Positions 1 to 36,588 of a DNA stretch of 36,588 nt are shown here, piece after piece. Made by a program: the position numbers and the translations under genes. The stretch comes from Minisyncoccota bacterium. GTDB lineage: Bacteria; Patescibacteriota; Minisyncoccia; Phycocordibacterales; UBA12079. The first letter of the stretch is position 1; every line of letters starts with the position of its first letter. Under the pieces are notes generated by a model. The model was not told where the DNA came from, did no database searches, and worked only from the letters and a program-made list of their open reading frames with translations. The stretch is from assembly GCA_023140255.1 (NCBI GenBank), contig JAGLLX010000002.1:1-36588 (forward strand), written 5' to 3'.

Positions 1-19
1 ATTGATAGTTTTTTTAATT

Positions 20-295
20 TTATTCCTCAATTTTTATTGCCTTACCTTCAGTTAAAGCTACTGTAATTTTTTCATAAGCAGAATTTAAAATTCTTTGAAA
101 AGTGCTGGTGGAAGTATCCATCTTAACTGCACAAGCTTGTTGGTCTAATTTTTTTATATTTTTTAGACGCAAAGCTTCAATTTCTTCTTTACTTAATTTT
201 ATTATTTCTAATAAGTTCATTTGTACTCCTTGAGGTTTGAAGTAAGCAATTTGAGGAGAAAAATTTACTCTCCTTTGTAATCTTGGTCTAGGCAT
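20..295 (-). CDS. DUF134 / UPF0251 family DNA-binding protein
   Basis: 91 residues, the usual length of the family. The N-terminus MPRPRLQRRVNF, the PQIAYFKPQGV segment, EEIEALRLKNIKKLDQQACA and the helix-turn-helix with TFQRILNSAYEKI match the UPF0251/DUF134 pattern, a predicted sigma-region-4-like HTH. The family is commonly found beside DUF5320 and NifX-like genes; here the DUF5320-type gene lies 67 bp upstream on the same strand, so the two probably form one transcript. No clear Shine-Dalgarno precedes the ATG. The metal or redox role often proposed for this pair is inference; nothing here proves a ligand. Confidence 0.9.
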   Translation of the reverse strand: MPRPRLQRRVNFSPQIAYFKPQGVQMNLLEIIKLSKEEIEALRLKNIKKLDQQACAVKMDTSTSTFQRILNSAYEKITVALTEGKAIKIEE

Positions 296-321
296 AATTT
301 TTTTTATTTAAAAATATTTAA

Positions 322-340
322 CCCTGCTTATAAAGCAAGG
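322..340 (-). terminator. Weak hairpin between the DUF5320 and DUF134 genes
   Basis: CCTTGC and GCAGGG pair around a 7-nt loop, followed on the minus strand by an AT-rich run. It could be a leaky terminator or an RNA-processing hairpin that lowers DUF134 expression relative to the first gene. Confidence 0.35.
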
Positions 341-362
341 CTAGATATTTTATTACTGGGAT

Positions 363-572
363 TTATCTGTTGCGTCGGCCAAAACCAAGTCGTCCGAAGA
401 AACCTTGTCTTCCTCGTCCAAAACCTCCTTGTTGTTCTAGGTTTCTTCCTTTTCCTTCTCCTCGTCCATCAAAAGGTCTTGCTTCTTGTGGTTTAGCGTC
501 ATCGCATTTTCCCATTTGGGCTCCTGTCTTAGGACCTTTTCCTGCAGGACCTGTTCCATCAAATTTAGGCAT
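363..572 (-). CDS. DUF5320-like Gly/Arg-rich small protein
   Basis: 69 residues beginning MPKFDGTGPAGKGPKTG, which matches the conserved start of DUF5320 proteins (M-P-x-x-D-G-T-G-P-x-G-x-G-P-x-T-G). The remainder is low complexity, rich in Gly, Arg and Phe (GGFGRGRQGFFGRLGFGRR). There is one cysteine (in MGKCDD). Function of the family is unknown. It is the first gene behind the minus-strand promoter at 746-774, with a leader of about 165 nt, and is followed by the DUF134 gene, a pairing seen widely in bacteria and archaea. Confidence 0.75.
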   Translation of the reverse strand: MPKFDGTGPAGKGPKTGAQMGKCDDAKPQEARPFDGRGEGKGRNLEQQGGFGRGRQGFFGRLGFGRRNR

Positions 573-745
573 AATAATATTTTAGTAAGTTAGGTTATTA
601 GATAAACTTAGATTTTAGGAATGAGTTTTTGTTTTGCAAAAATTCATTTCTGTAAGTTTACCGAGTAATCTAGAAAGAATAAACTTTCTTTTATTCTTTT
701 TTCTTACTGATTAATCTTTTTATAAAATCGACTTTTATAATTAAG

Positions 746-774
746 AGTATATACCCATAATAAATTAAAGTCAA
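746..774 (-). promoter_or_regulatory. Sigma70-type promoter for DUF5320-DUF134
   Basis: Read on the minus strand: TTGACT, exactly 17 nt spacer, TATACT. Transcription would start near 739, leaving a leader of about 165 nt that contains two AT-rich hairpins (about 672-695 and 621-647). Confidence 0.7.
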
Positions 775-786
775 GGAAATTTAAAT

Positions 787-824
787 TCCAAAGTCCTCGA
801 GGACTTTGGAGCTCGAAATTTTTT
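787..824 (+). terminator. Perfect palindrome with T-run, terminator-like
   Basis: A 12-bp perfect inverted repeat centred between 798 and 799, extendable on both sides (AATT/AATT), with a run of six T about seven bases downstream on the plus strand. No plus-strand gene is seen upstream, so it may instead insulate the minus-strand promoter or act as a DNA-level site. Confidence 0.4.
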
Positions 825-968
825 AAAAAAGTTTTTAAAAAAATAAATTTGCAAAAAAAGTTATCAACATATTTTTTTATTAAAAAAAGTTATAGAATTA
901 AGGTAACTAAGAAAAAAATAAAAGTTGGTCGTTTTTATTTTTACTTTTAAATAATAATTATAAAAAAT

Positions 969-1190
969 ATGGTTAAAGCAAAAAAAGCTGTGAAAAGAAA
1001 AGTAGCAAAAAAAGCTCCTAAAAGAAAGGTAGCTAAAAAGACTACTAAAAGAAAAGCAGTTAAAAAAGTTACTAAAAGAAAGGTAGCTAAGAAACTAGTA
1101 AAGAGAAAAGTAGTAAAGAAGAAAGTTGTTAAGAGAAAAGTAGCTAAGAAGCCAGCAAAAAGAAAAGTAGTTCGTAGAAAGAAAAAATAG
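969..1190 (+). CDS. Histone H1-like lysine/arginine repeat protein
   Basis: 73 residues made almost entirely of Lys, Arg, Val, Ala, Thr and Pro, in a repeat of about 9 residues of the form KRKVAKKxx (eight or so copies). No acidic residue and no cysteine is present. Such proteins resemble the C-terminal tail of eukaryotic H1 and bacterial AlgP/Hc1-type proteins and are expected to bind DNA or RNA non-specifically. The gene stands alone and ends at a strong terminator. The identity as a nucleoid protein is inferred from composition only. The last 13 bases of the gene are part of a 58-bp sequence repeated at 3080-3137. Confidence 0.8.
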   Translation: MVKAKKAVKRKVAKKAPKRKVAKKTTKRKAVKKVTKRKVAKKLVKRKVVKKKVVKRKVAKKPAKRKVVRRKKK

Positions 1191-1235
1191 AAACTTTTTA
1201 CTTAAAAACACCAGTCAGAAATGACTGGTGTTTTT
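1178..1235 (+). repeat. 58-bp direct repeat, left copy
   Basis: Covers the last codons of the H1-like gene, its stop and terminator. It matches 3080-3137 at 57 of 58 positions by eye (G1190 versus A3092). The two copies are offset by 1902 bp and flank the RiPP module. Confidence 0.85.
1204..1235 (+). terminator. Rho-independent terminator (copy 1)
   Basis: ACACCAGTCA-gaaa-TGACTGGTGT with flanking A and T runs, an ideal intrinsic terminator. The same hairpin with the same flanks recurs at 3106-3137. Confidence 0.9.
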
Positions 1236-1263
1236 AATTAAATGATTTATATTATAAATAATA

Positions 1264-1290
1264 TTGCTTTTTTAAATAAGCAGGTATACT
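1264..1290 (+). promoter_or_regulatory. Possible promoter of the RiPP precursor
   Basis: TATACT at 1285-1290 with TTGCTT at 1264-1269; the 15-nt spacer is short. The strong Shine-Dalgarno AAAGGAGGTGA at 1330-1340 follows, 6 nt before the precursor ATG. Confidence 0.4.
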
Positions 1291-1346
1291 ATGTGTAATA
1301 GTTGATTTTTTAATCATAATTGGGATAGGAAAGGAGGTGAATTCAT

Positions 1347-1493
1347 ATGGAAGGGAAATTAACGCAGGTTAAACCTCTTATTTTAGATTTTGCAGAAACT
1401 GTTAAAATCGTTTATGAGGGAGAACAACAGGTTGTTTTTGGAGGTACCTCAATCGGTACTCATGATGAACCTGATTCTGCTGGTTTAGACTAA
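1347..1493 (+). CDS. Putative graspetide (omega-ester/amide RiPP) precursor peptide
   Basis: 48 residues, too short for routine gene calling. The start is decided by a near-perfect Shine-Dalgarno, AAAGGAGGTGA, just upstream. The first half reads like a leader (MEGKLTQVKPLILDFAETV, then KIVYEGEQQVVF); the C-terminal 17 residues, GGTSIGTHDEPDSAGLD, form a core rich in hydroxyl donors (T34, S35, T38, S44) and acidic acceptors (D40, E41, D43, D48), as expected of peptides cross-linked by ATP-grasp ligases. The next gene is such a ligase, separated by a hairpin that would let the precursor be made in excess. The peptide has no cysteine. The pairing is strong contextual evidence; the actual ring pattern cannot be read from sequence. 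Confidence 0.75.
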   Translation: MEGKLTQVKPLILDFAETVKIVYEGEQQVVFGGTSIGTHDEPDSAGLD

Positions 1494-1505
1494 ATGAAGG
1501 GATCT

Positions 1506-1541
1506 TTAAAAAGAGGGGCTTTTGAAGCACCCTCTTTTTTA
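1506..1541 (+). terminator. Attenuator-like terminator between precursor and ligase
   Basis: AAAGAGGG and CCCTCTTT pair with an inner GCTT/AAGC stem, followed by T6. Its position suggests partial termination, raising the ratio of precursor peptide to enzyme, as is common in RiPP operons. Confidence 0.75.
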
Positions 1542-1572
1542 TAGAAACTATTATATAAAGGAGGTTTGTTTT

Positions 1573-2502
1573 ATGATATTTATAATTGGAAATAGCAGAG
1601 ATTTAGTGGAACCCGTTGTTAGACATCTTCATAAAATTAGTAATGAAGAAGTTGTTATATTTAAGGCAGATCTTTGCCTTGAAAACGAAGGTGTTGGATT
1701 TTCTTTTATCAATAAGGAAATTGAAGTATTTTCAGATATTGGTATTTCAGAATATATTCTTAACAATGTTGAATCAGTATGGTTTTGGAAGCCAGTTTTA
1801 CCTAAGGTCCTAAGGGAATATTCTCCGCATGAAGAATCAGTTTTTATGTATCGACAGTTTTTGGCTTTATGGAGATCCCTAGCTTCACTTTTAAAAGAAG
1901 CTAGGTGGATTAATGATTATTATAAAATGCTCGAGGCTGAGCATAAACCTTTTCAGCTAAAAGTAGCACAAGATATGGGTTTTGTTATTCCTGACACCTT
2001 GATAACTTCTAATCCCGTTAGAGCTAAAGATTTTTGGAAATATTGTCAGGAAGAAATGATTGTTAAGACATTAACAACAAGTCTTCACGGGAATCGTATT
2101 ATTTTTACAAACAAGGTCACAGTAGAATTTATGAATAATATCGATAGACTTGTTTCTTCCCCTGTAATTTTCCAAAAGTTAATTAAGAAGAAGTTTGAAT
2201 TACGGATAACTGTGGTCGATAATAATGTTTTTGCTGCAGTTGTTAAAAGTTCATCAGAAATTGATTGGCGAAGGGGTTTAGGAGAAGCTTCTGTATTTGA
2301 ATTGCCTAGGAATATAAAACAACTTTGTGTTGATTATGTTTCAATGTTAGGTCTTCGGTTTGGGTGTATTGATATGATTATTACTCCTAATAATGAATAT
2401 TGTTTTTTAGAAATTAATCCAAATGGTCAATGGAAATTTATAGAGGAGCGCACAAAGCTTCCTATTGGAAAAGCTATTGCTTCTGCCTTAATTTCTAAAT
2501 AA
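1573..2502 (+). CDS. ATP-grasp RiPP maturase (MvdC/MvdD-like graspetide ligase)
   Basis: 309 residues from the ATG at 1573, preferred over an in-frame ATG at 1522 because AAAGGAGG lies just before it and 1522 falls inside the hairpin. It matches the graspetide ligase layout: N-terminal domain with SVWFWKP, a central segment with ARWINDYYKMLEAEHKPFQL and GFVIPDTLITSNP, and the ATP-grasp C-terminus with FGCIDMII and the metal-binding FLEINPNGQWKFIEE, ending LPIGKAIASAL. These enzymes phosphorylate Asp/Glu side chains of a precursor and join them to Ser/Thr (ester) or Lys (amide), forming macrocycles. The likely substrate is the 48-residue peptide encoded upstream. No transporter or peptidase gene follows. 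A general RimK-like ligase is the alternative, but the NPNGQW motif and the neighbour favour a RiPP maturase. Confidence 0.88.
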   Translation: MIFIIGNSRDLVEPVVRHLHKISNEEVVIFKADLCLENEGVGFSFINKEIEVFSDIGISEYILNNVESVWFWKPVLPKVLREYSPHEESVFMYRQFLALWRSLASLLKEARWINDYYKMLEAEHKPFQLKVAQDMGFVIPDTLITSNPVRAKDFWKYCQEEMIVKTLTTSLHGNRIIFTNKVTVEFMNNIDRLVSSPVIFQKLIKKKFELRITVVDNNVFAAVVKSSSEIDWRRGLGEASVFELPRNIKQLCVDYVSMLGLRFGCIDMIITPNNEYCFLEINPNGQWKFIEERTKLPIGKAIASALISK

Positions 2503-2508
2503 AAAACT

Positions 2509-2537
2509 AAGAAGGGTCTGGACAACCCTTCTTTTTT
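2509..2537 (+). terminator. Rho-independent terminator after the ligase
   Basis: AGAAGGGT and ACCCTTCT pair around a 7-nt loop, followed by a T-run. Confidence 0.8.
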
Positions 2538-2555
2538 ATGTGTATAATGTAAACT

Positions 2556-3092
2556 ATGAATAAACAACTTAAATCAGATATATCTAAATATGTAACTCAA
2601 GATCAATATATAAGGAATTTATCTCTAAAATTTCCTAAAATAAAGGAATTGTGTTCAGAAGTGATTATCCAAGATGCTGTAACTAGAAAATTTGTTAAAA
2701 AAGTTTTAAATAAACATAAGTGGCCAACTATTTCATCAATCGGGGAAAAAACATCACATAATTTTTGGTTGTTAGTTCAACATATGGATAAAGATATTGT
2801 TTTACAAAAAAAAGCCTTAAGGTTTTTAGAGGAAGCTGTTGATAAAAATGAAGCAAACCCCAAAGATCATGCTTATTTAAAAGATAGAATTTTAGTTGCT
2901 GAGAATAAGAAACAGTTATATGGAACTCAATGGAAAATAGAAAACGGAGAATTATTTATGTTCTCGGTAAAAGATATTAAGAATTTAGAAAAAAGAAGAA
3001 AAGGTGTTGGTTTAACTATGGTAAATAAACAACAAGAACAATTAAAAAAAGAATATAAAAATATTTTAAAGAAAGTAATAAAGAAAAAATAA
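2556..3092 (+). CDS. DUF6624 family protein
   Basis: 178 residues. The central part matches the DUF6624 pattern: W-P-T at about 58, FWLLVQHMDKD, QKKALRFLEEAV, AYLKDRILVAENKKQLYGTQW. Function of the family is unknown. A TATAAT at 2543-2548 sits only 7 nt before the ATG, so the mRNA is probably leaderless and the gene is transcribed separately from the ligase, although the direction and spacing leave a link to the RiPP locus possible. The lysine-rich C-terminus (KKVIKKK) merges into the 58-bp repeat shared with the H1-like gene. Confidence 0.8.
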   Translation: MNKQLKSDISKYVTQDQYIRNLSLKFPKIKELCSEVIIQDAVTRKFVKKVLNKHKWPTISSIGEKTSHNFWLLVQHMDKDIVLQKKALRFLEEAVDKNEANPKDHAYLKDRILVAENKKQLYGTQWKIENGELFMFSVKDIKNLEKRRKGVGLTMVNKQQEQLKKEYKNILKKVIKKK

Positions 3093-3137
3093 AAACTTTT
3101 TACTTAAAAACACCAGTCAGAAATGACTGGTGTTTTT
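3080..3137 (+). repeat. 58-bp direct repeat, right copy
   Basis: End of the DUF6624 gene plus terminator, nearly identical to 1178-1235. The stop codon differs (TAA here, TAG in the left copy), which is the one mismatch. Confidence 0.85.
3106..3137 (+). terminator. Rho-independent terminator (copy 2)
   Basis: Same ACACCAGTCA-gaaa-TGACTGGTGT hairpin as at 1204-1235, followed by T7. Confidence 0.9.
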
Positions 3138-3163
3138 TTATTTGGTTTTTAGAAAAATTAAAA

Positions 3164-3189
3164 GGGAGAAAAGAAATATCTTTTCTCCC
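3164..3189 (-). terminator. Terminator of the small minus-strand gene
   Basis: GGGAGAAAAG and CTTTTCTCCC pair around a 6-nt loop; on the minus strand it is followed by TTTTAATTTTT. Confidence 0.75.
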
Positions 3190-3203
3190 TCCCTTTTTTG
3201 TTC

Positions 3204-3446
3204 CTAGCAACATTTTTCTTCCAGTTTACAGACCATTGATTCTATTAATTCAGGCAAGTCATCAACAGAAAGAAAGCTTTCCTCTGAGTCAAGGATTAAA
3301 GTAGATAACCACTGATCTATGTTCCCGCTTATCCAAAGTAACACTCCGTCTCGATTTTCTTTAAGATTCTTTACTAACTTTTCCTTGGTGCTGTTAGATA
3401 TAATTTTCTCCGTGATTTTTTCAATCACTTCTTCAATCTTAATCAT
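3204..3446 (-). CDS. Hypothetical 80-residue helical protein
   Basis: The ATG at 3446 follows AAAGGAGGAGG; a longer reading from 3533 is rejected because that codon lies in the -35 element of the gene's own promoter. The protein is mostly charged and amphipathic (IEEVIEKITEKIISNSTKEKLVKNL), with WISGNIDQWLSTL in the middle and a C-terminal pair of cysteines plus one more (MVCKLEEKCC). I recognise no family. It is a monocistronic unit with its own promoter and terminator. Confidence 0.75.
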   Translation of the reverse strand: MIKIEEVIEKITEKIISNSTKEKLVKNLKENRDGVLLWISGNIDQWLSTLILDSEESFLSVDDLPELIESMVCKLEEKCC

Positions 3447-3504
3447 TTCCTCCTCCTTTTTTACTTGAGTACTGCTTAACTTTAAGTTACAAAATTCTAA
3501 ATTG

Positions 3505-3533
3505 AGTATATTGATTAATCTAACAAAAGTCAA
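3505..3533 (-). promoter_or_regulatory. Sigma70-type promoter for the 80-residue protein
   Basis: On the minus strand: TTGACT, 17-nt spacer, TATACT. This is the same -35/-10 pair and spacing as the DUF5320 promoter. Confidence 0.75.
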
Positions 3534-3686
3534 TAAAAATATTACTAAGATGGGACTCGGTCACGAGTTACTAATTATTTTCATTCATTTCACTCTGAAA
3601 ACAATAAGTACTCTTGACCCCGACTCAGAAAATTTCGGATTTTTTTCCGTCTTTCGGTTCCCACCACCTATTTCTTTACGATAATT

Positions 3687-3715
3687 AAAAAAACTAGCTT
3701 AATGCTAGTTTTTTT
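3687..3715 (-). terminator. Terminator of tmRNA
   Basis: AAACTAGC-attaa-GCTAGTTT with long A and T flanks, beginning 8 nt beyond the tmRNA 3' end on the minus strand. Confidence 0.8.
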
Positions 3716-3723
3716 AATTATAG

Positions 3724-4142
3724 TGGAGACGGTGGGAATCGAACCCACGTGTGAATAATTTTTTTACTATGACTCTACAATATATAGTTTATTTTTATGT
3801 TTGAATAAAAAAGTCTAAAATAAACAAAACCTTTTTTATCGATTTTCTGAGTTTCGGAAACTTGGCGAAAAAATCAAATCTCTATATCCTGAAAATATTA
3901 TGCCGAAATAGATTATCCAGAAGTTCATCTATATGACACCAGTCGCATTAAAGCGAATTATGGTCTGTCCGCTTAACGAATTAAGCGAATGCCAATGCTG
4001 GAGCAGTGAAGTAAGGCGAAGCCATCTTTCCTGCTGTTTTAGTTAAGTCTGCACTTAAACTGTTCTACTGTTTTACGAGCTTAATAGAATACTCGATATT
4101 GCACATAATAAAAGGCAATTACCAGCGAAGCCGATCATCCCC
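3724..4142 (-). ncRNA. ssrA: Transfer-messenger RNA (tmRNA)
   Basis: About 419 nt. The 5' GGGGATG pairs with CGTCTCC at the 3' end (one G-U and one U-G pair) and the T-arm reads GTGGGTTCGATTCCCAC, giving the tRNA-like domain. The internal reading frame probably resumes at GCA and encodes AGKMASPYFTAPALAFA followed by TAA, with the hydrophobic ALAFA end typical of degradation tags. After the discriminator A the DNA reads CTA, so CCA is not encoded. It rescues stalled ribosomes with SmpB, whose gene ends 34 bp upstream on the same strand. The resume codon is inferred by comparison with other tmRNAs. Confidence 0.92.
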
Positions 4143-4176
4143 ATATTTTTTATGTTTATATTTAATTGTAAAAGAA

Positions 4177-4629
4177 CTACTTAAGTTTCTCTTTCATTTC
4201 TCTGTCAGAGTCTCTTTTCATGTCTTTCTTTTTAATATCCTCTCGGTGGTCGTATTTTTTCTTTCCTCGTACAATAGCGATTTCCACCTTGATTTTATTT
4301 CCTTTATTATACATTGATAAAGGTATTATTGTCAATCCTTTTTGATCTTCTTTTTGCATTAAAGCTTCAATTTCTTTTTTATTTAAAAGTAAAGTTCTGT
4401 TTTTCTTTGGGTCATAGCTTTCAGGAGTGTTATTAGGTTGATATGGTGGAATATCTAAGTTAAAAATGATAGCTTCTCCTCCACGAATACTAATATGAGA
4501 GCCATCTAAAGATCCTTTGTTGTTTTTTATTGATTTTGCTTCAAAACCAAGCAGTTTGATACCTGCTTCAAATTTTTCTAAAATTTCATATTTTAGACTA
4601 GCTTTTTTATTTTTTATATAAGTAGCCAT
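4177..4629 (-). CDS. smpB: SsrA-binding protein SmpB
   Basis: 150 residues, normal family length. Characteristic segments are the N-terminal NKKASLKYEILEKFEAGI, GFEAKSIKNNKGSLDGSHI, PYQPNN, RTLLLNKKEIEAL, GLTIIPL, and the lysine-rich C-terminal tail YDHREDIKKKDMKRD that follows tmRNA into the ribosome. It binds the tRNA-like domain of tmRNA. The gene sits directly upstream of ssrA on the same strand and is divergent from ftsH. A TATCAT at 4636-4641 lies 6 nt before the ATG, suggesting a leaderless mRNA. Confidence 0.96.
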   Translation of the reverse strand: MATYIKNKKASLKYEILEKFEAGIKLLGFEAKSIKNNKGSLDGSHISIRGGEAIIFNLDIPPYQPNNTPESYDPKKNRTLLLNKKEIEALMQKEDQKGLTIIPLSMYNKGNKIKVEIAIVRGKKKYDHREDIKKKDMKRDSDREMKEKLK

Positions 4630-4662
4630 GAATGAATGATAGCATAATTTTGGCTATGAATG

Positions 4663-4668
4663 TATAAT
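4663..4668 (+). promoter_or_regulatory. -10 element of ftsH
   Basis: TATAAT ending 9 nt before the ATG at 4678; no convincing -35. This rules out the earlier in-frame ATG at 4660, which overlaps the -10. Confidence 0.6.
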
Positions 4669-4677
4669 AAGCGCATC

Positions 4678-6624
4678 ATGGCTAAGAAAAAAAACATAAA
4701 AAATAATAACAAAAAAACTAAAAAAAATCAGAAAAAATCTCTTTTTAATCTTAATTTTAATAAAAAACCTTCAAAATTAGGATTCATAGGGAATCTTTTT
4801 AATGTAATTATTGTTTTTCTTTTAATCCTAACTATTTATTCTATGTTTTCTGATGAAAGAAAGGATATTGAAGAAATTTCTATTTCTGAATTAGTCGAAA
4901 GTGTTTCTATCGGAGAAGTACAAAGTATTGAAGTGTCTGGAGAAAAATTATCTGTTTTATATAAAGATGAAACCACTAAAGAGGCAAAAAAAGAAATGGA
5001 ATCATCCTTATCTGAATCTTTGATAAATTATGGGGTAAGTACTGAAGAGTTAAAGACAATTGATATCATTATTAAGAAAGAAAGTGGTTTTCAGTATGTT
5101 TTGTTTATGTTAATTCCTTTTTTAATCCCGATTTTATTTATTCTTATCTTTTTTTGGTTTATTTCAAGACAAGTTAAAGGTTCAAATATGCAAGCTTTTT
5201 CTTTTGGAAGTTCTAGAGCAAAACTAATTGATCCGAAAGATGCTAAACAAAAAATTACATTTAAAGATGTGGCTGGGGTGAAAGAACCAAAGGAGGAATT
5301 GTCTGAAATTGTAGATTTTTTAAAAAGTCCCAAAAAATTCTTAGATATTGGAGCTGAAATTCCTAAAGGTGTTCTTTTGATGGGGCCTCCTGGAACAGGA
5401 AAAACTTTGTTAGCTAGAGCTGTGGCAGGAGAAGCAAATGTTCCTTTCTTTTCTATTTCAGGTTCTGAATTTGTTGAAATGTTCGTTGGTGTGGGAGCTT
5501 CTAGAGTTAGAGATTTATTCAAGATAGCTAAAAAAATGTCACCGTCTATTATATTTATAGATGAGATTGATGCTGTTGGAAGAGCTAGGGGTGTTGGTAT
5601 GGGAGGAGGAAACGATGAACGAGAACAAACTTTAAATCAAATTTTAGTAGAAATGGACGGCTTTGACCCAAATGGGAAGGTAATTGTAATAGCTGCTACT
5701 AACAGACCTGATGTTTTAGATCCAGCTTTATTACGTCCGGGAAGATTTGATAGAAGAGTTTATATTGATGTGCCTGATAAAAAAGACAGACAAGCTATTT
5801 TAGAAATTCACTCTAAAAAGAAACCATTTACTGATGATGTGGATCTTGGAATTATTGCTCAAAGAACTCCTGGATTTTCTGGAGCTGACTTACATTCGTT
5901 AATGAATGAGGGTGCTATTTTAGCAGCTAGAGGAAATAATAAAAAAATCTCTCAAAAAGATTTAATTTCTTCTATTGAAAAAGTGATGCTTGGACCTGAA
6001 AGAAAAAGTCACATTATGACAGGTGAGGAGAAAAAAATAATTGCTTATCATGAAGTTGGGCATGCTTTATTGGCTACTTTATTACCAAATTCAGACCCGG
6101 TGCATAAAATTTCTGTAATTTCTAGAGGACAGGCTGCAGGTTACACTATTAAATTACCAGAAGAAGAAAAGAGTTTGTATTCTAAAAAATATTTCTTAGA
6201 TGATATAGGTGTTTCTTTAGGAGGTTATCTAACTGAAAAAATGATTTTTGGAGATATTACTACAGGAGCATCAAATGATTTACAAGTAGCTTCTAAGATA
6301 GCTAGAAATATGGTGACTAAATATGGGATGTCTGAAAAATTAGGACCGATTGCTTTTGAAAAATCCAATAAAATTTTATTACCTAATTATTCAAGTAGTG
6401 AAAAAAATTATTCAGATGAAACAGCTAGAGAAATAGATAATGAAGTTGAAGGAATTATAAATGGAGTAATGCAAAAAGCTAAAAATATTTTAGAAGAAAA
6501 CAGAAATGTTTTAGAAATAATTTCTAAAAAATTAATGGAGACAGAGACTTTAGAAAGAGAAGAGTATGAAGAGCTATTGATTTTAAATGGGATACAACCT
6601 AAAAAAGGATCATCAAAGTCTTAG
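4678..6624 (+). CDS. ftsH: ATP-dependent zinc metalloprotease FtsH
   Basis: 648 residues from the ATG at 4678. Layout: lysine/asparagine-rich N-terminus, transmembrane segment near 40-55, short extracytoplasmic domain, second transmembrane segment near 140-165, AAA+ ATPase and M41 peptidase. Walker A GPPGTGKT is at 236-243, Walker B FIDEID around 293-298, second region of homology [20 protein letters not shown], zinc site HEVGH at 458-462 and a likely third ligand Asp534 in SNDLQ. It degrades misfolded and regulatory membrane and cytosolic proteins as a hexamer in the membrane, including tmRNA-tagged ones in other bacteria, which fits its place beside smpB-ssrA. A hydrolase gene follows after 15 bp. 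Confidence 0.98.
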
Positions 6625-6639
6625 TGTATTAAAATAAAG

Positions 6640-7317
6640 ATGTCTTTTTCAAAAAAACTAACAATAAAAATTCTTCAAAAAATTATCACTATTATTGTGG
6701 CCTTATTTGTTATTTATATTGCTGGTTTAGCCACTGGCTCAGGGATAAATATACTAAATATTGATACTAGTTCGTTAGATTTTGAACGTATACTTTTTAT
6801 TCCAGGGGTTAGTACTTCTGCTTCAGAATTAAATCGTTGGAAAAGGGATTTAGCTTTTAATTTCCCTGAGGAAGAAATTATTTTTTTAGATGAGATTTTT
6901 TATTTTCATTGGCAGGACGAAAAAACAGAAAAAATTGTAGAAAAAGGGATTAAGGTTTTGGATGATGGGAAAAGTACTTTAATTATTGCTCATAGTTATG
7001 GAGGGATATTAGCTAAAACTATTATTAATAAGTCTGAAAATGAAAATGTGGTTAAGTTAATTACAATGGCTTCGCCTCATACAATGGAATCCTTTGGAAT
7101 AGATGATTCAAAAGAATTTTTAAATACTCCAGATGAAGTAACTGTTCCTACTTATTCTTTTGGTGGTTATATTGATCCAATAGTTTTCTTTACTAAAAGT
7201 GATGTAGAAGATTCTGAACATTTAGATTTATGGTCAAATCATAATGGTTTTTTATCTAATAAAGATATAAGAAGAAAGGTGTTATTTTTTGCATTAGGTT
7301 TAAATTATACGGAATAG
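6640..7317 (+). CDS. Membrane-anchored alpha/beta hydrolase (lipase-like)
   Basis: 225 residues. An N-terminal hydrophobic segment (about 11-32) should anchor it in the membrane with the catalytic part outside. The nucleophile elbow AHSYGG places the catalytic serine at 119 (a G-x-S-x-G variant with Ala first), with a likely catalytic histidine at 201 (SNHNGF) and an oxyanion strand ILFIPGVSTS near the start of the domain. The pattern is that of esterase/lipase and PGAP1-like hydrolases. Substrate unknown. It lies 15 bp after ftsH and is probably co-transcribed. No terminator is obvious before the tRNA region. Confidence 0.75.
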   Translation: MSFSKKLTIKILQKIITIIVALFVIYIAGLATGSGINILNIDTSSLDFERILFIPGVSTSASELNRWKRDLAFNFPEEEIIFLDEIFYFHWQDEKTEKIVEKGIKVLDDGKSTLIIAHSYGGILAKTIINKSENENVVKLITMASPHTMESFGIDDSKEFLNTPDEVTVPTYSFGGYIDPIVFFTKSDVEDSEHLDLWSNHNGFLSNKDIRRKVLFFALGLNYTE

Positions 7318-7387
7318 AATTGATTTCAGAAGGAATTTAAGCTAATATTTTACCTATCTACTAATATGTGTTATTGAAAAGTTGTGT

Positions 7388-7405
7388 GGGCGGATAGCTC
7401 AGTTG
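7388..7405 (+). pseudogene. 5' remnant of a tRNA (acceptor strand to D-loop)
   Basis: GGGCGGATAGCTCAGTTG matches the first 18 nt of the intact tRNA-Ile at 7543 with one change, and the flank TTGTGT before it is also shared. The match stops in the D-loop. The other part of a broken tRNA lies at 7654-7701. Confidence 0.7.
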
Positions 7406-7542
7406 AAGGAAAAACAATCTTCTTTGTTTTTCATCCGATTTTTCTATAAGAAAAAATTTCCGTTATTGAGCGAAGCGAGATAGGAAATAGGGAGGAAGTG
7501 TAGAGCTTATAATTTCAAGTGAGGGTAATTAGAAATTTGTGT

Positions 7543-7615
7543 GGGCGTATAGCTCAGTTGGTAGAGCGCGGAGCTTATACCTCCGTGGTCCCAGGTTCGA
7601 GTCCTGGTACGCCCA
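7543..7615 (+). tRNA. tRNA-Ile(UAU)
   Basis: 73 nt without CCA. Acceptor GGGCGTA/TACGCCC, D-stem GCTC/GAGC, anticodon stem CGGAG/CTCCG with loop CTTATAC (anticodon TAT at 7576-7578), T-arm CCAGG TTCGAGT CCTGG, discriminator A. UAU reads the isoleucine codon AUA. Most bacteria instead use a CAU anticodon modified to lysidine, so this species is notable. Confidence 0.9.
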
Positions 7616-7653
7616 CACACATTTTTAGTTTACCCGAACGATGGAATTATATC

Positions 7654-7701
7654 GGTAGATATACCTCTGTGGTCCCAGGTTCGAGTCCTGGCACACGCAC
7701 A
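7654..7701 (+). pseudogene. 3' remnant of a tRNA (D-arm to acceptor)
   Basis: Begins GGTAGA and continues TATACCTCTGTGG, a complete T-arm CCAGG TTCGAGT CCTGG and a decayed acceptor CACACGC-A. It resumes almost where the remnant at 7388-7405 stops, so the two together look like one tRNA gene split in the D-loop by about 250 bp. Confidence 0.7.
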
Positions 7702-7710
7702 AAAATATTA

Positions 7711-7737
7711 AAAACCAAAGCGTTTAGCTTTGGTTTT
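7711..7737 (+). terminator. Terminator after the tRNA region
   Basis: AAAACCAAAGC and GCTTTGGTTTT pair perfectly around a 5-nt loop. Confidence 0.85.
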
Positions 7738-7807
7738 TAATTGCATTTGTTAAGGTTCTTTGCTAATGTCTAAATTAGATATGTAATTTTAAATAAGGGA
7801 GGGGAAA

Positions 7808-8056
7808 ATGAAAACAAAGAGATTTATAAATCCTGCAAGAGGTGATCGGCTAGCTGCTCTTAAAAGTATTGGGAAATTAGAGTGGCTTAATATTAATGTT
7901 CCATGTGAAAATTGTGGGCAAAATGCTCACCCATATCGTATCTGGGGATCTGATGGTTTGTGGGAGGATTGTTGTTATTGTTCCCATTGTCATTTTGATA
8001 CTTGGGAAGAAAAAAATTGGGTGTTGAATCAGTCTTTAGCCAACTTACGAAAATGA
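7808..8056 (+). CDS. Small zinc-ribbon protein
   Basis: 82 residues with a clear Shine-Dalgarno (GGGAGGGG). Cysteines at 33 and 36 (CENC), 55 and 56, and 58 and 61 (CYCSHC) look like a treble-clef or zinc-ribbon metal site, with His41, His60 and His62 nearby. Trp and Tyr are frequent between the knuckles (YRIWGSDGLWED). I recognise no named family. It could bind nucleic acid or protein; nothing in the neighbourhood (tRNA upstream, convergent recG downstream) decides this. Confidence 0.75.
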   Translation: MKTKRFINPARGDRLAALKSIGKLEWLNINVPCENCGQNAHPYRIWGSDGLWEDCCYCSHCHFDTWEEKNWVLNQSLANLRK

Positions 8057-8076
8057 ATCAATTCGTTTTTTAAAAT

Positions 8077-10254
8077 TTATTCCAAATGAATAAGTTTCTC
8101 TAATTCGGAAATTTTTTCTAAAATAAGAGGGTGGTTTTGAAGTTCAGAATCACCCTCTATTATTTTTTTAGCTTCTGTTTGGGCTGCTTCTACTAATTTA
8201 ATATTTTTGATAGCTTCCATTGCTAAGTCAGACATTCCCCATTGTTTATTCCCAATCAATTCTCCAGAGCCTCTTAGTTTTAAATCAAATTCAGCTAATT
8301 CAAATCCGTTTTTTGCGGTTTTTAAGGCTTCTAATCTTTTTAAAGTTTTTTCGGTTTTTGTATCACTAAAAACAAAACAATAAGCTTGGTGGTTAGATCT
8401 GATAACTCTTCCACGAAGTTGGTGAAGTTGAGCTAGACCAAATCTTTCAGCTCCTTCTAAAATAATCATTGTCGCATTTTCAACATTCACCCCAACTTCA
8501 ACAACAGAAGTAGCAACGAGAATAGCGGTTTTACCAGAAGAAAAATCGTTCATAATTTCTTCTTTTTCAGAAGCTTTCATTTTGCTATGTAAAATTCCAA
8601 TTTCATATTCAGGGAAAACTTCTGTTTTAAGTCGTTGGGCTTCTGCAGTAACAGATTTTACTCGTAAAGCTCCTGCTTTATTAGGGTCAGGTTCTTCAAT
8701 ACGAGGGCAAATTACATATAATTGTCTTCCTTCTTCTAACTTTTCTTTTATTTTTTCATAAGTGCTATCTCTTTGCTGAGGAGTAACAATTTCAGTAATA
8801 ATTGGCTTTCTTCCATGAGGCATTTGGTCTAATAAAGTTAAATCAAGGTCTCCATAAATACTTAATGCAAGAGTTCTAGGAATAGGGGTAGCAGTCATAG
8901 AGAGTAGATGAGGAATTAACTCTTTGGTTTTAGAATTAGCCCTATTTTTTTTACTTAATTTTTGTCTTTGTAATATACCGAATTTGTGTTGTTCATCAAT
9001 AATAATATAAGCAAGGTTTTTAAATTCTACTGATTTTTGAATTAAGGAATGTGTTCCAATTAAAATTGGAATTTCTCCGTTGGCTACCCATTTTAAGAGT
9101 TGGGCTTTAGAGATTTTTGTCCATTCAGTGGGATTTACTTTTGACGGAAACTTAAAACAACCAGAAGAAGTAATCAAACCAATATTGATATTTAGATATT
9201 CAAAAAATTTAATAAAAGATTCAAAATGTTGTTTTGCTAAAATTTCAGTTGGTACCATATAAGCTGTTTGTAGATGAGCTGATGGTTGGTTTTTAGGGGA
9301 AGTGGTAGTAATAGCATAAATAGTGGCTGCAGCCACAGCAGTTTTTCCAGAACCAACATCTCCTTCTAATAAACGATTCATTGCATAGTCTTTTTTAAAG
9401 TCTTCTAGAATGGTTTTGATTGAACTTAGTTGAGATTCTGTTGCTTTGAAGGGAAATTTTTTGATAAAGTCGTTTAACTCTTTTTGGGTCTTAGATATTT
9501 TGAAGGAGGGGTTTTTTTGATACTCGGTTTTTTGCTTGGCTCTTAGAAGAGAAATAAAAAATATTTCTTCAAAAGCAAATCTTTTTTTTGAGGCTTGGGC
9601 GTCTGATTTTTTCTGAGGAGTATGAATCCAGATTAAAGCTGTTTTTAAAGTAGGAAGATTATATTTTTTTAAAATTTCTTTAGAAATAGGGTCTGAAATT
9701 TTATCTAAGATTCCTTCTGAAAATATTTTTTCAATTTTGTGATAGATCCATTTTGAATTTAGTCCGCGAGTTTCAGAGTAGACAGGAAAAATAAAGGAGT
9801 CAGAATCTTTTTCTTGAAATAAAGTTTCTTCAGATATAATAGGAAGAGAAGAAACATTTTGATATTCTGGATTAGCTAAATATAATTTTCCGTTTCTTTC
9901 TGAAATAGTTCCTGTAAATTTAGCATAAGATCCTTCAGCTAACATTTTTGAGATATAAGCTTGGCGAAACCAAATAGCTTTAATTACTCCACTAGCGTCT
10001 TCAAGAGTAGCTTCAGTCATTGGAATTTTTTTATAATAAGCTTTTGTGGCTTTTATTTTTTTAACTTGAGCGTAAATAATTATTTTGTCTCCTTTCTTTA
10101 GATTTTTAATTTCTTTTAAATCTTCAGTGCTTTCATAACGAGAAGGGAAATAAAACAATAAATCTTTAAGAGTATTTAAATCAAGCCTTTTCAATGCTTT
10201 TTTTTGGGCTTCAGTAGTTCTAAATTCTTTTTGTATAAGCGAGTTTAGTTTCAT
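8077..10254 (-). CDS. recG: ATP-dependent DNA helicase RecG
   Basis: 725 residues, typical length. The N-terminal part holds the helical region and OB-fold wedge (about 50-150, e.g. GDKIIIYAQVKKIKATKAYYKKIPM and YAKFTGTISERNGKLYLANPEY). The helicase core has Walker A GDVGSGKT at 298-305, DEQH at 420-423 (Walker B), SMTATPIPRTLALSIYGDLD, and motif VI QLRGRVIRS. The end AEFDLKLRGSGELIGNKQWG is the conserved TRG-type region. RecG reverses stalled replication forks and processes recombination intermediates. It converges on the zinc-ribbon gene; its 5' side abuts an inverted-repeat element beginning within a few bases of the ATG. Confidence 0.97.
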   Translation of the reverse strand: MKLNSLIQKEFRTTEAQKKALKRLDLNTLKDLLFYFPSRYESTEDLKEIKNLKKGDKIIIYAQVKKIKATKAYYKKIPMTEATLEDASGVIKAIWFRQAYISKMLAEGSYAKFTGTISERNGKLYLANPEYQNVSSLPIISEETLFQEKDSDSFIFPVYSETRGLNSKWIYHKIEKIFSEGILDKISDPISKEILKKYNLPTLKTALIWIHTPQKKSDAQASKKRFAFEEIFFISLLRAKQKTEYQKNPSFKISKTQKELNDFIKKFPFKATESQLSSIKTILEDFKKDYAMNRLLEGDVGSGKTAVAAATIYAITTTSPKNQPSAHLQTAYMVPTEILAKQHFESFIKFFEYLNINIGLITSSGCFKFPSKVNPTEWTKISKAQLLKWVANGEIPILIGTHSLIQKSVEFKNLAYIIIDEQHKFGILQRQKLSKKNRANSKTKELIPHLLSMTATPIPRTLALSIYGDLDLTLLDQMPHGRKPIITEIVTPQQRDSTYEKIKEKLEEGRQLYVICPRIEEPDPNKAGALRVKSVTAEAQRLKTEVFPEYEIGILHSKMKASEKEEIMNDFSSGKTAILVATSVVEVGVNVENATMIILEGAERFGLAQLHQLRGRVIRSNHQAYCFVFSDTKTEKTLKRLEALKTAKNGFELAEFDLKLRGSGELIGNKQWGMSDLAMEAIKNIKLVEAAQTEAKKIIEGDSELQNHPLILEKISELEKLIHLE

Positions 10255-10332
10255 CCCGTTAGAGATAATTTACGAAAAGTAAATAATCTTAATTTAATTA
10301 GTAATTTTAACCCCGCCAAATCTCTAACGGGA
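10252..10332. repeat. Inverted-repeat element between recG and rubrerythrin
   Basis: ATCCCGTTAGAGAT at the left and ATCTCTAACGGGAT at the right are exact reverse complements, enclosing about 53 bp of AT-rich DNA plus CCCCGCC. The left arm touches the recG start codon. It looks like a small palindromic (REP/MITE-like) element or a regulatory stem in the recG leader; I see no second copy in this window. Confidence 0.6.
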
Positions 10333-10371
10333 TCTATTCCTTGTATTTTAGCACATTGCTGTGCTTTTTTA

Positions 10372-10380
10372 TGATATAAT
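10372..10380 (+). promoter_or_regulatory. Extended -10 promoter of rubrerythrin
   Basis: TG-A-TATAAT, an extended -10, with no clear -35. The start codon lies 29 nt downstream with no Shine-Dalgarno. Confidence 0.6.
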
Positions 10381-10409
10381 CCTTTATTATAGATAATAAA
10401 TAAAATATC

Positions 10410-10964
10410 ATGCAAAAAACATTAAATAATTTAGCTAAAGCCTTTATAGGAGAAAGTCAGGCGAGAAATCGTTATACTTTTTATGCTAAAACAGCTAAAA
10501 AAGAGGGTTACGAACAATTAAGTGAAGTTTTTTTATTAACTGCTGATAATGAAAGAGAACATGCTAAGTGGTTGTTAAGATTAATTAATGAATTAGGTGG
10601 AAAAGATATTATAGTAGAAGCTGAAGTTCCTACTGTATTAGGAAATACTGTTGAAAATTTAAAATCAGCGATTAAAGGAGAAAGTTATGAAAATTTAACA
10701 ATGTATCCTGACTTTGCAACTATTGCTGAAGAAGAAAATTTACCAGAAATTGCAAAAAGATTAAGAGCTATTGCTGTAGCAGAAAAACATCACGAAGAAA
10801 GATTTAAAAAATTTTTGTATAACATAGAAAATAATAAAGTTTTTCAAAAAGATGAAGAAGTAAATTGGGTTTGTAGAAAATGTGGTTATTTACATAAAGG
10901 AACAGAAGCTCCAGAAAAATGCCCTTCATGTGACCACCCACAAAGTTATTTTGAAATGGAATAA
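10410..10964 (+). CDS. Rubrerythrin
   Basis: 184 residues. The N-terminal ferritin-like four-helix domain carries the diiron ligand motifs (GESQARNRY, ADNEREHAKW, FATIAEEENLPEIAKRLRAIAVAEKHHEERF). The C-terminal rubredoxin domain has two knuckles, CRKC and CPSC, separated by 12 residues, for one Fe(SCys)4 site. Rubrerythrins reduce hydrogen peroxide in anaerobes and microaerophiles, taking electrons from rubredoxin or NAD(P)H oxidoreductases. This suggests an anaerobic or low-oxygen life. The gene is monocistronic with its own extended -10 promoter and a very strong terminator. Confidence 0.96.
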   Translation: MQKTLNNLAKAFIGESQARNRYTFYAKTAKKEGYEQLSEVFLLTADNEREHAKWLLRLINELGGKDIIVEAEVPTVLGNTVENLKSAIKGESYENLTMYPDFATIAEEENLPEIAKRLRAIAVAEKHHEERFKKFLYNIENNKVFQKDEEVNWVCRKCGYLHKGTEAPEKCPSCDHPQSYFEME

Positions 10965-11034
10965 TTAACTTATCTAGTTAAGAGAAAATCCTTTGAAATA
11001 TACAAGATAATTATATATTTCTAAATAAAATGAT

Positions 11035-11074
11035 AAAAAGTCAACGGCTCACCTAGGTGAGCCGTTGACTTTTT
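11035..11074 (+). terminator. Terminator of rubrerythrin (perfect 20-bp palindrome)
   Basis: Arms GTCAACGGCTCACCT and AGGTGAGCCGTTGAC are exact complements with no loop, flanked by A5 and T7. It is bidirectional in form. Confidence 0.9.
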
Positions 11075-11091
11075 TTGGTATATTGATAAGA

Positions 11092-11314
11092 TAGAGAAAG
11101 ATGTAAGGTGATTATCTTGTAATCCGGTCGTCGTAGTTATTACCATCCATCAATGGTATTTACTACAAAGGAGACATTTTTTATGGGGATCGCTATTTTG
11201 TGCCTTGGGAGACGGGCACGTTAAAATCAGTCTTCACAAAGGACCTTTATATTTTTTTATATTAACAGACTCTTTATCCGTCCCCTCGCTTGTTTCTTGA
11301 GCGAGGGGATTTTA
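11092..11314 (+). ncRNA. Possible structured RNA with intrinsic terminator
   Basis: No normal gene is visible in this stretch, but it carries several local hairpins: GTAGTnnnnACCAT/ATGGTnnnnACTAC at 11133-11166, GTGCC/GGGCAC around 11199-11219, and a strong terminator CCCCTCGCT/AGCGAGGGG at 11282-11308 followed by ATTTTATTATTT. A candidate 13-codon reading frame (MGIAILCLGRRAR) starts at 11183 behind AAAGGAGAC, so a short leader peptide is the alternative. GC content is higher than in the flanks. I could not assign it to 6S, SRP or RNase P RNA. Confidence 0.45.
11282..11314 (+). terminator. Strong intrinsic terminator of the RNA at 11.1-11.3 kb
   Basis: Nine-base-pair GC-rich stem CCCCTCGCT/AGCGAGGGG with a 9-nt loop and T-rich tail. 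Confidence 0.85.
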
Positions 11315-11388
11315 TTATTTCTTTTTGAAAATTAACCTTTTTCCTTTAAGTAATAATGACTTAATTAAATTTAATTGTAGATATAAAT

Positions 11389-11406
11389 ATTCCATTTAAA
11401 TGGAAT
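11389..11406. promoter_or_regulatory. Palindromic operator, site 1
   Basis: ATTCCATTTAAATGGAAT, a perfect 18-bp palindrome. Its centre lies 105 bp upstream of the centre of site 2, about ten helical turns. Confidence 0.7.
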
Positions 11407-11493
11407 GTAAACAGCTTAGTTTTTACAAATGCAAATAATAAGATCATTTTTTAATGAGATTTAAATAGCTATTTAAAGATATTAACTTATATT

Positions 11494-11511
11494 AGTCCAT
11501 TTAAATGGAAT
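11494..11511. promoter_or_regulatory. Palindromic operator, site 2, over the -35 region
   Basis: AGTCCATTTAAATGGAAT, one mismatch from site 1. It covers the -35 position of the promoter at 11517-11525, so a bound repressor would block transcription of the regulator gene. Confidence 0.75.
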
Positions 11512-11516
11512 AATTA

Positions 11517-11525
11517 TGTTATAAT
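11517..11525 (+). promoter_or_regulatory. Extended -10 promoter of the TrpR/YerC-like gene
   Basis: TG-T-TATAAT, directly downstream of operator site 2. Confidence 0.65.
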
Positions 11526-11565
11526 AATAGAAAAGAAGGTGTTTAATATATTTAAATAAAATAAT

Positions 11566-12012
11566 ATGGTTAGAGTGTCAAAACAAAAAATCGATAAAAA
11601 AGTTTTAAATCAAATTAATAATAGGTTAGTTGATGTTATTTCTAAATTGGAAACTAACATTTCTATAGCAAATTTTTTAAATGATCTATTAACTGAATCT
11701 GAAAAAATTGTTTTAGCGAAAAGACTTGCTATTATTTTTATGCTTCAAGAAAATATAAGTTGGTATAAAATATCTGTTTTGTTAAAAGTAAGTCCAACTA
11801 CTGTTAAAAAAGTAGTAATTGATATTGATTTAGAAGAATATGAAAATATCTTAAAAATTGTTAAACAAAGAAAAAATAGAATTACTTTTTGGGCTGGAAT
11901 GGACTTAACTTTAAGAATAGGAATACCTTCACTAGTAGGAGCAGGTCAATGGAATCTTTTAGATGAGATATATGAAAAATATCAAATTAAAAAGAACACT
12001 AAAAAGGAATAG
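11566..12012 (+). CDS. TrpR/YerC-like DNA-binding regulator
   Basis: 148 residues. The central part (FLNDLLTESEKIVLAKRLAIIFMLQENISWYKISVLLKVSPTTVKKV) matches the TrpR/YerC-YecD helix-turn-helix family, whose core is an all-helical dimer. The C-terminal extension of about 60 residues (FWAGMDLTLRIGIPSLVGAGQW) is not part of classical TrpR. Four copies of one palindrome surround the gene, one over its own promoter, so autoregulation is likely. No tryptophan gene is nearby, so tryptophan as ligand is not implied. The start is taken at the first ATG; no Shine-Dalgarno is evident. Confidence 0.8.
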   Translation: MVRVSKQKIDKKVLNQINNRLVDVISKLETNISIANFLNDLLTESEKIVLAKRLAIIFMLQENISWYKISVLLKVSPTTVKKVVIDIDLEEYENILKIVKQRKNRITFWAGMDLTLRIGIPSLVGAGQWNLLDEIYEKYQIKKNTKKE

Positions 12013-12043
12013 TAAGGAAGAAAGTTTAAACATACCCTCTACT

Positions 12044-12061
12044 ATTTCATTTAAATGGAAT
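12044..12061. promoter_or_regulatory. Palindromic operator, site 3
   Basis: ATTTCATTTAAATGGAAT, one mismatch, embedded in a longer near-palindrome (TCTACT on the left, AGTAGA on the right). It is 32 bp after the regulator's stop codon. Confidence 0.65.
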
Positions 12062-12063
12062 AG

Positions 12064-12290
12064 TAGAGAATTAAGTATAGACAAAGACAAATATAAAAAA
12101 GTTGCTGAAGGATTTGAGAATGAAAATAATTAGTTATTAGTTAAAGGAGTTGTGGCTAAAGAAAAGGAGTTTTAGTAGATGTAAGAAGTTTAAGATAATA
12201 ATCTTCTTACTATTCCATTTAAATGGAATAGTAGAGGGTGTATTTTTATAGATTAAAGTATAAAAATGTGTTATTTTATATTAAATATAA
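12064..12290. other. Non-coding stretch after the TrpR-like gene
   Basis: No open reading frame of note. It contains a hairpin GTAAGAAG/CTTCTTAC at 12181-12210 next to operator site 4, then AT-rich sequence that probably serves as the tRNA-Ser promoter region. Confidence 0.4.
12212..12229. promoter_or_regulatory. Palindromic operator, site 4
   Basis: ATTCCATTTAAATGGAAT, perfect, again within longer flanking symmetry (TACT/AGTA). The right flank AGTAGAGGGT mirrors the left flank of site 3 (ACCCTCTACT), so sites 3 and 4 form the ends of a 200-bp inverted arrangement. Confidence 0.65.
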
Positions 12291-12293
12291 CAT

Positions 12294-12345
12294 GGAGAGC
12301 TGGCTGAGGGTGGACGACGAATGTTCAAACACATTCATTTCCATC
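12294..12345 (+). pseudogene. 5' remnant of tRNA-Ser and decayed continuation
   Basis: GGAGAGCTGGCTGAG repeats the first 15 nt of the intact tRNA-Ser at 12380 with one change, and the AT-rich sequence just upstream (TTAAATATAA) is shared as well. After the D-loop the match ends; a T-arm-like GAATG-TTCAAACA-CATTC follows. Confidence 0.6.
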
Positions 12346-12379
12346 TAATGATGGATTAAAAATTAAATATAATATATAT

Positions 12380-12466
12380 GGAGAGTTGGCTGAGCGGTTT
12401 AAAGCGCATCCCTGCTAAGGATGTGGGGAGGAAACTCCCTCGAGGGTTCGAATCCCTCACTCTCCG
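12380..12466 (+). tRNA. tRNA-Ser(GCU)
   Basis: 87 nt without CCA. Acceptor GGAGAGT/ACTCTCC, anticodon stem CATCC/GGATG with loop CTGCTAA (anticodon GCT at 12414-12416), long variable arm TGGGGAGGAAACTCCCTC as in class II tRNAs, T-arm GAGGG TTCGAAT CCCTC, discriminator G. It reads AGC/AGU. Confidence 0.95.
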
Positions 12467-12519
12467 CAGTGAATACTTGTTATCGGCAGACCTTGGTGCC
12501 TTAATAGACAAGTATAAAT

Positions 12520-12546
12520 AAAAAACACCCTTGCGGGTGTTTTTTG
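12520..12546. terminator. Terminator between tRNA-Ser and the convergent operon
   Basis: AAAAAACACCC-ttgc-GGGTGTTTTTT, symmetrical enough to act in both directions. Confidence 0.85.
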
Positions 12547-12549
12547 CAT

Positions 12550-12717
12550 CTATTTACTCCAATGCCCGAGTACCCATTCCCATTGTTTACGACTATAATC
12601 GTAACGCCAATGAGCTCTAACCCATTTAGTTTTTCCTATTGGGCGTATAGTTCGCATATTTTGCATTTTATCTATTGGCTTTATAGGTCTAATGGGTTTT
12701 ATTTTTCTTATCACCAT
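12550..12717 (-). CDS. Small Trp-rich basic protein downstream of DUF3892
   Basis: 55 residues from the ATG at 12717, four bases after the stop of the DUF3892 gene, which suggests translational coupling. The N-terminal half is a basic repeat (IRKIKPIRPIKPIDK); the C-terminal half has a W-V-x-x-H-W pattern twice (KWVRAHWRYDY, WEWVLGHWSK). I recognise no family with confidence; short WxxxHW repeat proteins are known as small secreted or phage-borne proteins. Confidence 0.5.
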   Translation of the reverse strand: MVIRKIKPIRPIKPIDKMQNMRTIRPIGKTKWVRAHWRYDYSRKQWEWVLGHWSK

Positions 12718-12721
12718 AATA

Positions 12722-12994
12722 TTAACATTGAGGTAGAGATAAAAGATTATCTCGAGTTTCACCGTCAGCATCTGGTGCTGTTTTGATGTATGGGTTACCA
12801 AATGTTGGGCGTACCACATTTACATCAGAATATTCTCCTTGTTCCGAAACATAAAAAGAAGCTGATCCATTTTCAATTAAACGAATAACCTCTTCTCTTG
12901 TATGTATTACTCCGCTGTATTTAACATGAGTAATGTGTTGTAGAGAACTATAAGTATCAGGTTTCCTGATATGTGTAATTCTATATTCATTCAT
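12722..12994 (-). CDS. DUF3892 domain protein
   Basis: 90 residues, the size of the domain. YRITHIRKPD at the start, the EEVIRLIENGSASFYVSEQG centre, a V-V-x-P segment, and the closing YIKTAPDADGETRDNLLSLPQC match DUF3892, a small protein of unknown function common in phage, plasmid and accessory regions. It is the first gene of a two-gene minus-strand unit at the left side of the accessory island. Confidence 0.8.
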   Translation of the reverse strand: MNEYRITHIRKPDTYSSLQHITHVKYSGVIHTREEVIRLIENGSASFYVSEQGEYSDVNVVRPTFGNPYIKTAPDADGETRDNLLSLPQC

Positions 12995-13041
12995 AATAGA
13001 AATTTCTTAGTGTGGTACTTAATAATATTCCAACTATTATG

Positions 13042-13047
13042 TATAAT
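13042..13047 (+). promoter_or_regulatory. -10 element for the small RNA at 13.05 kb
   Basis: TATAAT about 7 nt upstream of the predicted RNA 5' end; no good -35. Confidence 0.4.
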
Positions 13048-13053
13048 ATATAC

Positions 13054-13160
13054 AGTAGTGGTTGCACACCCTACTTACTTCGGAAAAAGTACCACCCTTT
13101 TCTAAAAGAGTAGGTACGCGGGCGACAATCTTTTTATTTTAGAATGGGGATTGTCGTTTT
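13054..13160 (+). ncRNA. Putative small structured RNA with terminator
   Basis: A three-way junction can be drawn: closing stem CCTACT (13070-13075)/AGTAGG (13109-13114), hairpin ACTT/AAGT (13077-13090) and hairpin CTTTT/AAAAG (13097-13108). A GCGACAATC/GATTGTCG hairpin at 13122-13156 followed by TTTT would terminate it. The stretch contains no convincing reading frame, has its own TATAAT, and lies between divergent genes. It could be a trans-acting sRNA or an unrecognised riboswitch-like leader of the LexA-like gene, though that gene has its own promoter. Confidence 0.5.
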
Positions 13161-13201
13161 GCGTTATGTTGCTCTATACATTATACTCGTTTTAATATAA
13201 G

Positions 13202-13246
13202 TGTCAAACTTTTGACTGTCAAATTATGTAAATATATTTATTGACA
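13202..13246. promoter_or_regulatory. Putative operator cluster of the LexA-like repressor
   Basis: GTCAAACTTTTGAC (13203-13216) is an imperfect palindrome, and TGTCAA (13217-13222) is mirrored by TTGACA (13241-13246), which is also the -35 box. The arrangement suggests autoregulation by the adjacent S24 repressor. Confidence 0.5.
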
Positions 13247-13269
13247 CCTGATTCTAACTCGTGTAATAT
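13241..13269 (+). promoter_or_regulatory. Promoter of the LexA-like gene
   Basis: TTGACA, 17-nt spacer, TAATAT. The start codon is only 13 nt after the -10, so the mRNA is nearly leaderless. Confidence 0.75.
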
Positions 13270-13282
13270 ATAATATAATAAT

Positions 13283-13933
13283 ATGCATCAGATACAAAAA
13301 AAACTTACTAAGCTGTCACAAACTCACGATTTAAGATCTTTGGGGCTTCGCCAGATAGCTAGAATGATAGGAGAAAATCATCCTCAGAAAATTAAGTACC
13401 ATATGCAGAAGATGGGGATTTTAGAGGAACAATCTAAGTCAAAGATTAATATGAGTGATTCCCAACTGATCCCTATTCCTCTTGTAGGTTTGGCTAATTG
13501 TGGAGAAGCTACTATATATGCAGAATCTTACGATGATCAATTATTACAAGTATCCAAAAGAGTTATCCCTTCAAAAAACAAAGATTTATTTGCTGTGCAA
13601 GCAGTTGGGGATTCTATGAACCAAGCCAATGTAGATGGAAATAATATTGAAGATGGTGATTATGTGATAGTTGATCCTAATGATAAAGATTTTAAGAATG
13701 GAGACTATGTACTTTCATTAATTAACGAAATGGCTAATATAAAAAAGTTTTCAAAAGATATCCAAAACAAACAAGTAATTCTACTTTCAGAATCAACTGA
13801 AAATTACCCACCAATTTATATTCACGAAGATGACTTGTCATATTTTATGGCAAGCGGAAAGGTTGTTGCTATTTTAAAATCTCCAAAGAAAAATAAAAAA
13901 GAGATCGTTTTTGTTAAAGATGATAAAAAATAA
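13283..13933 (+). CDS. LexA-like S24 family repressor
   Basis: 216 residues. The N-terminal 50 form an HTH-like region (SLGLRQIARMIGENHPQKIKYHMQKMG). The rest is an S24 autoprotease: cleavage motif around Cys73-Gly74 (LANCGEA), catalytic Ser111 in AVGDSMNQ and a lysine at 154/155 in ANIKKF. Such proteins repress SOS genes or prophage/ICE functions until RecA-stimulated self-cleavage. The Cys-Gly scissile bond resembles UmuD and some phage repressors rather than the Ala-Gly of LexA. Symmetric TGTCAA/TTGACA words lie over its promoter. It converges tightly on the serine recombinase gene, which favours a mobile-element repressor over the host LexA. Confidence 0.85.
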   Translation: MHQIQKKLTKLSQTHDLRSLGLRQIARMIGENHPQKIKYHMQKMGILEEQSKSKINMSDSQLIPIPLVGLANCGEATIYAESYDDQLLQVSKRVIPSKNKDLFAVQAVGDSMNQANVDGNNIEDGDYVIVDPNDKDFKNGDYVLSLINEMANIKKFSKDIQNKQVILLSESTENYPPIYIHEDDLSYFMASGKVVAILKSPKKNKKEIVFVKDDKK

Positions 13934-13934
13934 T

Positions 13935-15257
13935 TTATTTTATCTCAACAACTTTTTTAGTTATAACAATCTTAGATTTAAAGCATCCCATTAATTCTCT
14001 TTTTTCTTCATTAGTTCCATCTTTAAGAATATATTTAGAGTAGGTTTTTAAATCTATGTCTTTATGTTTTGTATTTTTGTTTTGGATTCCTAAAACTCCA
14101 CGATTAAATTTGTTAAATCTTTTTAATTCTTTTTCAAACTTTATTTGTACACCAGTATTATTTAAATCTATTGAATCAAGAATCTTTACTAATTGATTGG
14201 TTAGTTCTTCTTCTCTAATGTATGGATTTTTACAACAACGATCTTTTGATCTTCCACATCCATAATAAATATATCTTGCTGAAGTTCCATCCTTAAGTTG
14301 CTTATACTTTTCCTCTGCTGAAATTCCAGAGCCACACAATCCACAAACCATTAATTTAGTGAAAGCAAATTCTTTGCTTTGTCTGACTATATTATCTCGT
14401 TTAAGTTGTATTTGAACTTTATCGAAGATTTCTTTTGTAACTATTGGCTCATGTTTTCCTTTATACCAATTACCTGACCCTCTAGGATATTCAAAAGTTC
14501 CGTAATAAAAAGAGTTTTGTAATAAACGATAGATATTACTAAGTGCGAGATTATGGTTACCAACTGATTTAAAATTTAATTCAAATTTAAGCCATTGATG
14601 TATTTTTCTACCCGACCATTTTTCATAAGCCATCTTTTCAAATATCTTTTTGATAATCGGAGAACGATCTGAATCAATGATAACTTGGCACTTCTTGTCC
14701 ATTTCTTTTTGATTAAGATAACCAACAGGAGCAACTCCAGGCCATAATCCCATCTCACATCTTGTCCTTAATCCTCGTTTTACATTTATGCCTCTGTTAT
14801 CATTTTCCAGTTTTGCTTGCGAACCTAAAATCATTAATAAGAACTTTTCATTTGGGTTGTTACCAAATTGTTGTCCAAATGTTCTAATATCTAAAAGATG
14901 ACCTGAATCCATTAAGTCTACTACCTTTCCAAGATCACCTGCATTTCTAGAGATACGATCAGGAGCCCAAGTTAATATCCCATTATACTTGCCTTGTTTA
15001 ATTTCTTCTATAATTTCGTTAAAAATAGGTCTTTGTCCTGTTTCTTTAGCTGAATGACTTTCTTTTTTCATAGAGACTACTTCAAGTCCCTCTCTGTCAG
15101 CTAATAGAAGCATTTCTTTAATCTGTGAATCTATTGAAAGTATCTGTCTTTCTTCAGATTCTGTTGATTTACGAGCATAAAGACAGTACTTCACTTTAAC
15201 CGCAGGTATAACAATTTTCTCATTCAAAGTTGTTTTTATAGGGCTTTCTATCTGCAT
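13935..15257 (-). CDS. Large serine recombinase (site-specific integrase/resolvase)
   Basis: 440 residues. N-terminal resolvase domain with the catalytic motif YARKSTESEERQ (Arg29, Ser31), SIDSQ and later RPIFNEII, TWAPDRISRNAGDLG; the middle Recombinase domain; and a zinc ribbon with CGLCG followed by YYGCGRSKDRCC. Large serine recombinases integrate and excise phages and integrative elements between att sites without host factors. At 440 residues it is shorter than phiC31-type integrases and lacks an obvious long coiled coil. It sits between an S24 repressor and a type I restriction locus, so it probably moved, or still moves, this island. The att sites are not identified. Confidence 0.92.
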   Translation of the reverse strand: MQIESPIKTTLNEKIVIPAVKVKYCLYARKSTESEERQILSIDSQIKEMLLLADREGLEVVSMKKESHSAKETGQRPIFNEIIEEIKQGKYNGILTWAPDRISRNAGDLGKVVDLMDSGHLLDIRTFGQQFGNNPNEKFLLMILGSQAKLENDNRGINVKRGLRTRCEMGLWPGVAPVGYLNQKEMDKKCQVIIDSDRSPIIKKIFEKMAYEKWSGRKIHQWLKFELNFKSVGNHNLALSNIYRLLQNSFYYGTFEYPRGSGNWYKGKHEPIVTKEIFDKVQIQLKRDNIVRQSKEFAFTKLMVCGLCGSGISAEEKYKQLKDGTSARYIYYGCGRSKDRCCKNPYIREEELTNQLVKILDSIDLNNTGVQIKFEKELKRFNKFNRGVLGIQNKNTKHKDIDLKTYSKYILKDGTNEEKRELMGCFKSKIVITKKVVEIK

Positions 15258-15368
15258 ACTTACATACTATCGCTATGGTTTTAAAAGTCTAGGTTATTTG
15301 TTGGTAACTAAATTACCCTTATTTTTCAATGTGAGTTAAGATGTTAAGTTATGATAACCTATGAAGGC

Positions 15369-15397
15369 TTGACTTTGTATTTACGACGCGATAGAAT
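15369..15397 (+). promoter_or_regulatory. Promoter of the type I restriction locus
   Basis: TTGACT, 17-nt spacer, TAGAAT, ending 13 nt before the hsdM ATG at 15411. It rules out an in-frame ATG at 15351, which lies upstream of the promoter. Confidence 0.7.
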
Positions 15398-15410
15398 ACT
15401 TATTAATATT

Positions 15411-17096
15411 ATGCGTAAAGATATAAAAGCAAAATTAAAAGAAATGCCAGAACTACTTACTATTGGACAAGTAGCCGAGGTTTTTTCTATCCATCCTGAT
15501 ACTCTTAGAAATTGGGATAAAGAAGGTATTTTGGTTCCTTTGCGAGTAGGAACAAGAAAAGACCGAAAATATAGACCTCAAGATATTCAAACTATTATGG
15601 ATAAAATGGGTAGTAAACTTACACTTCCCCAACTAGAGCAATTCCTTTGGAAAAGTGCTGATATTCTTCGAGGTAAAATTGATGGTTCTGATTATAAGAA
15701 ATATATTTTTGGACTACTTTTCTTCAAAAGAATTAGCGATGTTTGGGATGAAGAATACAAAAAAACAAAAAAAGAGTATGGGGATAAAAAAATTGCTCGT
15801 GCTGATTACAATCATCGCTTCCAAGTTCCTAGAGAATGTCGTTGGGCTGTCGTAGAAGAACAAGCAGAAAATATTGGTCAAAAACTTAATGAGATTTTTG
15901 ATAAGTTAGCAAATGCTAATAGTCCTAAATTAGATAAAATTTTTGATGATTTGGACTTTGCTAATAAAGATCGTTTCCCTAATGAAACCACTCAACGATT
16001 AATAAATCATTTTTCTCAATATAATTTTGGTGATACCTATATAAGTTCGGATTTGCTTGGAGATGCATATGAATATCTAATTAAACAATTCGCAGCGGAT
16101 GCAGGAAAAAAAGGTGGTGAATTTTATACGCCACGAGAAGTTGAAAAAGTTATTGTTGAAATTTTAAAACCTCACAAAAAAGATCATATCTATGATCCAA
16201 CTGCCGGATCGGGAGGATTTCTTCTTGAATCTTTTCATTATTTAAAAAATAAAGAAAATGAATCAGTAGCAAGAACTCTCTATTTAAACGGACAAGAGTT
16301 AAATATAGGAACTTTCGCAATTGCAAAAATAAATATGTTTTTGCACGGACTAGACGGAGCTGACATTCAGAGAGGAGATACTTTAGCAAATCCACAATTT
16401 CTAAATCCAAATGGAAGCTTGAAAACTTTTGATATTGTTGTGGCAAATTTTCCGTACGCAATCAAAGATTATGAATACAATATTTTAAAAACAAATAAAT
16501 ACGGAAGAATTGATGGATATGAAATGCCTCCTAAGAAAAATGCTGATTATGCTTTTATCTTACATATAATTAAATCAATGAATTCAAACGGAAGAGCAGG
16601 GGTTGTTGTTCCTCATGGGGTTTTATTCAGAGCAGGAGCTGAAGGTCGCATCCGAGAACAAATATTAAAAAATGATTTAATTGACACTATCGTTACTCTC
16701 CCTCCAAAACTCTTTTATGGAACAGGAATTCCTGCATCTATTCTCATTTTTAATAAAAATAAAACAGAGGGAAGAAAAAATAAAGTTTTGTTTATCAATG
16801 CTGAAAAAGAATTTTCAGAGGATAAAAATCAAAATTCACTTCGTGTTCAAGATATTCAAAAAATAGCAAAGACATACGATAAGTATAAAGATATTGAAAA
16901 TTATGCTCGTGTGGTTGATCTAAAAGAGATAGCAGAAAATAAATACAATTTGAATGTAAGTCTTTATATTGAAAATGGAGAAAAAGAAGAAGAGATTGAT
17001 GTTTCTGTTGTTAAAAAGGAATTAATTCAATTAGAAAAAGAACGAACTAAAATTGATAAAAAAGTCGAAGGGTTTTTAAAAATACTTAAATATTAA
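15411..17096 (+). CDS. hsdM: Type I restriction-modification methyltransferase HsdM with N-terminal MerR-like HTH
   Basis: 561 residues from the ATG at 15411. Residues about 14-62 (LLTIGQVAEVFSIHPDTLRNWDKEGILVPLRVG..RKYRPQDI) form a MerR-type winged helix, which is unusual on HsdM. The HsdM helical N-domain follows (LEQFLWKSADILRG...FGLLFFKRISDVWDEEY), then the N6-adenine methyltransferase fold with motif I YDPTAGSGGF. Motif IV reads NFPY (DIVVANFPYAI) instead of the usual NPP[FY]. The end is a coiled-coil-like region. It methylates adenine in the site chosen by HsdS. First gene of a tightly packed six-gene run; the fused HTH may let the enzyme control its own promoter, which is inference. 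Confidence 0.93.
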   Translation: MRKDIKAKLKEMPELLTIGQVAEVFSIHPDTLRNWDKEGILVPLRVGTRKDRKYRPQDIQTIMDKMGSKLTLPQLEQFLWKSADILRGKIDGSDYKKYIFGLLFFKRISDVWDEEYKKTKKEYGDKKIARADYNHRFQVPRECRWAVVEEQAENIGQKLNEIFDKLANANSPKLDKIFDDLDFANKDRFPNETTQRLINHFSQYNFGDTYISSDLLGDAYEYLIKQFAADAGKKGGEFYTPREVEKVIVEILKPHKKDHIYDPTAGSGGFLLESFHYLKNKENESVARTLYLNGQELNIGTFAIAKINMFLHGLDGADIQRGDTLANPQFLNPNGSLKTFDIVVANFPYAIKDYEYNILKTNKYGRIDGYEMPPKKNADYAFILHIIKSMNSNGRAGVVVPHGVLFRAGAEGRIREQILKNDLIDTIVTLPPKLFYGTGIPASILIFNKNKTEGRKNKVLFINAEKEFSEDKNQNSLRVQDIQKIAKTYDKYKDIENYARVVDLKEIAENKYNLNVSLYIENGEKEEEIDVSVVKKELIQLEKERTKIDKKVEGFLKILKY

Positions 17097-17100
17097 TGAT

Positions 17101-18543
17101 ATGATTAAAAATGATACTAATATGAATTTGGTTAAAAAAGAAGAAGATTCAACTCAAGCATTGCAGTTATTTGAAGAGCTTGTATTAAAAAGTATAGAAT
17201 CATACGGTCTGCCTGTCAGAAATGTTTTAGTTGCAACAGAAGAAAGAGCCGTTATATTTAAAAATATGTTGCCTGTTTTGCAAAAAGTAGAACCTAGTAA
17301 AATAAAAGATTCTGTTTATATTTCAAAATTTTTAGCAGCTTCTGCTGTAGGTTTATTTGACGCTGCTTTAAATTATTTATGGGATGAAACTATTTCAGAA
17401 ATTCGGAAAAGGGCGGTTATTTATGACATACAATATTTTTATGATAATGCAACGAATAGCGAAAGAAAGAGAAAGAAATTAAAAAAAGAAGAAGATATTA
17501 TTAAGTTAGACGATCACGAGCTTATACAAGGTGCTCGTAAAATAGGTTTAATTTCAGAAATTGGATATAAACATCTAGATTTTATAAGATTTAATAGAAA
17601 TTGGGCTAGTGCAGCTCATCCAAACCAGAATAAATTAACGGGATTAAAATTGATTTCTTGGCTGGAGACTTGTGTTGAGGAGGTTATCTCATTACCTCTT
17701 TCTAATGTTGCTATTGAAATACAGAAATTATTAATAAACATTAAGAGTAATGAAATTACAGAAGAAGATTCTAAAAAAATAATTTCTTTTTTTGATGAGC
17801 TTCCACAAAAACAAGCAAATAATTTAGCTTTGGGTTTTTTGGGAATATATACAGATGAAGATATATCTCCCACAACTCGTCAAAATATAAAATATTTAGC
17901 TCCTTCTCTGTGGGAAATGATTGAAGAGGAAACAAAAGTAAATATAGGGATACGTTATGGAAAGTTTATGGCTAATAACGATGAAAGCGGAGCTTCTTTG
18001 ATAAGAGGTTTCTTGGATATGGTTGAAGGGTCTTCGTATATTCCTGAAAATATAAAAATAGTTGAGATAGAAGATGCTATGGAAAATTTATTAGACATTC
18101 ACCATGCAATAAATAATTTTCACAATGAACCTATATTTGCAAAAGAGTTATACAATATTATTGGTAAAGATAATAAAATTCCTTCATCTATAATGAAAAA
18201 AACAGTATTTGGTATTATAGAAGTTTTTTTAACGAACGGGTATGGTGTAGCTTTTTGTGCCGAAAAATACTATATAGAATTGATTAAACAATTTAGTCAA
18301 AAAGAAGCCTTTTTTGCACTTATTTCTTTTACTGAAGAAGGAATAGCAAGTACTTTACAATTTTCTTTATGTGAAAATAAATATAGAGAATTATTAAATT
18401 TAATTAAAGACAAACTTACTTCTAGCGTTATTTTAGAGTTATTTGAAAAGGTTAGAAAATTTCAAGGAGATATTAGTTTAATTGGAAAAGATACAGATAT
18501 CAAACAAAAAATAGCTAATGCAAAAGTTATTTTAAAAAAATAA
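17101..18543 (+). CDS. Putative HEPN-type protein embedded in the type I RM operon
   Basis: 480 residues, no named family recognised. The N-terminal ~200 residues are helical and contain FIRFNRNWASAAHPN, with R166-N167-(x5)-H173, which fits the R-x(4-6)-H catalytic motif of HEPN ribonucleases (the RN...H variant). The remainder is an all-helical, repeat-like region without cysteine-rich or ATPase motifs. It starts 4 bp after hsdM and ends 12 bp before hsdS, so it is part of the operon. By analogy with PrrC and RloC, RNA-cleaving proteins that accompany type I systems, it may act as a back-up abortive-infection effector; unlike them it has no ABC ATPase domain. The function is inference. Confidence 0.6.
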   Translation: MIKNDTNMNLVKKEEDSTQALQLFEELVLKSIESYGLPVRNVLVATEERAVIFKNMLPVLQKVEPSKIKDSVYISKFLAASAVGLFDAALNYLWDETISEIRKRAVIYDIQYFYDNATNSERKRKKLKKEEDIIKLDDHELIQGARKIGLISEIGYKHLDFIRFNRNWASAAHPNQNKLTGLKLISWLETCVEEVISLPLSNVAIEIQKLLINIKSNEITEEDSKKIISFFDELPQKQANNLALGFLGIYTDEDISPTTRQNIKYLAPSLWEMIEEETKVNIGIRYGKFMANNDESGASLIRGFLDMVEGSSYIPENIKIVEIEDAMENLLDIHHAINNFHNEPIFAKELYNIIGKDNKIPSSIMKKTVFGIIEVFLTNGYGVAFCAEKYYIELIKQFSQKEAFFALISFTEEGIASTLQFSLCENKYRELLNLIKDKLTSSVILELFEKVRKFQGDISLIGKDTDIKQKIANAKVILKK

Positions 18544-18555
18544 AATCTTAAATTG

Positions 18556-19710
18556 ATGAAAACTAAAGAAAAACAAAAAAATATTCCAAAAGGTTGGAAA
18601 ATTAAGAAAATTAAAGACTTACTTGATTACGAAAGACCTGATAATTATATCGTCAAAAATACTAATTATAGAGATGACAAAAAGATCCCAGTACTTACAG
18701 CAAACAAATCATTCATTTTAGGTTATACAGATGAAGATTTTGGTATTTATGAAAATACTCCAACTATAATTTTTGATGATTTTACTACAGATAGTAAGTA
18801 TGTTGATTTTCCTTTTAAAGTTAAATCATCGGCTATAAAAATTTTAAAAGAAAAAAATAATGACATAGATTTAAGGTTTGTTTATGAAAAAATGAAATCC
18901 ATTGATTTTCCAAGGGGAAATCATAAGAGATACTATATTTCTCAATATCAAGAAATGAATATTTTGACACCGCCTTTTAAAGAACAACAAAAAATTGCGG
19001 AGATTTTAGAAACGGTTGATAAAGAAATAAAAAAAACTAATGAGATTATAAACAAAACAGAAAAGTTGAAAAGAGGGATAATGCAAAAACTTTTTATTCA
19101 AAAGGATAGAGACAAAAAATTTAAAAATAGAAAAGTTAACGAAATAGCAAATGTTTTAACAGGGAAAACACCTAAACGAATAAAAAAAGAATTTTATGAA
19201 AACGGTATCTTCCCTTGGGTTAAAAGTACAGAAGTTAATTTTGAAAGAATAAAAGATACTTCTGAAAAAATAACGAAAGATGCTATTAGAATTGAAAATA
19301 TGAAAATAGTTCCAAAGGGGGCTGTTTTGGTTGCTATGTATGGACAAGGAGTAACGAGAGGAAAAAGTGCAATTTTAGATTGTGAGGCAACAACTAATCA
19401 AGCCATTGCTTCAATTGTTCCAAATTCTGAATTAACGACAGACTATTTATTCTATTGGTTATCTTTTCAGTATGAAAATCTTAGAAATTTAGGGCATGGA
19501 GGTAATCAAAAAAATTTAAATTTAGATATTATTAAAAATATAGAAATTTTTCTCCCAGATACAAACTATCAGAAAAAAATTACAAAAATTCTTTCAGCTG
19601 TTGATGAAAAAATTTCAGTTAATAAAAAGCTAAAAGAAAAATTAACTCAACTCAAAAAAGGCCTTTCTCAAGACCTTTTGAGTGGTGAGGTTAGAGTTCT
19701 AATAACATGA
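18556..19710 (+). CDS. hsdS: Type I restriction specificity subunit HsdS
   Basis: 384 residues from the ATG at 18556 (a TTG directly before it is the only alternative). Two target recognition domains (about 10-130 and 195-335) are separated by the central conserved helix (PFKEQQKIAEILETVDKEIKKTNEIINKTEKL) and followed by a similar C-terminal helix (YQKKITKILSAVDEKISVNKKLKEKL...LSGEVRV). The second TRD begins with the typical ...VLTGKTP...GIFPWVKSTEVNF. It defines the bipartite DNA site for HsdM and HsdR. The stop overlaps the next start by ATGA. Confidence 0.93.
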   Translation: MKTKEKQKNIPKGWKIKKIKDLLDYERPDNYIVKNTNYRDDKKIPVLTANKSFILGYTDEDFGIYENTPTIIFDDFTTDSKYVDFPFKVKSSAIKILKEKNNDIDLRFVYEKMKSIDFPRGNHKRYYISQYQEMNILTPPFKEQQKIAEILETVDKEIKKTNEIINKTEKLKRGIMQKLFIQKDRDKKFKNRKVNEIANVLTGKTPKRIKKEFYENGIFPWVKSTEVNFERIKDTSEKITKDAIRIENMKIVPKGAVLVAMYGQGVTRGKSAILDCEATTNQAIASIVPNSELTTDYLFYWLSFQYENLRNLGHGGNQKNLNLDIIKNIEIFLPDTNYQKKITKILSAVDEKISVNKKLKEKLTQLKKGLSQDLLSGEVRVLIT

Positions 19711-20867
19711 TTTCAAAAAAAGAGATAGAAAGAATTATAGAGTATAAATTGTTGGGGCTAAAAGCACTCGGAGCTTTTGTTGTTGTTCTTTTTCAAAGTT
19801 CTATATTTTTTATATTTTATTTTATAATTGATATCTCACTCAGTTTTTATCAAAAGTATCAAGGTGATAAGAATCAAGATCTTTCTAACGAAGAAGTAAC
19901 AACTATTAAAAAAACAGCCACAAAAACACAAAAAACTCTTGATAAATTGGCTAGAGATCAAAAAGAATACAATATGGAAGAAGTTAGAAGAAAAGAATCT
20001 CTTTCTTTATTAAATAAACTTCTTACAGAAAGTGAAGTTCGAGAAAAAGATTTGTTATCACTTACCAGCACATCAGAATATTATCAACTTTTTGTTTACA
20101 GTGCCTCTCTTAGTCGGTTAGTTAAGTCATTAGACATTCCTGATTTTGGAACACAACCAAATAGACTTTACCCGATTTTTTTAAAAGATCTTGGTTTCGC
20201 AAGATTAGGGAAAGGATCCCCCTCTCTTTTGATAAATAAAAACAATTTAAAAGAAAAAAAACTTACAGATATTAAAGAATTTAAAAAGTTCTTGATGTAT
20301 CATTTTAGTAAAGTTAGAGGTAAAGAATGGAAAGATTTTATAGAAAAAGTTAAAAGTTTTGATAAAAATAAATCACAAAAATTAAAAAAAATTAATTATA
20401 GAGATATGGGTTATTTAAAAATTAATTTTTTACTAACCGAGACAAATATGAATATTACAAATGTTGGACTTGTTGATGGTGAACATTTAGGTCTTGGAAG
20501 TGTAAAAAACGATGAAGATATAAATAGACAAATACTTTTAAGAACTAATATTAAATCTGAATCAGATAAAGAAGATTTAAAAATTCGTATTAGAAAAGTT
20601 ATAAACAAACAAGATATATCTTTTCTCTTAAATGGAATATCTAAAAAAATTAAATTAAAAATTGAATCAGAACAAGATACTATAAAAGAAAATTTAAATA
20701 TTAAAACGGTGTTAGGTTTTAGTACAATAAATGAATCTGATTTAAAAAAAGAACTTGTACGAGTAGGATTAAACGAAAAAGAATCAAAATCTGTCTCGAA
20801 TAAAATAATAAGTCGTACCCAAGAATATCAATTAGCATTAGATAACTTACAAATAAATATAGAATAA
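19707..20867 (+). CDS. Membrane-anchored accessory protein of the RM operon
   Basis: 386 residues, family not recognised. A hydrophobic stretch at about 17-45 (LGLKALGAFVVVLFQSSIFFIFYFIIDIS) predicts one or two membrane passes near the N-terminus. A long charged helical segment follows (TTIKKTATKTQKTLDKLARDQKEYN...), then a mixed soluble domain with no motif I can name. It overlaps hsdS by 4 bp (ATGA) and hsdR by 1 bp (TAATG), so translation is coupled with both subunits. This suggests a functional part of the system, perhaps anchoring it at the membrane. That role is inference. Confidence 0.7.
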   Translation: MISKKEIERIIEYKLLGLKALGAFVVVLFQSSIFFIFYFIIDISLSFYQKYQGDKNQDLSNEEVTTIKKTATKTQKTLDKLARDQKEYNMEEVRRKESLSLLNKLLTESEVREKDLLSLTSTSEYYQLFVYSASLSRLVKSLDIPDFGTQPNRLYPIFLKDLGFARLGKGSPSLLINKNNLKEKKLTDIKEFKKFLMYHFSKVRGKEWKDFIEKVKSFDKNKSQKLKKINYRDMGYLKINFLLTETNMNITNVGLVDGEHLGLGSVKNDEDINRQILLRTNIKSESDKEDLKIRIRKVINKQDISFLLNGISKKIKLKIESEQDTIKENLNIKTVLGFSTINESDLKKELVRVGLNEKESKSVSNKIISRTQEYQLALDNLQINIE

Positions 20868-23773
20868 TGAAATTCAACGAACAATATACAATAGAAAATC
20901 ATATCATTAAGTTCTTAGAAAAAGAGCTTAGTTATGAATACATAAAACCGAAGGACTTTGCAAAACTGCGGGAATTTGAAAATGAATATATTATTTCATC
21001 TCTTTTGCTTGATGCTATAAAAAAAATAAATAATGTTTCTGAAGATGAAGCTAAATCTGTATTACGAGAAGTTAGAAAAATAGATAATAATGAAGATTTT
21101 CTTAAAACTTTCCGTAATGGAATAAATCTCAAAGATTCTGAAACTGGGAAAATGAGAGATTACTTTATTATTGATTTTGATAATCTTGAAAATAATCGTT
21201 TTGTAGTAACCAATCAATTTTATTTTGAAGGAAATTCTGAAAATATAAGAACTGATGTTTTGGTATTTTTAAATGGTTTGCCTATTGTAAATATTGAAGC
21301 TAAAAGTCCTACCGCTTCAAGCACTGTAAATTATGCAAACGCTGTTGGACAAATAAAGAGATACGAGAGAAATGCCTTTAAACTTTTTTGGCCAAATTGT
21401 TTTAATATTGCTACTGACGGGCTAGAAACAGTTTATGGAGCTACTTATTCTCCAGCTCAGTATTTCTTGAAATGGAAAGAGGAGGAATTAAGTAAAAAAT
21501 ATGAAGAAGAACTTGAGATGACTTTATTTGCCTTATTATCGCAAGAAAGATTATTGGATATTATCAGAAATTTTATTCTTTTTGATAAAGATAAAGAACA
21601 AACCATAAAAAAAATTGCTCGATATCAACAATTAAGAGCAACTAATAAAATTGTAGAAAGAGTTAGAAAGGGAGAAGATAAAAGAGGACTTATTTGGCAT
21701 ACTCAAGGATCAGGGAAATCACTGACTATGTTTTTTACTGCATGGAAGTTACGATTTAATAAAAACTTAAAAAATCCAAAAATTTTTATCTTGGTTGATA
21801 GAATTGATTTAGATGATCAAATTTATGAAACTTTCGCAAATTGTGGAGGAGAAAATGTTGTGCGAGTAAATTCTCGTCGTGATCTTGAGAGAAAAATAAA
21901 ATCATCTGAAAGAGGAATTTTTATTTCAACTATTCAAAAGTTTTCTGAATTAGGAAATGATGTGAAAAATCTCGATGAAAATATAATTGTGCTTTCTGAC
22001 GAAGCTCACCGAGACAATGAGGGAATTTCAGCAATCAATTTAAGAAGTTCAATGGAAAATGCTTTTTTCTTTGGCTTTACAGGAACTCCTATTGATAGAA
22101 CTACTTTAAATACTCATAGAAATTTTGGAGCTGAAGGAGAAAGGTATCTTGATTATTATTCAATCAAACAAGCTATTGATGATGGAACTACTCTCCCTGT
22201 TACATATGAGGCAAGATTATCTAAATTTTTTATTGATGAAGAAAAACTTGATAAACAATTTGAAGAAATGACTGAAGGGCTTTCGGAAAAAGAAAAGGAA
22301 CAAATATCTAAAAAATATGGAAGAAAAGAAGCTATTGTAAAACTTGATAAACGAATGGAAGCAATTGCTCAAGATATTGTGGAACATTTTAAATTATATG
22401 TTGAACCCACAGGATTTAAGGCTCAGATTGTTTGTTATGATAGAGAGGCTACAGCTAAGTATAAAGAACTTCTTGATAAACTTGTCCCTAAAGACTGGTC
22501 AACCGTTATTTATTCCGCAGGTGATCCAAATACAAGTCCTGAAGAATTACAAAAATATAATACTACCAAGGCAAAAAGAGAGAAATTAATTAATGACTTT
22601 AAAGACCCTAATAGTCCTTTAAGGTTTTTATTAGTGTGCGATATGCTCTTGACTGGTTTTGATGCTCCTATTGAACAAGTGATGTATTTAGATAAGCCTC
22701 TCTGGGATCATAATCTTTTACAAGCTATTGCTAGAACCAACAGAATCTATCCAAATAAAGGAGCTGGGAAAATTATTGATTATTACGGAATAACTAAAAG
22801 TTTACATAAAGCTTTAGATTTTGATGAAAGTGAAGTTGATTCTGCGATGATTAATATAGATAAACTTAAAGAAGAATTCAAAGATATTCTAGATGAAATT
22901 ATGGATATTTTTATAAATGTAAATATTGAAGATCCTTCAATCGAGAATCTTCGTCGTTGTTTGAAAATATTTGCCGAAAATAATGAGAAGCAAAAATTCT
23001 TTAGTAATAAATATGGGCGATTAAAACTTTTGTTTGAAGTTTTGTCCCCTGATCCTTTTTTGAAAGAATTTGTGAGAAAGTTTGGATGGTTAACTAGTGT
23101 TTATATTGCTTTTAGTAAAGAATTTGGTGAAAGTGCTTATAGCTCAGAAGTTTTGGCTGAATATGGAGAAAAAGTTAAAAATTTAATTCAACAAAGAGTT
23201 GATTATGAAGGAATTACAAAAAATTTCAGGGAATTAAATATAAATGATTTATATGTGATGGAAAGACTGAATAAAATGGATGATGAAGATAAAGCTTTAA
23301 ATCTTGAAAAGATGTTGAAGCAAGAAATTTCTTTAAATGTTGATACAAATCCTGCTTACAAAAAATTTAGTGAAAGATTATCAGCCATCAGAAAAGAATT
23401 TGAGAAAAATCAAATTGATTTAGCTGAAAGAATTAAGCGATATCAAGAACTACTTGAAGATATAAAAAATAAAGGTGATGAAGCTAAAGAGCTTGGATAT
23501 TCATTAAAAGAATACGGACTTTATGTAATTTCGGAGGAATTTATTAAAGGAGACAAAAATCTGATAAGAGAATTTATTCAAGAAATGTCTAAAAGAATCG
23601 AAGGGGTTCTTGACGGAGGATGGCAAGAATCTTCTAAAAGAGATGAATTTCTGAAAGAAGTTAAACGAATTATTCAAGAATTAATACTAAAAGAATATAA
23701 AGAAAAAATAGAAGTTTCTGATTTCCATAAATATCTAAATCGTCTAGTAGACATCATAATTAAAAAATTCTGA
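20867..23773 (+). CDS. hsdR: Type I restriction endonuclease/translocase HsdR
   Basis: 968 residues, typical length. The N-terminal PD-(D/E)xK nuclease has Asp130 (RTDVLVF) and E144-A-K146 (VNIEAKSP). The SF2 motor has Walker A TQGSGKS at 279-285, DEAH at 378-381, motif III FTGTPI, and motif VI-like QAIARTNRIYP. A C-terminal helical region contacts the methylase. It translocates DNA with ATP and cleaves far from the recognition site when unmethylated. All catalytic residues appear present, so the system looks intact. It ends TGA, 2 bp before the next gene. Confidence 0.96.
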   Translation: MKFNEQYTIENHIIKFLEKELSYEYIKPKDFAKLREFENEYIISSLLLDAIKKINNVSEDEAKSVLREVRKIDNNEDFLKTFRNGINLKDSETGKMRDYFIIDFDNLENNRFVVTNQFYFEGNSENIRTDVLVFLNGLPIVNIEAKSPTASSTVNYANAVGQIKRYERNAFKLFWPNCFNIATDGLETVYGATYSPAQYFLKWKEEELSKKYEEELEMTLFALLSQERLLDIIRNFILFDKDKEQTIKKIARYQQLRATNKIVERVRKGEDKRGLIWHTQGSGKSLTMFFTAWKLRFNKNLKNPKIFILVDRIDLDDQIYETFANCGGENVVRVNSRRDLERKIKSSERGIFISTIQKFSELGNDVKNLDENIIVLSDEAHRDNEGISAINLRSSMENAFFFGFTGTPIDRTTLNTHRNFGAEGERYLDYYSIKQAIDDGTTLPVTYEARLSKFFIDEEKLDKQFEEMTEGLSEKEKEQISKKYGRKEAIVKLDKRMEAIAQDIVEHFKLYVEPTGFKAQIVCYDREATAKYKELLDKLVPKDWSTVIYSAGDPNTSPEELQKYNTTKAKREKLINDFKDPNSPLRFLLVCDMLLTGFDAPIEQVMYLDKPLWDHNLLQAIARTNRIYPNKGAGKIIDYYGITKSLHKALDFDESEVDSAMINIDKLKEEFKDILDEIMDIFINVNIEDPSIENLRRCLKIFAENNEKQKFFSNKYGRLKLLFEVLSPDPFLKEFVRKFGWLTSVYIAFSKEFGESAYSSEVLAEYGEKVKNLIQQRVDYEGITKNFRELNINDLYVMERLNKMDDEDKALNLEKMLKQEISLNVDTNPAYKKFSERLSAIRKEFEKNQIDLAERIKRYQELLEDIKNKGDEAKELGYSLKEYGLYVISEEFIKGDKNLIREFIQEMSKRIEGVLDGGWQESSKRDEFLKEVKRIIQELILKEYKEKIEVSDFHKYLNRLVDIIIKKF

Positions 23774-23775
23774 TA

Positions 23776-24348
23776 ATGAAAAAAGATATTACATTAAAAA
23801 ATAAAAAAATCTCATACACCCTTAAAAAGAGCACGAGGGCTCGAAGAATGAGGTTGGCGGTTTATTGTGATGGAAGTATAGTCGTAACCACTCCTCTTGG
23901 TTTGAGAGGAAATATTGTAGAAAAGTTTTTAACTGAAAAAACCCAATGGTTATTTACTAAATTAAATTTTTTTAAGCAATTTGAGGGCAAAGCAATTACA
24001 AAGTATAGTCATGAAGACTATTTAAAATTTAAAAAAGAAGCCTGTATCTTAGCTGAAAATAGAATTTCTTATTTTAATAAAACATATAAATTAAAATACA
24101 ATAAAATAAGTATAAAAAATCAAAAAACCCGTTGGGGTAGTTGTTCAAAAAAAGGTAATTTAAATTTTAATTATAAGATAGCGCTTTTGCCTGAAAAAAT
24201 TTCTGATTATATTATTGTTCACGAATTATGTCACCTAAAAGAATTTAATCACTCAAAAAAATTCTGGAATTTAGTTGCTAAAGCGATTCCTGATTATTTA
24301 GAAATTAAAAAAGATCTCAAAAAAAGTGGTTATCAATTTTATAAATAA
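23776..24348 (+). CDS. YgjP-like (DUF45) zinc metallopeptidase
   Basis: 190 residues. RARRMRLAVYCDGSIVVTTPLG at the start, KTRWGSCSKKGNLNFNYKIALLP, then the zinc motif HELCHLKEFNH with H149, E150, H153 and H159, and FW after it. This is the YgjP/WLM-type metallopeptidase often found next to hsdR in type I operons. Its role there is not established; cleavage of a partner protein, or DNA-protein crosslink repair as in SprT/Wss1 relatives, has been discussed for related folds. It starts 2 bp after hsdR and closes the operon. Confidence 0.9.
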   Translation: MKKDITLKNKKISYTLKKSTRARRMRLAVYCDGSIVVTTPLGLRGNIVEKFLTEKTQWLFTKLNFFKQFEGKAITKYSHEDYLKFKKEACILAENRISYFNKTYKLKYNKISIKNQKTRWGSCSKKGNLNFNYKIALLPEKISDYIIVHELCHLKEFNHSKKFWNLVAKAIPDYLEIKKDLKKSGYQFYK

Positions 24349-24396
24349 AGAAGTTGTATTTATAAAATAATTGAAATTTCAGAAATTTTATGCACA

Positions 24397-25065
24397 ATGA
24401 ATATTAATGTAATTATAGGAGAATTAAATAAAACTCTTTACGAAAAACAACCTAAAAAAATAAGTAGCTCATGGATAGTCCAAAATGTTCCTCGTGCATA
24501 TAGATATATACACAAAAATATTAGAACTGAAACAAATGAAATAGACTGGGATAAAGTTACAAGTCTTTTGGAAAGAGATTTTCAAAAACGTTGGGTAAGG
24601 TATCGGAGAAAAGTAGTAAAGCCTTACACAAATAAAAAAGAAGTAGACATTGTTTTAAATAAATATAAAGATAAGTTATATACATTTATTACTTCGCTTG
24701 ATGATAGTGATTTTACTTCTAGAGATAAAATTCTTATATCCCTAGTTCGTCTATCTCAAAAAGGTAATGTTCTAGCCCAACAAGAATTAGTTATTTTACT
24801 GAAATACACTGTTGATGATTGGATTGATCGTTATTACTATTTAAAAAAATGGAAGGGCTATACTGATGATGTAGAAGACAAAATAAAAGGATGTATCCGT
24901 TGTTATAGATACACAGGTTCTTTTCTTGGTTATTTATATAAAACATTAGAGTATTCAGGAAGAGGTATTGTTCCTGTTCAAAAATTTTCTCTTGATGATC
25001 CTGTATTAGATGGGGTAAGAACGAGGATTGATTATGTTGTAGTGGAGGAAGATGAAGTTAGTTGA
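24397..25065 (+). CDS. Sigma-70 region 2-like protein, probably a divergent sigma factor
   Basis: 222 residues. The stretch from about 125 to 190 (LSQKGNVLAQQELVILLKYTVDDWIDRYYYLKKWKGYTDDVEDKIKGCIRCYRYTGSFLGYLYKTLEYSGRG) resembles sigma-70 region 2: a G-x-x-x-A-x-x-x-L start, a D-x-x-D segment and an aromatic GSFLGYLY helix. FSLDDPV afterwards resembles the sigma linker sequence. No region 4 HTH is seen, so promoter use is uncertain. The N-terminal ~100 residues are basic and unassigned. It lies 48 bp after the RM operon and just upstream of two predicted structured RNAs. Confidence 0.45.
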   Translation: MNINVIIGELNKTLYEKQPKKISSSWIVQNVPRAYRYIHKNIRTETNEIDWDKVTSLLERDFQKRWVRYRRKVVKPYTNKKEVDIVLNKYKDKLYTFITSLDDSDFTSRDKILISLVRLSQKGNVLAQQELVILLKYTVDDWIDRYYYLKKWKGYTDDVEDKIKGCIRCYRYTGSFLGYLYKTLEYSGRGIVPVQKFSLDDPVLDGVRTRIDYVVVEEDEVS

Positions 25066-25367
25066 CTAAAAGAAGAAATAAACGACGGTTAATGTTAATC
25101 GCTTCGCAACCGCCTAAAAATGAGTTAACATGTAGAATAATATCAATAAGTTTGGTATTATATTCATTAACAATTAAATATTAGTAGCCTAACCCTTTTG
25201 AATTTCAGGAGATATGGTGAAAAAATCCGCTAAAGTATAAAAGACTCCTAGTCAAAGTCACTTTAGCGGTCGTGCAGGGAAACTTGTACGGGTGGGCCTC
25301 GGTTCATCGCAATGGCTAGGAGCCTTTTGTATTCTCAAGGTTCCAACCATTTAAATCCGCTAAAGTT
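25066..25367. other. Leader region with repeats and alternative stems
   Basis: 302 bp without a gene. It holds CGGTT/AACCG and ATGTTAA/TTAACAT pairings at 25085-25131, then the structured segment described at 25225-25366. Confidence 0.5.
25225..25366 (+). ncRNA. Structured RNA / leader with a three-copy switch motif
   Basis: ATCCGCTAAAGT occurs at 25225-25236 and again at 25355-25366, two bases before the ATG of the next gene; the complement ACTTTAGCGG lies between them at 25260-25269. A long stem AAAAGACTCCTAG (25239-25251)/CTAGGAGCCTTTT (25316-25328), one mismatch, closes a domain with a CGTGCA/TGTACG hairpin and a GGGCCTCGGTTCATCGC segment. The middle copy could pair with either outer copy, which would expose or hide the start region. 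It may be a cis-regulatory switch or an independent RNA. Confidence 0.55.
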
Positions 25368-25868
25368 ATGAATTTAAAAAACCAACTTTCTCCTAAAGGA
25401 ACTGTTTTTTCTGAAAAAATAGAACGAATTGGAAAAAGAATATTACTAGGCTTTACTGCTTTTATAATTTTCTTGTTTATTATAACTAGTTTTATGGATG
25501 ATCCTGATCCAAGTAGTTACGCTGTAAAAAAAACTCCTGCTTCTGCAATAAAGATTGAAAAAGAAGAAGTGAAAGATTTATCTATAAGAGCTTTTGTATT
25601 ATCAAAACATTTTGTAGAAAGTTTTCTTAAATCTCCGTCTACTGCTGACTTTCCTTTTTTAGATTATTCAGTATTAGAACTAGGTGATGATAGATATAGT
25701 ATTCAATCATATGTTGATTCTCAAAATAGTTTTGGAGCAACCATGAGAACTAGATGGAAAGCTGTTTTGAGATATAACGGAGGTAGTGAATCAGATATTA
25801 ATAATTGGACGTTAAGAAGGCTTGAATTTGACGGAGAAGAGATGTATCAAGCTCCTCTTGAGCAATAA
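25368..25868 (+). CDS. Membrane-anchored protein with a small conserved C-terminal domain
   Basis: 166 residues. One transmembrane segment at about 27-44 (ILLGFTAFIIFLFIITSF), then a linker rich in Lys and Glu, then a domain with FVESFLKSPSTADFPF, YSIQSYVDSQNSFGATMRTRW and a final NNWTLRRLEFDG. This LKSPSTADFP...YVDxQNSFGA pattern recurs in uncharacterised phage, plasmid and accessory proteins, usually behind a membrane anchor or zinc ribbon. No function is known to me. The ATG lies two bases after a repeated word of the RNA leader, with no Shine-Dalgarno. Confidence 0.75.
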   Translation: MNLKNQLSPKGTVFSEKIERIGKRILLGFTAFIIFLFIITSFMDDPDPSSYAVKKTPASAIKIEKEEVKDLSIRAFVLSKHFVESFLKSPSTADFPFLDYSVLELGDDRYSIQSYVDSQNSFGATMRTRWKAVLRYNGGSESDINNWTLRRLEFDGEEMYQAPLEQ

Positions 25869-25878
25869 AATAAATATC

Positions 25879-25887
25879 TGATATAAT
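25879..25887 (+). promoter_or_regulatory. Extended -10 promoter of the RNA at 25.9 kb
   Basis: TG-A-TATAAT, followed by ATATCTAACAATTAAATA. The word AACAATTAAATA also precedes the other structured RNA, around 25170. Confidence 0.6.
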
Positions 25888-25893
25888 ATATCT

Positions 25894-26080
25894 AACAATT
25901 AAATAAAAGTCTTGGTCTAGAAGAATATATAGCGATAAATTATATATTCAACCAGTAGACGGAACATCCACTGCTCTACCCCGATCAAAGTTGAAGCTAA
26001 CTTTGTCTATAACCAAGCAATTCTATTTTAATAGAATTTGAGGTGAGGGCCTTCGAACTTAATTAAGTTTGAAGGCCCTT
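25894..26080 (+). ncRNA. Putative four-helix-junction RNA with strong terminator
   Basis: No reading frame is credible. Closing stem CTTGGT (25911-25916)/ACCAAG (26012-26017) encloses three hairpins: GAATATATA/TATATATTC (25923-25949), CAGT/ACTG (25953-25973) and AAAGTT/AACTTT (25987-26004), giving a cloverleaf-like junction. An extended -10 promoter lies just upstream and a near-perfect 32-bp terminator palindrome at the end. The unpaired GCTCTACCCCGATC between hairpins is a candidate binding segment. It matches no RNA class I know. Confidence 0.6.
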
Positions 26081-26082
26081 TT
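26047..26082 (+). terminator. Terminator of the RNA at 25.9 kb
   Basis: GGGCCTTC...GAAGGCCC with AACTT/AAGTT inside, followed by TTTT. Confidence 0.85.
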
Positions 26083-26122
26083 GTTTATTTAATTGGATTA
26101 ATAGTTAATAAAAAATTAAATT

Positions 26123-26647
26123 ATGAATCAAATAATTAGTAAAAATTTAAAATATAACATTTTATCAAATAATTCTATAAAACTACCTTTGACTTATGAA
26201 GTTGAAACCATAAATAAGGAATTAATTGAAGGAAATCCTTATGATGATATAGGAGATGGTATTTGCGATAGATATGATAGATATGAATGTTTTTTGAAAC
26301 AACAACGAAGAACTCTTTTAAATAAAAGAAAATTTTTAATATCTTATGAAAAATATGGAGGGAATATTACAATTACTTGTAAAGTAATCGGGATAAAAAG
26401 CAGAAAAACTATATATAATTGGATAGAGAAAGATAAATATTTTGCTGAAGCAATGGAGGATATAACAAGTATAAAAGGAGATTTTTATGAAGATCTATTA
26501 TTAGCTTTTGCATATAAAGGAAATATTAGTGCTCTAAGATTTTTTCTTTCTCATAATCACCCTAAATATATGACTCATCGTAAATACTACAAACCTTCAG
26601 AAAAGAAAACTTATGGAGATCTATGTGATTTAAACTCAATCGTGTAA
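26123..26647 (+). CDS. HTH protein resembling phage terminase small subunits
   Basis: 174 residues. The second half reads KRKFLISYEKYGGNITITCKVIGIKSRKTIYNWIEKDKYFAEAMED, then a helical DFYEDLLLAFAYKGNISALRFFLSHNHPKY. This is the layout of small-terminase-type HTH proteins (G-N-I-T-x-A-C, TIYNW, then a GN-x-x-A-x-x-F segment). No large terminase or capsid gene is near, so it is either a phage remnant or a domesticated DNA-binding protein. It lies 41 bp after the terminator of the structured RNA. Confidence 0.55.
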   Translation: MNQIISKNLKYNILSNNSIKLPLTYEVETINKELIEGNPYDDIGDGICDRYDRYECFLKQQRRTLLNKRKFLISYEKYGGNITITCKVIGIKSRKTIYNWIEKDKYFAEAMEDITSIKGDFYEDLLLAFAYKGNISALRFFLSHNHPKYMTHRKYYKPSEKKTYGDLCDLNSIV

Positions 26648-26718
26648 TTTTAGGGTGTATATATGCAAAAAACGTGTAATTTTAAATTTATTCAAATTTT
26701 AATGATTAAATTAAACAG

Positions 26719-27136
26719 TTGGAAAATTTGAAAAACCCGTGTTTTTTTCCAATGGCTCCAATCATTTTATTAAAAACCTTGAAATACAGTAGATCTCTCC
26801 TGTGCGACATTTGCGACATTTCTAATTTTTTTTGAAAAAAAATGCTGTTTTCGTCCCATGTGTCCCGTTTGAGATTGGACCTTTCGATGAAAAACCTGTG
26901 TTTTTGTCCAATGAGTCTAACTTAATTAAGAAGTTTTTTAAAAATATCTAAAATTAGAATCATTTACTACCCATTGGACTTTTTTGAAAAACCCGCAATT
27001 TTGTCCAATATGTCCAACTTTTTTTGTAAAAAGTGCTATTTCGTCCGATTCGTCCGGTGAAATTTAATATTTTTCTAAAAATTTATAAAAAATAACAATT
27101 TCAATAGTTTCTCCTGTGTGACATTTGTTGCATTTC
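26719..27136. repeat. Array of degenerate TTGGAC...GTCCAA hairpin repeats
   Basis: Units at 26719-26762, 26875-26921 and 26973-27017 each read TTGGAC/TTGGAA, about 23 nt with GAAAAACCCGTG or a close variant, then two copies of GTCCAA at 9-nt spacing (GTCCAATATGTCCAAC in the best unit). Between them are other paired words with the same 9-nt spacing: GCGACATTTGCGACAT, GTCCCATGTGTCCCG, GTCCGATTCGTCCGG, GTGACATTTGTTGCAT. TCTCCTGTG and AAACCTTGAAAT also occur twice. Confidence 0.6.
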
Positions 27137-27345
27137 TAGGATTTGTTTACTAAAATTTTCTAAAAAACCTTGAAATCTCGGCAATTTCAGCAACCACCAA
27201 ATTGCTATAGAATGTTGAAAATAAACATCTATTTTGATTTTTCTAATAATTTTTTACCCCCGACCCACAGTCATAAGAAAAATTACAAAAATAATGCTAA
27301 AATACCCTTATAATACTTAATTGTGCTATTACTTAACCTTAGTGG

Positions 27346-27368
27346 CCCGCAACATCGTGCTAGCACGA
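27346..27368. repeat. Left flank repeat of the cassette-like gene
   Basis: CCCGCAACA followed by CTAGCACGA. The same two words appear in the opposite order (CTAGCACGA, then CCCGTAACA) at 28219-28241. GC-rich against an AT-rich background. Confidence 0.45.
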
Positions 27369-27451
27369 AGACGTTATTGTCTTCGGGTGCTCGAAGTAGT
27401 TTGTAGGCAAACTTCTATACAAATTTATTGGTTGTGTTAGGATAAAATAAA

Positions 27452-28144
27452 ATGAAGATTGAACCCAATTATAATGGCTTCCAAGAGTTTTTTTCTGAAA
27501 ACCAAAAAAACGCTAAAGAAGAATTCAAAAGCCTAAATGAAGAATTTAGTGGAATTTTTGACGAGGTAATAAAACTCGGAGTTGGAACAAATTTAGGAGC
27601 TGGCCAGAAACAAAAAGGAACGGCAATCACATTTTATCTTCGTGCTGCAAAATATTTATACACCTCTTATGATTTATCCATAACAGGACATACAGAGGAA
27701 TCAAGAATTTTACTAAGAAATGCTATTGAATTACTAATACTCGGCTTCCTGATTTCTGAAAAAGATGATGTATATAATCTTTGGCTTGAATGTTATGATT
27801 TAAGAATAAAGAATACCGATAAACACGGGAATGTTGATATGGAATTGGCAAAGGAAAAAAGATTTTGGGTTAGTCAGATAAGAACGGGTCACTTGAAATT
27901 TTTAGAAGATAGTAAAGACACTTCCCACCTGTATACAACCTGGAAAGATTTCTCAACACGTTATTCTCATGAAAATATGTACAATCTTGCTGTCAGAATA
28001 GAGACGAATGATGATAGAACTGAAATCTATATTGGAGACGGATACGATTCAAAGACAAGACGAATGCCTCAAAATTTACATCTAATATTGGATATTATGA
28101 AAGATATATTGTCTTTTATAAAAAAGATAAAACAGGAAATATAA
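27452..28144 (+). CDS. Uncharacterised cassette-like protein (DUF5677-like)
   Basis: 230 residues, mostly helical. YLYTSYDLSITGHTEESRILLRNAIELLILGFLIS followed by YNLWLECYD resembles DUF5677/HEPN-related helical proteins, and FSTRYSHENMYNLAVR may hold a functional His. The family assignment is weak. Codon use and flanks are more GC-rich than those of its neighbours, and related short repeats flank the gene (27346-27368 and 28219-28241), so it looks separately acquired. No Shine-Dalgarno. Confidence 0.6.
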   Translation: MKIEPNYNGFQEFFSENQKNAKEEFKSLNEEFSGIFDEVIKLGVGTNLGAGQKQKGTAITFYLRAAKYLYTSYDLSITGHTEESRILLRNAIELLILGFLISEKDDVYNLWLECYDLRIKNTDKHGNVDMELAKEKRFWVSQIRTGHLKFLEDSKDTSHLYTTWKDFSTRYSHENMYNLAVRIETNDDRTEIYIGDGYDSKTRRMPQNLHLILDIMKDILSFIKKIKQEI

Positions 28145-28218
28145 CACGCACGAGGACCTTAATTTTGATAAATTGAAATAGTTAAAAATAACCTTACTGG
28201 ATTTAGCCGACCACAGTT

Positions 28219-28241
28219 CTAGCACGAGGTAGCCCGTAACA
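28219..28241. repeat. Right flank repeat of the cassette-like gene
   Basis: CTAGCACGA and CCCGTAACA, the words seen in reverse order at the left flank. Confidence 0.45.
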
Positions 28242-28265
28242 GTTTTTTAAAATAGCGATAGTATT

Positions 28266-28751
28266 ATGAATAATATTAAATTAAAAAAAGATTTAATAAA
28301 TAAAGATAAATATCAAGTATTTCTGTGTGTTTGTCCTGCAAATTTACTATTTAGTTTTGCAATACATCCGTGGTTTGTTATTAATCATAAGGGAACAGTA
28401 TCACGTTGGGAGGTTTTATTTCCTCGACGAAAACATAATTTAAGATTTGGTTATTTAAATAAAAATTTCTATTCTTTATTTCAAGGAATAGAAATTTTAC
28501 CGTTTTCTCAAAAATATTTTTGGAAAGGGAAAATATTGTCTAAAATAGAAGGGGATGAAAATTCTGTAGCTGCACAAATGATAGATTTTATTGAGAAATC
28601 TAATCAAAATTATCCGTATACTGAAAAATACTGTCTTATTGGTCCAAACAGTAATACTTATATTCAGTGGGTACTTAATTACTTTCCTCAGTCAAATATG
28701 GTTTTGCCATGGAATGCTATTGGAAAGAATAAAGCACGAAAGCTTAAATGA
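28266..28751 (+). CDS. DUF3750 family protein
   Basis: 161 residues. AIHPWFVINHKGTVSRWEVLFPR, a lysine-rich glycine loop (FWKGKILSKIEGDENSVAAQMIDFIE), YPYTEKYCLIGPNSNTYIQWVLNYFP and the closing LPWNAIGK match DUF3750. Conserved His, Cys and Asn (HPWF, C-x-x-G-P-N-S-N-T) suggest a papain-like or NlpC/P60-like fold, but no activity is known to me. The gene converges on comF with 12 bp between them. Confidence 0.8.
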   Translation: MNNIKLKKDLINKDKYQVFLCVCPANLLFSFAIHPWFVINHKGTVSRWEVLFPRRKHNLRFGYLNKNFYSLFQGIEILPFSQKYFWKGKILSKIEGDENSVAAQMIDFIEKSNQNYPYTEKYCLIGPNSNTYIQWVLNYFPQSNMVLPWNAIGKNKARKLK

Positions 28752-28763
28752 TTTCAATTAAAT

Positions 28764-29432
28764 TTAATGAGCCAAAGCCACACAAATAATTTGTTTAGGA
28801 TTGTGTTGTTGAAGGGTTCTTTTGGCTTCGTTCATGGTAGTTCCTGTAGTAATAACATCATCTAGTAAAATTATATTTCTATCTTGGATTAATTTTGGCA
28901 TTACAACTTTAAAACAATCTCTCAGATTTTCTTCTCTTTCTTCTTTACTCTTGGTTCTCGATTGGGGTAGGGTATTTTTCACTTTTTTTAAAATATTTTT
29001 CCGGTATTCAAAGGAACTATTTTTATCTAAGTTGTTTATTTCTAAAGCGATTAATTCTGTTTGATTATAGCCTCGCTCCCTTTTCTTTTTTGAAGTAATT
29101 GGAATGGAAATTAAAATAGGTTTATCAAAATTAGTTAGTAAATTTAACTCTGACAACTCTTCTATTAAATAATCGTAAGTAATTTGTCCAAAAAGTTGGG
29201 ATATTTTAATATTATTTTTAAATTTTAATGACCAGATTGCTTCTTTAACAAACTTATTCCTGTAATTAAATATTGCGATGGAATTTTTAAGAGGGGGAAT
29301 TTGGGCAGGGCTAGTTAATGATAAAAATTCCTCAATAGAAATATTTTTTAAAAGTTTTTGAGTCTTATTTAAAGGTAAAAAAGCATTTAAAGTTATTCCC
29401 CATATTTTATTAAAATAGTTGTTAAGTTTCAT
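28764..29432 (-). CDS. comF: ComF family phosphoribosyltransferase-like protein
   Basis: 222 residues. The PRTase fold is clear: IAIFNYRNKFVKEAIWSLKFKNN, ILISIPITSKKKRERGYNQTELIA, the NTLPQSRTKSKEEREENLRDCF loop and the PRPP motif IILLDDVITTGTT with Asp191-Asp192. The usual N-terminal C-x-x-C zinc finger of ComF is missing. ComF is needed for natural transformation, handling DNA after uptake; its place back to back with the type IV pilus operon fits that. A TATCAT (29440-29445) 7 nt before the ATG overlaps the pilM promoter. Confidence 0.9.
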   Translation of the reverse strand: MKLNNYFNKIWGITLNAFLPLNKTQKLLKNISIEEFLSLTSPAQIPPLKNSIAIFNYRNKFVKEAIWSLKFKNNIKISQLFGQITYDYLIEELSELNLLTNFDKPILISIPITSKKKRERGYNQTELIALEINNLDKNSSFEYRKNILKKVKNTLPQSRTKSKEEREENLRDCFKVVMPKLIQDRNIILLDDVITTGTTMNEAKRTLQQHNPKQIICVALAH

Positions 29433-29440
29433 TAACTATA

Positions 29441-29449
29441 TGATATAAT
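29441..29449 (+). promoter_or_regulatory. Extended -10 promoter of the pilus operon
   Basis: TG-A-TATAAT, 48 nt upstream of pilM. On the other strand TATCAT at 29440-29445 is the likely comF -10, so the two divergent promoters share bases. Confidence 0.6.
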
Positions 29450-29497
29450 TAATATCAATATAGGGCGAGTTTTTTTAAATTAATGTGATTAATTGTT

Positions 29498-30667
29498 ATG
29501 TGGACAGATATTTTAGCAAAAACTAAAAGTTTAAATATTTTTAAAAAGAAATCTAAAAGTTTTTTAGGTATTGATATTGGTGGTTCTGCTATTAAAATAG
29601 TTCAATTAAAAAAAGATAAAGGTGTGGCTGTTCTGGAAACATATGGAGAAATGTCTCTAGGTCCTGTTGGCGGAACTGAAGTAGGACGCTCTACTAATTT
29701 AAACGATAAGCAGATAAGTTCTTCTATTTTAGATTTAATTAAAGAGTCCAGAGTTAGTGTTTTTAATTGTGGAATATCTATTCCTATTCGTTCTAGTTTA
29801 GTTTTTGAAATTGAAGTTCCTGAGATGCCAGAAAAACAGTTACAAAAAATTGTGCCTATTGAAGCAAGAAGATATATTCCAGTTCCTATCGCTGAAGTGA
29901 TCTTAGATTGGAGGATTATTCCAGAAGACCCTTTGTTAGAGGACGATGGAACTGAGGATAATCGTCCAGCTGTTAATAAATTTAAAGACGAAGATAAAAT
30001 TAAAGAAGGTGCTAACACAGGTAAAAAATTAAAGATTTTTGTTGTTGCTATTCATAAAAATGCTATAGAAAAATATAGAAGTATTGCCAAACAATCACAA
30101 TTAGCTTTGAACTTTTTGGAAATAGAAATTTTCAGTACAATTCGTTCTGTCGTAGACCATAATATTAGTACTGTAGCTATTTTAGATGTAGGGTCTAGTG
30201 TTAGTAAATTGTATATAGTTGAATATGGGGTGGTTAAAGACTCTCACATTATAAATAAAGGATCTCAAGATATAACATTAGCCATTTCTCGTACTTTAGG
30301 AATTTCTATAAAAGAAGCTGAAGAAAAGAAAAGAGAAATTGATTTAGCTAATACTAATAGCGAGAATAAAGAAATTAACGAAGTTATTGAGACAAATTTG
30401 AAATATATACTTATGGAAGTTAATAAAGTGTTAAAACAATACCAGACTAAAAATAGTAAAAATATTAAAGAGCTTATTTTTACAGGAGGGGGAACTGTAG
30501 TGAAAGGTTTAGAAGTATTTACTTCTAATAATTTAGAAATTAATGCTCGTATTGCAGATCCGTTTTCAAAAGTTAAAACACCTGCTTTTCTTGATGATGT
30601 TTTGGGAGAAATTGGTCCAGAATTTGCAGTTGCAGTAGGGTTAGCTCTTAGAGGGCTGGAAGGATAA
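29498..30667 (+). CDS. pilM: Type IV pilus assembly protein PilM
   Basis: 389 residues, actin-like ATPase fold. Phosphate loop 1 is FLGIDIGGSAIKIVQL at 22-37; later VAILDVGSSVSKLYI and ELIFTGGGTVVKGLE form the second phosphate and adenosine motifs. An acidic insertion (about 143-180, rich in Asp/Glu) sits between the subdomains. PilM is the cytoplasmic member of the PilMNO alignment complex and binds the N-terminus of PilN. First gene of the pilus run. Confidence 0.95.
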   Translation: MWTDILAKTKSLNIFKKKSKSFLGIDIGGSAIKIVQLKKDKGVAVLETYGEMSLGPVGGTEVGRSTNLNDKQISSSILDLIKESRVSVFNCGISIPIRSSLVFEIEVPEMPEKQLQKIVPIEARRYIPVPIAEVILDWRIIPEDPLLEDDGTEDNRPAVNKFKDEDKIKEGANTGKKLKIFVVAIHKNAIEKYRSIAKQSQLALNFLEIEIFSTIRSVVDHNISTVAILDVGSSVSKLYIVEYGVVKDSHIINKGSQDITLAISRTLGISIKEAEEKKREIDLANTNSENKEINEVIETNLKYILMEVNKVLKQYQTKNSKNIKELIFTGGGTVVKGLEVFTSNNLEINARIADPFSKVKTPAFLDDVLGEIGPEFAVAVGLALRGLEG

Positions 30668-30720
30668 AAATACTTTTTAATATATCCACACCTTTCGTGA
30701 TGTAATTTGTTTTTTTAAGG

Positions 30721-30726
30721 TATAAT
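30721..30726 (+). promoter_or_regulatory. Internal -10 element before pilN
   Basis: TATAAT in the 131-bp gap between pilM and pilN, leaving a leader of about 65 nt. GGGAGA before the start region is distant from the ATG. No good -35. Confidence 0.4.
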
Positions 30727-30798
30727 ATAAATACATAATTCTTGATCTCAAATTAGTTTATTTTTTATTGGGAGATAGAGCTAAATTATTTAAATTTT

Positions 30799-31368
30799 AT
30801 GGAGACTTCCTTTATTCCTAAAAAAAATTATAAAGAGAAAGCTGTTAATACTAAATATACGAGTTGGTTTTTGGTTATAGCTACTTTTATTTTTGCAGCG
30901 AGTGCTATTTTTGCAGGAGGAGTTTTCTTTTATAAAGGATTTTTAGAAAGTGAAATAAAAAATAAAAATACAATTTTGGAGAGAGAAAGAGGCGGTTTGG
31001 ATTTAGCTTTAATTCAAAAATTATCTAAATTTGATAAGAAAATAGAGGTAGCTAAAGAATTGTTAGATGACCATATTGCTTTAAGTTACTTATTTAATTT
31101 TTTGGAAGCTAATACATTAAAAGAAGTTATGTTTAATAATCTTAACTTTGAAGTAACTAAAGATGGTTATCAGCTTATTTTAGAAGGGAGAGCTAATAGT
31201 TATGCAGATGTAGCGGTGCAATCCAATGTGTTGAGCAGTAACAAGAATATTTTAGAACCAATATTTTCAGATTTAAGAGTAAATAGTAATGGAGATATAG
31301 TGTTTAAAGCTTCAATGAAAATGGACCCTAAGTTAATTTCTTATAAAGATAACTTAGAAGTAGAATAA
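30799..31368 (+). CDS. pilN: Type IV pilus assembly protein PilN
   Basis: 189 residues. Short cytoplasmic N-terminus, one transmembrane segment at about 22-45 (SWFLVIATFIFAASAIFAGGVFFY), then a coiled coil (SEIKNKNTILERE...LIQKLSKFDKKIEVAKELLDDHIAL) and the small PilN fold (YLFNFLEANTLKEVMFNNLNFEV..DGYQLILEGRANSYADVAVQSNVL). It pairs with PilO and connects the cytoplasmic PilM to the envelope. Assignment rests on position, topology and the LxxFLEANTLxxVxFxxL segment. Confidence 0.88.
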   Translation: METSFIPKKNYKEKAVNTKYTSWFLVIATFIFAASAIFAGGVFFYKGFLESEIKNKNTILERERGGLDLALIQKLSKFDKKIEVAKELLDDHIALSYLFNFLEANTLKEVMFNNLNFEVTKDGYQLILEGRANSYADVAVQSNVLSSNKNILEPIFSDLRVNSNGDIVFKASMKMDPKLISYKDNLEVE

Positions 31369-31372
31369 AATT

Positions 31373-31909
31373 ATGTTTAAGTTTATATTACCTACATTTT
31401 TAATATTACTATCAGGAGGATTATTTTTCTTTTACGCTGATTCTAGTTATCAAGATATAAAAGAATTAAAAGAAGAAAAAATTCAATATGACGAGGCTTT
31501 AAATAAATCTAGAGAATTGAGAGAAATTAGAGATGAACTATTGCAAAAATACAATAGTCTTGATTCTGATGATAAGGATAGATTAGAAAAAATTATTCCT
31601 GATAATGTAGACAATGTTAAATTGATAATGGAGATAGATTCAATTGCTTCTAAGTATGGAGCTGTTATTAGAAGAGTTGATGTTAATTCATCCATAGATG
31701 AGAGTGAGTCTTTAGGAAAAAGCGATAAGGAATATAACACTATTAAATTAGATCTTACTATTGAATCTTCATATGAAGATTTTAGTAAATTTTTAGGTGA
31801 CTTAAGTAATAATTTAAGAATAGTTGATGTTAATTTTCTTTCTTTTGAGTCAAATTATTTAAATTTATATCAGTTTAAACTTAGTTTTAAGACTTATTGG
31901 TTAAAATAA
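31373..31909 (+). CDS. pilO: Type IV pilus assembly protein PilO
   Basis: 178 residues. N-terminal membrane segment (2-20), coiled coil (IKELKEEKIQYDEALNKSRELREIRDELLQKYNSL), then the PilO ferredoxin-like domain (IPDNVDNVKLIMEIDSIASKYGAVI, YEDFSKFLGDLSNNLRIVDVNFLSF). It forms the inner-membrane alignment complex with PilN. It starts 4 bp after pilN. Confidence 0.88.
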   Translation: MFKFILPTFLILLSGGLFFFYADSSYQDIKELKEEKIQYDEALNKSRELREIRDELLQKYNSLDSDDKDRLEKIIPDNVDNVKLIMEIDSIASKYGAVIRRVDVNSSIDESESLGKSDKEYNTIKLDLTIESSYEDFSKFLGDLSNNLRIVDVNFLSFESNYLNLYQFKLSFKTYWLK

Positions 31910-31921
31910 TAAAATTTAAAA

Positions 31922-32293
31922 ATGTTAAAAAAGATATTTAAAAAACAAATTTTTTTGATACTGATTGCTGGTATATTGCTTGTTTGGTTAACCCAAGTTA
32001 ATGCTAGTTCAAGCTCTCAGTTGGTTTCAATTAGTGATGGTGGAGATATAGACAGGGTTGGTAGAGAAACTTTAGAAATATTGTTAACTTTGAAAGCATT
32101 AGAATTAGATGAAGAATTTTTTGAACTTCTTGTCTTTAAAGAGTTAAAAGATTTTAGTATTGAGTTAGAAGATAAAGCTAAAGGAAGAAATAATCCTTTC
32201 AAAGATTTTCTTTTTGATGATGATGAATATGAAGATCTAAATGACGATTTAAATGATAGTTTAGATGATGACTTCAATGAAGAAACTGAATAA
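31922..32293 (+). CDS. Small exported acidic protein in the pilus operon (PilP-position)
   Basis: 123 residues. A signal peptide or anchor (9-27, IFLILIAGILLVWLTQVNAS) precedes LEILLTLKALELDEEFFELLVFKELKDFSIELEDKAKGRNNPF, and an acidic tail made of Asp, Asn, Glu and Leu (DDDEYEDLNDDLNDSLDDDF). The G-R-x-N-P-F motif is typical of the short protein that follows PilO in Parcubacteria-type pilus loci, where PilP would stand. The poly-acidic end could bind Ca2+ or a basic pilin surface; that is inference. Confidence 0.7.
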   Translation: MLKKIFKKQIFLILIAGILLVWLTQVNASSSSQLVSISDGGDIDRVGRETLEILLTLKALELDEEFFELLVFKELKDFSIELEDKAKGRNNPFKDFLFDDDEYEDLNDDLNDSLDDDFNEETE

Positions 32294-32307
32294 TTTAAAT
32301 TAATTAT

Positions 32308-34032
32308 ATGAAGTATTTAGATATCTTATCTAAAAAGAATATAGTTACTCCTGAATTAGTAGATACAATAGAAGAAAGTTTAGCTGTTAGTGAAGAGAAT
32401 AGTTTAGATAAAATTCTTGCTGAAAAAGGTGTAACAAAAGAGGAAATTCTTAAAGCTAAAGAAGAGTTTTTTAATTTACCTTTTAGAGACTTAAGTGTTG
32501 CTGAATTTTCAAATAAGATTTTAAAATATGTTCCTGAGAAATCAGCTTTACATTATAAATTTATACCATTAGGTATTGTTGATAATTTTTTAGAAATAGG
32601 GATTGTAGACCCTTCTAAAATAGAAGCTCGAGATGCAATTCAATTTATTTCTTCAAAGGTAGGTTTACCTTTTAAACTTTTTGTAATTACAGAGGATGAT
32701 TTTGAGTTATTGTTTGAAGGGTATCGTGGTTTGAGAGGTGAAGTATCTCAAGTTTTAGATGAATTTGAATTAGAGTTAACAAAAGATGAAGAAGAGATCA
32801 GTAAAGAACTTAATAAGATAGGGAAACATACAAAACAAGAAACTGTAATAAAAGAAGACGCTCCTATTACCAAAATGGTAGCTATTATTTTAAAGTTTGC
32901 TCATGAAGGAGATGCTTCAGATATTCATATTGAACCTGTGAGAGACAAAGTACAAGTTCGTTTTCGTGTAGATGGCGTTCTTGATGTTCATTTAATTTTA
33001 CCAACAAAAGTTCACCAAGCTGTAGTAGCTAGAATTAAAATTTTAGCTAAGATGCGTTTGGATGAAAAAAGAAAACCACAAGATGGTCGTTTTACAGCTA
33101 TGGTTGATAAGTCTAAGATTGATTTTAGAGTATCTACTTTTCCTTCTTATTATGGAGAAAAGGTAGTAATGCGTCTTTTGGAATCAAACAAAGGGGTAAC
33201 AAAATTAGAGGATACAGGTTTGTCTAAGAAACATCTGGAAGTAATAAGAAGAGGTATTAAAAGAGATCATGGATTGATTTTAATTTCTGGACCAACTGGA
33301 TCAGGTAAAACAACAACTCTCTATGCTATTTTAAATGAAGTAGATAGATTAAGTAAAAATGTATTAAGTCTTGAAGATCCTGTAGAAAAAAATGTTGAAG
33401 GTGTAAGTCAGTCACAAGTAAGACCAGAAATAGGTTATACTTTTGCTAGTGGACTGAGAACAATTTTGCGGCAAGACCCTGATATCATCATGGTGGGTGA
33501 GATTAGAGATAAAGAGACTGCTGCTTTAGCTATTCAAGCAGCTCTAACAGGGCATTTAGTTCTTTCAACAATTCACACAAATGATGCTGTTGGAGTTGTT
33601 CCGAGATTGGTTGAAATGGGAGTAGATCCGTTTTTAATTGCACCTACTTTGATTATTTCTATGGCCCAAAGATTAACTAGAAAATTAGCAGAAGGGTCAG
33701 GAAAAGCTCTCCCTGTAAAAGGAAGTATTAAAATGATTATTGATAAAACTTTTGAAGGATTACCAGACAAGTTTAAAAAAGATATTGTTTTTCCAGAATT
33801 TGTTTATGAAGCTACTCCTACTGAAAATAACCCTGAAGGGTTGAAAGGAAGGACTGGTATTTATGAAGTGCTTGAAATAGATTCTGATATTGAAGAAATA
33901 ATTCTAACAAGTCCTGACAGTGTCTCTCTTGAAAAAATAGTTAGAGAAAAAGGTATGATGACAATGAAAGAAGATGGTTTCTTAAAGGCGTTTAAAAAGA
34001 TCATTCCTTTTGCAGAAGCTAATAAGTTTTAA
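32308..34032 (+). CDS. pilB: Type IV pilus extension ATPase PilB
   Basis: 574 residues. N-terminal MshEN/N1 domain (about 1-150), a linker, then the GspE ATPase core: ILKFAHEGDASDIHIEP, RFRVDGVLDV, arginine-finger region ARIKILAKMRLDEKRKPQDGR, Walker A GPTGSGKT at 328-335, Walker B region PDIIMVGEIRD with Glu398, and HLVLSTIHTNDAVGVVPRL. The tetracysteine zinc motif usually found after AQRL is absent (AQRLTRKLAEGSGK). It powers pilin polymerisation as a hexamer under the PilC platform. Confidence 0.96.
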   Translation: MKYLDILSKKNIVTPELVDTIEESLAVSEENSLDKILAEKGVTKEEILKAKEEFFNLPFRDLSVAEFSNKILKYVPEKSALHYKFIPLGIVDNFLEIGIVDPSKIEARDAIQFISSKVGLPFKLFVITEDDFELLFEGYRGLRGEVSQVLDEFELELTKDEEEISKELNKIGKHTKQETVIKEDAPITKMVAIILKFAHEGDASDIHIEPVRDKVQVRFRVDGVLDVHLILPTKVHQAVVARIKILAKMRLDEKRKPQDGRFTAMVDKSKIDFRVSTFPSYYGEKVVMRLLESNKGVTKLEDTGLSKKHLEVIRRGIKRDHGLILISGPTGSGKTTTLYAILNEVDRLSKNVLSLEDPVEKNVEGVSQSQVRPEIGYTFASGLRTILRQDPDIIMVGEIRDKETAALAIQAALTGHLVLSTIHTNDAVGVVPRLVEMGVDPFLIAPTLIISMAQRLTRKLAEGSGKALPVKGSIKMIIDKTFEGLPDKFKKDIVFPEFVYEATPTENNPEGLKGRTGIYEVLEIDSDIEEIILTSPDSVSLEKIVREKGMMTMKEDGFLKAFKKIIPFAEANKF

Positions 34033-34085
34033 TTTAGAAGATCGATTTTTCCCCAATTAATAATCATTTTAATACTTAAATTGTG

Positions 34086-34091
34086 TATAAT
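34086..34091 (+). promoter_or_regulatory. Internal -10 element before pilT
   Basis: TATAAT in the 100-bp gap between pilB and pilT; a hairpin GTAGAA/TTCTAC follows at 34102-34119 in the leader. Confidence 0.45.
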
Positions 34092-34132
34092 TAAATAGAA
34101 TGTAGAAGTAAATTTCTACTTATTAAATAACT

Positions 34133-35185
34133 ATGGACTATAAAAAATTAATTGAAGATTTAATAAACAGTGTTGTAAAAGAAAATGGATCTGATATTCA
34201 TTTAACTAGAGACGAATATCCTGTAATTAGAGTGCAGGGGTCTTTGCATTATCTAGAAGCTATGCCCAAGCTTTCTTCAGATGATATAATGGGGATTGTT
34301 ACATATCTTTTAACTCCAGAATATAAGGAAGAATTTTTAAAGAATAAAGAAATTGATTTTTCTTTTGAAACAGAAGTAGCAAGATTTAGAGGAAGTTGTT
34401 TTTATGCACAAAAATCAGTTGGGGTTAGCTTACGACTTATTCCTAAGAAAGTAAAAACTTTGAAAGAACTTAACTTACCTTCTGTTTTAGAAACTTTTGC
34501 TCAAAAACAACAAGGTTTTTTCTTGGTGGTTGGTCCTATGGGTCATGGTAAATCAACGACCTTAGCTTCAATGGTAGAAATGATTAATCAGACTAAAGCA
34601 GAACATATAGTAACTATAGAAGATCCAGTTGAATATATTTTTCAAAAAGGAAAATCAATAATAGATCAAAGAGAAGTAAAAATAGATACAAAAGATTTTC
34701 CCACAGCATTAAGATCAGTATTCAGACAAGATGCTGATGTTATAATGATAGGGGAAATGCGAGGTATAGAAACAATTTCTACTTCAGTTACTGCGGCAGA
34801 AACAGGACATTTAGTTCTTTCTACTTTACATACTAACAACGCTCCTCAAACAATAGATAGAATTATTGATGTATTTCCGCCTCAACAACAAAACCAAATA
34901 AGGATTCAATTAGCTGGTTCATTATTAGGTATCTTTTCACAAAGATTAGTTCCTAGAATTTCAGGAGGAATGATTCCTGCTTATGAGTTATTAATAAATA
35001 ATAATGCTACTGCAAATTTGATTAGAGAAGGGAGAACTTTTGAAATTGCTAATGTGATAGAAACATCTTCAGCAGAAGGCATGGTAAGTTTAAATAAATC
35101 TTTAGAAGAATTAGTTAGAGTGGGTGAAATAACTTTAGAAAACGCAAGAAAATATTCATTTAGACCTAAAGAATTAAAGGGATAA
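34133..35185 (+). CDS. pilT: Type IV pilus retraction ATPase PilT
   Basis: 350 residues, standard PilT length. N-terminal PAS-like domain (LINSVVKENGSDIHLTRDEYPVIRVQGSL), Walker A GPMGHGKST at 134-142 (canonical is GPTGSGKST), Asp box and Walker B VIMIGEMRG with Glu208, His box TGHLVLSTLHTNNAPQTIDRIIDVFPP and the QIRIQLAGSLLGIFSQRLVP segment. It depolymerises the pilus, driving twitching, attachment and DNA pull-in. Both an extension and a retraction motor are present, so dynamic pili are expected. Confidence 0.95.
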   Translation: MDYKKLIEDLINSVVKENGSDIHLTRDEYPVIRVQGSLHYLEAMPKLSSDDIMGIVTYLLTPEYKEEFLKNKEIDFSFETEVARFRGSCFYAQKSVGVSLRLIPKKVKTLKELNLPSVLETFAQKQQGFFLVVGPMGHGKSTTLASMVEMINQTKAEHIVTIEDPVEYIFQKGKSIIDQREVKIDTKDFPTALRSVFRQDADVIMIGEMRGIETISTSVTAAETGHLVLSTLHTNNAPQTIDRIIDVFPPQQQNQIRIQLAGSLLGIFSQRLVPRISGGMIPAYELLINNNATANLIREGRTFEIANVIETSSAEGMVSLNKSLEELVRVGEITLENARKYSFRPKELKG

Positions 35186-35192
35186 TAAAATT

Positions 35193-36398
35193 ATGTTATT
35201 TAAATATAAAATTATAGATAAAAATGGGGTTGAAAAAGCAGGTGAAATTGATGCTATCAGTGAAGAAGCCGCGATTACTTCACTGCAAGGACGTGAGTAT
35301 GTAATTACTTATATAGGGTCTGCTGATAAAAAGAATCTCTTGAATATGGAGTTTACTTTTTTGCAAAAGGTTTCTAATAAGGACATCGTTATTTTATCTA
35401 AGCAATTATCTACACTATTTAGTTCTCATGTTTCTGTTTTAAGAGTTTTCCGTTTATTAGGAGAAGAATCTGAAAATCCAGCTTTGAGAAGGGTTTTAAC
35501 AGCTGTAGCTGATGATATTCAAGGAGGATTACAAATTTCAGTAGCTTTATCTAAACATCCAAAGGTATTTTCTAGTTTTTATGTCAATATGATAAAGTCT
35601 GGAGAAGAGTCAGGTAAATTAAATGAAACTTTTGCCTTTTTAGCAGAGCATTTAGATAGAAATTATGACTTATTGTCTAAAGTAAAAAATGCTTTAGTTT
35701 ACCCAATTTTCGTTATTGTAGTGTTCGTAGTTGTTATGGTTCTGATGTTCACTATGGTTATTCCTAAAATAAGTATTATTTTGACAGACGCTGGACAAGA
35801 ATTACCTTTATTGACTAGAGCTGTGATTTCAACAAGTGATTTTTTACTGGATTACGGAATCTTCCTTCTTGTAATTTTAGTAATAGGTATTTTTATGTTT
35901 TTGAAATTTGCTCGTACTGAAGCAGGAAGATTATCTGTGGATAGACTTAAATTGAGTGTTCCTTATATAGGAGATTTATATAAAAAAGTATATTTAGCTA
36001 GAATACTGGGAAACATGCAAACCATGTTAACTAGTGGTGTTTCTATTGTGAAAACTATGGAGGTAACGACTTCTGTTGTAGATAATGTTGTTTATAAAGC
36101 GATATTAGAGAAATCTGTGGCTGCTATTAAGTCAGGAGTTTCTGTGTCAGAATCTTTAACTGGTTATAAAGAAATCCCTAATATTATGGTTCAGATGATA
36201 AAGATCGGAGAAGAAACAGGGGAATTTAATAAAGTTTTAGATACTCTTTCTCGTTTTTACGAAAGAGAAGTAAATGGAGCTGTAGACATGTTGGTAGGAA
36301 TGATTGAACCAGCTATGATTGTTCTTCTTGGTTTAGGGGTAGGAGGATTGATGGCTGCTGTATTAATGCCTATTTACAATATTTCATCAGCAATTTAA
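35193..36398 (+). CDS. pilC: Type IV pilus inner-membrane platform protein PilC
   Basis: 401 residues, two GspF domains. The first (about 60-185: NKDIVILSKQLSTLFSSHVSVLRVFRLL...GLQISVALSKHPKVFSSFYVNMIKSGEESGKL) is followed by membrane segments at about 168-190 and 217-237; the second (YLARILGNMQTMLTSGVSIVKTMEV...MVQMIKIGEETGEFNKVLDTLSRFYE) ends with a third membrane segment at about 372-393. It links PilB/PilT rotation to pilin insertion. It starts 7 bp after pilT and closes the operon; the pilin genes are not in the window. Confidence 0.95.
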   Translation: MLFKYKIIDKNGVEKAGEIDAISEEAAITSLQGREYVITYIGSADKKNLLNMEFTFLQKVSNKDIVILSKQLSTLFSSHVSVLRVFRLLGEESENPALRRVLTAVADDIQGGLQISVALSKHPKVFSSFYVNMIKSGEESGKLNETFAFLAEHLDRNYDLLSKVKNALVYPIFVIVVFVVVMVLMFTMVIPKISIILTDAGQELPLLTRAVISTSDFLLDYGIFLLVILVIGIFMFLKFARTEAGRLSVDRLKLSVPYIGDLYKKVYLARILGNMQTMLTSGVSIVKTMEVTTSVVDNVVYKAILEKSVAAIKSGVSVSESLTGYKEIPNIMVQMIKIGEETGEFNKVLDTLSRFYEREVNGAVDMLVGMIEPAMIVLLGLGVGGLMAAVLMPIYNISSAI

Positions 36399-36424
36399 AA
36401 AATTAAATATTATGTATCAAAAAA

Positions 36425-36452
36425 GGGTGAGGCTTTAGCCTCGCCCTTTTTC
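36425..36452 (+). terminator. Terminator of the pilus operon
   Basis: GGGTGAGGC-ttta-GCCTCGCCC followed by T5. Confidence 0.9.
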
Positions 36453-36500
36453 TATATTATTTATCCCCAACCCCATTTTCTTTTTATAGGCATCTAAGAG

Positions 36501-36506
36501 TATAAT
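36501..36506 (+). promoter_or_regulatory. -10 element near the window end
   Basis: TATAAT with no clear -35; the following 80 bp contain no start of a recognisable gene. It may serve the next gene outside the window, possibly a pilin. Confidence 0.4.
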
Positions 36507-36588
36507 ATAGGAACAAACAATAAATTATACAGTCTTATAATTTTATTATTAATTATTATTAAGTAAGTCAAAAGTTTATAAAGTCTAT

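Follow-up and report, generated by a model that had tools for sequence, protein, structure and literature searches.

The window, by which we mean the whole stretch of 36,588 nucleotides that was analyzed, is contig 9 of the 16 contigs that make up a 564-kb genome, whose closest named relatives include Candidatus Paceibacterota MAGs. It contains a small gene of the TrpR family with copies of a palindrome on either side, two upstream and two downstream. The features of the locus are as follows.

11389-11406, no strand: palindrome copy 1, upstream of the gene, exact ATTCCATTTAAATGGAAT
11494-11511, no strand: palindrome copy 2, upstream of the gene, AGTCCATTTAAATGGAAT, one mismatch; overlaps a weak -35-like hexamer at 11500-11505
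11500-11528, + strand: candidate promoter TTTAAA - 17 - AATAAT, overlapping copy 2; at chance level
11566-12012, + strand: TrpR-family gene, 148 aa, Trp_repressor domain at aa 20-84 plus a conserved C-terminal extension
12037-12068, no strand: palindrome copy 3, core 12044-12061 with one mismatch; 24 bp past the stop codon
12208-12233, no strand: palindrome copy 4, downstream of the gene, core 12212-12229 exact, within a 26-bp perfect palindrome

The first-pass annotation had reported exact or one-mismatch copies at 11389, 11494, 12044 and 12212, and all four were recovered, two exact and two with one mismatch. The downstream copies are the tips of longer palindromes, that of copy 3 being 32 bp long with one mismatched pair. 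The statement that the window holds no other copy was also correct; a weak fifth site at 26020 has three mismatches to ATTCCATTTAAATGGAAT. Shuffled windows contained 0.15 sites on average, none of 100 reached five, and chance would give 0.0002 occurrences of the exact word ATTCCATTTAAATGGAAT in a genome of 564 kb. The four palindromes of the window are real and far beyond chance.

The gene had been called TrpR/YerC-like. Membership in the TrpR family was upheld by PF01371 (Trp_repressor), which scored 38.2 bits against a gathering cut-off of 27 and was the sole Pfam match of the open reading frame above threshold. The YerC part of the name did not stand, since the protein reached 23.2 of the 42.2 bits needed for the YerC/HisR equivalog TIGR02531. 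It likewise fell below the TrpR equivalog TIGR01321 (19.2 versus 67.25 bits). The C-terminal extension carries the motif GxPxxxGxGxW...L...Y. PF01371 was matched at E<=0.001 by all 17 aligned relatives. In Pfam scans of 17 proteins, all 17 matched only Trp_repressor or other small helix-turn-helix domains; no catalytic domain was detected in any of them, and no Y1 (HUH) transposase domain. The predicted structure of the window protein, of low confidence (mean pLDDT 48), has six N-terminal helices and two C-terminal ones. Among the adjoining genes, read by eye, no amino-acid pathway partner was seen. Neighbor names (uvrD, ksgA, comM, rpiB, priA, recG, rnhA etc.) were generally read from the sequence by eye; rubrerythrin, the tRNAs and the proteins with in-gene palindromes were named by searches. 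A phage origin of the gene was considered and rejected, as viral contigs scanned with alignment A2 yielded no relative.

Other elements were seen in the surroundings. A 40-bp loopless perfect palindrome (11035-11074), with the tip CTCACCT/AGGTGAG and a T-run, follows the rubrerythrin gene. Related tips at C12:4626, C12:12890 and L039:1226 suggest a second palindrome family in this genome. Just downstream of copy 4, positions 12291-12310 repeat the 5' end of a tRNA-Ser (12380-12467), perhaps as a remnant of integration. The region 3' of this tRNA (13935-25065) holds a serine-recombinase-like gene, a type I restriction-modification-like cluster and related genes, and resembles an integrated defence island as read by eye. 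A LOOT RNA (RF03000) lies at 25186-25308 (68.6 bits versus a cut-off of 46.4).

The bracketing is not peculiar to the window. Within the order, 76 of 98 loci have near-identical palindromes flanking the gene upstream and downstream, and the palindrome differed from gene to gene. These 98 loci are the best 101 of 135 matches minus three (G117 and G093, with in-frame stops, and G330:C8:244764); the 34 weakest matches were left out. When flanks were paired across different genomes, 12% of 965 pairs passed, a control inflated by palindromes common to related genes, and neighboring genes passed in 2 of 86 cases. Under a stricter test, which demanded an identical perfect palindrome of at least 18 bp on both sides, 50 of the 98 loci passed versus 0.5% of 1921 controls. 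Elsewhere in the phylum, 15 of 27 loci were bracketed (29 new loci, less two with in-frame stops), compared with 9 of 521 controls. No matched pair was detected in 22 of the order-level and 12 of the phylum-level loci, some of which lie at contig ends or have imperfect palindromes. In the 76 bracketed loci, the upstream palindrome is often centered about 17 bp before the start, and the downstream one lies within 50 bp past the stop in 52.

The relatives had been expected to carry the same sites. Orthologues do have palindromes at the same positions, but the sequence differs. In G002, both the window gene and a paralogue described below occupy the same neighborhoods as in G000, and each palindrome differs from its G000 counterpart, the change being shared by the upstream and downstream copies.

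The variation between palindromes is related to the protein. In a test on 56 of the 76 bracketed loci, those among the best 67 matches, residues 78 and 82 ranked first of all protein columns for half-site base -4 (p=6e-11 and 7e-9, respectively), followed by the next-best column at p=1e-4 (n=56). The two residues align to A and R in ATITR, a stretch of the recognition helix of E. coli TrpR, positions that we take to be Ala80 and Arg84. Half-sites ending in CGATA are associated with S78 and mostly R82, those in CAGTT or CAGTA mostly with T78 or A78 and K82, those in TGATA with D78 and R82 or K82, and those in ACTNN mostly with T78 or A78 and S82. Exceptions are four S78 proteins without G at -4, one K82 protein without A at -4, and two proteins with A at -4 that lack K82. 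On the tree of the 56 proteins, the CGA class changed 10 times (at least 6 forced by well-supported branches) and the CAG class 7 times (at least 5 forced). Sister pairs that switched half-site had mostly switched residue 78, 82 or both, as in G324 (CAG; T,K) and G341 C16 (CGA; S,R). Residues 3 and 43 also track the half-site. An earlier mutual-information ranking, weaker than the 56-locus test, had placed the nearly invariant column 52 and N-terminal columns high. The co-variation with residues 78 and 82 suggests that the protein very probably reads the palindrome, which would make the palindrome its putative binding site. An approximately 20-bp palindromic operator read by the recognition helix is a trait of the TrpR family; here it is seen by co-variation only.

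The remainder of the window's own genome holds seven further good copies (two exact, one with one mismatch, four with two). ATTCCATTTAAATGGAAT belongs to a set that includes ATTCCAGTTAACTGGAAT and ACTCCATTTAAATGGAGT, with symmetry-preserving differences. The majority of the seven are located immediately 3' of genes, at the center of longer loopless inverted repeats with arms of up to 32 bp. None of these seven ATTCC-type solitary copies is in frame inside a protein gene. We entertained and dropped the idea that the solitary copy at C1:74457 is a scar left by the gene found between the same two neighbors in G005, because the interval varies in length across six genomes and does not align as an empty site. 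Contig 2 encodes the paralogue at G000 C2:82668-83066, a second TrpR-like gene with a different palindrome of its own, TTAGTTCAATC/GATTGAACTAA. One copy of it lies on one side of the gene and two lie on the other side, and three more are solitary at other places in the genome. We also note that at L051 ~9270-9315 (G000 C2) a TACTCCAATC/GATTGGAGTA palindrome is split at its exact center by a 22-bp piece, which resembles CTGCCTGCCGGCAGG repeats found elsewhere.

These data bear on the interpretation offered first, namely an ordinary autoregulated TrpR/HisR-type factor with a small promoter regulon, in which the downstream copies aid DNA looping. Such factors offer precedent, as PMC9413887 describes 20-bp palindromes and frequent autoregulation for HisR and TrpR, and upstream copies are present in most relatives. 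Copy 2 does overlap the -35-like hexamer that had been taken for the regulator's -35 (11500-11505, with a -10-like partner at 11523-11528), but such pairs occur at chance frequency (7 observed, 7.1 in shuffles). The spacings of 105 and 168 bp had been given correctly and are both multiples of 10.5. However, looping in helical phase was not borne out, neither in the up-to-down distances of the 76 loci (R=0.08) nor in 26 same-side spacings (R=0.25, p about 0.19). The frequency of downstream copies across the order also speaks against this interpretation, as does the fact that one genome may hold several differently specific genes. A conventional promoter regulon fits poorly as well, with solitary copies mostly 3' of genes here and inside genes in other genomes. 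Random scatter, or absence at orthologues, had been named as outcomes that would count against the regulon, and the result is mixed: copies are scattered but not at random, and orthologues have sites of a different sequence. We regard this interpretation as unlikely, if somewhat likelier than the other alternatives.

Dispersal is found well beyond this genome. The core TACGATATATCGTA occurs at least 5 times in 23 of 397 genomes, and the gene was detected in 19 of the 23 compared with 97 of the 397 overall (Fisher 2e-9); G027, G114, G178 and G202 are rich in copies without a detected gene. Copy-rich genomes hold 8-27 copies each, inside and between genes. Among 40 solitary copies with the exact 14-bp core, from three genomes picked for many copies (G051, G192, G198), 38 had a half-site identical over 10 bp to the palindrome flanking a resident gene. 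Accordingly, where a genome has several genes, its solitary copies fall into several matching sets.

Of the 40 copies, eight are situated in frame within protein genes, which encode TsaD (twice), TruB, YchF, AlaRS, a reverse transcriptase and two glycosyltransferases. The core is open in all three frames, and all three are used (RYIV, TIYR, YDIS). TsaD of G051 has a 47-aa insertion at the in-gene copy, and net gains amount to about 6 aa in TruB and about 5 aa in YchF. A clean insertion in every case was rejected, because the AlaRS palindrome adds no net length relative to homologues; the claim is thus limited to a position in frame inside genes.

Could the palindromes be RNA hairpins or terminators that serve the gene and its neighbors, with an incidental link to the protein? 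Loopless perfect hairpins at gene 3' ends, such as the intergenic C1:70919-70982, would fit, and convergent genes flank 11 of the 50 catalogued copies. However, copies are found upstream of the gene too, and the downstream copies of the window have no T-run and are not among the hits of the terminator scan. The in-frame copies and the tracking of the recognition helix by the palindrome also argue against this explanation, which we consider improbable.

Between related genomes, gene and palindrome differ in place or presence. Within its family of genomes the gene occupies four different places. G001 has kept the neighborhood of the window gene, without gene or palindrome. In G003 palindromes are present and the gene was not detected; its rpiB-priA junction, one of the four places, lacks the gene and has a single perfect 28-bp palindrome of another sequence. 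The congeners G192 and G251 have different palindromes at corresponding positions (G192 C17 vs G251 C9) and also palindromes present in one and absent in the other (G192 C14 vs G251 C5; G192 C14 vs G251 C9). Beside their rnhA-like gene, the flanks on either side align at about 75%, and the gene and both palindromes fail to align. About ten copies in G192 form the tip of a repeat roughly 100 bp long; these mostly adjoin tRNA genes, and the repeat also occurs with other tips or none.

We also note that this structured repeat, GGGAATCGGCGTCAG...CTCCTGCCCGGACTC...GTCCGTCTTTCGATTCCC, has no Rfam match. It is found beside tRNA genes at L239:1957-2120, L283, L285 and L286 (G192, G251), and its tip is a hot spot for palindromes.

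A transposon-like unit, with the TrpR-like protein as transposase or its DNA-binding part and the palindromes as ends, would account for the likeness of the two ends, the changing position of the gene, the lone palindrome of G003 and the palindrome-free copies of the host repeat. Against it stand the lack of a catalytic domain in the 17 scanned proteins and the stable positions, both in G000 and G002 and beside the rnhA-like gene of G192 and G251. Because its places in G000 and G002 are conserved, there is no evident sign that the gene moves on short time scales. We judge this explanation to be about as improbable as that of hairpins or terminators. A chromosome-organizing protein with scattered sites, like those of the Noc, ParB or MatP families, would suit the number of copies in rich genomes and their location within and between genes, but is very improbable given that genomes encode several proteins of differing specificity, with a few sites for each, and that sites cluster at the gene.

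Known systems offer partial parallels. TrpR, HisR and YerC share the domain, the helix-turn-helix and a palindromic operator of about 20 bp, and for HisR PMC9413887 reports motifs that are lineage-specific, with autoregulation in about half of the genomes that have HisR. In contrast, the palindromes described here lie on both sides of the gene, differ per paralogue and are dispersed beyond promoters and into genes, and the protein, below both equivalog cut-offs, has an extra C-terminal extension. The closest analogue in behavior is the RAYT/REPIN system, in which a gene is likewise flanked by its own dispersed palindrome class. PMC3116915 describes several distinct single-copy RAYT genes per genome, each adjoining its own palindrome class, with dispersed copies and co-evolution. 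However, RAYT is a Y1 (IS200/IS605-like) transposase, whereas the protein here has no recognizable nuclease. REPINs are inverted pairs, chiefly extragenic, in hundreds of copies, as opposed to single loopless palindromes, some in genes, in tens at most. The in-frame copies recall Rickettsia palindromic elements, palindromic repeats in frame within unrelated protein genes (PMC10969869). Those elements measure about 150 bp, compared with 20-44 bp here, where a cognate DNA-binding gene is also visible.

Bracketing, recognition-helix co-variation, gene-matched dispersal and presence or absence in congeners are direct results of the computation. The explanation we favor, with a probability of roughly 0.7, is an autoregulated TrpR-family protein whose putative operator doubles as a dispersed palindromic repeat. 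The helix-turn-helix protein would bind its private 18-26 bp palindrome as a dimer. Since the upstream copies overlap the promoter/start region, autorepression is most likely. The copy shortly after the stop codon would close the unit and may serve as a roadblock or hairpin at the 3' end. The same palindrome would act as a dispersed repeat, whose gene-matched solitary copies occupy intergenic hairpins and in some genomes also stand in frame within genes. Gene and palindrome seem to co-evolve as a pair, much as RAYT and REP do. As no catalytic domain was found, spread would need host enzymes if the protein takes part. New copies probably arise through host replication or repair at hairpins and not through a transposase belonging to the element.

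Patescibacteria have reduced genomes with few annotated regulators. Among the openly licensed PMC papers listed in searches, none describes this combination in Patescibacteria or CPR in its title or abstract opening, which does not mean that it is unpublished. It is possible, though short of probable, that a selfish gene-palindrome partnership exists in this phylum, co-evolving by repeated specificity switches and with a palindrome that multiplies without a recognizable transposase. The palindrome would multiply into hairpin tips and the frames of essential genes, and the protein may guide or protect copies made by host replication and repair. The loci amount to a natural experiment on protein-DNA specificity, in which each of dozens of proteins is labeled by its own putative site on both sides of the gene. 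They also suggest a candidate for what drives the spread of short palindromic repeats that have no known transposase, a question still open for REP-like and Rickettsia-type elements.
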